Source: Nitrososphaerota archaeon (GTDB lineage: Archaea; Thermoproteota; Nitrososphaeria; Nitrososphaerales; Gagatemarchaeaceae). Taken from it: DNA of 64,000 nt. The position numbers and the translations under genes were made by a program. The notes under the pieces were generated by a model that ran no database searches, had not been told where the DNA came from, and saw only the letters and a list, made by a program, of their open reading frames with translations. Below are positions 1-64,000 of the stretch, piece after piece. The stretch spans positions 62,001 through 126,000 of the forward strand of contig JAPCJP010000001.1 of NCBI GenBank assembly GCA_027886885.1, read 5' to 3'. How positions within the stretch are numbered: position 1 is the stretch's first letter; every line of letters begins with the position of its first letter.

Positions 1-1554
1 ACCCCGGCTGCGGTCACGACCTCCGTCGGTCCCGGGGCGACCAACCTCGCGACCGCTCTGGCGACTGCATACGTGGACTCCTCAAGCTTCATAGCCATAA
101 CGGGCCAGATCCAGACCTACCTCTTCGGGATGGGGATATTCCAGGAGATAGAGAGGCAGCAGTGGGTCGACTTTCCGAACGCGATGAAGCACCTGGTCAA
201 GGGCTCGTGGCAAGTTACAACGGGAGCGCAGCTTCCGAGGGTGGTGGTGAGGGCCCTCAGGACGGCGCTCGAGGGCAGACCGGGGCCGGTCCTCATCGAC
301 CTACCCATGGACGTCCAGGTCGAGAGGTTGTCCTACGAGCTTCCCGACGCCGGTCTCGATGTGGTGCAGGGAAGGACGAGGCCGGACCCCGATTCGGTCA
401 TGAAGGCGGCGAAGCTCCTCCTCTCGGCCGAGCGGCCCGTGGTCCTCATCGGCGGAGGGGTCACGATGTCCGGGGCCACGGAGGAGGTCGTGAAACTGGC
501 CGAATTCCTGGGGGCACCCGTCCTGTGCTCCTTCAGAGGGGACGCTAAGGGAGGGTTCCCTGAGGACCACGAGTTGTACGCTTTCCACCCGGGGAACGTC
601 AGTACGGCGGTCTCGAACGAGGTCGCGAAGAGCGCAGATGTCGTGCTCGCCGTTGGCGTGACCTTCAGCGACGAGACCACCAGCTCGTACAGGCCCGGAG
701 TGACTTTCAACATACCACCCACGAAGGTCGTCCAGGTCGACATCGACGTCCACGAGATCGGCAAGAATTACCCTGTCGCTGTGGGGATGGTCGCCGACGC
801 CAGGTCGGCTGTCTCGGACATCAACGCAGCCCTGGTCTCTCTGGGAAGGAGGGGTGATTACCACGGCACGGCATGGTTCGAGCGTCTGAAGGAACTCAAG
901 TCTGTGTGGGCAGACGAGCTCCAGCGACTGCGGCAAGCGGCGCCCATGGGAATGCCCAACCTCGTCGCCGTCATGAGGGAGCGCGTCCCCAGAGAGGCGA
1001 TAATCACGGTCAGCGCCGGGCTGCCCCAGGAGGTACTCTCGCAGCAGTGGGTCGCCTACAGGCCACAGACATTCATAAGCTCGGGAGGTTTCTCTACCAT
1101 GGGGTTCGCGCTGCCCGCTGCGATAGGGGCTAAGCTAGCAAAGCCACAGACCCCCGTGATCGCGGTGGAGGGAGACGGCTCATTCATGATGAACAACGTC
1201 GAGCTCTCGACAGCCGTCCAGCTCCAGATGCCGCTCGTCGTGGTACTCCTGAACAACAGAGGGTGGATCTCCATCAGAGACCTCCAGATCCGGTCTTTCA
1301 AGAATCGCCTTGTCGCCACCGAGTTCAAGAAGGCGGACGGGAGCGAGTATTCCATAGATTTCGAGAAGATAGTGAGGGCCTACGGCGCCGAACACATCCC
1401 AGCAAAGACCCCGCAGGAGTTCGGAACCGCCCTGGAGAGCGCCCTGAAGATGGAGGTCCCCGTGGTCGTCGAGGCCTCGGTCGAGAGCGCCTTCCCGAGG
1501 AGCGGCACGTCCGCATTCGGATTCTGGGACATACCCTCTCCATACGGAGGATGA
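1..1554 (+). CDS. iolD: ThDP-dependent trihydroxycyclohexane-dione hydrolase, IolD-like (5' end outside window)
   Basis: The reading frame is open from base 1, where it encodes a PGATN motif typical of the ThDP enzyme PYR domain, so the gene begins upstream of the window. The C-terminal half has the ThDP/Mg binding motif GDGSF...NN (about bases 1171-1260) and ends with a Gly-Phe-Trp-Asp-Ile-Pro segment like IolD proteins. IolD hydrolytically opens 3D-trihydroxycyclohexane-1,2-dione to 5-deoxy-glucuronate in myo-inositol catabolism. Sequence alone shows a ThDP enzyme of the acetolactate synthase superfamily. The narrower call rests on the next three genes, which look like iolC, iolB and iolA. 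Its stop overlaps the iolC start (ATGA), indicating one operon. The alternative is another ThDP lyase or hydrolase; plain acetolactate synthase is unlikely in this context. Confidence 0.8.
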   Translation, partial: TPAAVTTSVGPGATNLATALATAYVDSSSFIAITGQIQTYLFGMGIFQEIERQQWVDFPNAMKHLVKGSWQVTTGAQLPRVVVRALRTALEGRPGPVLIDLPMDVQVERLSYELPDAGLDVVQGRTRPDPDSVMKAAKLLLSAERPVVLIGGGVTMSGATEEVVKLAEFLGAPVLCSFRGDAKGGFPEDHELYAFHPGNVSTAVSNEVAKSADVVLAVGVTFSDETTSSYRPGVTFNIPPTKVVQVDIDVHEIGKNYPVAVGMVADARSAVSDINAALVSLGRRGDYHGTAWFERLKELKSVWADELQRLRQAAPMGMPNLVAVMRERVPREAIITVSAGLPQEVLSQQWVAYRPQTFISSGGFSTMGFALPAAIGAKLAKPQTPVIAVEGDGSFMMNNVELSTAVQLQMPLVVVLLNNRGWISIRDLQIRSFKNRLVATEFKKADGSEYSIDFEKIVRAYGAEHIPAKTPQEFGTALESALKMEVPVVVEASVESAFPRSGTSAFGFWDIPSPYGG

Positions 1555-2537
1555 AGGACACGTTCGACATCGTCGCGCTGGGGAGGGCCGGCGTCGACCT
1601 CTATTCTCTCGACTATGGCGCGCCTTTCAGCGACGTGAAGAAGTTCGCCAAATACGTCGGCGGCACCTCGGCGAACGTGATGGTGGGGGCGTCCCGCCTG
1701 GGCCTCCGCTGCGCCCTCATAACGAGGGTGAGCCGGGACGTCCTCGGGGACTATGTCATCGGCTATCTCAAGGCGGAGGGTGTGGAGACAAAGTACATCA
1801 AACAGGAGGAGGATGGGAAGACAGGGATCGTTTTTGCGGAGGTGACCCCCGGCAGGGATTCCTTCTTCATCTTCTACCGAGAGAACGTGGCGGACCTCCA
1901 CACAGACAAGAGGGACGTCAGGAAGAAGGTCATCGAGGCTGCGAGGTCGGTCCTCGTGACGGGGACCGGGTTGTCCCAGGAGCCCTCTTTCGGCGCCAAC
2001 CTCTATGCGGCGAACCTGGGGGAGAAGCTTGGCAAGACGGTGGTCTTCAACCTCGACTGGCGCCCCACCCTGTGGCGCGAGCCTGTCAAGGAAAGGACGT
2101 CGAGGTATAGGAGAGTCTTGCGGCAAGCGGGGGTCGTCATCGGAAACGAGTCGGAGTATCTCGCGGCCACAGGGGAGACGCGCCTGAAGGACGCGATATC
2201 CGCGATACCCGGGAACAGGGACAAGACGCTCGTGATCACGAGGGGGGAGAAGGGGAGCACCGTCATCGAGAAGGCAAAGACCATCGAGGTGCCGGGCTTC
2301 CGCGTCCCTCTGATGAAGGGCCTGGGCGGCGGAGACGGCTTCATATCGGGTTTCATGTTCGGATATCTTCGCGGCTGGACCGCTGCAAGGGCGGCCATGT
2401 TGGGAAACGCAGTGGGCGCGATCGTCGTGCAGGGTCACGCGTGCTCCGAGTCCATGCCGAGACCGGCCCAGCTGGCCTCGTTCCTCGAAGAGAGGGGGCT
2501 TCACTTTGACCTGGGGTACGGGGCTTCCAAAGGCTAA
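1551..2537 (+). CDS. iolC: PfkB-family sugar kinase, 5-dehydro-2-deoxygluconokinase (IolC-like)
   Basis: The protein has 328 residues if it starts at ATG 1551, which overlaps the iolD stop in ATGA. The frame is open further upstream but lies inside iolD, so 1551 is preferred. It is a ribokinase/PfkB-family kinase: the N-terminus has the GRAGVDLY and GGTSANV substrate-side motifs, and the C-terminal anion-hole motif is GLGGGDGFISGF, with the catalytic Asp in GGGD in place of the more usual DTxGAGD. In myo-inositol catabolism IolC phosphorylates 2-deoxy-5-keto-gluconate before aldol cleavage. Context with iolD, iolB and iolA supports this, but PfkB substrate specificity cannot be read from sequence. 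No IolJ aldolase is visible in the window. Confidence 0.8.
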   Translation: MKDTFDIVALGRAGVDLYSLDYGAPFSDVKKFAKYVGGTSANVMVGASRLGLRCALITRVSRDVLGDYVIGYLKAEGVETKYIKQEEDGKTGIVFAEVTPGRDSFFIFYRENVADLHTDKRDVRKKVIEAARSVLVTGTGLSQEPSFGANLYAANLGEKLGKTVVFNLDWRPTLWREPVKERTSRYRRVLRQAGVVIGNESEYLAATGETRLKDAISAIPGNRDKTLVITRGEKGSTVIEKAKTIEVPGFRVPLMKGLGGGDGFISGFMFGYLRGWTAARAAMLGNAVGAIVVQGHACSESMPRPAQLASFLEERGLHFDLGYGASKG

Positions 2538-2566
2538 TATCGCTCCGCGCGTCGACGAAGCAGCCG

Positions 2567-3325
2567 ATGTACAGAGACAAGGGAATCTCTGATGAACTCG
2601 AAGTCATTGCCCGGGTCGAGAACCTCACCATCAAGAGGCTCAGGATGAGAATGAACCTGAGGTCCGAGAGGTTGGAATCCGGAAGGACAGAGTCGCTCCT
2701 GGTCCCCCTCGAGGGTGAGGTCGACGTGACCCCGAAGGGAGGGAAGACTGTGAAGCTCGGGACAAAGGACGCGCTCTACCTTCCGATTGGAAGTGAGTTT
2801 TGGGTCGAGGCGAAGGGGCCTGTCGAGCTGATCTGGGCGCAGGCGCCAGCCGAGCAAAGCCACCCTTCATACGTGAAGCGGTTCGCGGACCAGAAGGTCG
2901 TAAACTCCGGGACGGCCGCCTACAAGAGGAAGGTAATCACGACGGTCGGCGAGGGAGACCCCGCGGAAAGGTTCATCGCAGGATTCGTTGAGGGCGAATC
3001 GGGGAGCTGGACGAGCTTCCCTCCGCACAAGCACGATGGCAAGCCGGAGGTGTACATCTACTACGGAATGGGCAAAAGGTTCGGCGTCCAGCTCGTGGTC
3101 GGTGAAGAGGATAACGCCTACGTCGTCAGAGACGGCGACGCGGTCGCATTCGAGCGCGGATACCACCCGAACGTCGCGACGCCTGGTGCGGGTATGAACT
3201 TCTTGTGGATAATCAGCGCGGACCCGAAGTCGAGGACGCTCGCCGTCGATCTCCATCCGGATTACAAGGAAATGCCGATGGGCGAGACACATCTGAGTGT
3301 GAACCAAGCCCCGCGGCCCTCATAG
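2567..3325 (+). CDS. iolB: 5-deoxy-glucuronate isomerase (IolB-like cupin)
   Basis: This 252-residue bicupin protein isomerises 5-deoxy-D-glucuronate to 2-deoxy-5-keto-gluconate between IolD and IolC. The second cupin carries the metal-binding signature FPPHKHDG followed by a Glu in EVYIYY (about residues 145-165), as in the KduI/IolB family. The length is close to family members (about 260-270 residues). ATG 2567 lies 29 nt after the iolC stop, and the gap has no clear TATA box, so it is probably in the same transcript. Confidence is good because both the cupin motif and the iol neighbours agree. Confidence 0.85.
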   Translation: MYRDKGISDELEVIARVENLTIKRLRMRMNLRSERLESGRTESLLVPLEGEVDVTPKGGKTVKLGTKDALYLPIGSEFWVEAKGPVELIWAQAPAEQSHPSYVKRFADQKVVNSGTAAYKRKVITTVGEGDPAERFIAGFVEGESGSWTSFPPHKHDGKPEVYIYYGMGKRFGVQLVVGEEDNAYVVRDGDAVAFERGYHPNVATPGAGMNFLWIISADPKSRTLAVDLHPDYKEMPMGETHLSVNQAPRPS

Positions 3326-3367
3326 AATGCGACCTAGACCACGCGTCGTAGAGCCTGGTCGATAACG

Positions 3368-3376
3368 TTCTTAAGA
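3368..3376 (+). promoter_or_regulatory. TATA-like element before iolA
   Basis: TTCTTAAGA is centred about 29 nt upstream of the TTG start at 3401, the spacing expected for a leaderless archaeal transcript. It suggests iolA can be transcribed separately from iolDCB. The element is weak and could be chance. Confidence 0.4.
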
Positions 3377-3400
3377 GCCTCACGAGGTCGACCACACCCG

Positions 3401-4882
3401 TTGCAGACGATAGCAGAGCCCAGGAACCACTATGGTAGGCTCAAGTTATTGATTGGCGGCGCCTGGGTCGACTCTGTCTCCCAGGATGTTCGCGAGGCGT
3501 TCAACCCGGCCAAGGGAGAGGTCATCGCCAAGGTGCCTTTCTCCGTAGCCGAGGAGACAGACATGGCCGTGGAGTCGGCCCAAGCCGCTTTCGAGAAATG
3601 GAGGGAAGTCCCTATCCTGGACCGCGTGAAGTATCTCTTCAAGCTCAAGGAGCTGGTCGAGAGGCATTCCGAGGAGCTGGCCATAATCAACACTCAGAAT
3701 CACGGCAAGACCATAGAGGAGAGCCGGGGCGACCTGAAGCGGACCCTAGAGAACATCGAGGTAGCCATCGGCGTCTCGTACACGCTGGCCAAGGGTATAA
3801 CGCTCGATCAGGTATCGCCGGGGATAGACGTCACCACAGCGAAGGAGCCTCTCGGGGTATTCTCCATCGTTTGCCCGTTCAACTTCCCCCTCATGATACC
3901 CTTCTGGTTCCTTCCCTACGCCATAGTGCTCGGAGATACCGTCGTGGTCAAGCCGAGCGAGATCACGCCCGTACCCATGCAGAGGCTGGGGGAGCTCATT
4001 CAGGCAGAACTCGGGTTGCCTCCGGGAGTCTTCAACCTCGTTCACGGCGGAAGGGACGTGGTCGAGAGGTTGATCGCCCACAGGCACGTGAAGGGGGTGA
4101 CCTTCGTGGGCTCAACGCCCGTCGCGAGGCAGGTGTACAAGCTTGCGGGTGAGCACGGAAAGAGAGCTATCTCCAACGGAGGGGCGAAGAACACCGTCCT
4201 CGTGATGCCCGACGCCGACCTTGACGCCTCCATGCCGAACATGGTCGCCTCTTTCTTCGGCAACGCTGGACAGAGATGCCTGGCGGGAGCGAACCTCGTC
4301 TCCGTGGGAAGCGTTCACGATTCTCTTCTTAGAAAGTTCACGAGCGCAGCCTCCGCGCTGAAGGTGGGGTACGGACTTGACACGGGAACCCAGATGGGAC
4401 CGCTCGTATCGTCCGCCGCAAAGAGACGTGTCACGGAATATGTGGAGTCCGGGCTGGACGAAGGCGCCAAGCCGGCAGCGGACGGAAGGTCGCTCAAGCT
4501 TCTGGAATACCCGAATGGCTTCTACCTCGGGCCGACCATTCTCGACCAGGTGCATCCTGACATGCGCATAGCCAAGGAGGAGATCTTCGGCCCGGTGGCA
4601 GGCGTTGTGCCCGCTGAGACGCTGGATCAAGCGATCGAGATGATAAACAACGGGACGAACTTCGGCAACGCCGCTTGCATCTACACTTCGAGTGGCAAGA
4701 GCGCGAGGGAGTTCAAGCGGAGGGTCGACGCCGGGAACATCGGCATAAACATAGGTGTCGCCGCACCCTCGGCCTATCTCCCCTTCGGAGGCAGGAGGGA
4801 TTCCTTCTATGGTGTACTCCACGCGCAGATAGACTCCGTGGACTTCTTCACCGACAAGAAGGTCACGATTTCCAAGTGGTAG
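3401..4882 (+). CDS. iolA: CoA-acylating methylmalonate/malonate semialdehyde dehydrogenase (MmsA/IolA-like)
   Basis: This is a 493-residue aldehyde dehydrogenase. It has the catalytic Cys in GQRCLAG (Cys293), and the usual general-base Glu position is an Asn in SNGGAKN (about residue 259). That replacement marks the CoA-dependent MMSDH branch. The cofactor region PFNFPLMIPFW (residues 159-169) is also MMSDH-like. The family oxidises malonate semialdehyde to acetyl-CoA, or methylmalonate semialdehyde to propionyl-CoA. Beside iolDCB it would perform the last step of inositol catabolism, although valine degradation is an alternative role. The start is TTG 3401, supported by a TATA-like element at 3368; no in-frame ATG precedes the conserved domain. 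Confidence 0.85.
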   Translation: MQTIAEPRNHYGRLKLLIGGAWVDSVSQDVREAFNPAKGEVIAKVPFSVAEETDMAVESAQAAFEKWREVPILDRVKYLFKLKELVERHSEELAIINTQNHGKTIEESRGDLKRTLENIEVAIGVSYTLAKGITLDQVSPGIDVTTAKEPLGVFSIVCPFNFPLMIPFWFLPYAIVLGDTVVVKPSEITPVPMQRLGELIQAELGLPPGVFNLVHGGRDVVERLIAHRHVKGVTFVGSTPVARQVYKLAGEHGKRAISNGGAKNTVLVMPDADLDASMPNMVASFFGNAGQRCLAGANLVSVGSVHDSLLRKFTSAASALKVGYGLDTGTQMGPLVSSAAKRRVTEYVESGLDEGAKPAADGRSLKLLEYPNGFYLGPTILDQVHPDMRIAKEEIFGPVAGVVPAETLDQAIEMINNGTNFGNAACIYTSSGKSAREFKRRVDAGNIGINIGVAAPSAYLPFGGRRDSFYGVLHAQIDSVDFFTDKKVTISKW

Positions 4883-4888
4883 CCCAAA

Positions 4889-4979
4889 AAATTGCCAATG
4901 CTCTTCACGTAAGCAGAGTCCAACGTTCGTCGAACACCGAAATGTCGTCTCGACCGTCGGCCGAGGCGCAATGAACCCT
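4889..4979. repeat. 91-bp intergenic repeat, copy A
   Basis: Bases 4889-4979 are identical to 8829-8919 (offset 3940), with no mismatch over 91 nt by direct reading. Both copies lie in non-coding DNA. Each contains short self-complementary parts (GTTCG/CGAAC near 4926-4935 and CTCG/CGAG near 4949-4964), so a small structured RNA or a regulatory element is possible. Copy A lies between iolA and the promoter of the surface protein gene at 5032. No open reading frame or transposase is associated. Confidence 0.95.
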
Positions 4980-5003
4980 ATTCTCTCTGTTCTATAGCGT
5001 AGC

Positions 5004-5013
5004 ACTAAATATC
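5004..5013 (+). promoter_or_regulatory. TATA-like box before the 5032 gene
   Basis: ACTAAATATC lies about 24-28 nt upstream of ATG 5032, matching the position for a leaderless archaeal transcript. Repeat copy A ends 24 nt upstream of this box. Confidence 0.5.
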
Positions 5014-5031
5014 TCAAACAACCTCATACAA

Positions 5032-6168
5032 ATGATGAGTCAGGGAAAAGCCATCGGCACGACTCTCGTGGTCTTGGCTGTGGTCATCGTCATCGTGATA
5101 GGGACCATCGCATTCGTGACCCTGAACGCACAATCGACTCATTCGCCGATCTCCTTTACGTCTTCAACATCATCTCTAACGACATCTTCGACAGAGCTTT
5201 CAACCGCATCCTCGTCGGGGTCGTCAACAACGTACTCGAACAGCTCCGATTCGGGTCTCCAGCTTCGAGTTGTGATGAACGCCAGCACAATCCAAACGGG
5301 CGATGAGGTTGCGGTGCAGATAGAGGTGCTGAACACGCTGAGCCACAACGTCTCTCTGACCGACGCCCCCAATCAGAACATATCGGCCTGGAACGGAGAG
5401 TACTTTTTCTGCGGCGAGAACCCCTCCCATTCTCTCGTGGGCTTCGCCCTCTTCGATGGGCACTTCACAATGGGGAACATCTCCGCAGCCGGGTCCCCCC
5501 TGCAGCTGATGGCGCCAGCCGCCATACCCTGTCCAGCCAGTTTGCCTCTAAGCGATACCACATTCCTTCCCAACAGCGACGAGACCGTATCATCAAGTTA
5601 CCAAGGCCAGACCCTGATAGGTTCCTCCCCGGTGACCGCCGAAGTGAATGCAACCACGGGCTACTGCGGAATCACTTCCTCGGGTTCCGAAACGACAACA
5701 AGCTGCTCGTCTACCTCGGGCATCCTCGGCTATTGGAATCCAGGTTTCAGGTATTCAGGGAACATGACGCTCGCTTCCAACGCTTTCACACACCTCCTCC
5801 CCGGAGAATACACAATCGTGGCGATGGACGACTGGAACGGGACCGTTTACGCCTACTTCCAGGTCAGCGGGATCTCACTCCAGAACTTCTCCCTCTGCGC
5901 GTCCAACTGCGTCTACCCGAGCCCCTACCTCAGTGGCGAGATCTATTTCGGAGGTCCCCTGACCGCGAAGAGCCTGGAGCTCTTCGTCAACGGCACCGAT
6001 GAAGGAAGTCTGGGTCATGGCATAGGGAATACGAACGTCATCTACATGTACAAGGGCTCTTTCCAGTCTCCCGTCGTAGTAGTCGGGGACGCCTACGTGA
6101 TTACGTTCGTCGCAACCTTCCAGGACAACTCGACGGCAACAGCAACAACGGTCGTGGTCGCGCAATGA
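5032..6168 (+). CDS. Ser/Thr-rich membrane-anchored surface protein, unknown function
   Basis: This 378-residue protein has one hydrophobic N-terminal helix (about residues 8-30, rich in Val and Ile), then a Ser/Thr linker (about 36-72) and a long non-cytoplasmic region. The outer region has several Cys residues, many Asn-x-Ser/Thr sequons and Gly/Tyr-rich beta-type sequence. It looks like a lipid- or membrane-tethered, probably N-glycosylated extracytoplasmic protein. I recognise no enzyme motif. Its N-terminal anchor and Ser/Thr-rich linker resemble those of the next protein (6287-6718). Its last codons and stop lie in an 18-nt sequence shared with the junction of repeat copy B (6161-6178 versus 8907-8924), so the gene is bracketed by repeat-derived sequence. 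Confidence 0.7.
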   Translation: MMSQGKAIGTTLVVLAVVIVIVIGTIAFVTLNAQSTHSPISFTSSTSSLTTSSTELSTASSSGSSTTYSNSSDSGLQLRVVMNASTIQTGDEVAVQIEVLNTLSHNVSLTDAPNQNISAWNGEYFFCGENPSHSLVGFALFDGHFTMGNISAAGSPLQLMAPAAIPCPASLPLSDTTFLPNSDETVSSSYQGQTLIGSSPVTAEVNATTGYCGITSSGSETTTSCSSTSGILGYWNPGFRYSGNMTLASNAFTHLLPGEYTIVAMDDWNGTVYAYFQVSGISLQNFSLCASNCVYPSPYLSGEIYFGGPLTAKSLELFVNGTDEGSLGHGIGNTNVIYMYKGSFQSPVVVVGDAYVITFVATFQDNSTATATTVVVAQ

Positions 6169-6178
6169 ACCCTTATGC
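6160..6178. repeat. Partial copy of the 91-bp repeat end at the 3' end of the 5032 gene
   Basis: CGCAATGAACCCTTATGC (6161-6178) is identical to 8907-8924, which spans the right end of repeat copy B and five bases beyond it. Fourteen of these bases (GCGCAATGAACCCT) are also present at the end of copy A (4966-4979). The stop codon of the surface protein gene is inside this sequence. Confidence 0.7.
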
Positions 6179-6286
6179 ATGGCTAAACATCTCTCCATCG
6201 ATTAGAACAAAAGGCTGGAGATCGCGTTCAGTGCTGTTCGGACAAAACTATTAATCGAAAGGACACTCTAGCGAACATGACCAACG

Positions 6287-6718
6287 GTGCTTCAAAGAAC
6301 GGCGTTAGGAAGGTCAGTGATAGTTTTGATAGCGATCGTTGCAGCGGCGGCGGTCATCGGCGCTGCCATCTTCGCCTCGTCCTATTTCGCTCCATCGTCC
6401 TATACCCCATTATCCGTACCCCCCACAGCTACCCAATTCACAACCACTTCAGTCAACAGCGCCGTTGTCGCGACCGTCACGGTGTGGGAAACCGCTACTT
6501 CGCAGACCTCCGAGGCTACGACGATATACTCTCTTCCGAGCTCCTGTGCCATTACCCGGTTGGGCTTTAGTCAGACCGAGACCATCACGGTCACAGTTGG
6601 AGCAACCTCCACTTCCACTACTACGATCCCGGTGACGAGGACCTCGGTGATCTACACCCAAACCGTGACCGTTACCACCTGCGGTAGCACTTCTACCGCC
6701 ACGACGGTGGCACCGTAG
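6287..6718 (+). CDS. Small Thr-rich membrane-anchored protein, unknown function
   Basis: The 143-residue product has a single N-terminal hydrophobic helix (about residues 9-32) followed by a region dominated by Thr, Ser, Val and Ala with only two Cys, probably a glycosylated extracellular stalk or mucin-like protein. The start is GTG 6287. A TATA-like ACTATTAAT at about 6246-6254 lies 30-40 nt upstream. An alternative ATG at 6277 is in another frame and gives a low-complexity peptide of 97 residues, which I consider less likely. The architecture matches the protein encoded at 5032-6168, which suggests a pair of envelope proteins. No enzymatic motif is visible. Confidence 0.6.
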   Translation: MLQRTALGRSVIVLIAIVAAAAVIGAAIFASSYFAPSSYTPLSVPPTATQFTTTSVNSAVVATVTVWETATSQTSEATTIYSLPSSCAITRLGFSQTETITVTVGATSTSTTTIPVTRTSVIYTQTVTVTTCGSTSTATTVAP

Positions 6719-6804
6719 GACTCCATGATTGGGTCGTCGGGCATCTGCGTCGCGTCCTGACTTCGAGCCTTTAACCAGTTACTTTGTGAGGCAGAACTGG
6801 GTGC

Positions 6805-6927
6805 GTGGAAGAGTCGATTCATTGTAGTAAACGTGGAAAAAAGGCGCTGGAGATGAGAACTGGCGGAAGCCCGGCCATGGTCTGTACTGGTTGCAACAAT
6901 TACAGCAGCGAATGTGCCTGTCAGTAA
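6805..6927 (+). CDS. Candidate 40-residue Cys-rich microprotein
   Basis: GTG 6805 opens a 40-codon frame ending in TAA at 6925-6927. The last part contains Cys-x-x-Cys, then Cys-x-Cys at the very C-terminus (Cys27, 30, 37, 39), with one more Cys at position 7. Two in-frame Met codons (residues 17 and 25) are alternative starts and retain all four clustered Cys. A TATA-like TTTAACCA at about 6770-6777 sits some 30 nt upstream of the GTG. The arrangement suggests a small zinc-binding protein, but no homology is known to me. It is convergent with tbp and the two stops overlap by 7 nt. Chance is possible for such a short frame. Confidence 0.4.
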   Translation: MEESIHCSKRGKKALEMRTGGSPAMVCTGCNNYSSECACQ

Positions 6928-7478
6928 ATCATGAGCTTCTTTTCCTCGAGCATAACGTGCAGGTTGTTCACCGCCCTGTAGACCTCGCTCTCCTTCTTCG
7001 CTCCAGTACAGACCAGCTTCCCAGAGGCGAAGAGGAGTATCACAGTCTTGGGGTCTGGCATCCTGTGGATCAACCCGGGGAACTGTTCAGGCTCGTACAT
7101 CGACTTTGGAAGCGTCCTCGCGGCCTCCTCGAGGTGGACCTTCCCTCCGAGGTTTCCAGACGCCACGATGTTCTGTATTGTTATCTCCGCTTCATGCTCG
7201 ACCGGGATACCGCCCTTCCTCAACCTCCTGACAACCTCGTTAACGGCCTCTCTTGACTGCTTCTCCGATTTAGCACCAGTACAGACCATCTTCCCGGAGG
7301 TGAAGATCAGTGTAGCTGTCTTTGGGCTTTTCAGCCTGAATACCAGCCCAGGGAACGAGTCGGGGTGGTACTCTACATCAACGAAGTTCTTAGTTATCAG
7401 GTTCAGGTCGACCTTCTGATTTATCGATGCGGAGGCGACGACGTTCTCGATGCTTACTATCGCCTTCGTTTGGGGCAT
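6921..7478 (-). CDS. tbp: TATA-box binding protein
   Basis: The 185-residue protein is the archaeal TBP, which recognises TATA boxes and recruits TFB and RNA polymerase. It has the two-fold repeat of the saddle fold: FPGLVFRL...TLIFTSGKMVCTGAK in the first half (about residues 42-70) and FPGLIHRM...ILLFASGKLVCTGAK in the second (about 132-160). The N-terminal extension is very short, as usual in archaea. ATG 7478 lies 27 nt from the centre of a canonical TATA box, so the mRNA is probably leaderless. Its 3' end overlaps the small convergent Cys-rich frame. Confidence 0.98.
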   Translation of the reverse strand: MPQTKAIVSIENVVASASINQKVDLNLITKNFVDVEYHPDSFPGLVFRLKSPKTATLIFTSGKMVCTGAKSEKQSREAVNEVVRRLRKGGIPVEHEAEITIQNIVASGNLGGKVHLEEAARTLPKSMYEPEQFPGLIHRMPDPKTVILLFASGKLVCTGAKKESEVYRAVNNLHVMLEEKKLMIY

Positions 7479-7500
7479 TGCGAAGAGTGAGGTTCTACCG

Positions 7501-7508
7501 TATATATA
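7501..7508 (-). promoter_or_regulatory. Canonical TATA box of tbp
   Basis: TATATATA on the minus strand, centred about 27 nt upstream of the tbp ATG, with a CC just upstream. It is one of the strongest TATA boxes in the window and would allow TBP to affect its own expression. Confidence 0.75.
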
Positions 7509-7589
7509 GGAAATAAGCGAGATTGGGTGGTCCTCAAACCCCGGAGAGTTATCGGATCCTGCTCCGCCATAATCTAGAGATTGCTTGAT

Positions 7590-7862
7590 TCATAATGCCC
7601 CCCCTGCTAGACCCTTATGCTTCCTACAAGCTGAAACACTCTCAGATGCTGAAAACTCGACGCTTAGGGAGTAAGACCTCACACAGCCGCAGTCGAAGTA
7701 GTATCGATGGGACCTTCCTTCTATCTCGTCCCTAACGACCTTCTGACCCGACAGAAGAAGCTGGGCATGGATGTAGTTGGCGTCTCCTTTTCTAGCTCTT
7801 CTGGCGAGTACGAGCTTCCTATCTCTCAGCCATGTCATTTTTCGTCTTCCTCCCCTATCCAT
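7590..7862 (-). CDS. Hypothetical small protein with a Cys-x-Cys...Cys-x-x-His pattern
   Basis: The frame encodes up to 90 residues; a second Met at residue 9 (base 7838) may be the real start. The basic N-terminal half is followed by YYFDCGCVRSYS and, about 17 residues later, CRKHKG, a plausible zinc-binding set of three Cys and one His. A TATA-like sequence reading GGATAAATC on the minus strand (about 7934-7942) lies some 75 nt upstream of base 7862. I do not recognise a family. The spaced Cys/His pattern and reasonable composition favour a real gene, but the evidence is limited. Confidence 0.4.
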   Translation of the reverse strand: MDRGGRRKMTWLRDRKLVLARRARKGDANYIHAQLLLSGQKVVRDEIEGRSHRYYFDCGCVRSYSLSVEFSASESVSACRKHKGLAGGAL

Positions 7863-8199
7863 CTCATCTTCTCCGTGTAGTTCCTCCCATCCGCTGTCCT
7901 GAAACGCCGCCCACGTCTTCCTGAGGGCGCCCCAGATTTATCCTCGCGCGCATCTTCTGTTGTCAATGTGAACATACATGAACAGCACGGTTGCTTACAA
8001 CTGTTTTGGCGACAAACTCGCGTCCCCACGTTGAGCGAACCAGCACGTGTTCTGTGAATATCTGCAAAGAGGACGCCCGTTACCCGTCTTACGGGTCGAA
8101 CCTTGACCCCTCATCGAACGAAGGCAATCCATCTGACATGGTCGGGCAATCAATGCTATACATCTAAGTATCCAGCCAAGAAGCGACCTCCGAAGAATA
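7863..8199. other. 337-bp gene-poor interval before rpsJ
   Basis: No convincing gene is visible. It holds a TATA-like element near 7934-7942, a pair of mutually exclusive potential hairpins (ACCCG/CGGGT at 8082-8096 and GGGTC/GACCC at 8093-8109), and the rpsJ TATA-like GCTATACATC at 8155-8164. The short frames crossing it lack recognisable content. Confidence 0.5.
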
Positions 8200-8511
8200 G
8201 TGCCGCAGTACGCCCGGATCAAGCTGACCAGCGCCAACGTTGAGCAACTGGACAGGCTTGCCTGGGAGATCAAAGGGATAGCAGAGAAGGCCGGGGTCAA
8301 GAGCATAGGCCCTCAGCCCCTCCCTACGAAGACACTCAAGATTTCTACGAGGAAAGCCCCCACGGGCGAGGGTACCCATACGTTCGACCACTGGCAGCTC
8401 AGGATTCACAGGAGGCTTATCCACGTCGAGCCGAACGAGAGGGCGATGAGGCAGATAACGCGGCTAACGATTCCCGAGGATGTCAGGATAGAGCTCACCC
8501 TCGTAAGCTAG
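8200..8511 (+). CDS. rpsJ: 30S ribosomal protein S10 (uS10)
   Basis: The 103-residue protein matches archaeal/eukaryotic uS10 throughout: an N-terminal KLTSANVEQL strand-helix, then GPQPLPTKTLKISTRKAP and the THTFDHWQLRIHRRLI loop, ending with IPEDVRIELTLV. It is a structural protein of the small subunit head. The start is GTG 8200, with a TATA-like box about 40 nt upstream. In many archaea rpsJ follows the EF-1-alpha gene; here it stands alone, converging with a RAM-domain gene only 9 bp away. Confidence 0.97.
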   Translation: MPQYARIKLTSANVEQLDRLAWEIKGIAEKAGVKSIGPQPLPTKTLKISTRKAPTGEGTHTFDHWQLRIHRRLIHVEPNERAMRQITRLTIPEDVRIELTLVS

Positions 8512-8520
8512 GGCGCCCTT

Positions 8521-8751
8521 TTATGACACCGTGGTGAGCGTGAGCGTGGACCTTACATGCTTGAGCGTGCGAATTCTGGAGAATATAATCTCCTTGAGCT
8601 TCTGTTGCGACTCGGCTTCGACCTCGACCACCAGGTCGTAGACACCATAGACCTCATAGACTCCTATTATGCCTTCAATCGTCATCAACTCTGACTCTAC
8701 CTCGGCCTCTGAGCCAAGGTTGGTGTTTACCAGGACGAATGCCTTGCTCAT
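8521..8751 (-). CDS. Standalone Lrp/AsnC ligand-binding (RAM) domain protein
   Basis: The 76-residue protein is a complete alpha/beta RAM domain without the helix-turn-helix of Lrp regulators: VLVNTNLGSEAEVESEL, then a GIIGVYEVYGVYDLVVEVE core with the conserved Gly-x-Tyr-Asp, then RIRTLKHVRSTLTL. Such proteins bind amino acids and may co-assemble with full-length Lrp proteins. It sits between rpsJ (convergent) and the trp operon (divergent). A TATA-like GTATTTAC on the minus strand (about 8780-8788) lies about 33 nt upstream. A role in sensing amino acids for the neighbouring trp operon is an inference only. Confidence 0.85.
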   Translation of the reverse strand: MSKAFVLVNTNLGSEAEVESELMTIEGIIGVYEVYGVYDLVVEVEAESQQKLKEIIFSRIRTLKHVRSTLTLTTVS

Positions 8752-8828
8752 AGATTAGATTCTGTGCTCAGACGGCGTAAATACTTTCGTCCGAGTTGAC
8801 CGCCGCGGCGAAAGCGTCCATCAAACTG

Positions 8829-8919
8829 AAATTGCCAATGCTCTTCACGTAAGCAGAGTCCAACGTTCGTCGAACACCGAAATGTCGTCTCGACCGTCGG
8901 CCGAGGCGCAATGAACCCT
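8829..8919. repeat. 91-bp intergenic repeat, copy B
   Basis: This copy is identical base for base to 4889-4979. It lies in the divergent interval between the RAM-domain gene and trpE, about 80 nt upstream of the trpE TATA box. The identity between two non-coding copies 3.9 kb apart indicates recent duplication, gene conversion or strong constraint. Confidence 0.95.
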
Positions 8920-8998
8920 TATGCCAGGGTCACTATCTCAAGTGCGACCCCGCCCGGAATGTACGCAAGTGGCGTGAAATGCGCATCTCCGTGCAGCC

Positions 8999-9006
8999 TT
9001 AAATAC
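8999..9006 (+). promoter_or_regulatory. TATA box of the trp operon
   Basis: TTAAATAC is centred about 39 nt upstream of the trpE GTG start, leaving a leader of roughly 12 nt. I see no attenuator-type leader peptide and no TGTACA pair of the methanogen TrpY type, so regulation is not obvious. Confidence 0.6.
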
Positions 9007-9041
9007 TCCCGCTCAGCGGCCGTATTCGGCGAAATAGATGG

Positions 9042-10442
9042 GTGACTACCTTTGGCACGACAGCCACAACACCTCTCTCTACGCTGAAAACTGAGAAGCT
9101 CGAGACCCGCGACTCACCGCAGCAACTTTTCTCCAAAGTTCAAGAAGAGTACCAAGAGGCGTTCCTGCTCGAGTCGGCAAAGGGCGCCACGCGGCTCGCA
9201 GAGTACTCTTTCATCGGTTTCGAGCCGAGCGCCGTTCTTCGCGTCAAGAATGGGCAGCTTGAGGTGGAGGACAGGCTCACCGGAGGGCGAGAGAGGCGAA
9301 AGACTTCGGACCCTCTGGAGGCCATTCGAGCCAGCCTCGGACCGCTCACCAAACGAGAGGGTCCCCATCGATTCATCGGTGGCGCGGTCGGGTACATTTC
9401 TTACGATTCGGTTCGATACTGGGAAAGGATTCCGGCGATAGCGAAGGATGACCTATCTGTCCCCGACATGGAGTTCGGGATCTACACCGACGGGGTCACC
9501 TTCGACCATTCCCAGGGACGGATAACCTATCATTCCCTGGGAGAGGACAGGTCGCAAGTGGTACGTCGACTGTTGAGAGGAAAGCGAGAGACTGGCTCTC
9601 TTCAACACGGGCCCCGGAGGCCGAACATTCCCAAGGAGAAGTACGAAAGAATGGTCGAGAAGGCGAAGGAGTACATCACCGCGGGCGACATCTTCCAAGT
9701 GGTTCCGTCGAAGCGCAACGATTTCGAGGTAGCGGGCGACCTTACTCGATTCTATGCCGAACTCAGCAGGATAAACCCCTCGCCCTACATGTATTTCTTG
9801 AAATTCGGCAAGAGGCGCATTGTGGGCTCCAGTCCCGAGATGCTGTTGAGGGTCGAAAACAGGCGGGCGGAGACGTTCCCCATAGCCGGCACCGCTCCTC
9901 GGGTGGCAAACAAGAAGGAAAACGACAAGATCACCAAGGAGCTGCTCGCCGACCCGAAGGAGCGCGCCGAGCACGTGATGCTCGTGGACCTTGGGAGGAA
10001 CGACATCGGGAAGGTCGCAAAATACGGCAGTGTCAAGGTCCCCGAGCTATTGACGATCCAGCAGTACAGTCACGTCCAGCACATCGTATCAAGGGTGGTG
10101 GGGGACCTGAGGGACGAGTTCGATTCCTTCGACGCAATGCGAGCCGTCTTCCCAGCCGGCACCCTCTCGGGCGCACCAAAACCTAGGGCGATGGAAATAG
10201 TCGAGGAGCTCGAACCGACGAGGAGAGGCCCCTACGGCGGTGCCCTGGGATACTTCTCGTTCAACGGCAACGCCGATTTCGCCATAACCATCCGCACGTT
10301 GGTCGCCGATGGCAACAGGTGCAGCATACAGGCGGGAGGAGGGGTCGTGGCTGATTCGATTCCGGAGAAGGAATGGGAGGAGACCGAGAACAAGGCAGCC
10401 GGCCTCTTCCGCGCCGTCGAGGCGGCAGGTGGCAAGAAATGA
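9042..10442 (+). CDS. trpE: Anthranilate synthase component I
   Basis: The 466-residue TrpE converts chorismate and ammonia or glutamine (via TrpG) to anthranilate. The N-terminal domain has the LLES motif (residues 42-45) that forms part of the tryptophan feedback site. The catalytic domain contains SPEMLLRV, FPIAGTAPR, GTLSGAPKPRAM and the terminal GPYGGALGYFSF/ITIRT blocks. The start is GTG 9042; the nearby ATG at 9038 is out of frame. The stop overlaps the trpG start in ATGA. It is the first gene of trpEGDCFBA. Confidence 0.97.
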   Translation: MTTFGTTATTPLSTLKTEKLETRDSPQQLFSKVQEEYQEAFLLESAKGATRLAEYSFIGFEPSAVLRVKNGQLEVEDRLTGGRERRKTSDPLEAIRASLGPLTKREGPHRFIGGAVGYISYDSVRYWERIPAIAKDDLSVPDMEFGIYTDGVTFDHSQGRITYHSLGEDRSQVVRRLLRGKRETGSLQHGPRRPNIPKEKYERMVEKAKEYITAGDIFQVVPSKRNDFEVAGDLTRFYAELSRINPSPYMYFLKFGKRRIVGSSPEMLLRVENRRAETFPIAGTAPRVANKKENDKITKELLADPKERAEHVMLVDLGRNDIGKVAKYGSVKVPELLTIQQYSHVQHIVSRVVGDLRDEFDSFDAMRAVFPAGTLSGAPKPRAMEIVEELEPTRRGPYGGALGYFSFNGNADFAITIRTLVADGNRCSIQAGGGVVADSIPEKEWEETENKAAGLFRAVEAAGGKK

Positions 10443-11029
10443 AGGTCCTGATCATAGACAACTACGACTCGTTCGTCTACAACCTGGCCCAATATGTGGG
10501 CCAGCTAGGGGCATCCCCACATGTCTTCAGGAACGACGCCATCACCCCGAGGAGGGCCGCAGCCCTGAAGCCAGACCGCATCATCATCTCGCCCGGGCCG
10601 GGAAACCCCGAGGACGAGCACTATTTTGGGGTCTGCAGCTCAATCCTGAAGACGATGAGCAAGGAGACACCCACCCTGGGTGTCTGCCTGGGGCATCAAG
10701 GGATAGGCGCAGTATTCGGAGGGAGAGTCGTCCCGGCATCCCGGCTCATGCACGGGAAGACGAGCAGGATGGTGCACGACGGGCATGGTGTGCTGCGCGA
10801 CGTCCAGAATCCGTTCGAGGCGACCAGGTACCATTCGCTGGTCATAGACAAGAACCGAATCCCCGAAGCCCTCAAGGTGACGGCGCTGTCCATGGACGAC
10901 GCGGAGATAATGGGCGTGCGGCACAAGGACTACCCCATCGAGGGCGTCCAGTTCCATCCCGAGTCCATAATGACCCATGAAGGGATGAAGATAATCCGGA
11001 ACTTCCTCAAGGACGGCGTCAAGCAATGA
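10439..11029 (+). CDS. trpG: Anthranilate synthase glutamine amidotransferase component
   Basis: This 196-residue class I amidotransferase starts at ATG 10439, overlapping trpE by 4 nt. It supplies ammonia to TrpE. The nucleophile is Cys83 in GVCLGHQGIG, the oxyanion motif is SPGPGNP (51-57), and the His/Glu of the triad are in FHPES (His173, Glu175). The motif IIDNYDSFVYNL at the N-terminus is typical of TrpG/PabA. A longer upstream reading would only extend into trpE. Its TGA overlaps the trpD ATG. Confidence 0.97.
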   Translation: MKVLIIDNYDSFVYNLAQYVGQLGASPHVFRNDAITPRRAAALKPDRIIISPGPGNPEDEHYFGVCSSILKTMSKETPTLGVCLGHQGIGAVFGGRVVPASRLMHGKTSRMVHDGHGVLRDVQNPFEATRYHSLVIDKNRIPEALKVTALSMDDAEIMGVRHKDYPIEGVQFHPESIMTHEGMKIIRNFLKDGVKQ

Positions 11030-12093
11030 TCCAACAGGCAATCGCACGCCTCCTCGACGGTCACGCCCTCTCGCCAGTCGAGATAACGGAATCACTGGAT
11101 GAAATCGTCCAGGGGGAGGCCACCCCTGCTCAGGTCGGGGGGTTCCTCGTGGCCCTCCGCGGAAAGGGAGAGACCGTGGACGAGATCGTAGCCTTCGCAT
11201 CCGCGTTCAGGCGCTACAGCCTCAGAATAGAACCGGCAGTCTCTGGCAGGTTGGTCGACACCTGCGGCACGGGCGGGGACAGCACCAAGACCTTCAATGT
11301 CAGCACCATCTCAGCGCTGGTCGCTGCCGGCGCGGGGGTCTCCATCGCGAAGCACGGGAACAGGTCGATGACGAGCAAGTGCGGCAGCGCCGACCTCCTC
11401 GAGAGCCTTGGTTTCAACCTAGGGATGGAGCCTGGCAGGGTGAAGGATTCCATCGAGCAGGTCGGAATAGGGTTCATGTTCGCTCCGGCGTTTCACCCCG
11501 CCATGAGGCGGGTGGGCCCCGTAAGAAAGGAGCTCGGCGTCAGGACGGTCTTCAACATCATGGGCCCGCTCATCAACCCGGCCGGAGCCAACGCGCAACT
11601 TCTGGGGGTGTACTCGGAGTCCTTGAATGAGAAGATGGCCCAGGCCCTGAACAAGCTCGGCTGTCAAGAGGCGATGGTGATCCATGGGTTAGAAGGCATG
11701 GACGAGATATCGGTCTCCGGAAGGACTAGGATTTCCTGGTTGAAGAATGGAGAGGTCACCACACGAGACTATGTTCCGGCCCAGATGGGTATCTCAGCCC
11801 ATCCGGGGGAGAGCGTCGCGGTCTCCTCGGTCGAGGAAAGCCGCCGCATCACCCTTGAGCTCCTGGGCGAAAATTCCAAAGGCGGGACCGACAAGGATGG
11901 GAGACTTGAGATGGTCCTCGTAAACGCCGCCGCCGCCATCATAGTCGCGGGAAAGGCAGGAAGTTTCACGGACGCCCTCCCGCTCGCTCGCGAGTCGGTC
12001 GCGAGCGGCGCCGCCTTCAAGAAGCTCGAAGGTCTCGTGCGTTTCAGCGGAGGAGACCTCGTGAGGTTGGAGACCCATGCGGCAGGGCGATGA
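11026..12093 (+). CDS. trpD: Anthranilate phosphoribosyltransferase
   Basis: The 355-residue enzyme transfers phosphoribose from PRPP to anthranilate. It shows DTCGTGGDSTKTFNVST (PRPP loop, GTGGD at 81-85), KHGNRSMTSKCGSADLLESLG, and the anthranilate-site segment around FAPAFHPAMRRVGPVR. The length is typical. It overlaps trpG by 4 nt and trpC by 17 nt, so expression is coupled. Confidence 0.97.
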   Translation: MIQQAIARLLDGHALSPVEITESLDEIVQGEATPAQVGGFLVALRGKGETVDEIVAFASAFRRYSLRIEPAVSGRLVDTCGTGGDSTKTFNVSTISALVAAGAGVSIAKHGNRSMTSKCGSADLLESLGFNLGMEPGRVKDSIEQVGIGFMFAPAFHPAMRRVGPVRKELGVRTVFNIMGPLINPAGANAQLLGVYSESLNEKMAQALNKLGCQEAMVIHGLEGMDEISVSGRTRISWLKNGEVTTRDYVPAQMGISAHPGESVAVSSVEESRRITLELLGENSKGGTDKDGRLEMVLVNAAAAIIVAGKAGSFTDALPLARESVASGAAFKKLEGLVRFSGGDLVRLETHAAGR

Positions 12094-12868
12094 GAGCTTC
12101 GTAGCCGAGCTCGCAGCATCCGCGAGGAAGACCATTGGGGAAGGATACTACAATCTCGAGGACGCGAAACTGCCCCACAGGAGCATGGTAGAAGCCATCG
12201 CGCACACCGGCAGGACCCCCGTCATCGCCGAGGTGAAGTTTCGCTCCCCAGCCGAAGGGTCGCTCAGGTCCCACTCGGAGGTGGCGAAGATAGCGGAGGC
12301 CTATCAACGTGGAGGGGTGGCCGGGATATCGGTGCTAGCAGAGCCCAAACACTTCGAGGGGAGGCTCGAGTACGTCACAGAGGTGAAGCGGTCTGTAACG
12401 ATTCCCGTGCTGATGAAGGACATCGTGATCGACCCAATCCAGATAAGCGCGGCTGCCCTCGCGGGGGCTGACGTCATTCTCCTCATGGCCAGCATCTTCG
12501 CAGCCCGACTCTCAAAGAATTCCCTCGGGCAGATGGTCGACCTTGCCCACGAAAAGGGCTTGGAGGTCCTTCTGGAGGCACACACCGAAGAGGAGTATAT
12601 CGGCGCGTTGCAGAGCGGAGCGGATTTGGTAGGCATCAATAATCGGAACCTCCACACGCTGGAGGTCTCGCTCGACACTTCGCGGCGCTTGCTTCGCAAG
12701 AACATCGACAAGAATTCGAAACCGGTAGTCTGCGAGAGCGGGATCTCTAAGAGGAGCGAGATACTCGAACTCAGCTCGCTCGGCGCCGACGGCTTCCTCG
12801 TCGGCTCGGCGATAATGAAGGCCAAGGACCTCGAGCAGGCCGTCAGGAACCTCACGGGGGTCCAGTGA
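12077..12868 (+). CDS. trpC: Indole-3-glycerol phosphate synthase
   Basis: This 263-residue TIM-barrel enzyme closes the indole ring from CdRP. Key residues visible are Glu52 and Lys54 in AEVKFRSPAEG, Lys in LMKDIVIDPIQI, Glu in LLEAHTEEE and Asn in GINNRNL, followed by CESGI and GFLVGSAIM phosphate-binding blocks. It starts at ATG 12077 within the end of trpD and abuts trpF directly. It is monofunctional, not fused to trpF. Confidence 0.96.
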   Translation: MRQGDESFVAELAASARKTIGEGYYNLEDAKLPHRSMVEAIAHTGRTPVIAEVKFRSPAEGSLRSHSEVAKIAEAYQRGGVAGISVLAEPKHFEGRLEYVTEVKRSVTIPVLMKDIVIDPIQISAAALAGADVILLMASIFAARLSKNSLGQMVDLAHEKGLEVLLEAHTEEEYIGALQSGADLVGINNRNLHTLEVSLDTSRRLLRKNIDKNSKPVVCESGISKRSEILELSSLGADGFLVGSAIMKAKDLEQAVRNLTGVQ

Positions 12869-13510
12869 ATGGTCGCGGTGAAGATATGCGGGCTCACAAG
12901 AGAAGTTGATGTCGCCGCGGCCGTATCTTCCGGGGCCGACGCGGTCGGATTCATAGTGGGGTTCCCTTCCTCCCCGCGCAATCTCTCCCTCCTCAGGGCT
13001 GGAGAACTTATCCGTGGCGTCCCCTCCTCGGTGGACTCCGTGTTGGTCACCACGACGGACTTGCTCAACAGAGAGGCAGAAGCGGTCAGGCGCGTCGGCC
13101 CCAGTGCGATCCAGCTCTACGGCTCGCCCGCCGAGCCGCTGAGTCTTCGGAAGGAATTCGGAGTCAAGCTGATAAGAGCATACCTGATGAAATCTCCCAC
13201 TCCAGAGAGCGCGAGGAAGGAGGCCGCGGGCTTCGATGCGCTCCTGACCGACACATACGTGGCAGGAAGCGCCGGAGGCACCGGCAGGACCTCCGACTGG
13301 AGCATATGCGAAGAAGTAAGGTCTGCCATCGAACCTGTCCCCATGTTCCTCTCGGGCGGTCTCAACCCTCGGAACATCGCCTTGGCCATCGACCAGGTAC
13401 GACCATTCGCCGTCGACGCCTCCTCTGGCGTAGAGAGTTCCCCGGGGGTGAAGGACGCTTCCAAGATTGCGGAGTTCGTACGAATCGCAAAGGGCAGGAA
13501 CTCGAGATGA
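12869..13510 (+). CDS. trpF: Phosphoribosylanthranilate isomerase
   Basis: The 213-residue TIM-barrel enzyme performs the Amadori rearrangement of PRA to CdRP. The general base Cys7 sits in [11 protein letters not shown], the general acid Asp is in LLTDTY (about residue 130), and phosphate-binding blocks GGTGRTSDW and [10 protein letters not shown] follow, ending in VDASSGVE. It starts immediately after the trpC stop, and its TGA overlaps trpB in ATGA. Confidence 0.96.
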
Positions 13511-14700
13511 AATCGAAGGATCATTACCCGAAGGGCGGGAGGTTCGGGAAGTACGGCGGCCAGTTCGTGCCCGAGACCTTGATGCCGGCCATCAACGAAC
13601 TCGAGCGAGCCTACCTCTCTCTGAAGGATGACCCGTCGTTCCGCTCTGAGCTCGCAAACCTGCTGATCCACTACGCTGGAAGGCCGACCCCGCTCTACCT
13701 GGCGAAGAACCTCACGGCCCATGCAGGAGGCGCGAAGATCTACCTGAAGCGGGAGGACCTGCTTCACGGAGGAGCCCACAAGATAAACAACACACTCGGC
13801 CAGGCGCTTCTCGCAAAGAGGATGGGCAAAACGAGGATCATCGCAGAGACCGGAGCCGGCCAGCACGGTGTCGCCACGGCGATGGCCTGCGCCGTCCTAG
13901 GACTGAAGGGAGAGGTCTACATGGGTTCCGAGGACATCGAACGGCAGAAGCTGAACGTCTTCCGCATGCGGCTACTCGGGACGCAGGTTCACAGCGTTGA
14001 GAGCGGTTCGAAGACTCTCAAGGACGCCATCAACGAGGCTTTCAGGGACTGGGTCACCAACCTGGAGAACACCTACTACATAATCGGCTCCGTGGTAGGC
14101 CCGCACCCCTATCCCGTGATAGTCAGAGATTTCCAGAGCGTCATCGGACGGGAGACCAGACAGCAAATGGTCGAGACCGAGGGTCGCCTTCCCGATGCGG
14201 TGGTGGCGTGCGTGGGGGGCGGGAGCAATTCCATGGGGAGTTTCCACGCGTTCACCGACGACAAATCGGTGAAGCTCTTCGGGGTCGAGGCGGGGGGCCT
14301 GGGCAAGGGCCGGAACGCCGCTCCATTGGTCGAAGGAAGGGAGGGCGTGCTCCATGGCATGATGACCTATCTGCTCCAGGACAAGGACGGGCAGATCAGG
14401 AGCACAGAAAGCATCTCAGCGGGCCTTGACTATCCTGGCGTGGGACCGGAGCACTCCCATCTAAAGGACACGGGGAGAGCGACCTACGTTCCCATCACCG
14501 ATGACGAAGCTGTCCAGGGCTTCAATCTTCTCTGCAGAACCGAGGGGATAATTCCCGCGCTCGAATCGGCTCACGCCATTGCATACGCGGTGAAACTGGC
14601 GAAGAGGTTGGGCAAGGGCAAGAACATGGCCGTCACCCTCTCTGGTCGGGGAGACAAGGATGTGCAGACGATCGCCAAGCGGGAGGGAATAGTGCTTTGA
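13507..14700 (+). CDS. trpB: Tryptophan synthase beta subunit
   Basis: The enzyme has 397 residues from ATG 13507. It condenses indole and serine using PLP bound to Lys92 in [10 protein letters not shown]. Other blocks are [35 protein letters not shown] (PLP phosphate) and GPEHSHLKD. It is the TrpB1 type that pairs with TrpA. The frame is open upstream inside trpF, but the conserved N-terminus and the ATGA overlap fix the start at 13507. Confidence 0.97.
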
Positions 14701-15503
14701 GCAGGATTCGAGACGCCTTCTCAAAGTCGAGGGGAGAAGGGACCCTTGTCGCCTACATAATGGGCGGCGACCCCAATCCCGAACTCTCGCTCCGGGTCGC
14801 GGAGGCTGTGATCGAAGGCGGTGCAGACATCGTCGAGCTGGGCGTCCCGTTCTCTGACCCGATGGCTGATGGCAAGTCGATACAGGAGGCCGCCGTAAGA
14901 TCGCTCGCCTCCGGGACCCGTCCGAGGGACGTGTTCCAGATGACGAAGGAGCTGAAGAAGAGGCACGACGTGCCAATCGCTCTCATGACGTACTATAACA
15001 TCCTCTACTCTCCGGGACTCGAGAAGTTCCTTAACGAGGCCAGACTCGCGGGAGTCGACGGGATGATCGTCCCGGACCTCCCGCTCGATGAGAACAAGGA
15101 CTATTCACGCATCGCCAAGAAGAATGGGGTCGACACAATCTTCCTCGCCGCCCCGACAACCACGCCCGAGCGGATGAAGTCCATCGTAGCGAACACCTCT
15201 GGATTTCTCTACCTGGTCTCGCTGTTGGGGGTCACAGGAGCAAGGAGCGACCTCAAGACAAGCACTGTCGATCTCATCAAGTCGGCGAAGAAGTTCACAA
15301 GGGGTAGGGTCCCCCTTGCGGTGGGATTCGGGATATCGACGCCGGAGCAAGTGCGGAGCGTCGTAAAGGCGGGAGCCGACGGGGTCGTAGTGGGAAGCGC
15401 GATCGTGAACAGGGTCGCCAACTACAAAGACCGCCAGCGTGCAATGCTCCAGGATGTCGAAAACTACGTGAGGTCCCTGAAGACAGCCACGAAAACGGCA
15501 TAA
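14697..15503 (+). CDS. trpA: Tryptophan synthase alpha subunit
   Basis: This 268-residue TIM barrel releases indole from indole-3-glycerol phosphate. Catalytic Glu47 and Asp58 are in [14 protein letters not shown]. Substrate-phosphate motifs are VGFGIST and GVVVGSAIV. Translation starts at TTG 14697, overlapping the trpB stop as TTGA. It closes the trp operon. A TATA-like GCATAAAAAC overlaps its stop and probably drives the next gene. Confidence 0.96.
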
Positions 15504-15528
15504 AAACGCGCCCAGGACATCGATCCCC

Positions 15529-16032
15529 TTGAGAATCTATGAAGCAGACAAAGGGCTCGCCATGACCGCTTCCCAGGCGAAGACCTTCCTCGAGGAGAGC
15601 AAATCAAACCTCCTACTTGGCACGGTCGACAAAGACGGGGACCCGAATATCCACGCTGTCTGGTATTATTTCGACGCAAAACAGGCCAGGTTTTACTTCA
15701 TCACTGCCAAGGGCTCCAGGAAGGCGAAAAGTCTTCGGCGGAGAGCCTCGGTCTACTTCAGCGTAGATGACGACGATCGCTCCGAGCTCCGTGGCGTGAG
15801 GGGGAAGGGACGGGCGAGGATAATCACAGACAAGAAGACTGCGATGTCCATGGCTTTGAACGTCCTGCTTCGGTACCTGAAGCCGCGTAACTCTCTAACA
15901 TTGGAATACGCCGAAGAGGTCAGGCGAGGCAACAGCCTCGTCGTCGAGATAACTCCGGCCTACTTTACCACGTGGGATTCGCGTAACCAGACCGCCGAAA
16001 CAATAGCCAAGCAGAAAGCGGCCGCTATCTAG
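15529..16032 (+). CDS. Pyridoxamine 5'-phosphate oxidase-like flavin/F420-binding split-barrel protein
   Basis: This 167-residue protein of the PNPOx-like split beta-barrel superfamily has the typical start of the barrel, LLGTVDKDGDPNIHAVWYYF (about 32-51), then FYFITAKGSRKAKSLRR. These proteins bind FMN or F420; the family contains deazaflavin-dependent reductases, and the exact substrate cannot be told. The start is TTG 15529, about 26 nt from the centre of the TATA-like GCATAAAAAC at 15498-15507, consistent with a leaderless mRNA. ATG 15562 would cut off the first helix. The protein is not obviously linked to tryptophan synthesis. Confidence 0.75.
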   Translation: MRIYEADKGLAMTASQAKTFLEESKSNLLLGTVDKDGDPNIHAVWYYFDAKQARFYFITAKGSRKAKSLRRRASVYFSVDDDDRSELRGVRGKGRARIITDKKTAMSMALNVLLRYLKPRNSLTLEYAEEVRRGNSLVVEITPAYFTTWDSRNQTAETIAKQKAAAI

Positions 16033-16074
16033 GACGATTTTTCGTGCAAATTTAATTACTGGGACGACCTCCTA

Positions 16075-16755
16075 TTGTCACCCTTGGTGCACTTCCCCTC
16101 GTTCTCTCTCGGAGGAAGGGAGAGGTCGATCATGGAAGGGATAGAGTCGCAGATTGCCATCGTGAAAGAGTGCGTCGCCACGTTTCGGGAGCTCGTCTCA
16201 GCGGTATCAGATGCCGACCCCTCGGCCTTCGCCCTCAAGGACAAGATCTTCAATTTGGAGTCGAAGGCGCAGGATATGGCTCGTGGCACCGAGTTGAAGA
16301 TCGCAGAAGGCGCATTCTTCGGAGGCGTACGCGAGGACATCCTGAACCTTGTTGGGGAGATAGACACCATCGCAAGGGCAGCAAAGGACGCGGCGAGGCT
16401 GCTCCTCCTGGGTACAGACGGGGCGGTTGGTCCGGACATCCTCAGGAACGACCACATGGCCAAGTTCCTCAATTACCTCGCCTCTTCACTGGACTCACTG
16501 GAGCAGGCTGTGAAATCCCTCCAGACGAACCGGAAGGCGGTAGTGATCCAAGCACAACAGGTCGACAAGCTGGAGGAGGAGGCCGACACCGAGAAGGCCG
16601 CTCTCCTAGAGGTACTGCTAAAGCCTCCTCACACCCTCGACCCAGTAACCACGATACAACTGCGCGATTTCATCTTCGCGGCGGACAACATCGCTGACTA
16701 CTCGGTGAACGCCAGCGACGTGCTCATAGTCCTGGTCGCCAAGGGCTATGGCTGA
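16075..16755 (+). CDS. DUF47/PhoU-like accessory protein of PiT phosphate transporter
   Basis: The 226-residue all-helical protein matches the DUF47 (PhoU-like) family usually encoded with Pho4/PiT transporters. It has a FSLGGRERSIMEGIESQ N-terminus, long amphipathic helices with acidic DxxE patterns (KLEEEADTEK), and a C-terminal LRDFIFAADNIADY helix. It probably regulates or assembles with the phosphate carrier. The start is uncertain: TTG 16075 follows a TATA-like TTTAATTA (16051-16058), while ATG 16132 has a GGAGG upstream. The longer form better matches the family N-terminus. Its 3' end overlaps the transporter by 8 nt. Confidence 0.85.
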   Translation: MSPLVHFPSFSLGGRERSIMEGIESQIAIVKECVATFRELVSAVSDADPSAFALKDKIFNLESKAQDMARGTELKIAEGAFFGGVREDILNLVGEIDTIARAAKDAARLLLLGTDGAVGPDILRNDHMAKFLNYLASSLDSLEQAVKSLQTNRKAVVIQAQQVDKLEEEADTEKAALLEVLLKPPHTLDPVTTIQLRDFIFAADNIADYSVNASDVLIVLVAKGYG

Positions 16756-17677
16756 GCTTACGGCGGTTCTGCTGGGCGCAGTTCTGGTCTTCGTCTTCGG
16801 TTGGAACAACAGCGCGTTCCTCATCGGGAACGGTAGAGGCTCCGGCGCGCTCACTGTCAGAGAGGCGCTACTGGTGTCGTCGGTGGGGCTGATTCTTGGA
16901 GTGGTCTTCGAAGGCTCGAGCATGTCGAAGAGCCTCGCGGGAAGCCTGACTCCTACTGCCACAGACCAAGTAGTCATCATCGCTCTAGCCGTCTCGCTCG
17001 TCCTCACTGTCGCCCTGACCCTCGTCAAACTTCCGGTGTCCTTCAGTATGGTCCTTGTGGGCGCATTCTGCGGCGCAGTTATCGCCAATAATCTGCCGCT
17101 GAATCTCGGAAGAGTCGAGGAGGTTGTCGGGTTCTGGGCCGTTGCTCCCCTGGCCACCGCTCTCCTTGCCTTTCTGATAATGAGGCTCATAGTCCGGTCT
17201 GTCTCGGGGTTGAGCCTGATAGCTCTCGACGGCGTGAGCAGGTACGCGGTGATACTGACCTCCTTCGCGGTAGCTTACGTGCTTGGCGCGAACAACATTG
17301 GTCTCATCTACGGGACCGTTGTCAACGGCGGAAGCTCCTCGGACTCGACTGCCATCCTGTTCACCCTGGTCGCCATAGCGGGGATGGTCGCCCTTGGCAC
17401 CGGAGGGGTATCGGGCACCATAGGGGACAGGCTGCTGGTGCTCAGCCCTCTGGCTGTCGTCTCCACCTTCTTGGCGAGCGCGGCCCTTTTGTGGTTGGGA
17501 ACGGACCTGGAAATACCCATCTCTCTGACGCAATGCCTCATCGGGGGCATGTTCGGGGCGGCTCTCTCGAAGCAGGACTCCGGCGTGAACACGAGATTGG
17601 CCGCCGAGAATGTGGCGAGTTGGCTGGTGGCCCCAGCCTCTGCGCTGGTACTCGCCTTTGTCCTTGTACGCCTCTAA
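16748..17677 (+). CDS. pit: Inorganic phosphate transporter, PiT/Pho4 family
   Basis: The 309-residue integral membrane protein has about nine to ten hydrophobic helices. It contains the two Pho4 signature blocks as inverted repeats: FGWNNSAFLIGNGRGSGAL near the N-terminus (about 18-36) and GANNIGLIYGTVVNG in the second half (about 182-196). It should import phosphate with a cation. It is coupled to the upstream DUF47 gene. Its TAA shares CTAA with the stop of convergent tyrA. Confidence 0.88.
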   Translation: MAELTAVLLGAVLVFVFGWNNSAFLIGNGRGSGALTVREALLVSSVGLILGVVFEGSSMSKSLAGSLTPTATDQVVIIALAVSLVLTVALTLVKLPVSFSMVLVGAFCGAVIANNLPLNLGRVEEVVGFWAVAPLATALLAFLIMRLIVRSVSGLSLIALDGVSRYAVILTSFAVAYVLGANNIGLIYGTVVNGGSSSDSTAILFTLVAIAGMVALGTGGVSGTIGDRLLVLSPLAVVSTFLASAALLWLGTDLEIPISLTQCLIGGMFGAALSKQDSGVNTRLAAENVASWLVAPASALVLAFVLVRL

Positions 17678-18525
17678 CGGCTCTGTTTCGCTTCGAACGC
17701 TTCGTAGATGTTCTCCAGCGCGGTCTTGGAGTCCTGGGCATACTCCGCTGAGAGGCGGGCGAAGTAGGCCTCGAAGCCTTTCTTGTCCTTTCTCTTCAAG
17801 AAGGTCTTCAGCCGTTCGAGCTGGTCGACCAGGTCTCCCGCGAACTTGGCGGAGTAGTCGTTCTCGAGCTGGATGTAGGAGTACAGGGATGGGTCTTGAT
17901 TGAGAACCCCCTCAGCGAGGCTCATCTGGACCGCGGAGGTCGGCGACTCGAGGGCTCTGAACTCTTCCGGGGTCATGTATTTCGCCACGGTCGCGGCGTA
18001 CGCGATGTTCAGGAGATGGGTCATGGACAGTATGATCCCCATCGCTCTGTCGTGCTCTCGTTCCCCGATGGGAATGAGGGTAGCGTCTGGGAAGAGCTCT
18101 TCGGCAAAATTCAAGGCCGCCTTCCCCCTCTCTACGACGCAGATCTTCATCCCAGTGGAAGCCGACAGGGATGGGCCGAAGAGCGGGTGCAGTGACACTA
18201 GGGATGCGCCCGTCTTTCTGACAATCGGTCTGAGCTCCCCCAGGATCTTCCCCTTGATGGATGAAATCTCGATGAGATGGACCCCTTTGTGAAGTTGGGG
18301 GGCTATCTCCCTCACCGTCTTCACGGTGATGGCGATTGGAACTGCCACGAGCACCACCTGAGCGCCTTCCACGGCCTTGGCATTCGAATCCGCGCTTGTG
18401 AAGCCGGAATCGGAGAAGTTGAGCTTTCTCGTGTCGAAACCGGTCACCTCGTGCCCGTGCGAAAGGAAGTACTCCGTGAAGAACCTCCCCATCCCCCCGG
18501 AGGCGCCGAGGACCGCGACCCTCAA
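17674..18525 (-). CDS. tyrA: Prephenate dehydrogenase
   Basis: The protein has 283 residues if it starts at TTG 18525, which overlaps the stop of the upstream fusion gene (TTGA). It oxidatively decarboxylates prephenate (or arogenate) toward tyrosine. The Rossmann motif LRVAVLGASGGMGRFF is at the very N-terminus. The dehydrogenase domain has EISSIKG, LVSLHPLFGPS and a helical C-terminal dimerisation part. It lacks a fused chorismate mutase, which is instead on the neighbouring aminotransferase. It is the last gene of the eleven-gene aro cluster and converges on the phosphate transporter. Confidence 0.9.
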   Translation of the reverse strand: MRVAVLGASGGMGRFFTEYFLSHGHEVTGFDTRKLNFSDSGFTSADSNAKAVEGAQVVLVAVPIAITVKTVREIAPQLHKGVHLIEISSIKGKILGELRPIVRKTGASLVSLHPLFGPSLSASTGMKICVVERGKAALNFAEELFPDATLIPIGEREHDRAMGIILSMTHLLNIAYAATVAKYMTPEEFRALESPTSAVQMSLAEGVLNQDPSLYSYIQLENDYSAKFAGDLVDQLERLKTFLKRKDKKGFEAYFARLSAEYAQDSKTALENIYEAFEAKQSR

Positions 18526-19919
18526 CCTACTAGTTCTCCTATCTTCCTGATACCCTCGACTATGGTCTCGTCGGAGTTCCCGAGGGATATCCTGAAACAC
18601 CTGGGATAGTTACCAAACCCAGTGCCGGGCGCGATGCTCACGCCCTTCTCCTCCAGGAGCTTCATCGCGAAGGCCGAGGAGTCGAAATCCGGCTTCCTTG
18701 CCTGTGGGAAGAAGTACATGGCTCCGTCAGGTTTGGCATACTCGAGCCCCCCTATCTTATCGAACTCCCGGGCCGCGAGGTCGATCCGGTCCTTCATCCT
18801 CCGTGCGTTGTCGTGTACTTCTGCGTCGGAGTCCAACGCCTTGATCGCTCCGTACTGGATGAATTCCGGCACTGACGTCATCACCAGGGATTGGATCTTC
18901 ATCATCTTCGTAATCAGTTCCTCTGACGAGACAGAGTAGCCGACCCTGAACCCGGTCATCGCCCAAGTCTTCGAGAATGAGGCGGTAAGTATGAACCTGT
19001 CTGCTCCCCCTTGTAGGATAGTCGGGCAAGGAGTGTAGGAGTAGTCTCCGTATATCTCGTCGCTGATGACCGTGAGCTTTGCGTCGTTCGCGACCCCGAG
19101 GATCTCTTTGAACTTCGCCGGCGCGATTATCTTCCCCGTCGGGTTCGCGGGATAGCTGAGGATGATCGCCCTGGTGTTGGGCCTTATGGCAGCCTTCACA
19201 GCCTCCACCGACGGTTCCCAGCCCTCTTCCATGGTCGTAGGGACGGTAGCCGCCCTCCCGCCTATCTGTTGAAGGATCTCCTTGTAGGCTGGCCAGTTCG
19301 GTTCGACGATAATCGCGCCTTCGCCCTCCTTGACCACGGTGGAAAGCGCCATGAATATGCCAAACCTCCCGCCCGGGGTCGACATGACCTGGCCTTCGGT
19401 TGTTGAGTAGTTGTACCTCCTTTCCAGATACTTTCTCAGGGCGGTGACCAGTTCGGGGACCCCTCTTGTCTGGGTGTAGTGGGTCTTGAATCCGTATAGA
19501 GCGTCGGAGCACGCCTTTACCACGGCCTCAGGCGGGCGAAAGTCCGGCTCCCCGACGTCCAGCCGCACCAGCTTCCTTCCCGCTGCCTGTAGCTGCGCCG
19601 CCTTGGCCGCCATCATCATCGGCGTGATGAGCTGGGGCTGTTTGCCCTGGAGGCCCTGCACGCGTTTCCCCTCAGACAGCAGGACGCTCAACACCTTCAG
19701 GCCGACCTGCCTGTCGACTCCCTCGCGGTCGCACTCCTCGACCACCTCCTTGACCAGAGCTTCTTCGACCTTCGGGTCCTCAATGGGGAAGGACGCCCGG
19801 CGCTTCACATCTCCAACCTTCCTTGCGAGGTCGTTCCTCGTGGCAATGAGGTGAACTATCTTCCCGGTGGTCTTCGCAATCTCCTGCCTGAGGTCGCGGA
19901 GCTCCTCTTCCGAAGCCAT
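18522..19919 (-). CDS. Chorismate mutase (AroQ)-class I aminotransferase fusion
   Basis: This is a 465-residue two-domain protein. Residues 1-85 form an AroQ-type helical chorismate mutase: ELRDLRQEIAKTTGKIVHLIATRNDLARKVGDVKR, then a second helix pair. From about residue 95 it is a class I PLP aminotransferase with LDVGEPDFRPP, HYTQTRGVPEL, ANPTGKI, DEIYGDYSY and the PLP Lys317 in SFSKTWAMTGFRVGYS. It could make prephenate from chorismate and transaminate it or its product (aspartate/prephenate or aromatic aminotransferase). It sits between aroC and tyrA, exactly where both activities are needed. CM fusions with TyrA or PheA are well known; fusion with an aminotransferase is much less so. The fusion is continuous in one frame. 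Confidence 0.9.
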   Translation of the reverse strand: MASEEELRDLRQEIAKTTGKIVHLIATRNDLARKVGDVKRRASFPIEDPKVEEALVKEVVEECDREGVDRQVGLKVLSVLLSEGKRVQGLQGKQPQLITPMMMAAKAAQLQAAGRKLVRLDVGEPDFRPPEAVVKACSDALYGFKTHYTQTRGVPELVTALRKYLERRYNYSTTEGQVMSTPGGRFGIFMALSTVVKEGEGAIIVEPNWPAYKEILQQIGGRAATVPTTMEEGWEPSVEAVKAAIRPNTRAIILSYPANPTGKIIAPAKFKEILGVANDAKLTVISDEIYGDYSYTPCPTILQGGADRFILTASFSKTWAMTGFRVGYSVSSEELITKMMKIQSLVMTSVPEFIQYGAIKALDSDAEVHDNARRMKDRIDLAAREFDKIGGLEYAKPDGAMYFFPQARKPDFDSSAFAMKLLEEKGVSIAPGTGFGNYPRCFRISLGNSDETIVEGIRKIGELVG

Positions 19920-19925
19920 CTTGTC

Positions 19926-21032
19926 TCAGTCCAGTGCTTTGAGCACCGGTGGGATAAACCCACCCCGCATCGCGTGGTCTGCGAGGACCAGCGCGGTCAC
20001 GCTCTCGACCACCGGGACCGCCCTAGGAACGACGGTCGGGTCGTGCCTGCCAGGCACCACCAGGTCCACTTCCTCCTTCTTGGAGGTGTCAATGGTCCTC
20101 TGCTTGGCGGCGATCGAAGAGGCGGGCTTGAACGCGATCCTGTAGGTGAGGGGCATCCCGTTTGAGAGCCCGCCCAGTATCCCGCCGGCGTTGTTGGTCT
20201 CTGACGTGATCTTGCCGTCCTTCATCCGGTAGAGGTCGTTGTTCTGGGTCCCGGTCTTCGTCACAGAGGCGAACCCGGACCCGAAGTCGACCCCCTTGAC
20301 GGCTGGGATGGAAAGGGCTATCCTGGCGAGGTCGGAGTCGAGCGAACCGAAGACCGGCTCGCCAAGACCGACCGGTAGGTTGAGGGCCACGCATTCTACC
20401 ACGCCTCCGAGGCTGTCGCCCTTCCCCCTCATCTCGATGACCTTCTTCTTCATCTCCTCGGCCGTCTTGGGGTCAGGGCTCCTCACCTCGTTGGCGTACC
20501 TGTTCTTTCTGGCGTCATCCAGTGTGAACCCCTCTGACCGCAGCCCTCCCAGTTCCAGGGTGTATGCGATTATCTCTATGCCGAGCTGCTCTTTGAGGAG
20601 CTTCTTGGCGACGGCACCTCCCATGACGAAGGTGGCCGTTATCCTTCCAGAGAACCTACCCCCTCCGCGGTAGTCGTTGAACCCTCCGTACTTTGTGGTC
20701 GCGGTTAGGTCAGCGTGCCCCGGCCTCGGAGTGTTGAGTATCGCCTCGTAGGCTCTGGAATCCTGGTCCTGGTTCCGTATCATCATGGCCAATGGAGCTC
20801 CGGTCGTGCGACCTCTGAAGGTGCCGCTCAGAATCTCGACCACATCCCCCTCCTTCCGCTGGGTCGTCACTATGGACTGACCGGGTTTCCTCAGGTCGAG
20901 GTCGGTCTGGATGTCTGACTCCGAGAGTTCCAGCCCCGCGGGGCAGCCGTCGACGACCGCGCCGATCGCCTTGCCGTGGCTCTCGCCGAAGCTGACGAGG
21001 ACAAACCTTTCTCCCACGATGTTCCCGGTCAT
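19926..21032 (-). CDS. aroC: Chorismate synthase
   Basis: The 368-residue FMN-dependent enzyme makes chorismate from EPSP. It begins with GERFVLVSFGESHGKAIGAVVDGCPAG, and contains RPGHADLTATTKYG, GGRFSGR, the GGILGGLSNGMPL block and the C-terminal RHDPTVVPRAVPVVESV. The length is normal. It starts at ATG 21032, 3 bp after the aroA stop, and leads into the CM-aminotransferase gene. Confidence 0.97.
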   Translation of the reverse strand: MTGNIVGERFVLVSFGESHGKAIGAVVDGCPAGLELSESDIQTDLDLRKPGQSIVTTQRKEGDVVEILSGTFRGRTTGAPLAMMIRNQDQDSRAYEAILNTPRPGHADLTATTKYGGFNDYRGGGRFSGRITATFVMGGAVAKKLLKEQLGIEIIAYTLELGGLRSEGFTLDDARKNRYANEVRSPDPKTAEEMKKKVIEMRGKGDSLGGVVECVALNLPVGLGEPVFGSLDSDLARIALSIPAVKGVDFGSGFASVTKTGTQNNDLYRMKDGKITSETNNAGGILGGLSNGMPLTYRIAFKPASSIAAKQRTIDTSKKEEVDLVVPGRHDPTVVPRAVPVVESVTALVLADHAMRGGFIPPVLKALD

Positions 21033-21035
21033 GTT

Positions 21036-22379
21036 CTAACTAGCTCCCTCTCCCTGCCTGCGTACGTTCGCCCCTAGCCTTTGAATGTCTTCCAAGAAGG
21101 AGGGATACGAGACGTCGAGGCTTTCCTCGCCGACTATGGGGGTGCCTCCAGCGATGAGCATCGATGCGAGCGAGAAGGACATGAACATCCTGTGGTCATC
21201 GTGGGCGTCGAGGAGCGCAGGCCTCAGCTCCCGCACCGGTTCTATCTTCATCCCGTCCGGCCTCTCCTCTATCTTGGCTCCAAGCTTCGACAGCTCCTTC
21301 GCTACGATTGCGATCCTGTCCGTCTCCTTGAATCGCGCGTGGGCGGTGCCGACGATCTCGACGGCCTCCTTGCACCGCAGCGCCAGGGCGGCGACGACCG
21401 GAAGAAGGTCCGGTGTATCTCCAAGGTTGAACCTCCCGCCCGTAAGCTCACGCCCGTCTGACTCGACCACTATGGACCTTGCCCCCTCGCTGATCTTCGC
21501 TCCCATCCCCCTCACTATTTCCAGGATTGCCGAGTCGCCCTGGGGGAGCTCCGGGTTCAGGTTCACGAGCTCCACCCTCCCGCCTAGCATGGCCACCGCG
21601 GCCACGATGAAGGAGGCTGAGCTGAAGTCCGCAGGGACCGAGAAGCTGAGGGGCTTGTATCTCTGTCCCGCTTGGACCTTGAACAGGGAGTATCCCTCTC
21701 TCTCCACCTTCACTCCGAACGCTTTGGAGAGCCACAGGGTCGCTTCGATGTAGGGCCTGGAGACCGCGTCGGCGACGTGCAGAGTCGTGTCGTGTTTGGC
21801 GAGGGGAGTGGAGATGAGGAGCGAGGAGACGAACTGAGAAGAGACGTCGCCCCTTATCGTCGCCTCTCCGCCGTTGATGCCGCCGGCTCTCACGACGATG
21901 GGCGCGCACCCGTTCATCCTGGTCGACCATGCCTCGATTCCCAGCTCCTTCAGGGTGTCCAGGAGCGGCTGCATGGGCCGTCGCCTGATGCTCGAATCCC
22001 CGCTCAACACCGTGTAACCGCTTGGGGCCGAAGCGAAGACCGAGGTCATGAACCTAAGAGTCGTACCCGAGTTCTCCACGTTCACGACGTCGTCGGGGGT
22101 CTTCGGGGAGGTCCCCGCTATCCTGAGGGTAAGGTCCCTCTCGTCTATGGTCGCTCCCATGGCCCTGCAGGCTGCTATGGTCGCGTTCGTGTCCCGGGAC
22201 AAGAGGACGTTGGAGATGGTCGATTCCCCGTCGGCCAGGCTGGCCATGAGCGCTGCCCGGTGGGAATAGCTCTTGCTCGGAGGGACGCTGACCGTTCCGG
22301 CTAGCCTCCCGCCCTCTGGCATCGACACCGTCGTAGCAGAAGCATGTAGCGCACTAGTCAAGAGAGAGTATCCTCCCAT
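21036..22379 (-). CDS. aroA: 3-phosphoshikimate 1-carboxyvinyltransferase (EPSP synthase)
   Basis: The enzyme (447 residues in the longest form) transfers enolpyruvate from PEP to shikimate 3-phosphate. Motifs include VPPSKSYSHRAALMASLADG, NSGTTLRFM, SVPADFSSASF, DTPDLLPVVAALA, ARFKETDRIA and DAHDDHRMFMSF. ATG 22379 overlaps the end of the shikimate kinase gene by 26 nt. An internal ATG at 22322 gives a start just before the conserved domain (MPEGGRLAGT), 31 nt after the kinase stop. I cannot decide between them from sequence. Confidence 0.96.
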   Translation of the reverse strand: MGGYSLLTSALHASATTVSMPEGGRLAGTVSVPPSKSYSHRAALMASLADGESTISNVLLSRDTNATIAACRAMGATIDERDLTLRIAGTSPKTPDDVVNVENSGTTLRFMTSVFASAPSGYTVLSGDSSIRRRPMQPLLDTLKELGIEAWSTRMNGCAPIVVRAGGINGGEATIRGDVSSQFVSSLLISTPLAKHDTTLHVADAVSRPYIEATLWLSKAFGVKVEREGYSLFKVQAGQRYKPLSFSVPADFSSASFIVAAVAMLGGRVELVNLNPELPQGDSAILEIVRGMGAKISEGARSIVVESDGRELTGGRFNLGDTPDLLPVVAALALRCKEAVEIVGTAHARFKETDRIAIVAKELSKLGAKIEERPDGMKIEPVRELRPALLDAHDDHRMFMSFSLASMLIAGGTPIVGEESLDVSYPSFLEDIQRLGANVRRQGEGAS

Positions 22380-23241
22380 GCTCGTTGTTGGTCTCGGTCT
22401 CGATGACCTTGCTCCCGTCGGAAGCCCATGCCTCGGCGAGGCTCCTGAACTCTTTCTCCATGTTGGGCTCGAAGACCGCGGCGGTCGCCGGCCCGGTACC
22501 CGAGAGTGACGCGCCCAGTGCGCCGTGCTCTATGGCCTGTAGGGCGGCCAGGGGGTCATACCCGAGGAGCCCCGAGTACAGGGCTCCGTTGATGGTCATG
22601 GCCCTCCAGGGGTCTCCCTCCATGCTCATGCGGTAGGGGACCTCCATGACCTTCCCGAACATCTTCACCTCTTCCATTTTTGTCATGCTCCGCCTGCTCT
22701 GGGTCTCAGGGACCTTGATGAGCACCTTCAGCGTCTTCTTGAAGAGTTGGGAGCGTTCCACCTTCCTCCCCAGGTTGTCCACGAGGTTGAGGCCACCCAT
22801 GAGGCAAGATGCGGCATCGTCCATGGCTCCCGTTATGCTCGCTCCGCTGGCCAGCGAGGCCTCCACGCTGCAGTTCATTATCTTCCTAGGGTCGAAGGCC
22901 TTCTGTCCTATGGCCGCGAAAAGCGCGAGGGCGGTGGCGCAGGACGATGCCGAAGAGGTCTTGAGCCCCACTCCCAGCGGGACCACGGATTCCGTCCTGA
23001 TCTCGCCGCCGAACTGCTTCGGGTCCTTCCCGGCCGAGCGCATTACTACCTCGACCGTCTGGAGCGCGAGCCTGGGCTCGCTCTGCTTCTTCCCGTTGAT
23101 GAACACAACCCACTCGCCAGGTTTGTCGTACACCTCGACGGTCGCCTCGGTCTCGAGCTTGACGCTCGCCGTGACCCCCTTTCCCCCGGCGATGGCGTTG
23201 ACCACGGTGATCGCTCCAAAGACGGTGCCCTTGCCCTTCAT
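22354..23241 (-). CDS. aroK: Archaeal shikimate kinase, GHMP family
   Basis: This 295-residue GHMP kinase is unrelated to bacterial AroK. It phosphorylates shikimate. The ATP-binding signature is PLGVGLKTSSASSCATALAL (about residues 90-109), with the N-terminal VVNAIAGGKGVTA block and a C-terminal GASLSGTGPATAAVF motif. It is placed precisely between aroE and aroA, as in many archaeal aro operons. The ATG directly abuts the aroE stop. Confidence 0.95.
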   Translation of the reverse strand: MKGKGTVFGAITVVNAIAGGKGVTASVKLETEATVEVYDKPGEWVVFINGKKQSEPRLALQTVEVVMRSAGKDPKQFGGEIRTESVVPLGVGLKTSSASSCATALALFAAIGQKAFDPRKIMNCSVEASLASGASITGAMDDAASCLMGGLNLVDNLGRKVERSQLFKKTLKVLIKVPETQSRRSMTKMEEVKMFGKVMEVPYRMSMEGDPWRAMTINGALYSGLLGYDPLAALQAIEHGALGASLSGTGPATAAVFEPNMEKEFRSLAEAWASDGSKVIETETNNEHGRILSLD

Positions 23242-24093
23242 TCAAGCCTCCTCCAAAGAACGCAGCAGCGAACTATTCATTATCTCCACCGGCGCTTTGA
23301 CCCCCGTCCACTTCTCGAAGCCCGCTGTCCCCTGCCCGAGAAGCATCTCGTACCCATGGATGACTCGGCACCCCTTCTCTCTCGCCAATTTCAATAGCTC
23401 GGTCTCCCTCGGCCTGTACACTGCATCGAAGACTACCTCCGTCCCGTAGACAACCCGCTTCATCCCGTCGGCCAAAGGTACGTCCCCGGAGCCCATCGGG
23501 GTCGCGTTGAAGATCAGGTCGAAATCTCCCCCATTGCTACCCCTCTCCTCCGTCCCGAGGCTCCCGATCCTCCTGAGGTCGAACTGGAGGTCAGGGAAGG
23601 TCTGGGAGACCTGCTCGACGAAGGCCGCCCCCTTCTCGAGGCTCCTTATGGCCACCGTGACCCTCTTGCAACCGAACTGTGACATCGCTTCACAGAACGC
23701 TCTGGCAGCTCCACCGGCCCCCAGAAGAAGAGCGCGGCCGATTCCTGAATCGCCGAAGCGCTCCCTCAGGGGTGAGACGATGCCGGCGACATCCGTGTTG
23801 AATCCGAGCCATCTGCCCCCGGAGGGCTTGGTGACGTTGACGGCCCCAATCTTCTCCGAGATTGGGTCGAGCTCGTCCAACATCGGGATGACCTCCGACT
23901 TGAAGGGAATCGTGATGTTCATGCCGCTTGCGGTGCCCTTCAGCTCCACGAACCGCGCATCGAAATCCACGGGCTCCACGCTGAGCGCCTTGTATTCTGC
24001 GTCGATGCCAGCTGCCCTGAAAGCGGAGTTCATCATGTCGGGGGACGGGGACCGCGAGACGTTCCTTCCCAGCAGGAAGTAACTCTGGGTCAC
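23242..24093 (-). CDS. aroE: Shikimate dehydrogenase
   Basis: The 283-residue enzyme reduces 3-dehydroshikimate with NADPH. Substrate contacts are seen in NVSRSPSP (Ser residues near 15-17), Lys in NITIPFKSE (about residue 63), and Asn/Asp in GFNTDVAG. The Rossmann motif GAGGAARAFCEA and the C-terminal GYEMLLGQGTAGFEKWTG are typical. The start is GTG 24093, overlapping aroD in GTGA. Confidence 0.96.
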   Translation of the reverse strand: MTQSYFLLGRNVSRSPSPDMMNSAFRAAGIDAEYKALSVEPVDFDARFVELKGTASGMNITIPFKSEVIPMLDELDPISEKIGAVNVTKPSGGRWLGFNTDVAGIVSPLRERFGDSGIGRALLLGAGGAARAFCEAMSQFGCKRVTVAIRSLEKGAAFVEQVSQTFPDLQFDLRRIGSLGTEERGSNGGDFDLIFNATPMGSGDVPLADGMKRVVYGTEVVFDAVYRPRETELLKLAREKGCRVIHGYEMLLGQGTAGFEKWTGVKAPVEIMNSSLLRSLEEA

Positions 24094-24812
24094 GATTTCC
24101 GCGCCGCCTTGGCCAACAGCATCTTCTTGATCGCCTTCACCGTCACCACAGAGAGCTGCCCCGGTGCTACGGGCTCGCCCGGGAGGGAGGCGTACACCAC
24201 GGGACTCCCGAGCTGCAGCGAGAGGATGCGAGAAGCTGTCCCTTCCTGCCCCATGCAGAAAGCCACCAGATCCTTGGCGTCCTCCTGGTAGAGCATCAAT
24301 AGAGTCAGGTTGTCATCCGGGCTCTTCGCCATGGTCACTATCTTGGCGATGTCTCCCCTCTTCATCGCTTCCTTCCTTAAGCTGCTGAGGGTCTGGAAGT
24401 CGGGCGTGCCGCTGAAGTCGTGCCACGAGATGATCATCCTGTCGGGCCTGGAGGCGGCTGAGGTCAGGCGGCGGAACCATCCTAGGTTCGCCTTTACCGT
24501 AGCCAGCTCGACGTCGAAGTAGGCTGGGCTCAACTCCGCCGCGAGGCCGCTGATGAGCTTGAGCCTTTCCTCCTCGGTGCCCATGAACCCGCCTCCCTCC
24601 TCCTTGGACCTCACCGTGACGATGGACTTGGTCGCGAACCTCCCCAACCTCTTCTTTGCCTCGGCTGCAGAAGTTCTCTCCTCGAGCTTGTCCACCCTGA
24701 ACTCCACTATTTCGCTCCCCAGCGAGAACGCGACCTGCGCCTTCTTCACCATCTCCTCGCAGGTTGTCGCAGCCACCGCCGTGCAGATTTTCCCTAGCTG
24801 TCTTGCGGGCAT
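24090..24812 (-). CDS. aroD: 3-dehydroquinate dehydratase, type I
   Basis: The 240-residue type I enzyme uses a Schiff-base Lys. Visible motifs are EIVEFRVDKLEE (substrate Glu/Arg), the catalytic His in ISWHDFSGTP (about residue 130), and Lys in DIAKIVTMAKSPDD (about 156). It dehydrates 3-dehydroquinate made by AroB'. The 85-bp gap upstream of its ATG is the only sizeable gap inside the aro cluster; I see no clear TATA box in it. Confidence 0.95.
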   Translation of the reverse strand: MPARQLGKICTAVAATTCEEMVKKAQVAFSLGSEIVEFRVDKLEERTSAAEAKKRLGRFATKSIVTVRSKEEGGGFMGTEEERLKLISGLAAELSPAYFDVELATVKANLGWFRRLTSAASRPDRMIISWHDFSGTPDFQTLSSLRKEAMKRGDIAKIVTMAKSPDDNLTLLMLYQEDAKDLVAFCMGQEGTASRILSLQLGSPVVYASLPGEPVAPGQLSVVTVKAIKKMLLAKAARKS

Positions 24813-24897
24813 CTTCGCAACCCCGACCTAGGCTAGGCGCTCGGGAGAGTACGCAGCTGTTAGGTGTGAACGGGTGGTAATTGACCTGAAGCGGTGG

Positions 24898-25932
24898 TCA
24901 TCTCTCAAGGATGAACTCGTCGACCTCCCCACCGAAATGCCTGGCCTTGTTCTTGGTCATGTGGACCATGACCTCGTCCCCCGCCTTGAGGTCGGTCACC
25001 GAGACCGGGGTCCCGTCTGCGCGTATGAGCCTTATTGTCTCGGCCTTTTGGAGCATGGCCGTACCCTCCTCGCCGTCGGCCACCGCCTCCACCATCACCA
25101 GCGGCCTCCTCTCTATCTTCACCCTCCCGACCACCACCTCCCTTGACTTGCCGTCGTTGGTCACCGTCATGACCTTGTCAGAGGCTTTCAGTTCCGAAAG
25201 GTACCTTGTCTTCCCGGCCCCTCCCAGGATGTAGCTGTGAATCGCCCCTGCGTTGACCCTGAACTCCCTCGTCGGGATGTACTCCGAAGGCACCGTCTCG
25301 CTGTGCACCAGGAAGAAGAGGCTAGCTCTGCTACCTATCAGCAAGCCTTCGCCCACACTGAGCTGCGATGCCGTATCGATGCACGCCCTCTCCCCATTGC
25401 CGACGTCCACGACCTTGGTCACCTTGGCCTTTGTGAGCGCGAGGCGGTTCGGGCTTTTCAGCGAAGTGATGAGCTCCTTAGCCACCCCCAGCGACTCCGC
25501 CGGGATTACGATGCCGTCGACACCCTTCTCTAGTATGGAGAACGCCAGCTCGATGTCGTTCCTCTCTTTCATGTATGCGTAGATCTTCCTGTTCTTCCTG
25601 CGAAAGTCGGCGATCATGTTCTCCAGCGGGATTATCTTCCAGTTCGCGCACTGGACGACCACGAACGCGTGCCCATCCGCAGACGCCTCAACCGCCTTTT
25701 GCACGTCGCCAGCGCCGGCGACCCTGATCCACGCGGCGGTCTTCTCACTACCCTTCCCCTCTGACACCTCGATCCTGACCACGCCATTGGCCGGCTGCGG
25801 ACCCTCCGGGTAGCCGATCCGCGAGATGACCTTGTGTATCCCCGCCTCGCCCGCCTGCTTCAGGAGGGCGCCGAGGTCCTGGGAATCCGTAACGTCGAGT
25901 ACTATGTCCTTCTCATTCTCAGGAGGGGACAT
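24898..25932 (-). CDS. aroB': 3-dehydroquinate synthase II (AroB')
   Basis: This 344-residue archaeal enzyme oxidatively deaminates and cyclises 2-amino-3,7-dideoxy-heptulosonate to 3-dehydroquinate with NAD, replacing bacterial AroB. The family is recognised from DIELAFSILEKGVDGIVIP, KVTKVVDVGNGERACIDT, GEGLLIGSRASLFFLVHSE and the C-terminal RFRVNAGAIHSY-like block (here REFRVNAGAIHSYILG). ATG 25932 overlaps the aroA' gene by 14 nt, fitting their consecutive steps. Confidence 0.96.
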   Translation of the reverse strand: MSPPENEKDIVLDVTDSQDLGALLKQAGEAGIHKVISRIGYPEGPQPANGVVRIEVSEGKGSEKTAAWIRVAGAGDVQKAVEASADGHAFVVVQCANWKIIPLENMIADFRRKNRKIYAYMKERNDIELAFSILEKGVDGIVIPAESLGVAKELITSLKSPNRLALTKAKVTKVVDVGNGERACIDTASQLSVGEGLLIGSRASLFFLVHSETVPSEYIPTREFRVNAGAIHSYILGGAGKTRYLSELKASDKVMTVTNDGKSREVVVGRVKIERRPLVMVEAVADGEEGTAMLQKAETIRLIRADGTPVSVTDLKAGDEVMVHMTKNKARHFGGEVDEFILER

Positions 25933-26716
25933 CTGACTTGAAGACCTCCATGGCTTCCTCTGGGGTGGCCTTGTCTATCACCACCCTCTTCAGCGCCCTG
26001 ACGATCAGGCCCGGGTTCTTGTGCTGGAAGACGTTGCGACCATATGTGACCCCGATCGCGCCCGCCTTCATCACGTCGCTGGTCATCTTCAGCAGCTCCA
26101 GGTCGGACTCCACCTTTGCCCCTCCTGCGAGGACCACGGGCACGGGACACTTCCTGACCACCTCGTGGAAAGACTCCGGGGTGCCAGTATAGACCGTCTT
26201 CACGATGTCAGCCCCTGCCTCGGCCCCGATCCTGGCCACGTGAGCGACGACGACCGGGTCCGACGGGTCCTTGATGTTCTCTCCCCTCGGGTACATCATC
26301 GCTATGAAGGGAATCTGGTATTCGTCGCAGGCGTCGGCGACCATGCCCAGCTGTTGCAGCATCTCAGGCTCCTCCTTCCCGCCGATGTTCACGTGCAGCG
26401 AGATGGCGTCGACCCCTAGGCGGATGCTCTCCTCGACGCTCGAGATCAGGATCTTCCTGTTGGGGGCCATCCCGAGCGTGGTGCTCGCCGAGAGCTGGAT
26501 TATCATACCGATGGGGACGGGTTTTCTGAGCGACTTTATGATGCCCTTCTGGACTAGAAAGGAGGTCGCTCCTCCCTTCGCCACCTGGATGATCGTCCGT
26601 TCGGGGTCCTCGAGCCCCTCGATCGGACCTACCGTCAACGAATGGTCCATGGGTATGCAGAGCATCCTTCCGTTCTTCATTATCCGCGATAGTCTCACGT
26701 CTTTGCCGGTCACCAA
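25919..26716 (-). CDS. aroA': 2-amino-3,7-dideoxy-D-threo-hept-6-ulosonate synthase (AroA', class I aldolase family)
   Basis: The 265-residue TIM-barrel aldolase joins L-aspartate semialdehyde with a deoxy-ketohexose phosphate, the first committed step of the archaeal shikimate route. Motifs are CIPMDHSLTVGPIEGL, the Schiff-base Lys in DIVKTVYTG (about residue 178), VLAGGAK and GVTYGRNVFQ. Class I fructose-bisphosphate aldolase is the paralogous alternative, but the position next to aroB', asd and lysC supports the shikimate role. The start is TTG 26716 or the adjacent GTG 26713. Confidence 0.93.
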   Translation of the reverse strand: MVTGKDVRLSRIMKNGRMLCIPMDHSLTVGPIEGLEDPERTIIQVAKGGATSFLVQKGIIKSLRKPVPIGMIIQLSASTTLGMAPNRKILISSVEESIRLGVDAISLHVNIGGKEEPEMLQQLGMVADACDEYQIPFIAMMYPRGENIKDPSDPVVVAHVARIGAEAGADIVKTVYTGTPESFHEVVRKCPVPVVLAGGAKVESDLELLKMTSDVMKAGAIGVTYGRNVFQHKNPGLIVRALKRVVIDKATPEEAMEVFKSDVPS

Positions 26717-26722
26717 GTCAAA

Positions 26723-27802
26723 TCACCCGATGTATCCTTCCCTCTGCATGAGCTCGGCCGTAAGTATTGCGGTCCCCGCCGCTCCCCTTATGGTGTTGTG
26801 CGAAAGGAGTGTGAGCATTAGGGACCTGTCATCGATGCCTCTCCTGACCCTGCCCACCACCACGCTCATGCCGGGCACGCTCCCGGCCATCCTGTCCAAC
26901 CTCGGTTGCGGCCGGTCATGTTCTGTCCGCACGATTATCGGCTGGGACGGCGCCGTCGGCAGTTTTAGCTTCTGCGGTAGCCCCCTGAACCTCTCCAGGG
27001 CCCTTACCGCAGCCCCGGGTTCGACCGCCCTGGGGAACTCCGAGTAGAGGGTCTCCGTGTGACCGTCTATCACCTGTACCCTGTTGCACGAGACCCCCAT
27101 GGGTAGCTCGAGGGGTTCGATGACCTTCGACCTGCCCTCCTTCCTCACCGTCCCAAGGATCTTCCTCGCTTCCCTCGCGACCTTCTCCTCTTCGTTCTTG
27201 ATGTACGGGAGGATGTTGTCCACCACCAGGAGCGACGGGACCCCAGGGAACCCGGCACCCGAGAGAGCCTGCATCGTGGTGACGATGGCCTTGTCCATGC
27301 CGAAAAGCTCGACCAGGGGTTTCATCACCATGGCCAACCCCATCACGGTGCAGTTGGGGGTGGTCACTATGGACCCCTTCCAACCTCGCGATGCCCTTTG
27401 CCCCTCTAGGAGCGAAAGGTGGTCTGGGTTGACCTCCGGTATCACAAGTGGCACGTCATCCTCCATCCTGTGGGCGCTCGCCTCGCTCACAACGGGAAAC
27501 CCAGCGCGGGCGAACGCCGGTTCGACCTCCTTGGCTACCTCGGACGGGAGCGCGGAGAAGACGATGTCGCACCCTGCGGCGGACTCGGTCCTGGATTTCT
27601 TCACCTCCATCTGCGCGTACTCGTCGCCCATTGGCTCGGGGAAGAGCCATCGCGCGGCTTCTCCATACTTCTTACCCGCGGACTCGCCCCCCATCAGGAC
27701 CTCGAGACGGATGAACGGGTGGTCCCTGAGCATGTTGATGTAGCGCTGGCCCACCGCTCCCGTCGCACCGAGGAGGGCAACCTTGAGTTCTTTCTGCTTC
27801 AA
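26723..27802 (-). CDS. asd: Aspartate-semialdehyde dehydrogenase
   Basis: The 359-residue NADP enzyme reduces aspartyl phosphate to aspartate semialdehyde. The N-terminus has VALLGATGAVGQRYINML, the catalytic Cys is in TTPNCTVMGLAM (about residue 150), and substrate motifs GAGFPGVPSL and VSCNRVQVIDGHTE follow. It belongs to the archaeal/fungal branch. The start is TTG 27802, overlapping lysC in TTGA. Its product feeds both the aspartate family amino acids and AroA'. Confidence 0.96.
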   Translation of the reverse strand: MKQKELKVALLGATGAVGQRYINMLRDHPFIRLEVLMGGESAGKKYGEAARWLFPEPMGDEYAQMEVKKSRTESAAGCDIVFSALPSEVAKEVEPAFARAGFPVVSEASAHRMEDDVPLVIPEVNPDHLSLLEGQRASRGWKGSIVTTPNCTVMGLAMVMKPLVELFGMDKAIVTTMQALSGAGFPGVPSLLVVDNILPYIKNEEEKVAREARKILGTVRKEGRSKVIEPLELPMGVSCNRVQVIDGHTETLYSEFPRAVEPGAAVRALERFRGLPQKLKLPTAPSQPIIVRTEHDRPQPRLDRMAGSVPGMSVVVGRVRRGIDDRSLMLTLLSHNTIRGAAGTAILTAELMQREGYIG

Positions 27803-29055
27803 GGCTTGCTCACCAGGAGGGCTTCGCGGATGAGGTCCAGGGCTGTCTCCGCCTTGCCCGAGGAGACGAACACCCTGATGGACGAGAGTATCGTTACTAT
27901 GCCGTAGAGGTTGATCGCCGACCTCGCCAGGGGTTGGGTCACCCTCTGGACGATTCCGGTCTCGGTCTCCAGCGCCGTGCCCTTCACCGTGATCATCGAG
28001 AGGCCGTCGAAGGATGACACTGCCTTGCCCACACTTTCTTTCACCAGAACCTGATGCACTCCCTCCAGCACGTTCTGGCCCCCTGCGACGTAGAAGATGG
28101 CCGAGGTCGACTCCAGGGACAGAGCCAACAGCGAACCGCCGCCATCCCTTATGGCCTTGGTGAGATGAGAGACCGACTCGAGTTTCCTCGAATCCAAGCC
28201 GACGACCGTCATCATCGAGACACCCTGTGGGAATATCTCCAGGCTTAGCTCGGACAGGTCCCCCTTGATTATCGTCCCAGCGTTCAGCTTCTCGAGGCTT
28301 GTCACCCTGAGCCGGCTCCCGCTTCCCTGGTACTTCAGGGCCTTGACGTGGAGGAACTTGGCACCCCCGGCCGCCAACATCTCCGCCTCCTCTCCGTGGA
28401 GCATCTCGATGAACTGCGGGTTCGAGACCTTGTCCGGGTCGCTCGAGTAGACTCCCTCCACATCCTTGATGAGCACCACCTCCCGCGCCCCGAGGCAGTT
28501 GCCCAGGACGACGGCAGTGGTGTCGCTGCCACCTCTCCCCAGGGTCGTCGTCTTCCCGTCGATGGTCTTCCCCAGGAAGCCGCAGACAACGGGCACCTTC
28601 CCTGCGTTGAGGAGGGGGACCAGCCGTTCTTGCACCCTCTTCCTCGACAGCTCCATGAGCGGGTTGGCATCCATGTGCCGGTCGTCGGTCACGATCGGCC
28701 AGTGAGGAGAATCAGGGTCGACGGTTACCGCGTCTATGTTCCTGCTCGCTAGCGCGCCCGCCATCAAGCGCGCGCTGGTCTTCTCCCCGGTCGAGAGGAG
28801 CTCGTCCATCAACGCAGGGTCCATGTTCGGGTTGACCTTCTTCGAAAGCGCGATGAGCTCGTCGGTCACTCCCTTCATTGCGGAGACCACGACGGCCACT
28901 GCGATGCCGCGCTCGACGGTGTCGCGGACGAGGTTCGCCGCCTGTTCGATTGACTTTTCGTTCTCGAGCACTGACCCTCCGAACTTCACGACGATCACCT
29001 CCTTGGTCGTGACAGCCTCCGTGTTCGATTTCTCAGCACTATCGCTATCGCTCAA
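27799..29055 (-). CDS. lysC: Aspartate kinase with C-terminal ACT domains
   Basis: The 418-residue kinase phosphorylates aspartate. The kinase core has VVKFGGSVLENEKSI, STGEKTSARLMAGAL, FLGKTIDGKTTTLGRGGSDTTA-type substrate loops and DVEGVYSSDPDKV. Two ACT domains occupy about residues 270-418, so allosteric feedback is likely. TTG 29055 is directly preceded by an in-frame stop, so it is the earliest possible start. It is the first gene of the aro cluster. TATA-like elements on the minus strand lie near 29124-29131 and 29187-29195. Confidence 0.95.
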   Translation of the reverse strand: MSDSDSAEKSNTEAVTTKEVIVVKFGGSVLENEKSIEQAANLVRDTVERGIAVAVVVSAMKGVTDELIALSKKVNPNMDPALMDELLSTGEKTSARLMAGALASRNIDAVTVDPDSPHWPIVTDDRHMDANPLMELSRKRVQERLVPLLNAGKVPVVCGFLGKTIDGKTTTLGRGGSDTTAVVLGNCLGAREVVLIKDVEGVYSSDPDKVSNPQFIEMLHGEEAEMLAAGGAKFLHVKALKYQGSGSRLRVTSLEKLNAGTIIKGDLSELSLEIFPQGVSMMTVVGLDSRKLESVSHLTKAIRDGGGSLLALSLESTSAIFYVAGGQNVLEGVHQVLVKESVGKAVSSFDGLSMITVKGTALETETGIVQRVTQPLARSAINLYGIVTILSSIRVFVSSGKAETALDLIREALLVSKP

Positions 29056-29236
29056 CTATCTATCCCACCAATGTCCAGAGAAACTAGGGTTCGACTAGCG
29101 CTTGAAGCCGAAAAGAGGCCAACGATAAACTGAACCGCCTCTCATTTGCCCTCTCAATTTCTCGACCCCATCGGCCTTTGGGTTGTTATTTATGCCTTTA
29201 GTCAGGCACGAAATGCGAGAGGAAGAGCTGGCCCTG

Positions 29237-30322
29237 CTAGAAGATCTTCCAGCTCTTGACGGTTACCTTTTCGAGGTATCTTTCGTCGAGCTCGATGCCG
29301 ACCCCTGGACCTTTGTTGGGCCGGATCCTGCCTCCCGTCATGGTGAAGGGGTTCTTGACGATGTCCCTGGTGAAGTACTTCTCGTTCGGCGAGGTGTCTC
29401 CTGGATAGTCCACCAACTTGGAGGAGGCGAGGGAGATGTTGAAGGAACGGCCCACGCCGGTCTCGAACATCCCACCGATCCAGACATGCCCCTTGTGCTT
29501 CTTGGCGATCTTCGCTATCTCCATAGAATTTCCCAGCCCGCCGACGCGCCCGGGCTTGATGTTCACGACCTGCGCCGCGCCGATGTCGAAGGCCTGCGCC
29601 GCCCGGTCCGCTGAGGTCACGGACTCGTCGAGGCAGATGGGCGTCGTTATCTCCTTGGCCAGCTTCGCATGGTCGAGGAGGTCGTCGTGCTCCAGGGGCT
29701 GCTCGAGGTAGACCAGCCCGAAACGGTCGAGCCTCTTTATGGCCGGTGCATCCTTCAGTCGATAGCACGAGTTCGCGTCTGCGCTGAGGACGATGTCCGG
29801 AAAGACATCTCTGACCGACTTCACAATGTCGAACTCCTTTCCCCTCTCTATCTTCAGCTTGACCCGCTGGTAGCCCCGTTCCACGGCCGCTTCTACTCTC
29901 TTCCTGGTCACCTCCTTCTTGTCAATCCCGAGGGATATTCCCACGTCGGCGTATCCTTTCGACGGGCCGAGCTCCCGGACCAGGGGGACCCCCTTGCGCT
30001 TGGAGTGGTAGTCCCAGAGCAGCATCTCGACCGCAGCCTTGGCCATGTTGTGTCCTCTGACATGGTCGGCCTTGAGCGTGAACTCCTGGGGCGTCGGGAG
30101 GTCCTTGAGCAGCTTGGCGAAGTGGTCTCTGATCACGTGGAGCGCCGTCTGGTTATCCTCGTAGCTATAGTAGGGCGCTACGCTGGCGACGCATTCGGCC
30201 TGGGCCTTCACCCCATCGGAATCGAGGAGCAGTATCAGCGCGTTCCTCTCGGCTTCGGTACCAAAACTCGTCGTGAAAGGCGCCAGGAACGGGAGCCTGA
30301 CGTGCCTGATCGTGAGACTCAA
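29237..30322 (-). CDS. Enolase-superfamily N-acylamino acid racemase / o-succinylbenzoate synthase
   Basis: The 361-residue protein belongs to the muconate-cycloisomerase subgroup. Acid-base lysines are Lys155 and Lys157 in VKLKI on one face and Lys256 in NIKPGRVGG on the other. Metal ligands are Asp182 (ADANS), Glu207 (LEQP) and Asp232 (LDES). The C-terminal GGMFETGVGRSFN and PGDTSPNEKYF motifs match the NSAR/OSBS branch. No menaquinone genes are nearby, while a GNAT acyltransferase and an M20 hydrolase are, so N-succinyl amino acid racemase is the better guess. The start is TTG 30322, 29 nt from a TATA element shared with the divergent gene. Confidence 0.85.
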   Translation of the reverse strand: MSLTIRHVRLPFLAPFTTSFGTEAERNALILLLDSDGVKAQAECVASVAPYYSYEDNQTALHVIRDHFAKLLKDLPTPQEFTLKADHVRGHNMAKAAVEMLLWDYHSKRKGVPLVRELGPSKGYADVGISLGIDKKEVTRKRVEAAVERGYQRVKLKIERGKEFDIVKSVRDVFPDIVLSADANSCYRLKDAPAIKRLDRFGLVYLEQPLEHDDLLDHAKLAKEITTPICLDESVTSADRAAQAFDIGAAQVVNIKPGRVGGLGNSMEIAKIAKKHKGHVWIGGMFETGVGRSFNISLASSKLVDYPGDTSPNEKYFTRDIVKNPFTMTGGRIRPNKGPGVGIELDERYLEKVTVKSWKIF

Positions 30323-30347
30323 GGGAGTTCGGGCGCCCTCCTGATTC

Positions 30348-30354
30348 TATTAAT
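30348..30354. promoter_or_regulatory. Shared bidirectional TATA element between the NSAR-like and GNAT genes
   Basis: TATTAAT contains the palindrome ATTAAT. Its centre (about 30351) lies 29 nt from the minus-strand TTG 30322 and 34 nt from the plus-strand ATG 30385, so one element could serve both divergent genes. Confidence 0.5.
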
Positions 30355-30384
30355 CTTTGGTCGAGGCATCCGAAACCGAAAATA

Positions 30385-31293
30385 ATGCGGCGAGCGCAGC
30401 CAGTCCCTCGTGGAAAGAAACCTCTCCGGGCCCGCGGGGGAGCGATCCCGATGAAGGAGATAGTCGTCCGGCCACTCGCCACACCTGCGGAGTTCGTCGG
30501 GGCCGAGGAGGTTCAGCTCTCCGCCTGGGGCGAGAACGAACGAGCGGTGACACCCAAGGAGATTATGATCGCAGTTCACGACAATGGAGGAGTGGTCCTC
30601 GGAGCCTTCGAAGGCAGGAAGACGGTGGGCTTCGCCATACTCCTCCCCGGCTACAACGGGAAAGATGTCTACATGTACTCGCACATGACGGGGGTCCTGA
30701 AAGAGTACCAATCGAGAGGCGTCGGCTACATGCTCAAGCAGAAGCAGCGCGAGTTTGCACTTGCCCATGGCTTCGACCGAATCGCATGGACCTTCGACCC
30801 CATGATAGCGAGGAACGCGCACTTCAACTTCGGGAAGCTGGGCGTGGTCTGCAGGAACTACATCGTCGATTACTACGGCCCCATGAAGGATCCCGTCAAT
30901 CGCGGGCTGCCCACCGACCGGTTCCTGGTCGAGTGGTTCATAGAGCCCCGGTGGCAGCGAAAGGTCCGGGCCTATGCCAAGGAGCCCATCGCCACGGCGT
31001 ACTCTGTGATCGACAGGAGGGGCGAGGAGCCCTATCCCGTCTGTGAGGACTGGCAGATCGACCTCAAGGCGGAGCGCGCCCTGGTTGACATCCCGAGGGA
31101 AATCGCCGCGCTGAAGGCGAGGGACCTGAAGGCCGCCCAGCGGTGGAGGAAAGCGACGAGGGAGATCTTCCACACCTATTTTTCGGCCGGCTTTACAGCG
31201 GTGGCCCTCCTCGAGAAAAAGGACCGGTTCAGGTACCTGCTCATGAAGGCCGACTTCCCGCGCGGGACCTTCCCGCCCCGAGCCATGGAGTAG
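30385..31293 (+). CDS. GNAT-superfamily acyltransferase associated with the NSAR-like gene
   Basis: The 302-residue protein has a GNAT fold in its first half: strand VVLGAFEGRKTVGFAILLPG, then the acyl-CoA loop LKEYQSRGVGYMLKQKQREFA (motif RGVGYML) and NAHFNFGKLGVVCRNY. Its long C-terminal part is less conserved. Related predicted acetyltransferases often accompany N-acylamino acid racemase genes, where the GNAT enzyme N-succinylates D-amino acids. ATG 30385 is supported by TATA spacing; ATG 30451 is an alternative that loses a basic leader only. Confidence 0.8.
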   Translation: MRRAQPVPRGKKPLRARGGAIPMKEIVVRPLATPAEFVGAEEVQLSAWGENERAVTPKEIMIAVHDNGGVVLGAFEGRKTVGFAILLPGYNGKDVYMYSHMTGVLKEYQSRGVGYMLKQKQREFALAHGFDRIAWTFDPMIARNAHFNFGKLGVVCRNYIVDYYGPMKDPVNRGLPTDRFLVEWFIEPRWQRKVRAYAKEPIATAYSVIDRRGEEPYPVCEDWQIDLKAERALVDIPREIAALKARDLKAAQRWRKATREIFHTYFSAGFTAVALLEKKDRFRYLLMKADFPRGTFPPRAME

Positions 31294-31356
31294 TCGACGT
31301 CTGGCCACCGAGCAAGAGTTTTATCGCCATCGAGGAAGGGAGGGCCGAACCGCAGT

Positions 31357-32115
31357 TTGCAGATAGATCTCACCGGCAAGGTAGGACTCGTCACGGGCGC
31401 AGGCAGGGGGATCGGGAAGGCGATAGCGGTGGCGATGGCCCGGGCGGGAGCCGACATGATCCCCGTCGATGTGGACATCAACACGCTCAAGGGCACGACA
31501 GTAGAGATCTCGCAGCTCGGGAGGAAATCGACCGGCTTCCAGGTGGAAGTCTCGCGTCTTCGCGAGGTCGAGGACGTCGTCAGCAAGGCCGTGGGTTTTC
31601 AGGGCAAGATCGATATCTTGGTGAACAATGCCGGGGTGGTCATCCGCAAACCAATGGAGGAGTATTCGGAAGCGGACTGGGATAGCGTGATCAACACGAA
31701 CCTGAAGGGCACATTCAACTTCAGCCAGGCCGTCGGGCGCCAGATGGTCAAGCAGGGGACCGGCGGTCGCATAATCAACATATCATCCATCTTCGGGCTC
31801 GTGGCGCTCCCGCCCAGGGCCTCTTACTCCGCTAGCAAGGGCGCGATCGTCTCCCTGACGAGGGACCTGGCAGCCGAGTGGGCGAAGCACAAGATCACAG
31901 TGAACGCCATCTGCCCGGGCTGGACAAAGACAGAGATGACCGCCAACTACTTCGCCCAGGAGGACGTGAGCAAGTTCCTGCTGGAGAGGATTCCTCTCGG
32001 GAGGTTCGCGGAACCGGAGGAGATAGCCAACCTTGCAATGTTCCTCGCCTCGGACTACTCGAGCTACATCACCGGACAGGGGATTCCAGTGGACGGCGGA
32101 TGGACTGCCCTGTAG
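31357..32115 (+). CDS. Classical short-chain dehydrogenase/reductase
   Basis: The 252-residue SDR has the cofactor motif TGAGRGIGKA, LVNNAGV, the Ser of ISSIFG, catalytic YSASK and CPGWTKTEM. Asp at the end of strand 2 (PVDVD) suggests NAD(H) preference. The closest functional look-alikes are gluconate 5-dehydrogenase and KduD-type sugar dehydrogenases, but SDR substrates cannot be inferred reliably. The start is TTG 31357, about 35 nt after a TATA-like TTTTATC (31319-31325). It precedes a second, atypical SDR. Confidence 0.85.
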   Translation: MQIDLTGKVGLVTGAGRGIGKAIAVAMARAGADMIPVDVDINTLKGTTVEISQLGRKSTGFQVEVSRLREVEDVVSKAVGFQGKIDILVNNAGVVIRKPMEEYSEADWDSVINTNLKGTFNFSQAVGRQMVKQGTGGRIINISSIFGLVALPPRASYSASKGAIVSLTRDLAAEWAKHKITVNAICPGWTKTEMTANYFAQEDVSKFLLERIPLGRFAEPEEIANLAMFLASDYSSYITGQGIPVDGGWTAL

Positions 32116-32175
32116 TCGACAAGGGTTCCTCAATCAACATCTTCTTATCGCCAGCAGGATGGATGCGCGGGCATC

Positions 32176-32967
32176 ATGGCACTGGATTTTGGTCTGAAGG
32201 GTCAGAGGGTTCTAGTAACTGCTTCCAGCAGCGGGATAGGCTATGGGGCCGCCCAGGCTTTCCTGCAGGAGGGGGCCCGCGTTGTCATCAACTCGTCCAA
32301 CGCCGAGAAGCTCGCGAACGCCAGGTCCAAGCTCGCCCCCCTCGGGGAGGTCCACGCCGTGACAGGGAACCTTGGCTCCAAGGAGGACCTGGACCACCTC
32401 GTGAAAGAGTCCCTCTCTGACCTGGGCGGGATCGATGTGCTCGTCTACGTCACCGGTTCGCCGAAGCCCGGACGGTTCATGGACTTCTCCTACGAAGACT
32501 GGAGGAGCGCCTCGGACCTCCTGGTGGTGAGCCCGGCCTATCTCGCAAAGCTCGTCGCTGACCAGATGATAAAGTCCGGCACGGGTGGCCGGATGGTCTT
32601 CCTGTCTTCTTGGGTCATCAAGGAACCGTTGCTGACCATCGCCCTCTCCAGTGTCTGCAGGACCACTTTGCTCTCCCTGGTGAGGACCCTGAGCCGGGAG
32701 CTGGGGCCAAGGAAGGTCAGGGTCAACGGGATCTTGCCCGGTTACATCAGGACGGGAAGGATCGACCAGCTCGCGCAGAACGCGGCGAAGACGCGGGGGA
32801 TCAAAGCCGAGGAGTGGGTCAGGGAGATTGAGAACGAGATTCCCATGGGGCGCATCGGCACGACGAGCGAGCTATCGAATGCCATCCTCTTCCTTAGCAG
32901 CGAGCTCTCCTCATACATCTCCGGAGTCTCCCTGCCGGTCGACGGGGCTCTCCTTAGGTCGATCTAG
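32176..32967 (+). CDS. Atypical SDR-family protein lacking the Tyr-xxx-Lys catalytic pair
   Basis: The 263-residue protein keeps the SDR fold: TASSSGIGYGAA cofactor loop, the Ser region FLSSWV (144-145) and NGILPGYIRT. The expected YxxxK is replaced by Ser158-x-x-x-Arg162 in ALSSVCRTT, and the NNAG motif is YVTG (91-94). A divergent SDR branch with such replacements exists, with uncertain chemistry. It may be catalytically altered or use another proton donor. A TATA-like TTCTTATC at about 32142-32149 precedes ATG 32176. The stop shares CTAG with the convergent M20 peptidase stop. Confidence 0.85.
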   Translation: MALDFGLKGQRVLVTASSSGIGYGAAQAFLQEGARVVINSSNAEKLANARSKLAPLGEVHAVTGNLGSKEDLDHLVKESLSDLGGIDVLVYVTGSPKPGRFMDFSYEDWRSASDLLVVSPAYLAKLVADQMIKSGTGGRMVFLSSWVIKEPLLTIALSSVCRTTLLSLVRTLSRELGPRKVRVNGILPGYIRTGRIDQLAQNAAKTRGIKAEEWVREIENEIPMGRIGTTSELSNAILFLSSELSSYISGVSLPVDGALLRSI

Positions 32968-34340
32968 GACGGCGTGACCCGGGAGAGGCTCTCGAGGACC
33001 GCGGCTGCGGTCCTTATGCCGCGGAGGAAGTTTTCCACCTTCAGATTCTCGTTTGGCCCGTGGTTCCCCTCGTCGATGTTCGCGTAGGGAACGATTATCG
33101 ATGGCACGCCAAGCTCCCGGGTGAACGCCGAGTCGGGAAGCGTGGCGCCGAGGGACGGATAGATCACCGGTTCCATCTTCGTCGCGTCCTTCACAGCGGA
33201 CGCGATTGGCGCCGCGAAGGGGCTATCGAGGCTGGTCCGGGACGGGAGGGATGAGCTCATCTTCGTGATCAGAACGCCTGGCGAGTGTAGGCGAACGTGC
33301 CTCACGAGCTTCCTGTAGATGTCCTCCGGGTCCTGGTCGGGTACGAGGCGCATGTCCATCTTCACGGAGGCGCTCGCTGGGATCACGGTCTTCGACCCCT
33401 TTCCGGTGTAGCCGCCATAGATGCCGCAGATGTTCAAGGTAGGTTCAGCCATCAGCTTTTCGTAGAAGCGCTGCCCGGCGGGTAGCTGGGAGGGTTTCAG
33501 GCCGAGGCTTGCGGCTACGGAAGCCCGGTTCAGAGGTATCCTTGCGAAGGCCGCCTTATCAGACCTGGTGGGTCTCTTCACGTCGTCATAGAACCCCTTT
33601 ATCGCGACCCTACCGTTCCTGTCTCTCATGCCCTCGAGCAGCTTCACCAGGTCCCAGGCCGGGTTGGGGACCGGTCCGCCCCAGTTCCCCGAGTGCAGGT
33701 CCCTCTTGGCCCCTCTCGCCGTCAGCTCCACGTAGAGTAGACCCCTGACGCCGAACACGAGCATCGGCCTCCCGCTCTCGTGGACTGGCCCGTCAGAGGT
33801 ATAGACCAAGTCCGCCTTCAGAAGGTCCTTGTGGGTCTTCACGAAGCCTTCCAGGTTCGGCGACCCGTTCTCCTCCTCTCCTTCGAAGATGCACTTGACG
33901 TTGACCGGAAGCTCGCCTCCCCTGAAATCCTTCAGGGCTTTGATGCCCATGAGCTGGGCGTAGAGCTGGCCCTTGTTGTCCCCCGCGCCCCTGGCATAGA
34001 TCCTGCCTTCACGGATCGTGGGCTTGAAGGGTTCGCTCACCCAGGCGTCAAGGGGCTCGACGGGCTGGACGTCATAGTGGCCATAGATGAGGACGGTCGG
34101 CCTGTTTCTCGCGTTGCTCGAGATCTCTCCGAAGATGAAGGGATGGCCAGCGCTCTGGATCACCTGCGTCCTGAAGCCGATCTCTTCCATCCTCCGCTGA
34201 AGGAGCGAGCTCATCTCCTTGATGCCGATTCCGAGCGTGCTTATGGAGGGCTGTGATAGCATCTCGAAGAGACCTTCGAGGTACTCGTCCAAGTTCGCAT
34301 CGATGCGCGCATACACTTCCTCTAGTCCCAGGGAACGCAA
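32964..34340 (-). CDS. M20-family metallopeptidase (CNDP/desuccinylase-like)
   Basis: The 458-residue di-zinc hydrolase has all M20 ligands and catalytic residues: His88 and Asp90 in GHYDVQP, bridging Asp121 in GAGDNKG, general base Glu155-Glu156 in FEGEEENGS, Asp183 in TSDGP, and the dimerisation-domain His in RDLHSGNWGG. It could be a dipeptidase. Beside an NSAR-like racemase and a GNAT enzyme it could instead be an L-specific desuccinylase/deacylase. The start is TTG 34340, 33 nt after a TATA-like TTCTTATT on the minus strand (about 34370-34377). Confidence 0.88.
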   Translation of the reverse strand: MRSLGLEEVYARIDANLDEYLEGLFEMLSQPSISTLGIGIKEMSSLLQRRMEEIGFRTQVIQSAGHPFIFGEISSNARNRPTVLIYGHYDVQPVEPLDAWVSEPFKPTIREGRIYARGAGDNKGQLYAQLMGIKALKDFRGGELPVNVKCIFEGEEENGSPNLEGFVKTHKDLLKADLVYTSDGPVHESGRPMLVFGVRGLLYVELTARGAKRDLHSGNWGGPVPNPAWDLVKLLEGMRDRNGRVAIKGFYDDVKRPTRSDKAAFARIPLNRASVAASLGLKPSQLPAGQRFYEKLMAEPTLNICGIYGGYTGKGSKTVIPASASVKMDMRLVPDQDPEDIYRKLVRHVRLHSPGVLITKMSSSLPSRTSLDSPFAAPIASAVKDATKMEPVIYPSLGATLPDSAFTRELGVPSIIVPYANIDEGNHGPNENLKVENFLRGIRTAAAVLESLSRVTPS

Positions 34341-34442
34341 AGTTAACGGCCAGAAATCGCGCCTGTTTGAGAATAAGAAGCTTTCAGGGCAAAGCGCTCC
34401 GCATCGTTAATATTCCATCCCGCAGGAGCCCATTGGGTCGAT

Positions 34443-35381
34443 GTGATGGGTCGGGATGCCTGGTACGGCAGGGACGTCCTTAGCATCCTCGACTTTTCCC
34501 GTGCAGACCTTGAGCTCCTCTTCGACTCTGCAGATTCCATCGTTGACCAGCCCGTGCGCACGAAAAAGAGCCTCGCCGGTAAGATCGTCGCCACCGCCTT
34601 CTTCGAGCCAAGCACGCGGACCCGCTTGAGCTTCAGTGCGGCGGCGCTCAAGCTGGGGGCTGATGTGATAGACCTCTCCCCAGACGTTTCTTCTCTCCTA
34701 AAGGGGGAGAGTCTCTCCGACACGATGAGGATGCTCGACGGATACGCGGACCTCATAGCCATGCGACACCCCTCCGAAGGTGCCGCGCTCCTAGCCTCCG
34801 AGGTGGCGTCGGTCCCGATTGTCAACGGCGGGGACGGCTCGCAGCACCACCCCTCCCAGGCCATGCTCGACCTCTTCACCGTCAAGAGATTGAAGGGGAG
34901 GATAGACGGGCTGAACTACGCCGTCCTGGGCGACATACGCTACGCGCGCAGCGCTGCGTCCTTCCTCTACGGGCTAGCCCGGTACAAGCCCGGGAAGGTC
35001 AGCCTGGTCTCGCCCGAGAGCCTCCGTCCCCGGAACGAGGTCAAGGACACCATCAAGAAGGTCGGGCTCAAGACGGAACAGCACGACGACCTCGAGAGTA
35101 TTATCGCCGACGTCGATGTCATCTACATGACGAGGATTCAGAAGGAGCGTTTCCCCGACCCGAACGAGTACGAGAAGGTGAAGGGGAGCTACAGGATCAC
35201 AAAGGGCAGCTTGGCGAACGCGAAGAAGGGGAGCATAGTCCTCCACGCCCTCCCGCGTACCAACGAACTCGCCTACGAGGTCGACTCGCTCCCGAACGCC
35301 GCCTACATGAAGCAGGCCCGCTTTGGCGTCCCGGTCAGGATGGCGCTCCTCGACCTCGTCCTTGGAGGGGCGAAGAAGTGA
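34443..35381 (+). CDS. pyrB: Aspartate carbamoyltransferase catalytic subunit
   Basis: The 312-residue enzyme condenses carbamoyl phosphate and aspartate in pyrimidine synthesis. Key motifs are the carbamoyl phosphate loop PSTRTRLSF, the LLKGESLSDT loop, MRHPSEGA, GDGSQHHPSQAMLDL and RIQKERF. Start candidates are GTG 34443 and ATG 34446; a TATA box (GTTAATATT, about 34405-34413) lies about 34 nt upstream. Its stop overlaps pyrI in GTGA, and the two subunits form the allosteric holoenzyme. Confidence 0.97.
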   Translation: MMGRDAWYGRDVLSILDFSRADLELLFDSADSIVDQPVRTKKSLAGKIVATAFFEPSTRTRLSFSAAALKLGADVIDLSPDVSSLLKGESLSDTMRMLDGYADLIAMRHPSEGAALLASEVASVPIVNGGDGSQHHPSQAMLDLFTVKRLKGRIDGLNYAVLGDIRYARSAASFLYGLARYKPGKVSLVSPESLRPRNEVKDTIKKVGLKTEQHDDLESIIADVDVIYMTRIQKERFPDPNEYEKVKGSYRITKGSLANAKKGSIVLHALPRTNELAYEVDSLPNAAYMKQARFGVPVRMALLDLVLGGAKK

Positions 35382-35854
35382 ACGACAAGGAAACGATGCT
35401 GGTCCAGAAGATAAGCGACGGTACCGTCATCGACCACGTCTCCGCCGGCAAGGCCCTCTCAGTGCTCCGTCTCCTTGGAAATCCCCAGAACAGGGAGGGG
35501 GTGACCGTGGCTCTGGTGATGAACGTGGGGAGTTCGAAGATGGGCCGCAAGGACATCCTCAAGGTGGAAGGGGTCGAGCTGACCGATGACCAGGTCCAGA
35601 AGCTCGCTCTGATCGCGCCCCTCGCCAGCGTGAACATCATCCGCTCCTACAGGGTCCTCGAAAAGAAGAACGCGGTCCCGCCAAAGACCGTGCGGGGCGT
35701 CTTGAGCTGCACCGGGGCGACGTGCGTCTCCGTCCGCGAGAAGGATTCGATCTCATCCGTCTTCACCATGGCCAGTTCATCTCCTCTCACCTACAGGTGC
35801 AAGTACTGCGGAAGAGACCTCAACGAGCAGGAGATTGCGTCGCAGCTCGGGTAG
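35378..35854 (+). CDS. pyrI: Aspartate carbamoyltransferase regulatory subunit
   Basis: The 158-residue subunit carries the N-terminal nucleotide-binding domain (GTVIDHVSAGKALSVLRLLG) and a C-terminal zinc domain with Cys-x4-Cys (SCTGATC) and Cys-x2-Cys (RCKYCGRDL). The zinc domain contacts PyrB. The start GTG 35378 overlaps the pyrB stop. Feedback by nucleotides is expected from family knowledge. Confidence 0.96.
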   Translation: MNDKETMLVQKISDGTVIDHVSAGKALSVLRLLGNPQNREGVTVALVMNVGSSKMGRKDILKVEGVELTDDQVQKLALIAPLASVNIIRSYRVLEKKNAVPPKTVRGVLSCTGATCVSVREKDSISSVFTMASSSPLTYRCKYCGRDLNEQEIASQLG

Positions 35855-35869
35855 AGGGAGGAGGTAGTC

Positions 35870-36346
35870 GTGACGCGAATCTTTACCACGGGGATACTCA
35901 TCAGGAACGGCAAGCTCCTGATCCTAAAGCGGAAGATGGACGACGACACCTACCCGGGTCTGTGGGATTGTCCAGGAGGACACTTTGAGAAAGGCGAGTC
36001 TGCGGAAGAGTGCATGATCCGAGAAGCGAGGGAAGAATCAGGGCTGGATGTGAAGATCCTCCGCCCGGGTCCGCTCCTCGACTACACGGACCTCTACGGG
36101 CGCGCCATCTCCGTCCCGTTCATGATCAGGTCTGATTCCGGAACGGTATCCCTCACGGAGCACTCCGAGAGCAAGTGGATTAGGCCCGAAGAGATTTCCA
36201 ACTACCGCGCGGTCCCCGACCTGCTGCTCGCGCTCGAGGCTTTCGGGTTGCCAGGGGCCAAAAGCGGACCAAAAATTGGCGGGAAGAAAGCGCCTGGCGG
36301 AAGCCACAATAGACGAGGAAAGAGGATTCACTCCCTAAGCTTATAA
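35870..36346 (+). CDS. Nudix hydrolase
   Basis: The 158-residue protein has a complete Nudix box, Gly-x5-Glu-x7-Arg-Glu-x2-Glu-Glu-x-Gly, in GHFEKGESAEECMIREAREE (about residues 37-56). It should hydrolyse a nucleoside diphosphate derivative, with the substrate unknown. A strong purine-rich GGAGGAGGT just upstream of GTG 35870 suggests Shine-Dalgarno initiation, so it is probably a third gene of the pyr transcript. The C-terminal tail is basic and low in complexity. Confidence 0.9.
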   Translation: MTRIFTTGILIRNGKLLILKRKMDDDTYPGLWDCPGGHFEKGESAEECMIREAREESGLDVKILRPGPLLDYTDLYGRAISVPFMIRSDSGTVSLTEHSESKWIRPEEISNYRAVPDLLLALEAFGLPGAKSGPKIGGKKAPGGSHNRRGKRIHSLSL

Positions 36347-36369
36347 CGAATGACGCCAAAGCCGAGCTG

Positions 36370-39027
36370 ATGCAGTTAGCCAACCCCAAGCGGCTCTACT
36401 TCTTCGATGAAGGCGTCTCGGACAAGAAGCTGCTAGGAGGGAAGGGGGCTGGGCTGGCAGAGATGACGGCCTTGCGTCTGCCCGTTCCGCCGGGGTTCGT
36501 GATTACCACAGAGGTCTGCGAGGAGTTCTACAGCAATGGCGAGCGCCTGCCAGAGGGACTGATGGACTCGGTCATGGGCGCTATGAAGTCGCTGGAGGAC
36601 GGGACCGGCAAGAGGTTCGGCGACCCAAAGGCGCCTCTGCTGGTCTCGGTGCGTTCGGGGAGTGCCGTCTCGATGCCCGGAATGATGGACACGATCCTCA
36701 ACCTCGGCCTGAACGACCAAATCGTCGAAGGGCTCGCTGCGCTCACTTCCGACGACCGCTTCGCCTACGACACCTACCGGCGGTTCATCCAACTCTTCGC
36801 GAAGGTCGTCCTCGGCATAGACGAGGCGCTCTTATCAAGAGTCGTCGACGAGGAAAAGAAGGGACGGGGGGTGGCAGCGGACAGTGACCTAGACGCTGCA
36901 TCGTTAAAGAGGATAGTCAGAGCGTTTGAAAGTGCTCTGGCAAAGGCGAACAAACCTCTTCCTCAGGATCCAAAGGAACAGCTCGAGATGGCGATCGAGG
37001 CGGTCTTCCGGAGCTGGAACGGGAAGAGGGCCTTGGAGTACCGCAGACAGTACAGGATCACCCCAGAGGTGGCAAAGGGAACGGCCGTCACGGTGGTCGC
37101 AATGGTCTTCGGGAACATGGGCAACGACAGCGCCACGGGGGTGCTCTTCACCCGCGACCCCACGACCGGCGCCCGGGGGCTCTACGGTGACTTCCTGGCA
37201 AACGCCCAAGGAGAGGACGTGGTGGCCGGGACGAGGACCCCAAAGTCGATCGCCGAGCTAAAGAAAGAGATGCCCGAACCTTACTCGACCCTGGAACGGG
37301 TCGCTGAGACTCTCGAGGAGCGCTTTGCAGAGCCACAGGACGTAGAGTTCACCATCGAGAAGGGGCGGCTCTTCATCCTGCAGACACGCGCGGCGAAGAT
37401 GGGCCCGATGGGCGCCGTGAGGGCCGCGGTGGATATGGTAAGAGAGGGAAGGATAACCAAGGAGAAGGCGCTCCTCCGCATCGAGCCCGACCAGCTGGAG
37501 CAGCTCTTCCATCCCCAGGTCGACCCCAGGAAGAAAGAACTTCCAATTGCTGTGGGCGTCCCGGCCTCACCTGGCGCGGCCACGGGCAAGGTCGTCTTCG
37601 ACGCCGACACGGCAGTCGAATGGACCAAGAAGGGCGAGAAGGTCATACTGGTAAGGGAAGAGACAAAGCCTGAAGATGTGCACGGGTTCTTCGCCGCGCA
37701 GGGTGTGCTGACGAGCAGGGGAGGCAAGACCTCCCACGCCGCGGTCGTGGCCAGGGGCCTTGGAAAGCCGTGCGTCGTCGGTTGCGCCGCGCTCGTAATT
37801 TACCAGCAGAGCCGCCTCCTGCTCGTGGGTGACACGAAGATAGAGGAGGGTGCGACGGTGACCATAGATGGCTCCAACGGGCGGGTCTATCCGGGAGCCG
37901 TGCGTCTCCTCCAACCGGAGCTCAAGGATGAGGTATTCGAGCTCCTCGCCTGGGCCGACGAGGTGAAGCGGCTTGGCGTATGGGCAAACGCGGACACGCC
38001 AGAATCCGCGGCGCGGGCAAGAAAGATGGGGGCGAAGGGCATCGGTCTCGCGAGGACGGAGAGGATGTTCAATGCCGAGGAGAGGCTCCCGCTCGTCGTC
38101 TCCATGATAATGGCCTCCACGGACGCTGAGAGAAAACTGTACCTCGACAGGTTGAGGCCTTTGCAGAAGCAGGATTTCAAGAAGATACTAAAGGAGATGC
38201 AGGGCCTTCCGGTAATCATCCGACTCCTCGACCCGCCGCTCCACGAATTCCTCCCAAGGTTCGAGGACATGACGGAGAAGGTCAACAAGCTCCAGAGACA
38301 CGGAGAGGAGAAGCAGTTGGTGGAAGCGAAGCGGATTCTCGACAAGGCGCGCCAGCTCTCCGAGGCGAACCCGATGCTGGGGCACAGGGGAGTAAGGTTG
38401 GGGCTGACCCATCCGGAGATCTATGAGATGCAAATGACCGCCGTGATGGAAGCCGCGGCCGAGCTCATGAACGAGGGGGTCAAAGTGATGCCTAAGATAA
38501 TGACGCCTCAGGTCGCAGCCTACCAGGAGGTAAAACGAATCCGCGAGCAGTTCGATGAGGTGAAGCTGAAGGTCGAGAAGAAAGAAGGCTTGACACTCAA
38601 CGTAAAGTTCGGCACGATGATAGAGACGGTCCGAGCATGCCTCGACGCCGACGAGATCGCAAAGTACGCGGAGTTCTTCTCTTTCGGAACCAACGACCTA
38701 AGCCAGGCCACGTTCAGCTTCAGCAGGGAGGATGCCGAAGCGAAGTTCTTGCCGTTCTATCTCGAGAAAGGGATCCTTCCGGACAACCCGTTCGAGACCA
38801 TCGACGACAAAGGGGTGGGGACGCTCATCCGCCTCGCCGTCGAGTCGGGCAGAAGGACTAGACCAGACCTCGAGGTAGGGATATGCGGCGAGCACGGAGG
38901 CGACCCTAGGTCGGTCTACATCTGCCACAAAGCGAGGCTGGATTACGTTTCAGCGTCGTCCTTCAGAATCCCCGTAGCTCGACTCGCTGCCGCCCGCATC
39001 GCGCTCCAGGAGCGCGCCCGGAGCTAG
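36370..39027 (+). CDS. ppdK: Pyruvate, phosphate dikinase
   Basis: The 885-residue enzyme interconverts pyruvate, ATP and Pi with PEP, AMP and PPi. It has the N-terminal ATP-grasp half (GGKGAGLAEMT, SGSAVSMPGMMDT), the phosphohistidine domain with GGKTSHAAVVARG (His about 456), and the C-terminal PEP/pyruvate barrel with GLARTERMF, GTNDLSQATF and the catalytic Cys about 839 in GICGEHGG. The length matches PPDK, not PEP synthase. A TATA-like GCTTATAAC (about 36338-36346) lies 29 nt upstream of ATG 36370. The likely role is gluconeogenesis or reversible glycolysis. Confidence 0.97.
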   Translation: MQLANPKRLYFFDEGVSDKKLLGGKGAGLAEMTALRLPVPPGFVITTEVCEEFYSNGERLPEGLMDSVMGAMKSLEDGTGKRFGDPKAPLLVSVRSGSAVSMPGMMDTILNLGLNDQIVEGLAALTSDDRFAYDTYRRFIQLFAKVVLGIDEALLSRVVDEEKKGRGVAADSDLDAASLKRIVRAFESALAKANKPLPQDPKEQLEMAIEAVFRSWNGKRALEYRRQYRITPEVAKGTAVTVVAMVFGNMGNDSATGVLFTRDPTTGARGLYGDFLANAQGEDVVAGTRTPKSIAELKKEMPEPYSTLERVAETLEERFAEPQDVEFTIEKGRLFILQTRAAKMGPMGAVRAAVDMVREGRITKEKALLRIEPDQLEQLFHPQVDPRKKELPIAVGVPASPGAATGKVVFDADTAVEWTKKGEKVILVREETKPEDVHGFFAAQGVLTSRGGKTSHAAVVARGLGKPCVVGCAALVIYQQSRLLLVGDTKIEEGATVTIDGSNGRVYPGAVRLLQPELKDEVFELLAWADEVKRLGVWANADTPESAARARKMGAKGIGLARTERMFNAEERLPLVVSMIMASTDAERKLYLDRLRPLQKQDFKKILKEMQGLPVIIRLLDPPLHEFLPRFEDMTEKVNKLQRHGEEKQLVEAKRILDKARQLSEANPMLGHRGVRLGLTHPEIYEMQMTAVMEAAAELMNEGVKVMPKIMTPQVAAYQEVKRIREQFDEVKLKVEKKEGLTLNVKFGTMIETVRACLDADEIAKYAEFFSFGTNDLSQATFSFSREDAEAKFLPFYLEKGILPDNPFETIDDKGVGTLIRLAVESGRRTRPDLEVGICGEHGGDPRSVYICHKARLDYVSASSFRIPVARLAAARIALQERARS

Positions 39028-39059
39028 CGGCGAAGATACCCCGGGGGAGGCAGTGCGAC

Positions 39060-39875
39060 TTGGTCCGATTCAGGATGGCTCTGGGGCAGGTATCGACCTC
39101 CACCGACAAGGGCGAGAACCTGAAGCGGGGAGTCGAGCTCGTCGCCCTAGCAGCGGATGAGGGAGCGGACCTTCTCGTCCTTCCTGAGCTCTTCATGGCC
39201 TACATCCCCCTCGACAGTCCCCGAGCCGAATTCCTCGGAGTGGCAGAGGAGGTCGGGGGTCCCTTCGTCAGTTCTCTCGCTTCGGAAGCGAGGCGGCGTC
39301 ACATCCACCTTGTGGTGGGGATTCACGAAAAGTCAAGACTGGACGCGAAAAAGGTCCACAACACCGTCGTCATGGTCGGACCCAACGGGAAGGTCATATC
39401 CAAACACAGGAAGATTCAGCTCTTTGACTCGTTCGGGTACAAGGAGTCTGGTCGTTTCGAGCCCGGAGCCGAGATTGAAGGTGCTTTCAAGACCAAGCTT
39501 GCGAAGATAGGCATGATGACCTGTTACGAGCTCCGTTTCCCTGAGATGGCCCGCGTGCTCGCCCTGCAGGGTGCGGAGCTGATCATCGTGCCGACCGCCT
39601 GGGTCGCGGGAAGGATGAAAGAGGAGCATCTGCACATACTAGCCAAGGCGCGGGCTCTGGAGAACACCATCTTCTTGGCCGTCGCCTCGCAGACGGGGCG
39701 GATCTTCACGGGGCGGAGCATCCTGGTTGACCCCTTTGGCGTGGCAGTTTGCGACGCGGGAGAGGAGGAAGGGCTCACGACCGTCGAAATCGATACCGAA
39801 AGGGTGAGGCGCGTGAGGCGTGTCCTGCCCAGCCTTTCACACATACGCCGAGACGTATACTCGAAGCACCTCTAG
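39060..39875 (+). CDS. Carbon-nitrogen hydrolase (nitrilase/omega-amidase family)
   Basis: The 271-residue protein has the Glu-Lys-Cys triad of the nitrilase superfamily: Glu43 in LPELFM, Lys118 in KHRKIQLFD and Cys155 in MTCYELRFPE. The motif set is that of Nit1/Nit2-type amidases acting on omega-amides or deaminated glutathione. The start is TTG 39060, 32 nt after ppdK with a GGGGGAGG upstream, so co-transcription with ppdK is plausible. The stop shares CTAG with the convergent membrane glycosyltransferase gene. Confidence 0.88.
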   Translation: MVRFRMALGQVSTSTDKGENLKRGVELVALAADEGADLLVLPELFMAYIPLDSPRAEFLGVAEEVGGPFVSSLASEARRRHIHLVVGIHEKSRLDAKKVHNTVVMVGPNGKVISKHRKIQLFDSFGYKESGRFEPGAEIEGAFKTKLAKIGMMTCYELRFPEMARVLALQGAELIIVPTAWVAGRMKEEHLHILAKARALENTIFLAVASQTGRIFTGRSILVDPFGVAVCDAGEEEGLTTVEIDTERVRRVRRVLPSLSHIRRDVYSKHL

Positions 39876-41098
39876 GACGATGCGGGGGATGTCCTCTGGG
39901 GGGCGCCCCGTCGAGCTCTGAACAACGCTACGATGTAAGCTAGGTTGAGCGCTGCGAAGGCGACCGAGCACGCGAAGAGAATGTCAAACCTGATTGACCC
40001 CAGGCTACTGTCCAGTTGGGACTCTGTGAATACGGCCAGCGGGTCGATGGGCGACACAAAGCGTATGAAGAACCCGTTGTTGACTACGAGGAAGACGAGG
40101 ACGACCGTCGTTATGGCGAGATACAGGCGCCGCCTTCCCGGATTCCAGACACCGACGTCGATTAGTATCAACGCGAGGAGGTAGATAGAATACTGCTCGT
40201 TTACCTGTGCTTTGAACAACATGAAGGCGGCAGCGCAGAGGATGAGGGACTGGACGAGGCCCTTTTCTGTGTCGAAGCCGAACCATCGAGAGGCGAAGAA
40301 AGTGGCCACGAGGAGCGCAGGGATCCAGACCAACCCGAGCGCATCCAGGAGGAGAGGAGGGTAGCTGCTCTGCCCAAAGGGGGAGACGAAGAAGAGGACC
40401 CCGAACACCGACAACGACTGTCCCCCTTTCGTGGCGGTGCTCTCGATGGTATCGATGGCCGAGGAGATGGGCCACCCAAGCAGGAGTACGGCCGCAGCGC
40501 TGAGGGCGGCGGGGAGCGCGAGGCTGATGATGAGGTTCCTTGTACTCTTCGAGCCAGAGAAAGCGAGCGGGATCGCAAAGATGAGCGGGATGGACTTTAT
40601 CCAAATGGCAAGAGCTTCCCATAGCGACCTGGCGGTCCCCCTGTGGACCGATAGGGCCATGACCACGCAGACCATGGCCAACGAGTCAAACATCCCCCAT
40701 ATGCTCGAGATTATTATCGTGAGCGGGGAGAGCAACCAGAGAGAGAGCATCGCCTCACCGGTTTCCGGCCGCCGAGCCCGCACGTACCTGAAGATGGTGT
40801 AGCCGAGCAGCAAGTCCCCGATGATTATCGGTTGTTTGAGGAGGAAGTAGTAGACGAACCTGTTGCCGAAGCCGACCGCCACGTAGACCTTGTAGATTCC
40901 GGCCAGGATGAGCGGCCAGAATGGCAGGTAGCCTATCGTCGACTCCCCCAGGCTGCTATAGACGTCCGCGAAGCTCAGCCCGGGGACCACCGGGAGGACT
41001 CCGTATGGGCTGACCCCGTTCGCCACCCAGTAACCCGTCCTCACCCAGAGCTCGAAGTCGAAGGGGTGCCCCGTCCAGAACGAGAAGACCTCCCTCAC
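39872..41098 (-). CDS. Polytopic membrane glycosyltransferase (GT-C-like mannosyltransferase)
   Basis: The protein has at least 408 residues and about nine to eleven hydrophobic helices. An early acidic loop reads GHPFDFELWVRTGYW, the site of the catalytic acidic residues in GT-C enzymes, followed by LLSPLTIIISSIWGMFDSL, which resembles archaeal polyprenyl-phosphate mannosyltransferases of the PIG-M type. GTG 41098 is the first start codon in frame, but the sequence just upstream, still in frame, encodes another hydrophobic stretch, RIILVGLLV, so the real N-terminus may lie earlier. It is the last gene of a four-gene glycan cassette. Confidence 0.7.
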   Translation of the reverse strand: MREVFSFWTGHPFDFELWVRTGYWVANGVSPYGVLPVVPGLSFADVYSSLGESTIGYLPFWPLILAGIYKVYVAVGFGNRFVYYFLLKQPIIIGDLLLGYTIFRYVRARRPETGEAMLSLWLLSPLTIIISSIWGMFDSLAMVCVVMALSVHRGTARSLWEALAIWIKSIPLIFAIPLAFSGSKSTRNLIISLALPAALSAAAVLLLGWPISSAIDTIESTATKGGQSLSVFGVLFFVSPFGQSSYPPLLLDALGLVWIPALLVATFFASRWFGFDTEKGLVQSLILCAAAFMLFKAQVNEQYSIYLLALILIDVGVWNPGRRRLYLAITTVVLVFLVVNNGFFIRFVSPIDPLAVFTESQLDSSLGSIRFDILFACSVAFAALNLAYIVALFRARRGAPQRTSPASS

Positions 41099-41178
41099 GA
41101 GCAGCCCGACGAGTATTATCCGACTAGCCTTCGAGGTGGATTCATTCTCCTTTGGACTAGTGGGTCGACCCCAGCCAC

Positions 41179-42423
41179 CTAGGTCTTCTGGAAGACGAAG
41201 AGGGTCTGGTCCCCGAAGAGATTGAAGGGGAAGCTAGCGGCCGCTGCGGTCTCGGTCCTCTCCAGGATGGAGAGCACCCTCCTCGCCCGGAAGTAGATGT
41301 CGCTCAGGTAGGCAGGAGGGAGGATGGCCGGCAGGCCCATGATCCTCTTTGCCTTGAAGTGCGGCCTGAAGAACCTGGCGAACTCCGACGGCCGATAGTA
41401 GTAGGAGGGTATGTCGCGCCCTCCCACCGAGACCATAATCGGCTGCTTCTTGCGCGGCGCAAGTTTGTCCATCTGGAGCACGAGGCCGTGCGCCAGCGCC
41501 TCCGAAAGGCAGAACGAGTTCCTTATCGAACAGACAAAGTAACCGCCGGGGGAGATGACCTTGGAGAGCTCCGCCGGGACCTCCCGGATTCCGGGTTCGC
41601 AGTTGAGCGCGCCGTTAAAGGAGTAGGCCACGCGGGTAGAGCCCCCAGGTAGCCGGTCCGCGGTCGAGGATATCCTGCTCGCACCAACCTGCATCGTCTG
41701 TATCTTCGAGTGGAGCCTGAGGGCATCGACCTTCCGCTCGAGAAGGGCGATCATCTCTGGGGAGATGTCCGTCGCGAGGATGCCTCTGACGGTCCTCGCG
41801 ATCTGGATCGCCTCGCTACCAGTCCCACAGCCTATTTCAAGGAGGAAGTCCTCCTTCTTCGTCACCGCCCGCAGCTCCCCTATGGACCTCTCCCTGATCC
41901 ACGAATTGATGAAGTTCCGTCTAATGGTGAAATCGTACTCTTCGGAGGCCGAGTCGAAAGCCTCGGCGACGGTCTGATAGTAATCGGTCTTCGCTTCCCG
42001 CCAGTCTTGGAGCGTCGTCTTGACGTGCGCTTCCCCGCCCGCAGCTCCCCTTCGGGATGGAGCTCCACTCGGCACGATCTTCGTGCAGACCTCTGCCTTC
42101 GAGTACCACTCTTCGGTGAGGCGTCGACCATACTTACGCGCGAAGAGGTCCAGGGCGTGGGAACGCTCGCCCGACGCGGCCCTTGAGACCGAGCATTCCC
42201 ACGACAGTTCCCCGATCCTAACTTTGACGCTACCTTGCGCGAGGGAGTTCAGCACCCAATCGCTTCTCGCTTTCCCGGCCAGGAGGAAGAACGCTCCGTC
42301 GTCGAAGACGAACCTTGTGACGACCACGTGGGGGAGTCCGGTCGACCTTCCCTTGGTGACCAGTTTTACAAGACCGGCGGAGGGCGGAATAGAAACCCCC
42401 GATTGGGGTTCCAGCGAGGTCAC
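41179..42423 (-). CDS. Fusion of a deazaflavin nitroreductase-like split barrel with a class I SAM methyltransferase
   Basis: This 414-residue protein has two domains in one frame. Residues about 15-130 resemble the Ddn/DUF385 F420-binding split barrel: KLVTKGRSTGLPHVVVTRFV, FFLLAGKARSDWVLNSL and a C-terminal RKYGRRLTEEWY helix. Residues about 150-414 form a Rossmann methyltransferase with LLEIGCGTGSEAIQIA (motif I), ATDISPEM and YFVCSIRNSF. The start is GTG 42423, overlapping the upstream gene in GTGA. Substrates are unknown; the neighbours are glycosyltransferases, so modification of a lipid or glycan is a fair guess. Confidence 0.75.
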   Translation of the reverse strand: MTSLEPQSGVSIPPSAGLVKLVTKGRSTGLPHVVVTRFVFDDGAFFLLAGKARSDWVLNSLAQGSVKVRIGELSWECSVSRAASGERSHALDLFARKYGRRLTEEWYSKAEVCTKIVPSGAPSRRGAAGGEAHVKTTLQDWREAKTDYYQTVAEAFDSASEEYDFTIRRNFINSWIRERSIGELRAVTKKEDFLLEIGCGTGSEAIQIARTVRGILATDISPEMIALLERKVDALRLHSKIQTMQVGASRISSTADRLPGGSTRVAYSFNGALNCEPGIREVPAELSKVISPGGYFVCSIRNSFCLSEALAHGLVLQMDKLAPRKKQPIMVSVGGRDIPSYYYRPSEFARFFRPHFKAKRIMGLPAILPPAYLSDIYFRARRVLSILERTETAAAASFPFNLFGDQTLFVFQKT

Positions 42424-43445
42424 GCCCTTTCCCCGCTGCGGGCAGGGAGTGGACCATCATACATCCTTCTCAGTCGTCTGTACCTGTTCGACTCGTAGAC
42501 GCATCGGTCCTTACCTATGTCTGCTCTGAAGACCGCTGAAATGTTGCCCACCCTCCTATATTTGCCGTTCAGGAAGTACGCCTTGAGCTTGATGTAGGAG
42601 CCCACCGTGTAGAAGAGAAATGAGTTTGCGGCGGCGCGCAATCCTCCTCTCCTCCTCGGCCCTGCCCCCTGTGGCTCGGTCGCCACGGCCTCACCCGCTC
42701 TCTTCGAGTACAGGGTTGGGAAGTACGCCCCCATCCATGGCGACTCTCTGAGGAGCCTCCCGTAGAAGCCCTGGCCGTGGACGACCCGCGCCATCAGCGC
42801 GTCTCTGGCGAAAAGGCCTCCCTCCTTCCTTGCAAAGTCATCGCGCACTCTCTCCTCTTCGACGACATAGCTGAAGCAGAAGGGCGCAGTCCGCCTCCTC
42901 AGCAGCCGGAAAGCGCGGGCGAGAAGGAGGGACCTCAACATGAACAGCCACATGGAGTCCTTGTTGGTGACGCAAAAAAGGTCGACGTCGTCGGCGGGTC
43001 CCGCGCGGTCGTAGGAGTTTCCGCCGCTCACGGCCAGCAGCCTCACCTCGCCGTGTACGCAAAGCCGAGCGAAATCGACGGCCTGTGCGATGTTCCATGC
43101 GGACCTCGCCCTGCTCCAATTTGCCCTCTCGACCGCGCCCTCGACCCCTGACGACCCCCAATCCTTCTCGACGATCCAGCCTGCCTCGAGAGAGTACCTG
43201 GAACTGAGCGTGGGATTTGTGCCCCACGCGACCTGGAGCTCCTCCTCGTTGGTTGGCATCGAGGTCGCGTCTATGAGTTCGGAGAGGTTCAGTACGCTCC
43301 CGTTGTGCTTGGCGATCTGGCAGAGGGTGGAAATCTGAGCCTCTTCGCTCGCCCCTATGACGAAGCGTCTGGGATCATCGATGCCGCCGTCCCCTCCCGA
43401 GGCCCCCCAGGCGCTCATCTCTCGTCGTTCCTGTAGCGCTTCCAT
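42420..43445 (-). CDS. Nucleotidyltransferase-fold protein, unknown substrate
   Basis: The 341-residue protein contains a degenerate nucleotidyltransferase signature, LAVSGGNSYDRAGPADDVDLFCVT (about residues 138-161; Gly-Gly then Asp-x-Asp), typical of the pol-beta-like minimal NTase fold. The N-terminal 90 residues may be a winged-helix-like region, and the C-terminal part is basic. A hydrophobic stretch (MWLFMLRSLLLARAF) follows the motif. It overlaps the GT2 gene upstream by 31 nt and the fusion gene downstream by 4 nt, so all belong to one transcript. The catalytic activity is an inference from one motif. Confidence 0.6.
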   Translation of the reverse strand: MEALQERREMSAWGASGGDGGIDDPRRFVIGASEEAQISTLCQIAKHNGSVLNLSELIDATSMPTNEEELQVAWGTNPTLSSRYSLEAGWIVEKDWGSSGVEGAVERANWSRARSAWNIAQAVDFARLCVHGEVRLLAVSGGNSYDRAGPADDVDLFCVTNKDSMWLFMLRSLLLARAFRLLRRRTAPFCFSYVVEEERVRDDFARKEGGLFARDALMARVVHGQGFYGRLLRESPWMGAYFPTLYSKRAGEAVATEPQGAGPRRRGGLRAAANSFLFYTVGSYIKLKAYFLNGKYRRVGNISAVFRADIGKDRCVYESNRYRRLRRMYDGPLPARSGERA

Positions 43446-44377
43446 ACGACGTGCCGCTCCGTTGGCGCGAGCCTGTCGCCCATGGCGAGGAGACCGGCCA
43501 TGATCTCCGCTATTGCTGCCACCGGCACCACCAGGATCCTGCTCGGCTTGGCAGCCATGACCTTCCCGAGTATCGAGACGGCGAGGGCTGGATTTAGCAA
43601 GAGCAGGGACTCAAGCGTGACCGGGAGGGTCCCAAGTTTCTTCCAGACCTGGGCGTGCCCGAAGAGTATCCGCCTCCTTTGTTCGACGAGGTGGAAAATC
43701 CGCGAGGGAACCTCTATCTCGACCTTCGCTTCCTCGGAGAAGAGGATGCGGTAGCCCTTCGATGAAGCGTGACCACCGATGTATGCCCCGTCGTTAACCA
43801 CGTCGTAGGGGAGGGACACGAGGGCCTCTGAACGAACCGCTACAAGCTCGTCACTTGCATGGTTGCTCTTCCCAAGGTGATTCAGCGTGAGGGCCGAGGC
43901 GTTGTGGATCGCCCACAGCAACTCGACGACGCGGGAGTTCAAGTCGCCCGAGGGTCTGAATACGGGGGACGCGGAAACAGCTCCGACCCTGCGGTCTGAG
44001 GCGACCTTTAGCATCAGAGCGCTCAGAGCTCCGGGCAGAGGCATCGCGTCAGCATTGACGAAAGCGACATAGGACCCGACCTTGTTCTCGATGATCGAGT
44101 TCACGGCGTCTATCTTCCCTTTCCTCTCGTCCTCGCTTATCACCTTGATTCTTTCGTCCTCAGAGGCGACACTTCTGAGGAAGGCTGAGGTCGCCCCTGA
44201 GGGCGCGCCCGCGGCTATGACTATCCTGCTGAGCTCGAACCCCGGCGGAAGTTTCTCCGTTCTGACGCCTCGGATTAACCTTGCAAGCGTCTGCGGCGAC
44301 TCGCCCGCTGAGCATATGCCGACCGTGAACCTCTCGAGCCCAATGCTCTTCGTCGGGTCGCTCTCGGGAGGACTCAA
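43415..44377 (-). CDS. Family 2 glycosyltransferase
   Basis: The 320-residue protein is a GT-A fold transferase: FTVGICSAGESPQTLARLI at the N-terminus, ERKGKIDAVNSII, the Asp-x-Asp-equivalent FVNADAMPLPGAL, and NDGAYIGGHASSKGYR acceptor region. C-terminal hydrophobic segments (about 265-300) suggest membrane association. The start is TTG 44377. It is the first gene of the cassette GT2, NTase-like, split-barrel/methyltransferase, GT-C. No obvious TATA box was found within 60 nt upstream. Confidence 0.82.
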   Translation of the reverse strand: MSPPESDPTKSIGLERFTVGICSAGESPQTLARLIRGVRTEKLPPGFELSRIVIAAGAPSGATSAFLRSVASEDERIKVISEDERKGKIDAVNSIIENKVGSYVAFVNADAMPLPGALSALMLKVASDRRVGAVSASPVFRPSGDLNSRVVELLWAIHNASALTLNHLGKSNHASDELVAVRSEALVSLPYDVVNDGAYIGGHASSKGYRILFSEEAKVEIEVPSRIFHLVEQRRRILFGHAQVWKKLGTLPVTLESLLLLNPALAVSILGKVMAAKPSRILVVPVAAIAEIMAGLLAMGDRLAPTERHVVWKRYRNDER

Positions 44378-44484
44378 GCGCGACCGCCCCCTGGCCGCCT
44401 AGGAAACCGAACTGGCAAGTCTCCAAACGGCCTCTGGACCGGGAGCGGTCCGAAGTGCATCTACAATCGGTTCACTTGGTCATG

Positions 44485-44500
44485 AGATAAATATATAAAA
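44485..44500 (+). promoter_or_regulatory. Strong TATA box of the blaI-like operon
   Basis: GATAAATATATAAAA includes TATATAAAA (44492-44500), a near-consensus archaeal TATA box. The transcription start expected about 26 nt downstream falls near 44520-44524, immediately after the palindrome. Confidence 0.75.
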
Positions 44501-44520
44501 GCTACTATCATGGTAGTAGC
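44501..44520. promoter_or_regulatory. Palindromic operator (BlaI/MecI-type dyad)
   Basis: The 20-bp dyad has 7-bp perfect arms (GCTACTA at 44501-44507 and TAGTAGC at 44514-44520) around a partly palindromic TCATGG, so 9 of 10 positions pair. Its TACTA-N6-TAGTA core has, as I recall, the same arms and spacing as the staphylococcal mec/bla operator. It starts directly after the TATA box, so a bound repressor would block transcription factor or polymerase access. Confidence 0.75.
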
Positions 44521-44548
44521 ATAGGGGATTTGACTCGAAGGACCTGGA

Positions 44549-44989
44549 TTGCCTAGGCGGGACGGGAGTGCGGAGCCATTGACTGGCAATCAGCCCAAGA
44601 AAAAAGGGTTCGAGATAGGCGAATTGGAAGCCGAGATCCTCGGCCTCCTCAATAGCATGGAGAATGCCACCGCAGGTGACATAGCGGAGAAGATGCAGTC
44701 GAGCAGGACGATTGCCTACACGACCGTGAGCACCACGCTAGACCGGCTCTACAAGAAAGGCCTACTGAGCAGGACGACCACTGCGGGCAAGACCGGTCCA
44801 AAGTACGTCTACGAGGTCGCGACCCATAGGGGAATCGAGAAGCAGCTCGTGGACGCGGCCGTGGACCGGCTCGTGGATGCCTTTGGACCATCGGTGACCT
44901 CGACCATCTACGACCGGCTGAGCGAGATCTCGCCCGCAGAGCTCGAGAGGATCAGGGTCGCGATTGCGAAGAAGAGGGAGAATCAATGA
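44549..44989 (+). CDS. BlaI/MecI/CopY-family winged-helix repressor
   Basis: The 146-residue protein matches the penicillinase-repressor family: IGELEAEILGLLNSMENATAGDIAEKM, then the recognition helix region RTIAYTTVSTTLDRLYKKGLL and wing SRTTTAGKTGPKYVYEV, followed by a helical dimerisation domain with VDRLVDAFG. An N-terminal basic extension of about 20 residues is extra. The start is TTG 44549, about 25 nt after the palindrome. Its TGA overlaps the protease gene (ATGA). By analogy it binds the adjacent dyad and represses this operon. Confidence 0.9.
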   Translation: MPRRDGSAEPLTGNQPKKKGFEIGELEAEILGLLNSMENATAGDIAEKMQSSRTIAYTTVSTTLDRLYKKGLLSRTTTAGKTGPKYVYEVATHRGIEKQLVDAAVDRLVDAFGPSVTSTIYDRLSEISPAELERIRVAIAKKRENQ

Positions 44990-45915
44990 GCCTTCTTAGC
45001 ATGGCGGCGATGTACTTCACCTCCCGGCTGGTGCTGCTAGTGCTCGTCTCGCTCTACGCCGCGGTGGCCGGCTTGTTCCTCGCTTTCAGGGCCAATCCGC
45101 AGAACCCGAGGCTCCGGTCGAAGCTCCTTCTAACCGTCTTCTCCCTGGCCACTGCCTCATGGATATTCATCGGGTCGAGCCTGGTCCTCTGCAAGGTATT
45201 CGAGGGAATGTACTACTACCACGGAGCGGAGGCCGTCACGATGGTTCTGGGAGGGAGCCTCTTCGCCACCCTCGTCATCGGAGTCCCTGTCTCACTCTTC
45301 ATGGGGACCAGGGTCCCATCTCTCGTCCTCAGGCGCCTGGAGAAGCAACTCTCGGAGCCCCACGAATCGACCTCAGTCCTCATGAATAGGATGGTGTCTG
45401 TTCTGGGGCTAGGCGAGGTCCACCTATACCGTTACTCGGGCTCGGTCCCGTTCGCGTTCTCGTTGGGAGGAAAGCGGAACGTGGTCGTGATATCAGGAGG
45501 TTTGGAGGAGAACCTAGACAGGGACGAACTTGAGACTGTGCTGACCCACGAGCTGGGCCACCTCAAGAACATGGACACCCTGTTGAACGCGCTGATAACC
45601 GTCTACCGGAGGCTCTTGTTCTTCGACCCGTTGATTCGTTTCCTCGAAGGGATCATCCACAAAGAGAGGGAGTTCGCATGCGACGATATCTCGGCTAGGA
45701 CGACGAGGAAGCCTTTGGCCCTCGCCTCGGCCCTGATCAAGATCCACTCCGCCGCAGCGGACGCGAGGCCTCCGGGAGCCTTCCTCGCAGGTAACATCGG
45801 ACTACACGGCAATCGGGCCCTCAAGGAGAGGATAGACCGGCTATTGCGCATCTCGGAGGAGCTCGACCAGGCACATCATGGAAGTCTGTCCCAGCGGAAT
45901 TCGGAGGCGTCCTAG
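44986..45915 (+). CDS. Membrane metalloprotease of the M48/M56 (BlaR1/HtpX-like) type
   Basis: The 309-residue protein has three or four N-terminal transmembrane helices (about 10-30, 45-68, 85-110) and a cytoplasmic gluzincin domain with His188-Glu-Leu-Gly-His192 and the third ligand Glu in the EREFACDD segment (about 228-234). FAFSLGGKRNVVVISGG is a typical M48/M56 strand. No extracellular penicillin-binding sensor domain follows, unlike bacterial BlaR1. Pairing with a BlaI-type repressor suggests that this protease cleaves the repressor on a signal. That is inference from bacterial systems. Confidence 0.88.
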   Translation: MSLLSMAAMYFTSRLVLLVLVSLYAAVAGLFLAFRANPQNPRLRSKLLLTVFSLATASWIFIGSSLVLCKVFEGMYYYHGAEAVTMVLGGSLFATLVIGVPVSLFMGTRVPSLVLRRLEKQLSEPHESTSVLMNRMVSVLGLGEVHLYRYSGSVPFAFSLGGKRNVVVISGGLEENLDRDELETVLTHELGHLKNMDTLLNALITVYRRLLFFDPLIRFLEGIIHKEREFACDDISARTTRKPLALASALIKIHSAAADARPPGAFLAGNIGLHGNRALKERIDRLLRISEELDQAHHGSLSQRNSEAS

Positions 45916-47520
45916 ATGGTCTCTCCTATGAAGAGAGCCTTCCTGGCGGGTCTCGCGGCCGGCGGCGCAGCTCTAGTGCTTTCGCTGGTAATCAGATTGA
46001 CGGTGGGCGGCGTCTTTCTGCCCGAGCTCGCGGCGCAGACGCTCTTTACCCTGACCCCCGGTTCAGTTGAGTCTGTGGCCGTCGAGAACCTGAGAGCTCT
46101 CGCCAAGGACTCTGCGTTCGTGGGAGCGGTCATAATGAACGCGGTGCTCTACGGCCTAATCGGCGTCGTGTACTTCAGGTGGAGGGGTCTGTCCGGGACG
46201 GGGACCAGGGCGGAAAAGATCCTGCTCTCCTCATTCTTGGCATATTTCCTGCTCACCATAGTTGGGGTCGCTCTCTTCTTCACCACGCAGCTCCAGTCCT
46301 CCCCGGTGACGCTCCCGGAGCTGGTGGTCACCCTTGTTCCCCCTCAGTTCGTCTTCGGCGGAGTCCTGATCTGGTTGAACGGAGCGACACCCCCGGTCAA
46401 CCCGTCTGACCTCTGTACCGTGCCCGCGGCCAAGGGCAAGAAGAGCAAGAAGGGCAAGATGTACAGTCGGAGAAGGAGGCTCTTCATAAGAAACGCCGTC
46501 GCGGCCGGGGTCGGCGCAGCCATCCTCGCCTATGGTGTGAGCATCCTGCTCAAGCCAGGGCCTCCGAAAGGTCCGGCGACCGCTCCAACCGCATTCCTTT
46601 CCCAGACCGTCACCCCGACCGGCCAGTTCTACCGGGTCGACGTCAACATCTTCCCACCCTCCGTGAACGCCTCTTCCTGGAGCCTCGCGGTCTCCGGCCT
46701 TGTCAGCAACCCAATGACCCTCTCCCTGAGCGACCTGGAGAACATGACGACCGTAGAGCAGTACAACACGCTGGAGTGTGTGAGTAACTTCGTCGCCGGG
46801 AACCTGATCGGGACAGCCCAGTGGACGGGGGTCAAGCTGAAGGATGTCCTCACGAACGCTGGGGTCCAGCCCTCGACACAGTACATCATCTTCAAGGCCG
46901 TGGACGGCTACAGCGTCGGGATCCCCATAGAGAGGGCGATGCAAGACGGAACGCTCCTTGCCTACGAGATGAACGGCGCTCCTCTCGAGACTGAGCACGG
47001 GTACCCTCTGCGCGCGATCGTCCCCGGCCTTTACGGCATGAACAACTGCAAGTGGATAACCAGCATCGAGGCCGTCAATGACACCTACGAAGGATATTGG
47101 CAGCAGAGAGGCTGGGCTGAGGACGCGATGTACCAGACCGGCTCCTCCATAGTGATACCAGGAAACGAGCAGGTCGACAGTGTCTTTGGGATTAGCGGGA
47201 CCACGGCCGTAGATCTCGGCATCGTACCCGTCGCCGGGCTGGCCTTCGCCGGGGACCGGGGCATATCCAAGGTCGAGATTAGCACGGATGGAGGCAATAC
47301 CTGGACGCTCGCTTCGTTGATCGACCCGCTCTCGAACTACACCTGGGTTTTCTGGACTGCTCAATGGAATCCCCCCGCAGCGGGGCAGTACCGTCTGGCC
47401 GTGCGAGCCACCGACGGACAGGGCAATGTCCAGACAGCCCAGATAAACCAACCCTTCCCATCGGGCGCCACAGGCTATGACGTGGTGGACATATCCGTTT
47501 CCGCAACGTCCGCAACGTAA
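45916..47520 (+). CDS. Membrane-anchored sulfite-oxidase-family molybdoenzyme
   Basis: The 534-residue protein starts right after the protease stop. Residues 1-160 form about four transmembrane helices. Then comes a basic twin-arginine-like stretch, SRRRRLFIRNA (about 185-195), and another hydrophobic helix. From about 225 onward it is a sulfite-oxidase/YedY-type Moco domain with the Mo ligand Cys288 in YNTLECVSN and RAIVPGLYGMNNCKWI, followed by an Ig-like Mo-co dimerisation domain with VEISTDGGNTW. It probably oxidises or reduces a sulfur compound outside the cell, with electrons passing through the membrane part. No haem-binding CxxCH motif is present. Confidence 0.88.
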   Translation: MVSPMKRAFLAGLAAGGAALVLSLVIRLTVGGVFLPELAAQTLFTLTPGSVESVAVENLRALAKDSAFVGAVIMNAVLYGLIGVVYFRWRGLSGTGTRAEKILLSSFLAYFLLTIVGVALFFTTQLQSSPVTLPELVVTLVPPQFVFGGVLIWLNGATPPVNPSDLCTVPAAKGKKSKKGKMYSRRRRLFIRNAVAAGVGAAILAYGVSILLKPGPPKGPATAPTAFLSQTVTPTGQFYRVDVNIFPPSVNASSWSLAVSGLVSNPMTLSLSDLENMTTVEQYNTLECVSNFVAGNLIGTAQWTGVKLKDVLTNAGVQPSTQYIIFKAVDGYSVGIPIERAMQDGTLLAYEMNGAPLETEHGYPLRAIVPGLYGMNNCKWITSIEAVNDTYEGYWQQRGWAEDAMYQTGSSIVIPGNEQVDSVFGISGTTAVDLGIVPVAGLAFAGDRGISKVEISTDGGNTWTLASLIDPLSNYTWVFWTAQWNPPAAGQYRLAVRATDGQGNVQTAQINQPFPSGATGYDVVDISVSATSAT

Positions 47521-47554
47521 TTAGCTCCCGGTTACTTCCAGACCGCGTCTCGCG

Positions 47555-47992
47555 ATGAAACGCCTGGAACCTAACGAGGGAGGGTTGCGGTTCCTCGTCA
47601 ACGTCCAGCTCAAGAGCAGGAACAGGAGATTCCTCAGGCTGCTCTCCGAGGCAGTGGCCAGGATTCCTGGGGACGTCCCGCCGGTCGAGAGCGTGACCAA
47701 GGTGAGGCTGAGGGCCAGGGGCCCCCGTGGCTACGTGGGGCTCGTGACATACTCGGTCGCGGGCGGTCGAAAGGCCAACCAGACCATCGATTTCTACACC
47801 AGCCTCCTCTTCGACCTCTCTCGCAAGGCCGCACTAGGAGTGGTGGTCCACGAGCTCGCCCATGCCTGGCTGAACGAGCACATATCTCCTGAGGAATCAG
47901 AGAGCCGCGAGAGGGATGCGGACAGGACCGCAGCTAGCTGGGGTTTCAAGAAGGAGCTGGAGGCCCTCGAACGGGAAGCGGTAACCCTCTGA
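47555..47992 (+). CDS. Small HExxH metallopeptidase-like protein
   Basis: The 145-residue protein has a zincin-type motif His99-Glu-Leu-Ala-His103 in VVVHELAHAWLNEH, preceded by a beta-strand-rich region. A downstream acidic helix (SPEESESRERDADRTAASWGF) supplies a possible third ligand (Glu or Asp). The size and arrangement are like minigluzincins or SprT-like domains, but I cannot assign a family. It follows the molybdoenzyme by 34 nt and may be in the same transcript. Confidence 0.7.
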   Translation: MKRLEPNEGGLRFLVNVQLKSRNRRFLRLLSEAVARIPGDVPPVESVTKVRLRARGPRGYVGLVTYSVAGGRKANQTIDFYTSLLFDLSRKAALGVVVHELAHAWLNEHISPEESESRERDADRTAASWGFKKELEALEREAVTL

Positions 47993-48010
47993 CCCTCTGA
48001 AGGACCGACG

Positions 48011-49897
48011 ATGCATCTCAATCTTAAGACGCACCCTGACCCTCCCTGCCCCGTGAGCGGCGCACCTAGGACCGTGGAAGAGCTGAGGTACGGCGTAGAA
48101 CGGTACCTATCGATCAAATCTGCATATTCTCCGGTCTTCTCTCCTGATGATTCCAAGATAGCATACCTGTCCGACCTTACCGGCGTCCCCCAGGCGTGGA
48201 CCGTCGAACTCAGGGGCGCGGGGTCGGAGGCCGCTTGGCCGCAGCAGCTGACCCTCGGTAAGGAGAGGGTAGGCTTTGTATCCTGGGCGAAGAGGCTGGA
48301 CCTTCTCGCCTACGGCGTCGATTCTGGAGGGGACGAACGGTTCCAAATCCGACTTCTTGAGAGCGGCGGGGAGAGATTCGGGATGCTGACAGACAACCCT
48401 AGCGTCATCCACTCCTGGGGGGACTGGTCCCCGGACGACACGGAAATTTGCTACTCCTCCAACGAAAGAAACCCGGCCTTCTTTGATGTCTACGTGAAGT
48501 CCGTCGACGGGCGGAAGACGGAGATGGTCTGTCAGCACGACGGGAACAATTACCCGATGGCCTGGTCGCCCGACGGCTCGGCGATCCTCTTTTCGAGGAT
48601 GCACGCGCCATTCAACCATGACCTATACCTCCTGAAGCTCGCTGACAAGTCGGTCGAATTACTCACGCCGCACCAAGGCGACGCGGTCTACCAGTCTGCG
48701 ACCTTCGACCCGTCGGGCGAGTTCGTCTATTGCATCACCGACGAGGGTCGTGAGTTTCCTGCGCTCGCCAGGTTGGGGGTGAAAGACCGGTCTCTGGAAT
48801 ATCTCTACACCGAGAGCTGGGAGTTCGAGACCCTCGCGCTAAGTCCTGATGGCAAGAGGCTCGCGTATCTCGTGAACGATGATGGATATTCCAGGCTGAT
48901 GCTCTGGGAGGTCGGTGGGGGCGCCCCCCGACCAGTCTCCCTTCCGAAGGGTGTGGTGGGCGGCCTTTCCTGGTCGAACTCAGGCAAGATGTTGACGTTC
49001 TCGCTCTCCTCCTCCACGATGAACTCCGACGTCTGGGTCTACGACGCGTCAGATGGGTCGGTCCGTCGCCTCACCCACAGCTCGACTTGTGGGATACCTG
49101 AGTCCAGCTTCGTCGAGGAGCGTCTCAAGCGTTTCGCGTCCTTCGACGGCCTCGACGTACCTGCCTTCTTCTACGCCCCTCATATCGAGGGACGCGTCCC
49201 GCTCCTTGCCTACCTCCACGGAGGTCCGGAGAGCCAGTTCAGGCCAGGTTTCTCCCCGTTGATTCAGTACATCCTGTCCCTCGGGATAGCCGTCGTCGCC
49301 CCCAACTTCCGCGGGAGCACGGGCTACGGGAGGAGGTACACCCACCTCGACGATGTCTACAAGAGGATGGACACGGTCAAGGACTCGGTCGCTGCCGTGA
49401 CCGAGGCGCAGATGCTCATGGATGTTGACCCCCGCAAGATAGTCGCAATGGGCGGCTCGTATGGCGGCTTCATGGTCCTGGCATGCTTGTACTCCTATCC
49501 TGACATTTGGGCCCTGGGCATAGACATAGTGGGGATATCGAACTTCGTCACTTTCCTGAACAACACGGGTCCCTGGAGAAGGAAATTGCGAATCGCAGAG
49601 TATGGCGACCCCGTCGCCGACAAGGAGTTCCTCGAGAAGATATCCCCGACGAACAATGCTCACCTCATCAAGGCGCCCCTCTTCATAATCCATGGCGCGA
49701 ACGACCCCCGGGTCCCAGCGGGGGAAGCCGGGCAGATGGTGCAGACGCTGGAGAGTCTGGGCAGGAGCGCCTACCTTCTCATCTTCCCTGACGAAGGCCA
49801 CGGTCTCGTCAAGTTGAACAACAGGGTAGAGGGGTATTCCAAGGCTCTCGGCTTCATGCTCGCCCACCTGGCTGAGCCTCCGGTCGACCCGAAGTAG
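48011..49897 (+). CDS. S9-family serine peptidase (acylaminoacyl peptidase-like)
   Basis: The 628-residue protein has an N-terminal beta-propeller (repeats such as SPVFSPDDSKIAYLSD and DWSPDDTEICYSS, about residues 35-360) and a C-terminal alpha/beta hydrolase with Ser483 in GGSYGGFM, Asp565 in GANDPRV and His597 in DEGHGLV. It should release acylated N-terminal residues or cleave oligopeptides. No signal peptide is seen, so it is cytoplasmic. ATG 48011 lies 18 nt after the previous gene. Confidence 0.93.
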   Translation: MHLNLKTHPDPPCPVSGAPRTVEELRYGVERYLSIKSAYSPVFSPDDSKIAYLSDLTGVPQAWTVELRGAGSEAAWPQQLTLGKERVGFVSWAKRLDLLAYGVDSGGDERFQIRLLESGGERFGMLTDNPSVIHSWGDWSPDDTEICYSSNERNPAFFDVYVKSVDGRKTEMVCQHDGNNYPMAWSPDGSAILFSRMHAPFNHDLYLLKLADKSVELLTPHQGDAVYQSATFDPSGEFVYCITDEGREFPALARLGVKDRSLEYLYTESWEFETLALSPDGKRLAYLVNDDGYSRLMLWEVGGGAPRPVSLPKGVVGGLSWSNSGKMLTFSLSSSTMNSDVWVYDASDGSVRRLTHSSTCGIPESSFVEERLKRFASFDGLDVPAFFYAPHIEGRVPLLAYLHGGPESQFRPGFSPLIQYILSLGIAVVAPNFRGSTGYGRRYTHLDDVYKRMDTVKDSVAAVTEAQMLMDVDPRKIVAMGGSYGGFMVLACLYSYPDIWALGIDIVGISNFVTFLNNTGPWRRKLRIAEYGDPVADKEFLEKISPTNNAHLIKAPLFIIHGANDPRVPAGEAGQMVQTLESLGRSAYLLIFPDEGHGLVKLNNRVEGYSKALGFMLAHLAEPPVDPK

Positions 49898-49937
49898 CGG
49901 AAGGACGGAGAACTCAATTGGCAGCCGGCCCTAGGGT

Positions 49938-50402
49938 TCACTTTTTGAGGTCTCTGTTCAGCGCATCTGCGAGCAGGCGCCAATCGGCGGAGTCCTCCGT
50001 GGCTAGCCTGCGCCTGATTTCGGCCCTTTCCTTTGCGCTCGGTCTGGGACCCCAGAAAACCTGAAGCCCCGTGAAGTTCAACTTGGACCGGTCCTCTCCT
50101 GTGGGGACCACCTCGTAGAGGAACTGAGAGTACCTGAGCGCCCCGCTGAGGTAGGTGCTGGTCCACGACAACCGCTCTGGGTTGAGGCGCACCATCTTCT
50201 TCTTCGTGACCTTCTTGCCTCCCGTGCCGAAGACGTCGGTCAATACCAAAGTGTCGTCGTTGATTTGCTCTATCTTTCGCTTTCCGCTCATTCCCATGCG
50301 AGCGTTGTCGTCTGGCCTGTAGTCCGTGCACCAATCGTAAGCCCTCTTGGCACTAGCCTTGAACGGGGTGCTGAACCGATAGCGCACGGAGTAGGACTCC
50401 AT
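49938..50402 (-). CDS. SRPBCC/START-like lipid-binding fold protein
   Basis: The 154-residue protein has the polyketide-cyclase/SRPBCC pattern: YSVRYRFSTPFKASAKRAYDWCTDY at the N-terminus, alternating strands (TLVLTDVFGTGGKKVTKKKMV), and a long C-terminal helix. These proteins bind hydrophobic ligands; no catalytic residue is evident. ATG 50402 is 29 nt from a TATA box (GATTAATATCG on the minus strand, about 50426-50436), so it is a leaderless single gene placed downstream of the tRNA. Confidence 0.75.
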   Translation of the reverse strand: MESYSVRYRFSTPFKASAKRAYDWCTDYRPDDNARMGMSGKRKIEQINDDTLVLTDVFGTGGKKVTKKKMVRLNPERLSWTSTYLSGALRYSQFLYEVVPTGEDRSKLNFTGLQVFWGPRPSAKERAEIRRRLATEDSADWRLLADALNRDLKK

Positions 50403-50461
50403 GAACTGGCAACCCGGGCGCTTTCGATATTAATCTTCCCGACCCGTTGAGATGCGGAAGG

Positions 50462-50546
50462 TGCGGGGGGTGGGATTCGAACCCACGAACCCCTAAGGGA
50501 CGGGGTCCTAAGCCCCGCGCCGTTGACCAGGCTGGGCGACCCCCGC
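50462..50546 (-). tRNA. tRNA-Leu (UAG)
   Basis: The minus strand folds into a class II tRNA: a 7-bp acceptor stem GCGGGGG/CCCCCGC, a D arm with GCCTGGTCAACGGC, an anticodon stem CGGGG/CCCCG with loop CTTAGGA (anticodon UAG), a long variable arm, and a T arm GTGGG-TTCGAAT-CCCAC. The discriminator base is A, as needed for leucine. No intron and no encoded CCA are present. A TATA-like GCATTATAGTG lies about 30 nt upstream on the same strand. Confidence 0.97.
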
Positions 50547-50623
50547 GCTGTCCTCCTCGCCCCGTCCATTCACTATAATGCTTTTTTCACGTACGAGGGT
50601 CTTGGTGAGGCCCGGCCCCGCGG

Positions 50624-51715
50624 CTAGTCTTCGCGCCACTTGAAGAAACGGACCGCCAGAGCGAAGATCACCAAAGAGATCACGATTAGGACGGCCAAAT
50701 CCTGTAGCGCCGCCCCATTGTTCCCATAGATCATTACGTTGTTGAGCCCCTCTATCACGTAGAAGAGCGGGAGCACGTGGGCTACGTTCTGCAGATATGC
50801 GGGCATTGTGCTCACGGGGAAGAACGTCCCAGACAGGAACATCATCGGGAATGTGATAAGGTTCCCCACTACCGCCGCTGACTCGACGCTGGTAGAGACC
50901 GTGCCTACGAGCATGCCCAGGGAGACGAACAGGAAGGGGCCGATGAGGAGGAACGGTATGATCCAAGGAGTGAACGTGATGTGTGCCCCGAACGCGAAAA
51001 TCCCGAAGGCAGACATTAGCAGGAAGGACGCGAACGTTAGGACGATGTAGAATCCTATCTTGGCGATGAGCCAGTCAGTCTTGGTGAGCGGCGTGAGCGA
51101 GAGTTGCTTGAAGATTTTGTCCCTCTTGTACTGCGCGCTGATGTTGGTGATTGCGAACATGGGGCTGACCAGTATGGCGAAGCCTATCATTCCAGGTATG
51201 AGAAAATCGATATAGGTGTAAGAAGACGATTTTATCGTCTGGGTCTGAACTCCGAGCACGGCTGTCCCGTTCGCTTTCTGGAGGTTGAACGCATTCAGCA
51301 CTCCGGTCGTCACGATGTAGATTCCTTCGCTCGTGGAGCTTGAGGGGTTCCAGTACTCTGTGACGTTGACATGGTCGTCCGCCTGATAGGCTGCGCTGAA
51401 GTTCGAGGGGATGACCAGCCCATCGGAGGCGGAGTTTGAAAGAAGGTACTGCGAGAAGTTCTGGGAGCTGGGCACCAGGTCGATATGTAGCACGCCCGTC
51501 CCGTTGAGCGTCTGCACGAAGAGGCTGCCCACTGGCCCGTTGTCGAGGTTCTGAACATAGACCGTAGAGGCGGAGCCGCTTCCCGAGAAGATTGCGCCAA
51601 AGAGCAGGATCAGGATGACCGGAAACGCGAGCCCGAAGAAGAGGCCAATGCGGCTCCTCGAGTAACTGTGGGCGAAGTTGACGAGGTCTGCCTTTATCCT
51701 CTTTGCCGCGCCCAT
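50624..51715 (-). CDS. ABC-2 type transporter permease
   Basis: The 363-residue membrane protein has the ABC-2 layout: one N-terminal helix (about 20-42), a roughly 130-residue extracytoplasmic domain rich in Ser/Asn, then five helices (about 175-355). It pairs with the adjacent ATPase, whose stop abuts its ATG. ABC-2 exporters move drugs, lipids or polysaccharides out of the cell; the substrate is not indicated. Confidence 0.88.
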   Translation of the reverse strand: MGAAKRIKADLVNFAHSYSRSRIGLFFGLAFPVILILLFGAIFSGSGSASTVYVQNLDNGPVGSLFVQTLNGTGVLHIDLVPSSQNFSQYLLSNSASDGLVIPSNFSAAYQADDHVNVTEYWNPSSSTSEGIYIVTTGVLNAFNLQKANGTAVLGVQTQTIKSSSYTYIDFLIPGMIGFAILVSPMFAITNISAQYKRDKIFKQLSLTPLTKTDWLIAKIGFYIVLTFASFLLMSAFGIFAFGAHITFTPWIIPFLLIGPFLFVSLGMLVGTVSTSVESAAVVGNLITFPMMFLSGTFFPVSTMPAYLQNVAHVLPLFYVIEGLNNVMIYGNNGAALQDLAVLIVISLVIFALAVRFFKWRED

Positions 51716-52642
51716 CTAGCTCGCCCCCGCAGTCTGCCCTTCGTCCAACTTCGACCCGATCAACCTCACGAAGACATCCTCGAGGCTATCGTTCCTGATT
51801 GTGAGGTCGCTCCACTCCATTCCGGATTTTCCTATCGCCTGTAGGACCGCTAGCGTGTCCCCTTTCGCCTTGAGCGTTACGACGACGACACCGTCTACGA
51901 ACGCAACCTGGAGCCCGGTCTGCGTCCTGAGAAATTCAGCTAGGTCCTCGTCTCCCCTCACCCTGATTTTCTCGCCGGACCCATACTCCGCAATTATCTG
52001 AGCGGGACTCCCTGCAGTGATGATCTTACCCTTGTTCATTATGGCGACCCTGTCAGCGAGCTCCTCGGCCTCCTCGAGGTAATGGGTGGTGAGCATGACG
52101 CTGATTCCTTCCTTCTTGAGGTTCCTGATCACGTCCCAGACGGCTCTGCGCGCCTGCGGGTCCAGACCGGTGGTAGGCTCGTCGAGGAAGACAAAGTCCG
52201 GGCGGTTGACGAGCGAGAGCGCGAGACCCATCTTCTGCTTCTGTCCTCCGGAGAGCTTCATGAAGTAGCTCGATTTGGAATCCTCCAGTAGCACGGTGCG
52301 GAGTATCTGGTCCGCGTCCACCTTGACGTCGAAGAGGTTGGCATAATAGTTCACGGCCTCCTTTGGGGTGATATAGGGCAAGAAGGTGAAACCCTGTGGT
52401 ATGACCCCTATCTTCTTGTGAAGCTCGCCCCCTTGCTTCCATGGGTCCATGCCGAGGACCTTCACGTCTCCCGCGTCCCTCTCCCTGAGACCCTCGAGGA
52501 TCTCTATGGTCGTGGTCTTCCCTGCCCCGTTGGGCCCCAGCAGCGAGAACACCTCGCCCTTGTCGATGGTGAAGGAGATAGAGTCCACCGCCTGGAGGCT
52601 CCCGTATGCCTTCTTCAGACCCGAGACCTCTATGGCGGGCAA
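51716..52642 (-). CDS. ABC transporter ATP-binding protein
   Basis: The 308-residue ATPase has Walker A LLGPNGAGKTTTIEIL (about 33-48), the Q-loop, signature LSGGQKQKMG, Walker B FVFLDEPTTGLDP and the switch His in LTTHYLEEAE. A C-terminal extension of about 80 residues is typical of DrrA/CcmA-type exporters. The start is TTG 52642, 28 nt from the TATA-like ATTTATAT on the minus strand (about 52667-52674), consistent with a leaderless mRNA. Confidence 0.94.
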   Translation of the reverse strand: MPAIEVSGLKKAYGSLQAVDSISFTIDKGEVFSLLGPNGAGKTTTIEILEGLRERDAGDVKVLGMDPWKQGGELHKKIGVIPQGFTFLPYITPKEAVNYYANLFDVKVDADQILRTVLLEDSKSSYFMKLSGGQKQKMGLALSLVNRPDFVFLDEPTTGLDPQARRAVWDVIRNLKKEGISVMLTTHYLEEAEELADRVAIMNKGKIITAGSPAQIIAEYGSGEKIRVRGDEDLAEFLRTQTGLQVAFVDGVVVVTLKAKGDTLAVLQAIGKSGMEWSDLTIRNDSLEDVFVRLIGSKLDEGQTAGAS

Positions 52643-52732
52643 ATGGTGGGCGTGCCGTCGTTTTCGATATAAATGGATTGGTCATTTCTCATATCAAATC
52701 TTAATACACTTCTTCTTCTCCACTTTGTTTCC

Positions 52733-53722
52733 TTGACTGGCGCGACAGAAAGACCTGCGGCCGATATCTTGGGTGTAGTCGGGCACACCCCGCTAGTCTC
52801 CCTCGCCAGGCTGGGGGAGGGACTCACCCCGTCGATCTACGGGAAGCTCGAGTTCATGAACCCCGGAGGCTCTGTAAAGGACAGGATCGCCTCTTACCTC
52901 GTGGCCGACGCGGAGCGAAGGGGGCTCCTCAAAAAGGGTGGGACCATAGTAGAGCCGACCTCGGGCAACACCGGCGTCGGCCTGGCGATGGTAGCCGCCG
53001 TGAGAGGTTACAAGGCCGTGTTCACGCTTCCGGACAAGGTCAGCGAGGAGAAGAGGGCCCTCTTGCGCGCATATGGAGCGCGGGTCGTCGTCGCTCCCAC
53101 TGACGTGCGACCAGATTCACCAGAGCACTACGTCAACGTCGCGCGCAAGCTTAGCAAAGAGATACCTGGCTCTTACATGCCAAACCAGTACGCCAACCCC
53201 GGGAATCCGCAGGCGCACTACGAAACGACAGGCCCTGAGATATGGCAGCAGACCGACGGCGAGCTGGACGCGCTGGTATCAGCTGTGGGCACCGGGGGGA
53301 CCATCTCCGGGGTGGGCCGCTTCCTCAAGGAGAAGAAACCCTCGGTCTCCATCGTTGGCGTGGAACCCATCGGTTCCATGTATCACAACCAAAAGTACGC
53401 CACCGACTACGCTATCCACCCTTACCTCGTCGAGGGAATCGGAGAAGACTTCCTGCCAGATACCTATGACTCCAAGGTCGTGGACGTGATTCTTCAGGTC
53501 TCGGATGAGGAGAGCTTCAAGATGGCACGCCGCCTCGCTCTTGAGGAGGGAATCTTTGCGGGCGGGTCCTCGGGAGCCGCTGTGGCCGGCGCGTTGAGGC
53601 TGGCCGCCGAGGCCGAGACAGCGTTGAAGAAGATCGTCGTAATCCTACCCGACACAGGGAGGAATTACCTCAGCAAGGCGTTCAACGACGACTGGCTGCG
53701 TTCGAAAGGCCTCGGCACCTGA
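52733..53722 (+). CDS. Cystathionine beta-synthase-like PLP enzyme (cysteine synthase family)
   Basis: The 329-residue fold type II PLP enzyme has the PLP Lys in NPGGSVKDRIA, TSGNTGVGLAM, VGTGGTISGVG and GGSSGAAV. The segment from PTDVRPDSPEHYVNVA through NQYANPGNPQAHYETTGPEIW-type sequence is characteristic of cystathionine beta-synthases rather than O-acetylserine sulfhydrylases. No C-terminal CBS pair or N-terminal haem region is present. The frame is open back to ATG 52673, but TTG 52733 is 30 nt after a TATA box (CTTAATAC, about 52700-52707) and starts nearer the conserved fold. With the next gene it forms a transsulfuration pair. Confidence 0.85.
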   Translation: MTGATERPAADILGVVGHTPLVSLARLGEGLTPSIYGKLEFMNPGGSVKDRIASYLVADAERRGLLKKGGTIVEPTSGNTGVGLAMVAAVRGYKAVFTLPDKVSEEKRALLRAYGARVVVAPTDVRPDSPEHYVNVARKLSKEIPGSYMPNQYANPGNPQAHYETTGPEIWQQTDGELDALVSAVGTGGTISGVGRFLKEKKPSVSIVGVEPIGSMYHNQKYATDYAIHPYLVEGIGEDFLPDTYDSKVVDVILQVSDEESFKMARRLALEEGIFAGGSSGAAVAGALRLAAEAETALKKIVVILPDTGRNYLSKAFNDDWLRSKGLGT

Positions 53723-53762
53723 TTCAATCACGCTTAAAGCCCGCATAGGGCTCGCTGTGTGC

Positions 53763-54905
53763 ATGCGCTTCGCCACGAAGGCCGTCCGCGCTGGGAACGA
53801 GCCTGACGAGAAGACCGGCGCGGTCTCGCCCCCTATCTACACGGCGTCGACCTTCGCCCAGGACGGGATAGGGAAGCCGAGGGGTTACGAATACTCCAGA
53901 AGCGGCAACCCGACGAGGGAGCGGCTGGAGAGGGCGGTAGCCACTCTCGAACAGGGGAGGCACGGTCTCGCATTCTCTTCGGGTCTTGCTGCAATCACCA
54001 ACGTCGGGTCCCTCCTCAAGAAGGGCGACCAGGTGTTGATCTGTAACGACGTATACGGCGGGACATTCAGGTTGTTCAACCGCGTCTTCTCCAACTTCGG
54101 AATCACCTTCAAGATGGTCGACGCCACCGACCTCGACTCTCTCGAGCGAGCGGTCAGCAACCGGACTCGCATGGTGTGGCTTGAGTCGCCCACCAACCCG
54201 TTGATGGCCATCCTCGACATCCGCGCTATCTCCAAGGTCGCAAAGAATCGGGGTCTGATCCTCGCCGTGGACAACACGTTCGCATCTCCTTACCTCCAGA
54301 ACCCGCTGAAGCTCGGCGCCACCATCGTGGTTCACAGCACGACCAAATACATCTCGGGGCACAGCGACCTGATAGGCGGTGCTCTGGCCCTGTCAGACCA
54401 GGAGCTCTACGAGAGGCTCAAGTTCTTGCAGAACGCGATGGGTGCGGTCCCGAGCCCCTTCGACTGCTACCTCACACTTAGGGGCATAAGGACGCTCTAC
54501 TTGCGGATGGTCCAGCACTCCTCCAACGCCCTCGCCATCGCCGAGCTTCTTGAGAAGAGCGACAAGGTTCGGAACGTATACTATCCGTTCCTCCGCTCCT
54601 CGAAGACCTACAAGCTCGCTCGGCGGCAGATGGTCCTGGGCGGAGGGATGCTCTCCTTCACGGTCAAAGGCGGTTACAAACCTGCCAAGGCATTCCTGGA
54701 GTCCCTGAAGCTATTCTCGCTGGCGGAGAGCCTAGGCGGTGTTGAATCCCTCGCGGAACATCCTGCCAGGATGACCCACTCTTCGCTCCCGGAGAAGGAG
54801 AGGAAGAAGATGGGGATAGGCGACGACCTGGTCCGGCTCTCGGTGGGCGTCGAGGACAGGGATGACCTGCTCGGGGACGTCGAGCAAGCACTGAAGAGGG
54901 CCTGA
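53763..54905 (+). CDS. Cystathionine gamma-lyase/synthase-type PLP enzyme
   Basis: This 380-residue Cys/Met-metabolism PLP enzyme has the N-terminal FATKAVRAGNEPDEKTGAVSPPIY, YEYSRSGNPTR, the PLP Lys in STTKYISGHSDLIGG (about residue 197) and SLGGVESLAEHPA near the C-terminus. It fits cystathionine gamma-lyase, cleaving cystathionine to cysteine, although gamma-synthase or Met gamma-lyase cannot be excluded. ATG 53763 is 28 nt after the TATA-like CTTAAAGC (about 53732-53739); GTG 53757 is an alternative. Beside the CBS-like gene it supports cysteine synthesis from homocysteine. Confidence 0.9.
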   Translation: MRFATKAVRAGNEPDEKTGAVSPPIYTASTFAQDGIGKPRGYEYSRSGNPTRERLERAVATLEQGRHGLAFSSGLAAITNVGSLLKKGDQVLICNDVYGGTFRLFNRVFSNFGITFKMVDATDLDSLERAVSNRTRMVWLESPTNPLMAILDIRAISKVAKNRGLILAVDNTFASPYLQNPLKLGATIVVHSTTKYISGHSDLIGGALALSDQELYERLKFLQNAMGAVPSPFDCYLTLRGIRTLYLRMVQHSSNALAIAELLEKSDKVRNVYYPFLRSSKTYKLARRQMVLGGGMLSFTVKGGYKPAKAFLESLKLFSLAESLGGVESLAEHPARMTHSSLPEKERKKMGIGDDLVRLSVGVEDRDDLLGDVEQALKRA

Positions 54906-54937
54906 CCCTTACAAGAAAGAGCGTCCTAGTTCAGAGG

Positions 54938-55414
54938 TCACCCGTACGCCGAGTACACAGATTGGTACTCGTTTATCAGCTGGATGTTCAGGGTCAGGAC
55001 GTTGACGTACTGGAGCTCCACGAGTCGGCCCTCGACATCGACGTTCTCGTTGACCACTTGCTGAAGCGAGCTGGCCGGGATGCCGGTCGCGTTGCTTATC
55101 CGCCCAATTTGTGCGTCCGCCATCTGGACGGTGATGTCGGGGTCCAGCCCCGAAGCAGACTGACTTTCGTTCCTCGGCTGGAAGAAGATCGGCAGTGTGA
55201 AGTTCTGGGCGATCAGGTTCGAACCTACTACTTCGCCCTTGAGGTGCACCAGCTCGCCGTTTGCCTGGTACGGGAACAATACCTGCGCGAGGCCCGTTAT
55301 GAAGAGAGGGAAGAAGAGGCCGCAAACGAGGAGCGAGAGCAGGCCCAACCCGATGATCGGCCTGAGAGCCCTCTTCGCCTTCTTGCCTGATGTCGTCGTC
55401 TCCAATTCTTTCAC
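54938..55414 (-). CDS. kdpC: Potassium-transporting ATPase subunit C, shortened
   Basis: The 158-residue KdpC has the single N-terminal helix (IIGLGLLSLLVCGLFFPLFI), the FPYQANGELV segment, GSNLIAQNF and the C-terminal SGLDPDITVQMADAQIGRI block. Compared with canonical KdpC (about 190 residues), the stretch between FFQPRN and SASGLDPD seems to lack roughly 30-40 residues of the outer domain. The start is GTG 55414, abutting the kdpB stop. KdpC stabilises the complex. Confidence 0.92.
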   Translation of the reverse strand: MKELETTTSGKKAKRALRPIIGLGLLSLLVCGLFFPLFITGLAQVLFPYQANGELVHLKGEVVGSNLIAQNFTLPIFFQPRNESQSASGLDPDITVQMADAQIGRISNATGIPASSLQQVVNENVDVEGRLVELQYVNVLTLNIQLINEYQSVYSAYG

Positions 55415-57553
55415 CTAAAGCGCTCCTATCAGTACGTCAATCAGCTTTATTCCCACGAAGGGGACTATGATGCCTCCGCCTCCGTAGATTAGTGTGTTCC
55501 TGAGGAAGAGCGACATCGTGCTCGATGGCTTGAACGCGACCCCCCTCATGGCCAGGGGAATCAGGAGGGGAATGATGATTGCGTTGAAGATGAGCGCCGA
55601 CAGGACGGCGCTGTGAAGCCCTAGGTGGAGGATGTTCAGGGACTCTAGCTGGGGTAGGGTCGCCGCGAACATGACGGGGACGATGGCGAAGTACTTTGCG
55701 ATGTCGTTCGCGATGCTGAAAGCGGTCACCGCTCCCCTCGTCATGAGGAGCTGCTTCCCGAGGAGCACCACCTCGATTATCTTCGCAGGGTTGGACTCCA
55801 GGTCCACCATGTTTGCCGCCTCCTTAGCCGCCTCGGTGCCAGAGTTCATCGCGAGACCGACGTCCGCGACCGCGAGCGCAGGCGCGTCGTTGGTCCCGTC
55901 ACCGATCATTGCCACGATCCTCGACTGAGCTTGCTCCTTCTGGACTATGAGGAATTTGTCCTCGGGCTTGGCCCTGGGTACATACTCATCGATTCCCACC
56001 TCGGTGGCGATGTTCTTCGCCGTAAGGGGTTGGTCGCCCGTGATCATGACAGGCCGGATTCCCATGGTCTTGACCCCCAGGATCTTCTCCTTAATGCCGG
56101 CCTTGAGAATGTCCTTCAGTCGGATTACCCCGAGCGCCTCTCCGTTGCGCTCGATGGCGATGGGAGTCTCTCCCTTGACCGATACCCCTTCTATCACCGC
56201 GTCGTAGTCCGGGGGTGGCGACACCAGCTTCGCCTTGACAGAATCGGGTGACCCCTTGATGATCTCGATCTCGGCATCAGCCTCGTCCTCGGAACTAGAA
56301 GTGTCAGAAGACTTTCTCCTGAACCTGACTGCCTCGCCCCTTCCCTTGCGTAGTGAGAAGGAAGTTGCCCTCGTTATCTTGACGCCGCTCGTCCTCGTGG
56401 CGGCGGAGAAGTCGTAGAACTCGGCAAGGGCCAGCGAGTTCAACTCCTTGGGAACGAACCCCTTGTCGTAGGCTAACCTGATGATGGACCTCCCCTCGGG
56501 CGTGTCATCGTGCCACGAGGATAGGAACGCCGCTTCACCCACCTCCTTCTCGGTGTGGCCGCCGAGCGGCAGGAACTCCATAGCCTCCCTGTTCCCAACC
56601 GTTATGGTCCCGGTCTTGTCCAGAAGGATGACGTCGACATCGCCTGCGGTCTCGATTGCCTTGCCGGACTTGGCCACAATCCTCCTCGCATAGAGCCTCG
56701 ATATCCCGGAGAGGCCGATCGCCGGCAGGAGCGCGCCAATGGTTGTCGGCAGAAGGCAGACGTAGAGAGCGATGAGCACCGAAAGGTCTGCCGCAAGCCC
56801 CAGCTCAACGGAGAGGCCCAGGATTCCGACAATTATGATGCTGAATATCGCGGTCAAGCCGATGAGGACCGTCGTGACGGCCACCTCGTTGGGGCTCTTC
56901 GGCCTCTTCGAGGACTCGACTAGCTTGATCATCTGGTTGATGTAGCTCTCCCCTGGGTTCGCGACGACCTTCGCCGTGAGCGTGTCGCTGATCACCAAGG
57001 CCCCACCGATCAGCGCGTCGCCCGGTGCCTTCCTCACTGGGGCTGACTCGCCAGTGAGCAGGGACTCATCGACCATCGCGATCCCCTCTAGAACCTCGGC
57101 GTCGATGGGAATCAAGTCTCCCTTCTCCAGCAGGATCAGGTCTCCCTTTTTGATTTCGGAGGAAGGGACCTGGACTACGTCCCTGGACCAATCGTGCCTC
57201 ACCAACTTCTTTGTCATGACCTCGGTCTCCAGCTTCCTGAGGCTCGTGGCGGTGTTCTTCGCTTGCTGCTCGGCCAGCGCGTCCGAGAGCGTGCTGAACC
57301 AGACCGTAATCAGAAGAATCGCGGCGACCTCTGCGTAGAATGTCCTGTCGCCGACGGTTGCCACTCCAGTGAAACCTTGCGGGTAGACTGCCATCGCGGC
57401 GACTATGAAGAATGTGAGCTCGACTATGAGCATGACGGGGTTGGCCCTCAGCGAGAGAGGGCTGAGGCGGACTAGAGAGTCAACCAGGACCTTGTCCGTG
57501 TTTACCCCCATACGGCGCCTGCCTTGCTCCTTCTTGGGTTCCTCTCTTTGCAT
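55415..57553 (-). CDS. kdpB: Potassium-transporting P-type ATPase subunit B
   Basis: The 712-residue P-type ATPase energises K+ uptake. It has the phosphorylation site Asp312 in LLDKTGTITVGN, the actuator motif LLTGESAPV, and the hinge MIGDGTNDAPALA. The nucleotide-binding domain contains a Ser/Glu/Asp-rich insertion (about residues 408-430) that makes it slightly longer than usual. It follows kdpA by 5 nt. Confidence 0.97.
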   Translation of the reverse strand: MQREEPKKEQGRRRMGVNTDKVLVDSLVRLSPLSLRANPVMLIVELTFFIVAAMAVYPQGFTGVATVGDRTFYAEVAAILLITVWFSTLSDALAEQQAKNTATSLRKLETEVMTKKLVRHDWSRDVVQVPSSEIKKGDLILLEKGDLIPIDAEVLEGIAMVDESLLTGESAPVRKAPGDALIGGALVISDTLTAKVVANPGESYINQMIKLVESSKRPKSPNEVAVTTVLIGLTAIFSIIIVGILGLSVELGLAADLSVLIALYVCLLPTTIGALLPAIGLSGISRLYARRIVAKSGKAIETAGDVDVILLDKTGTITVGNREAMEFLPLGGHTEKEVGEAAFLSSWHDDTPEGRSIIRLAYDKGFVPKELNSLALAEFYDFSAATRTSGVKITRATSFSLRKGRGEAVRFRRKSSDTSSSEDEADAEIEIIKGSPDSVKAKLVSPPPDYDAVIEGVSVKGETPIAIERNGEALGVIRLKDILKAGIKEKILGVKTMGIRPVMITGDQPLTAKNIATEVGIDEYVPRAKPEDKFLIVQKEQAQSRIVAMIGDGTNDAPALAVADVGLAMNSGTEAAKEAANMVDLESNPAKIIEVVLLGKQLLMTRGAVTAFSIANDIAKYFAIVPVMFAATLPQLESLNILHLGLHSAVLSALIFNAIIIPLLIPLAMRGVAFKPSSTMSLFLRNTLIYGGGGIIVPFVGIKLIDVLIGAL

Positions 57554-57558
57554 CTATC

Positions 57559-59211
57559 TCATGCTCCTTGGAAGTAAGACGCTATCGGGCCCAGCGCCAG
57601 GAACGGGAAGAACGTGAGCACGACGACGATGAGGATGCTCGCCACAAGGACGAGGGTAAAGATCATGCTGTCGGTCCTGAGGCCCACCTCGGTCGACCTC
57701 TTCCTTCCCATCATCGAACCCGAGAGCGCCATGAGCACCCCGATGGGAGCGTAGCGGCCGAGGAACATCACGACCGCCGTTGCGACGTTGAAGAATACCG
57801 AGTTAGCCTGCGCCCCTAGGAAATCGGAACCGTTGTTCGCCGCGGCCGAGGTGAACTCGTAGAATACCTCAGTGAAACCCGACGTAGTGGTGGGGACCCC
57901 AATCGCGGCCACCGCTCCAGAGGCGTACGCGAGGATGGTCGGGACGAGGATTATCAGCGGATGGATCAAGAACGCGACCATGACGAGCTTGACGTCGCGG
58001 GAGTTGATCTTCATCCCCAGGTACTCGGGCGTCCTGCCTGACATCAGGCCGACGATGAAGACCGTGATGACGACGTACATGACCATGTACATGAGGCCGA
58101 CGCCCTTCCCTCCTGGCGTCGACTGGATGAGCATCCCCATGAACGCGGCCAGGATGGCCAGAGGGTGCTCGCCGCCAAGTGACGAGTTGACCGACCCCGT
58201 CGTCACGGCGGTCGTGACCACGGTCCAAAATGCGGAGAAGAAGCCGCCGAATCTCGTCTCGATCCCCGGCCCCAGGGCGGTGTTCGGGATGAACGCGATC
58301 ACCAGGTCGATGGCGAAGAGTATGTAGGCTCCGAAGAGGATGGGTCTTGTCTCGCGCTTCTTACCCAGCACCTCCCCGTAGACGAAGCAGAGCGTGGTCG
58401 GCAGAAGGAGCATCAAGAAGATCTCGAAGATATCGGTCGCTGGATTTGGGTTCTGGAACGGATTCGCAGAGTTCGCACCGTAGTAACCTCCGCCGTTGGT
58501 TCCGAGCTGCATGATGGAGACTAGAGAGGCCACTGGCCCGATGCGGATGACCTGCGATGCCCCATTCACCAAGCCCTCCACCGTCCCAGCGTTTACGTAC
58601 CCGCTAACTGTCTGAGGGATTCCCAGCCAGACCAGTACGACCGACGCGACGAGGCAAAGCGGGATCAGGATCCTGGTGATGGTCCTCACGAAGTCGACGT
58701 AGAAGTTCCCCATGTCCTTGGTCCCGGACGTCAGACCGCGAACGAAGGCGACCGCGACACAGATGCCCGTGGCCGCAGAGGTGAACTGTAAGAACTGGAT
58801 CGCGGTCATCTGGCTGAAGTATGAAAGGGCGTACTCGCCACTGTAATGCTGCAGATTCGTGTTGGTCGCGATGGAGATCGCCGTATTGAGGGCCAGGTCC
58901 CACGACAGACCCGAGAAATGCTGGGGGTTGAGGGGTAGTATGTCCTGGTTGGTGAGGATGAGGAATCCTATCACCATCTGGACTATGTTCACGGCGAGGG
59001 CCGCGAAGAAGTACTCTTTCCAGCCCATGCCGCCTTGGGAGTCCACGCCCAGCAACCGGTAGACGCGGTTCTCGACTGGGTTGAGGACCCTGTCGAGCCT
59101 GCCCGGAGCCCTAGAGTAGACGCGAGTTATGTACGGTGCAAGCTGCCATCCCGCGAGTATGGCAGATCCGAGGATCCCTATGACATACAGTAGTTGAATC
59201 GCGTCTATCAA
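57559..59211 (-). CDS. kdpA: Potassium-transporting ATPase subunit A
   Basis: The 550-residue channel-like subunit has about ten helices and the four degenerate selectivity-loop regions, including TNTNLQHYSG, QLGTNGGGYYGANSANPFQNP and AANNGSDFLGA. It binds and translocates K+. The start is TTG 59211; a TATA-like AAATTTTTGG lies about 40 nt upstream on the minus strand. The operon is kdpABC without kdpF or the KdpDE sensor-regulator in the window; another regulator must act. Confidence 0.97.
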   Translation of the reverse strand: MIDAIQLLYVIGILGSAILAGWQLAPYITRVYSRAPGRLDRVLNPVENRVYRLLGVDSQGGMGWKEYFFAALAVNIVQMVIGFLILTNQDILPLNPQHFSGLSWDLALNTAISIATNTNLQHYSGEYALSYFSQMTAIQFLQFTSAATGICVAVAFVRGLTSGTKDMGNFYVDFVRTITRILIPLCLVASVVLVWLGIPQTVSGYVNAGTVEGLVNGASQVIRIGPVASLVSIMQLGTNGGGYYGANSANPFQNPNPATDIFEIFLMLLLPTTLCFVYGEVLGKKRETRPILFGAYILFAIDLVIAFIPNTALGPGIETRFGGFFSAFWTVVTTAVTTGSVNSSLGGEHPLAILAAFMGMLIQSTPGGKGVGLMYMVMYVVITVFIVGLMSGRTPEYLGMKINSRDVKLVMVAFLIHPLIILVPTILAYASGAVAAIGVPTTTSGFTEVFYEFTSAAANNGSDFLGAQANSVFFNVATAVVMFLGRYAPIGVLMALSGSMMGRKRSTEVGLRTDSMIFTLVLVASILIVVVLTFFPFLALGPIASYFQGA

Positions 59212-59275
59212 TTATTCCAAGGTTCTTTTCGTCTATGGTCTTCCTCACCAAAAATTTCAGGCTAGAGGTGAGCGT

Positions 59276-59575
59276 CTACTGACGCGGGAGTAGAGGGTTG
59301 TTCTTGGGAGCTTCGTCGACGCACCGGGGACCCTTGTGGGACTTCAACACAATCGAGCTGACCGTGCTCTTTACTCCCTTGATCTTCATTATCTTGTTCT
59401 TGAGAACCTCTCTGAACTCCTCGATGTCGGAGGCCGATAACAGCGTAACGATGTCGTACTCGCCGGTGACCTCGTAGAGCTCTTCAAGTGCGTCCAACTT
59501 TTTGAGCGCGGTGACAACGTCGTCCATCGCGGCGGATTCCACAAAGATGTCTACGAAGGCTAGGAGTCGGCTCAA
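59276..59575 (-). CDS. Standalone RAM (Lrp/AsnC C-terminal) domain protein
   Basis: The 99-residue protein is a RAM domain, DIFVESAAMDDVVTALKKL through LYEVTGEYDIVTLLSAS (conserved Gly-x-Tyr-Asp) and IKGVKSTVSSIVL, followed by a 20-residue Pro/Asn-rich tail. It has no DNA-binding domain. The start is TTG 59575, about 40 nt after TTCTTATAAG on the minus strand (about 59611-59620). It lies directly upstream of kdpA in the same orientation, but the intervening TATA suggests separate transcription. Confidence 0.82.
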   Translation of the reverse strand: MSRLLAFVDIFVESAAMDDVVTALKKLDALEELYEVTGEYDIVTLLSASDIEEFREVLKNKIMKIKGVKSTVSSIVLKSHKGPRCVDEAPKNNPLLPRQ

Positions 59576-59647
59576 ATCGTTTTGGCTTAGACGGCCTCCT
59601 CGGAAAACTGCTTATAAGAATTTCGACGATTGACGCGTAAATCGGGA

Positions 59648-59959
59648 CTACTTTGCCGGCTGTAGGGCCTTCTTGCGCTTCTCCTCGTACTCCTTGAGCT
59701 TCTTGCGCTTGATTTCAGCCTTCTTGGCGTCATAGCGGCCAAGAGGAGCGTCAGATTCGACGAAACCGTGCGAAATCTTGATGATATTCTTCACGAGTTC
59801 CCTGCCCTCGGAATCGCCCTTCGAAACGACCACCTGGAGGTTCCTTCGGTCCAGGACCTTGAACTCCGGCACCTTCTGGAGTTTCTTGAGACCCTCTATG
59901 GCGTCCTCCATCGCGAGCTCATTGCCGAAGAGTCCTCGAACCTCCCAGTTTCCTGGCAT
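59648..59959 (-). CDS. Conserved-looking hypothetical protein with basic coiled C-terminus
   Basis: The 103-residue protein has an alpha/beta first half (VRGLFGNELAMEDAIEGLKKL and LQVVVSKGDSEGRELV) and a highly charged Lys/Glu helix at the end (about residues 80-100). I do not recognise the family. ATG 59959 is about 27 nt from the TATA-like TTTTTATC on the minus strand (59981-59989), which supports a real leaderless gene. It is divergent from aconitase. Confidence 0.65.
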   Translation of the reverse strand: MPGNWEVRGLFGNELAMEDAIEGLKKLQKVPEFKVLDRRNLQVVVSKGDSEGRELVKNIIKISHGFVESDAPLGRYDAKKAEIKRKKLKEYEEKRKKALQPAK

Positions 59960-60047
59960 GGGAGGCAGCGCGCTCCCCCATGGGATAAAAACCTTGAAAC
60001 CGCCTTTTGCTGCACGTCCCGCGGCAAGTCGGACGAAACATACTGCT

Positions 60048-60058
60048 CAACGCGTATA
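60048..60058 (+). promoter_or_regulatory. TATA box of aconitase gene
   Basis: CGCGTATATAC lies about 38 nt upstream of ATG 60093, leaving a short leader. Confidence 0.6.
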
Positions 60059-60092
60059 TACCTCTCGGCGTCCGGCGAAAACTGCGAGAAGA

Positions 60093-62819
60093 ATGGCCGA
60101 GTTCGATTCCTTCGTGGACCATCTGGCATCTCCCGAGGGGCTTGCTGATTTCTACAGCCTCAGGAAACTAGAGTCCCAGGGGCACGACCTGGCGAAGCTC
60201 CCGTATTCCATCCGCGTGCTGCTCGAGAACTCGGTCCGAAACGCGGGCCACGTAGGTGGAGCTACGGAAGCCGCCCACCGGCTCCTGGAATGGCCGAACA
60301 GTCCCGGCCATGGCTTCCCGTTCATGCCACACCGTGTCCTCCTTCAGGATTACACCGGGGTCCCACTCATAGTGGACCTGGCCGCGATGAGGGACGCCAT
60401 GCGGAAGAGGGGAAGAGACCCAGAGGTGGTCAATTCCATCGTCCCCATGGACCTCGTCATCGACCACTCGGTCCAGGTCGACGGCTGGAGCAACGTCATG
60501 GCGTTCGGTCTAAACATCGAGAAGGAGTACGAGCGCAACTCTGAGCGGTACTCTCTCCTGAAATGGTCCCAAGATTCTTTCAAGAACATGAGGGTCTTCC
60601 CTCCGGGCAAGGGGATTTGCCATCAGGTCAACCTGGAATACCTCTCGAGCGTCGTCGCGCTCTCACGTCGTAGGGGAGGGGTCGTTGCGGTACCTGACAC
60701 CCTCGTGGGCACTGACTCCCACACCACCATGGTGAACGGCCTGGGCGTCCTCGGTTGGGGCGTCGGAGGCATAGAGGCCGAGGCGGTCATGCTAGGTGAG
60801 CCGTACCACATGCCGATACCGAAGGTCGTCGGAGTGAAACTGCTCGGGTCAGTGCAAGAAGGGACTACTCCCACTGACGTCGTACTGACTGTCACGGAGC
60901 TGCTGCGTTCGAAGAACGTGGTGGATGCTTTCGTGGAATACTTCGGCGAAGGCTATCAGCACCTCTCAGTCCCTGACCGGGCGACCCTTGGTAACATGTC
61001 CCCTGAATATGGAGCCACCGCGGGCTTTTCTCCTGTCGATGCCATCACCCTCCGCTACCTGAGGGATACGGGCAGGGACCCTGCTCACATCAAGTTCGTC
61101 GAGGATTACTGCAAGGTCCAGGGGCTCTTCGCCAGGCCGGATTCGCCGGAGCCGAAATACTCCGAGGTATTGGTCGTGGACCTGAGCAAGATCGAACCGT
61201 GCATCGCCGGACCCAGGAACCCAGAGGAGAGACGGCTCCTGAGTTCTGTGCCGGCATATGCTGCCTCGCTCATACAGGAGGTCAGGGGGAAGAGGGGGAG
61301 CACTGCTCCATCCACCGCCCCACTCTCCTCCAGCGGAGGCCAGACGCTCGTCCAGCAGCAGAGAGGGTCGGGGCACGGGTCCGAGGGGCTTGACGACGGT
61401 GGGGTCATAATCGCCGCAATAACGAGCTGCACCAACACCTCCAACCCGACGGTCATGATCGGTGCAGGTCTCATCGCCAAAGCTGCGGCTGAAAGGGGAC
61501 TGAGGCCCAAGCCATACGTGAAATGCAGCCTCGCTCCTGGATCGATGGTGGTCAAGGACTATCTTGAAGGCTCGGGGTTGCTTACGTACCTCGACGACCT
61601 CGGATTCAACCTCGTAGGCTACGGCTGCACGACGTGCATCGGCAACAGCGGTCCTCTCGACCCGGTGATTGAGAGCGAGATCAAGAGGCGGGACCTCTAT
61701 GCAGTGGCCGTCCTGAGCGGCAACCGGAATTTCGACGGCAGGATTCACCCTCTCGCCAAGGGGTCGTTCCTCATGTCCCCGATGCTCGTGGTCGCCTACG
61801 CGCTAGCCGGCAGGATGGACTTTGACTTCAAGAACACGCCCCTGGGCACAGACAATAGGGACGGGCGTCCGGTCTTCCTCAAAGACCTCTGGCCCAGCCT
61901 CGCTCAGATACGAAAAGTAGCCGAGAGCTCCCTCAGCGGCGAGCTCTACAGGCGAAGGTACGCGGACGCGCTAGCCGGGGACGAGAAGTGGGAGTCGCTC
62001 TCAAAGGAGAGCGGAGAGACCTTCGGATGGGAACCCGACTCGACCTACGTCAGGGAGCCTCCGTGGTTCGAGCCCACTTACTCGCCCCAGGAGCGCCCGG
62101 GGGACATCATCGAGGCCAGCGTCCTGGCTGTGCTGGGCGACAAGATAACCACTGACCACATCTCCCCCGCGGGTTCTATCCCCATCGACAGCCCAGCAGG
62201 CGAATATCTGCTCGCCAACGGCGTAGAGATGGTGCACTTCAGCACCTACGGCAGCAGGAGGGGCAATCACGAGGTGATGGTGAGGGGAGGGTTCGCGAAC
62301 ATCCGCCTCCGTAACTCTCTCGCGGAGGGCAGGGAAGGGGGATACACCAAGCACTTCCCGAGCGGAGAGATCGTCTCCATCTACGAAGCTTCGCAGCGCT
62401 ATCTCCGAGACAGCGTTCCGCTGATCATCCTAGCAGGAAAGCAATACGGGTCGGGGAGCTCCAGAGACTGGGCCGCAAAGGCACCGAAGATGCTGGGAGT
62501 GAAGGCCGTGATCGCCGAGAACTTCGAGAGGATCCACAGGAGCAACCTCGTGGCCATGGGTGTTCTCCCGCTGGAGTTCATGCCTGGAGAGAGCGCGGCC
62601 AACCTGCGGCTCGCTGGGGACGAGATTCTCAGCATCACAGGCATCCGGGACATCTCAATCGGAAAGGTCCTCGAGGTGACAGTCATGGGCGGGAGTTCCC
62701 CCACGAAGAACTTCAAGGTGAAAGCGAGAATCGACAACGAAGCGGAGATGAGCTACTATGCCTCTGGCGGTGTCCTGCCCTACGTCCTTGGCCAGGTCCT
62801 GCAGTCCGCGAAGCCCTGA
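60093..62819 (+). CDS. acn: Aconitate hydratase, AcnA/IRP type
   Basis: The 908-residue [4Fe-4S] enzyme isomerises citrate and isocitrate. Cluster ligands are Cys446 in TSCTNTSNP and Cys512/Cys515 in GCTTCIGNSG. GTDSHTTMVNGLGVLGWGVGG and the C-terminal swivelling domain with GSSRDWAAKAPKMLGVKA are clear. A Ser/Gly/Gln-rich linker (about residues 405-435) precedes the cluster motif. The frame is open upstream, but ATG 60093 follows a TATA box and matches the family N-terminus (FYSLRKLESQG). Confidence 0.97.
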   Translation: MAEFDSFVDHLASPEGLADFYSLRKLESQGHDLAKLPYSIRVLLENSVRNAGHVGGATEAAHRLLEWPNSPGHGFPFMPHRVLLQDYTGVPLIVDLAAMRDAMRKRGRDPEVVNSIVPMDLVIDHSVQVDGWSNVMAFGLNIEKEYERNSERYSLLKWSQDSFKNMRVFPPGKGICHQVNLEYLSSVVALSRRRGGVVAVPDTLVGTDSHTTMVNGLGVLGWGVGGIEAEAVMLGEPYHMPIPKVVGVKLLGSVQEGTTPTDVVLTVTELLRSKNVVDAFVEYFGEGYQHLSVPDRATLGNMSPEYGATAGFSPVDAITLRYLRDTGRDPAHIKFVEDYCKVQGLFARPDSPEPKYSEVLVVDLSKIEPCIAGPRNPEERRLLSSVPAYAASLIQEVRGKRGSTAPSTAPLSSSGGQTLVQQQRGSGHGSEGLDDGGVIIAAITSCTNTSNPTVMIGAGLIAKAAAERGLRPKPYVKCSLAPGSMVVKDYLEGSGLLTYLDDLGFNLVGYGCTTCIGNSGPLDPVIESEIKRRDLYAVAVLSGNRNFDGRIHPLAKGSFLMSPMLVVAYALAGRMDFDFKNTPLGTDNRDGRPVFLKDLWPSLAQIRKVAESSLSGELYRRRYADALAGDEKWESLSKESGETFGWEPDSTYVREPPWFEPTYSPQERPGDIIEASVLAVLGDKITTDHISPAGSIPIDSPAGEYLLANGVEMVHFSTYGSRRGNHEVMVRGGFANIRLRNSLAEGREGGYTKHFPSGEIVSIYEASQRYLRDSVPLIILAGKQYGSGSSRDWAAKAPKMLGVKAVIAENFERIHRSNLVAMGVLPLEFMPGESAANLRLAGDEILSITGIRDISIGKVLEVTVMGGSSPTKNFKVKARIDNEAEMSYYASGGVLPYVLGQVLQSAKP

Positions 62820-62830
62820 CGGACCGAATC

Positions 62831-62847
62831 GGCCCTTTTAAAGGGCC
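62831..62847. promoter_or_regulatory. Perfect palindrome between acn and rpoH
   Basis: GGCCCTTTTAAAGGGCC is an 8-bp perfect inverted repeat around one T. It lies 11 nt after the acn stop and just before the rpoH TATA box, so it may be a transcript-end hairpin or an operator. Confidence 0.6.
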
Positions 62848-62857
62848 ACCGGAATTG

Positions 62858-62866
62858 TTTATATAC
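62858..62866 (+). promoter_or_regulatory. TATA box of the rpoH-rpoB operon
   Basis: TTTATATAC is a near-consensus archaeal TATA box. Transcription should begin near 62888, leaving a leader of about 65-70 nt before rpoH, unusually long for this window. Confidence 0.7.
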
Positions 62867-62902
62867 GTCCAGATTTCGAGAATTTAACAGGGTCTTCTCA
62901 GA

Positions 62903-62956
62903 GTGCATTGTAAACTGTTTCTAGGGCTTATTGTGGATGGGGGTGTCCAGGCGTAA
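62903..62956 (+). CDS. Possible 17-codon upstream frame before rpoH
   Basis: GTG 62903 opens a 17-residue frame that ends in TAA overlapping the rpoH ATG (TAATG). An in-frame stop lies just upstream, so it is a self-contained short frame inside the rpoH leader. Its translation could couple to rpoH. The evidence is positional only. Confidence 0.25.
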   Translation: MHCKLFLGLIVDGGVQA

Positions 62957-63228
62957 TGCCGCGGACCAAAGCCAAGAAGGCCGAGGAAGAACTACCGTTC
63001 AAAGTCACAGACCATTTCCTAGTACCGAAGCACGAACTGCTGACTCCGGACGAGTCGCAGGATATACTGAAGAGATACAACTCCACCGCAGACCAGTTCC
63101 CGTTCATCGCCTCGACCGACTCGGCGGCGAAATCGATAGGAGCGAAGGCAGGAGACTTCATCCGGGTCACTCGGAAGAGTGAGACAGCCGGTGAGACAGT
63201 CTACTACCGGTTCGTGGTAGAGGCGTAA
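62956..63228 (+). CDS. rpoH: DNA-directed RNA polymerase subunit H
   Basis: The 90-residue archaeal Rpb5-like subunit has the conserved core VPKHELLTPDESQDILKRYN and GAKAGDFIRVTRKSETAGE, ending in YYRFVV. The N-terminal tail is Lys/Glu-rich. It sits 14 nt upstream of rpoB, the usual archaeal order. Confidence 0.96.
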   Translation: MPRTKAKKAEEELPFKVTDHFLVPKHELLTPDESQDILKRYNSTADQFPFIASTDSAAKSIGAKAGDFIRVTRKSETAGETVYYRFVVEA

Positions 63229-63242
63229 TCAAACCGTGACGA

Positions 63243-64000
63243 TGAGCAAGCAACACGGAAGGCCATATGACTCGTGGGTCGTCCTTAGGGACCTCCTCGA
63301 CAAGGAAGGCGTGGCACGGCAGCACCTTAACAGCTACAACGAATTCATCAGCAAGGGTCTCCAGTCGATCATCGACGAGATCGGAGAGGTCGAGATCGAG
63401 ACCGTAAGCACCCCCTACAAGGTCAAGTTCGGCAAGGTCGAGTTAGGCCGACCTAGGGTAATCGAGATCGACGGTTCCGTAAGCAACGTCTTCCCGATGG
63501 AGGCGCGCCTGAGGAACCTCTCCTACGCGTCCCCCATATTCCTCGACATGACCATCGAAGAGGAGGGAATGTCTCGGGAGGCTACGAGGCAGCAGATAGG
63601 CGACCTGCCAGTGATGATCCGGTCGGACCTGTGTCAGCTCTCCAAGATGAACAAGGAGCAGCTCATCGCCGCCAGCGAAGACCCCAACGACCAGGGCGGC
63701 TATTTCATTATCAACGGTTCCGAGAGGGTGATCGTCGGTCTCGAGGACCTCTCCCCCAACAAGATCCTGGTAGACGTCGAGAAGGCGGGCGGTTCCGTCA
63801 CCTACAAGGCTAGGGTCTACTCCTCGGTCGTAGGCTACCGGTCCAAGCTCGAGGCTACGCTCAAGCAGGACGGGGCCATCAACGTCAAGATCCCAAGTTG
63901 CCCCGTTGACCTTCCGTTCGTCATAGTGATGCGGGCCCTTGGCATAAAGTCCGACAAGGACATCGCCAACGCGGTCTCGCCGAAGCCGGAGATTCAGGAC
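63243..64000 (+). CDS. rpoB: DNA-directed RNA polymerase subunit B (3' end outside window)
   Basis: The frame opens at ATG 63243 (MSKQHGRPYDSW) and remains open to the last base, giving about 252 residues. It shows the archaeal/eukaryotic Rpb2 start: DLLDKEGVARQHLNSYNEFI, LRNLSYASPIFLDMTIEE, LPVMIRSDLCQL and GGYFIINGSERVIVG. Whether the gene is split into B'' and B', as in some euryarchaeota, cannot be seen here. Confidence 0.97.

Follow-up and report, generated by a model that had tools for sequence, protein, structure and literature searches.

A candidate repressor-protease switch for envelope genes in archaea, resembling the bacterial BlaI-BlaR1 system

The closest described relatives of the locus studied here are the BlaI-BlaR1 and MecI-MecR1 systems of Staphylococcus aureus and Bacillus licheniformis, in which adjacent genes encode a Penicillinase_R repressor and an M56 gluzincin and an autoregulatory dyad precedes them. 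The extended mec operator has TACTA and TAGTA arms, the same as the archaeal dyad described below. BlaR1 cleaves BlaI at N101-F102 (PMC9834060). C. thermocellum has two blaI-blaR1 operons, each under its own repressor (BlaI_0696 and BlaI_1845) with a small regulon (PMC8457756), and M. tuberculosis BlaI controls a broader regulon including Rv1303, a gene transcribed together with the ATP synthase operon (PMC12565901). In the literature searched we found no account of a BlaI or M56 system from an archaeon, nor of an archaeal envelope-stress pathway acting through repressor proteolysis.

We find a related gene pair in a 64-kb window (the whole stretch of DNA that was analysed, from a soil archaeon). 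As read from the sequence, the blaI promoter has a plus-strand TATA box, TATATAAAA (44492-44500), abutted by a strandless dyad, GCTACTATCATGGTAGTAGC (44501-44520), which pairs at 9 of 10 positions around the core TACTATCATGGTAGTA (TACTA-N6-TAGTA; 44503-44518). Downstream on the plus strand lie blaI, encoding a BlaI/MecI-type winged-helix repressor (44579-44989; PF03965 and an alignment with 10 relatives), a gene for an M56 membrane metalloprotease with three transmembrane helices and an HELGH motif (44986-45915; PF05569 and an AlphaFold model), and a gene for a membrane-anchored molybdoenzyme of the sulfite oxidase family (45916-47520; PF00174, PF03404 and an alignment with SorA, 2blf). The longest blaI reading frame opens with TTG at 44549 (44549-44989), the in-frame TTG at 44579 being the likelier start. 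The first two genes overlap by 4 nt (ATGA), and the second and third meet with zero gap, TAG running directly into ATG. Divergent from blaI, on the minus strand, is a cassette encoding a GT2 glycosyltransferase (43415-44377; PF00535), a nucleotidyltransferase-like protein (42420-43445) and a methyltransferase (41179-42423; PF13649), the latter two conserved within the cassette. The first-pass annotation had claimed the TATA box, the dyad and the three-gene order with its overlap and abutment; its positions are exact to the base, and reading frames and Pfam matches agree with it. A PDB search with a downstream 145-aa protein carrying HELAH returned no relative.

Both proteins of the pair resemble their bacterial counterparts, which are also their best solved-structure matches. 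The repressor falls within Pfam Penicillinase_R (PF03965) at 60.9 bits (cut-off 22.6) over profile positions 1-114 of 115, and a profile of archaeal BlaI sequences matches MecI, BlaI and M. tuberculosis 2g9w. This last entry, the best PDB match, we take to be M. tuberculosis BlaI (Rv1846c), whose M56 neighbour presumably lacks a penicillin sensor. The N101-F102 cleavage site of S. aureus BlaI, likewise numbered in MecI, aligns at archaeal positions 109-110, beside an invariant Tyr111; the residues differ, and the site is not clearly conserved. The protease scores 62.9 bits against Peptidase_M56 (PF05569, cut-off 31), ahead of M48 (41.5 bits, cut-off 20.3), and its zinc ligands (HExxH...E) are invariant in 12 sequences. 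Its AlphaFold model has a pLDDT of 86, and the four PDB structure matches with E < 0.001 are all BlaR1; the NCBIfam BlaR1 model gives 42 bits against a cut-off of 400. In contrast to BlaR1, nothing follows the catalytic domain in this 309-aa protein, and Pfam matches only M56/M48, with no penicillin-binding sensor domain found. Loop charges fit a cytoplasmic catalytic domain, and two outer-loop residues, Cys69 and Tyr76, are near-invariant.

The pairing is widespread. Among the 101 nearest genomes, M56 directly follows blaI in 9 of the 10 other BlaI-bearing ones (G003, G007, G014, G053, G060, G067, G076, G084 and G097), while the tenth (G091) has BlaI with no adjoining M56. The same order occurs in G101, in groundwater, Theionarchaeal and Woesearchaeal loci, and in 10 of the 12 loci inspected in the phylum's other families. 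The lack of a beta-lactam sensor domain, already remarked on at first pass for this one protease, is a recurrent property of the pair in relatives.

A 20-bp dyad taken alone carries no significance in a 64-kb sequence (2 with 9/10 pairs observed versus 2.6 expected under a Markov model), so the chance estimates rest on the specific motif and on how well it is conserved. Exact copies of that motif are expected 0.5 times in the 2.16-Mb host genome and about 5e-5 times in the 201-bp intergenic stretch that holds the dyad; the host genome has a single copy, at the blaI promoter. TACTAY-N4-RTAGTA with at most one mismatch precedes blaI in 13/15 promoters examined (chance per promoter 0.0005-0.004), and, among the 101 nearest genomes, almost every one with BlaI has the dyad ahead of that gene. 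Two of these (G003 and G007) repeat the TATA-operator arrangement of the window; on the upstream side of the TATA box they carry one more operator, of which no counterpart was found in the window (best candidate 44462, 5 mismatches). Operator spacing varies with BlaI clade: other families of the phylum carry a version 1 base longer upstream of blaI-M56. Theionarchaea and one Woesearchaeote have a more degenerate dyad before blaI, and in G060 the BlaI-M56 pair is present with no operator recognisable at its promoter. The first-pass annotation had proposed a BlaI-like operator and a search of archaeal genomes for pairs preceded by it; gene order and dyad are both conserved in relatives, and the dyad is predicted to bind BlaI.

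In BlaI-bearing genomes the dyad appears to be a genome-wide operator. Exact sites number 10 in four BlaI-bearing genomes of the same family versus 0 for the reversed motif, and there are none in the BlaI-free congeners G001, G002 and G005; in G053, G060 and G091 the motif count does not exceed the reversed control. Among exact sites not directly before blaI, 6/35 fall inside predicted genes (control 9/16, P = 0.008) and 18/35 stand upstream of an ORF whose N-terminus is hydrophobic (control 2/16, P = 0.012), with counts drawn from related genomes and hence not independent, and with P values calculated on uncorrected automatic classing that places three sites in apparently spurious antisense ORFs (G003:C24 twice, G014:C51). 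Many of the sites are found upstream of genes whose products are secreted or lie in the membrane, including beta-propellers, an HtrA-type protease and cupredoxins, which are frequent targets or neighbours; others precede MsrA, peroxiredoxin and a glycosyltransferase cassette. For example, three genomes of family f22 carry the longer-spaced operator both before blaI and before an HtrA-type PDZ protease gene beside M56. Some sites are intragenic or sit upstream of genes of no particular note, and the G007 sites with one mismatch, like several of those in G014, seemed attributable to chance. No gene for a beta-lactamase, PBP2a or penicillin-binding protein was found among the targets scanned, and no biochemical theme beyond the envelope is common to all of them. 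The envelope and redox theme suggested at first pass does reappear among the operator targets of relatives.

These observations suggest that the locus probably encodes a BlaI-BlaR1-like repressor-protease switch, without a penicillin sensor, that controls an envelope regulon. A BlaI dimer would bind TACTAY-N4-RTAGTA beside the TATA box and keep the archaeal transcription complex from assembling, both at the repressor's own operon and at further promoters in the genome. M56, predicted to have three membrane passes and a catalytic domain facing the cytoplasm, would be activated by something that happens on the outer side of the membrane and would then cleave BlaI, releasing the regulon. In relatives the regulon would comprise mainly secreted and membrane proteins (redox, copper, beta-propeller and HtrA-type) plus a cassette of surface-glycosylation type; in the host genome the operator would drive blaI, M56 and the molybdoenzyme gene, possibly with an effect on the divergently oriented GT2 cassette as well. 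One speculative possibility is that the signal is envelope protein or redox damage, with Cys69 and Tyr76 as candidate sensor residues. Such a switch would differ from BlaI-BlaR1 and MecI-MecR1 in its archaeal TATA promoter and in its envelope and redox targets, from M. tuberculosis BlaI in promoter context (bacterial in the latter) and targets, and from the C. thermocellum repressors, whose regulons of one operon each are read as a beta-lactam response. Bacterial sigmaE-DegP and CpxAR offer a functional analogy only, given the secreted targets and the operator at the f22 HtrA-type gene; the proposed archaeal route is a one-step cut of a repressor by a membrane metalloprotease, not a sigma cascade or a two-component system.

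The pair could also work without proteolytic coupling, with BlaI as a CopY-like repressor responding to a ligand or metal at the operator and M56 as a co-transcribed HtpX-type protease that does not cleave BlaI. Since M56 also scores above the M48 cut-off, a general quality-control role is conceivable; its best NCBIfam matches are HtpX models, and both the unclear cleavage site and the recurrent cupredoxin genes would fit. We nevertheless consider this reading unlikely. The top HtpX model reaches only 51 bits against an equivalog cut-off of 355, and structure matches are led by BlaR1; BlaI scores 30.1 bits against the CopY model (equivalog cut-off 121.95), which places it outside the CopY/TcrY copper repressors, and the alignment with 10 relatives shows no Cys-rich metal site. 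BlaI and M56 moreover stay together across archaeal phyla. It is hardly credible that the dyad is instead a promoter element or another regulator's site that lies near blaI incidentally. An archaeal MarR- or Lrs14-type protein could bind a similar dyad, and BlaI itself scores weakly on those models, but enrichment of the exact motif tracks BlaI presence within the family, and the dyad precedes blaI across families and phyla with spacing that follows the BlaI clade.

The first-pass annotation had proposed that the pair is dedicated to the molybdoenzyme, sensing sulfur or oxidant stress and turning that enzyme on. The enzyme belongs to the sulfite oxidase superfamily (Oxidored_molyb PF00174, 165.4 bits, cut-off 24, plus the Mo-co dimerisation domain PF03404), with 5 TM-like segments and a Mo-ligand Cys288 aligned to the SorA (2blf) cysteine; scores fall below the equivalog cut-offs for SorA (160.5/600), SoxC (152.4/420) and SorT (122.1/570). 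In the host genome, where the motif occurs only at the blaI locus, the enzyme's gene follows M56 without a gap and shows no TATA-like promoter of its own, and in the distant relative G076 the operator precedes a molybdoenzyme operon. However, every genome of the genus that was searched, with or without BlaI, has a close orthologue, which in these relatives has its own TATA-like promoter and no operator and sits beside the GT2/nucleotidyltransferase-like/methyltransferase cassette, and in other genomes the operator serves many genes unrelated to molybdoenzymes. Dedication to this enzyme is therefore highly improbable: blaI-M56 was inserted between cassette and molybdoenzyme gene in the host genome, and the enzyme is not a conserved output of the pair. 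The cassette is linked to BlaI-M56 in other families, its GT2 orthologue lying downstream of the pair in G053 and G097, and the nucleotidyltransferase-like orthologue in G003 has an operator upstream. The nucleotidyltransferase-like protein has no Pfam or PDB match; the methyltransferase N-terminus weakly resembles F420H2-quinone reductase (PF04075, just below cut-off).

It is possible, though we put this somewhat short of an even chance, that several archaeal families and phyla share a widespread envelope-stress system: a single proteolytic step by a membrane metalloprotease would remove a DNA-binding repressor and release secreted, redox-repair and surface-glycan genes from TACTA/TAGTA operators that adjoin or flank the TATA box. 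BlaR1 beta-lactam sensing would then be a bacterial specialisation of an older, general switch. Surface-to-promoter signalling in archaea is poorly known, and our analysis defines a candidate repressor, its protease, an operator and a list of targets. It also suggests a broader, non-antibiotic role for the machinery of inducible beta-lactam resistance, and the target list may be useful for soil archaea not yet cultured, for which genomes are otherwise the basis for guessing at physiology.

The genome that carries the blaI locus (G000) is 2.16 Mb in size and 73% complete. The locus is laid out exactly as the first-pass annotation described: a TATA box (44492-44500) and an operator dyad (44501-44520) precede blaI, which overlaps the M56 protease gene by ATGA, and the M56 stop abuts the start of the molybdoenzyme (Mo) gene (TAG-ATG). 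Only one other 20-bp dyad with at least 9/10 pairs occurs in the window (32995-33014, AGGACCGCGGCTGCGGTCCT). Pfam places the repressor in Penicillinase_R, the protease in Peptidase_M56 (ahead of M48), and the Mo enzyme in Oxidored_molyb with a dimerisation domain. Because the three proteins reach none of the NCBIfam cut-offs for BlaI, MecI, CopY, BlaR1, HtpX, SorA, SorT, or SoxC, we treat them as family members and not as named orthologues. In the AlphaFold model of M56 (pLDDT 86, pTM 0.78), three long hydrophobic helices are followed by a zinc domain at the C-terminus, and the protease indeed lacks a beta-lactam sensor domain. All four PDB matches with E < 0.001 are S. aureus BlaR1, and the global fit is modest (TM-scores by query length of 0.36-0.44). 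All 12 sequences compared share HExxH, Glu229, and Asp233. Loops are basic after TM1 and TM3 and neutral between TM2 and TM3, consistent with a cytoplasmic catalytic domain. Given the predicted topology, Cys69 (absent solely from the Theionarchaeal sequence) and Tyr76 (absent solely from locus L152) would mark the outer end of TM2.

Both the gene order and the dyad recur in relatives. BlaI of the same type is encoded in 11 of the 101 genomes nearest the window, and M56 lies directly 3′ of blaI in 9/10 of those other than G000, the exception being G091. The named relatives that have the pair are uncultured Thaumarchaeota/Nitrososphaerales, several from soil judging by isolate names. A scan of 84,980 species recovered this lineage again, together with one groundwater Thaumarchaeote, one Woesearchaeote, and two Theionarchaea. 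DNA downstream of blaI was translated for four loci (L145 of Nitrososphaerales, Theionarchaeon L151, L152, and L153), and in each an HExxH M56-like gene adjoins blaI. Further families of the phylum have full-length BlaI (Pfam search, 300 genomes), with an HExxH membrane protease ORF downstream in 10/12 loci examined. TACTAY-N4-RTAGTA precedes blaI without mismatch in G000, G003, G007, G014, G084, and G101, with one mismatch in G053, G067, G076, G091, G097, L152, and L153, and with two in Theionarchaea; no consensus operator was found before blaI in G060. The probability that 250 nt hold such a site by chance, one mismatch being allowed, is 0.0005 at 60% GC and 0.004 at 42% GC. The TATA box of the blaI promoter is bracketed by two operators in G003 and G007. 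Families f22 and f18 have one extra central base (TACTAY-N5-RTAGTA; f22 examples L253:354-405, L254:7981-8071, and L255:6343-6396), and several f22 genomes again flank a TATA-like stretch with two copies. Operator spacing thus appears to differ between the f22 and Nitrososphaerales BlaI clades.

The Mo enzyme, first proposed as the output of the system, is not its recurring partner. Close orthologues (55-62% identity) occur in 7/7 other same-genus genomes searched and, where contigs are long enough, diverge from a cassette of methyltransferase (MT), nucleotidyltransferase-like (NT), and GT2 genes with no blaI-M56 between; an S9 peptidase gene, often with a 145-aa gene, comes next. These Mo genes have their own TATA-like stretches and no operator before them. 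In the window, blaI-M56 is placed between GT2 and the Mo gene, and since the latter abuts the M56 stop, its expression is presumably driven by the BlaI promoter. Because Mo orthologues stand without blaI-M56 and the f9 genomes G053 and G097 carry consecutive blaI-M56-GT2-NT(-MT), the recurring partner is the cassette. The window's conserved NT protein (42420-43445, minus strand) shows the nucleotidyltransferase-like pattern SVSGGNSYDRAGPADDVDLF and has no Pfam or PDB match. In the product of 41179-42423 (minus strand), a SAM methyltransferase appears to be fused to an F420H2-quinone-reductase-like domain, whose Pfam score falls just short of the cut-off. The 145-aa protein (47555-47992, plus strand), whose gene is conserved downstream of Mo in G001, G005, and G006, has VVHELAHAW (HExxH) and no Pfam or PDB relative, and is possibly a small soluble metalloprotease.

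Genome-wide, the operator marks a regulon. Four own-family BlaI-positive genomes have 10 exact sites versus 0 for the reversed motif, and three BlaI-negative congeners scanned have no exact site; in f9 and Theionarchaeal genomes the operator exceeds the control in most but not all cases (G084 7 vs. 0, G076 4 vs. 0, G091 1 vs. 4). Away from blaI, ORFs with hydrophobic N-termini follow 18/35 exact and 2/16 reversed-motif sites (P = 0.012), and 6/35 versus 9/16 fall inside predicted genes (P = 0.008), both P values being indicative only because the sites come from related genomes. Predicted targets include cupredoxins (G007, divergent from blaI; G014, one-mismatch operator) and secreted NHL/PQQ-like beta-propellers (G097 C37; G084 C234; G003 C18, which is divergent from blaI and ends in a copper domain), with another beta-propeller by sequence likeness (G003 C24, two operators, no Pfam match). 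A secreted beta-propeller-type family (NNRVIEVNP...) repeatedly has the operator upstream (L106, L112, L118, L013). Other predicted secreted proteins are targets in G076, G084, G097, G101, and Theionarchaea. Further targets are, in G014, a ferritin-like protein whose N-terminus is twin-arginine-like; in G067, a phosphoesterase and a peroxiredoxin; in G097, a pro-kumamolisin-type protease; in G084, MsrA and a 452-aa protein with a methyltransferase (C261); in G076, a Mo-enzyme operon (C81) and a 181-aa protein with a GT2 cassette (C49); and in G003, the NT-like/methyltransferase genes (C39). An HtrA-type trypsin/PDZ protease gene adjoining M56 has an operator in three f22 genomes, and a similar gene adjoins M56 in G084. 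Such genes stand beside BlaI-M56 in two distant families (L018:3129-4337, plus strand; L253, L254, L255).

The component families are already known. The open-access papers searched, a set that lacks most subscription journals, yielded no description of the regulon in archaea, of its operator, or of the envelope targets. Gene identities, the blaI-M56 pairing, the operator, and the regulon are established here computationally. By analogy with BlaI-BlaR1, BlaI would most likely occupy the operator next to the TATA box and block the basal machinery until an outside trigger activates M56, which would cut BlaI and derepress the regulon. BlaR1 cleaves BlaI at N101-F102 (PMC9834060), but these two residues show no clear conservation in the archaeal BlaI. 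Our best guesses for the signal are envelope protein damage, as the HtrA-type proteases may suggest, or redox/copper stress, as MsrA, peroxiredoxin, and the cupredoxins may suggest.
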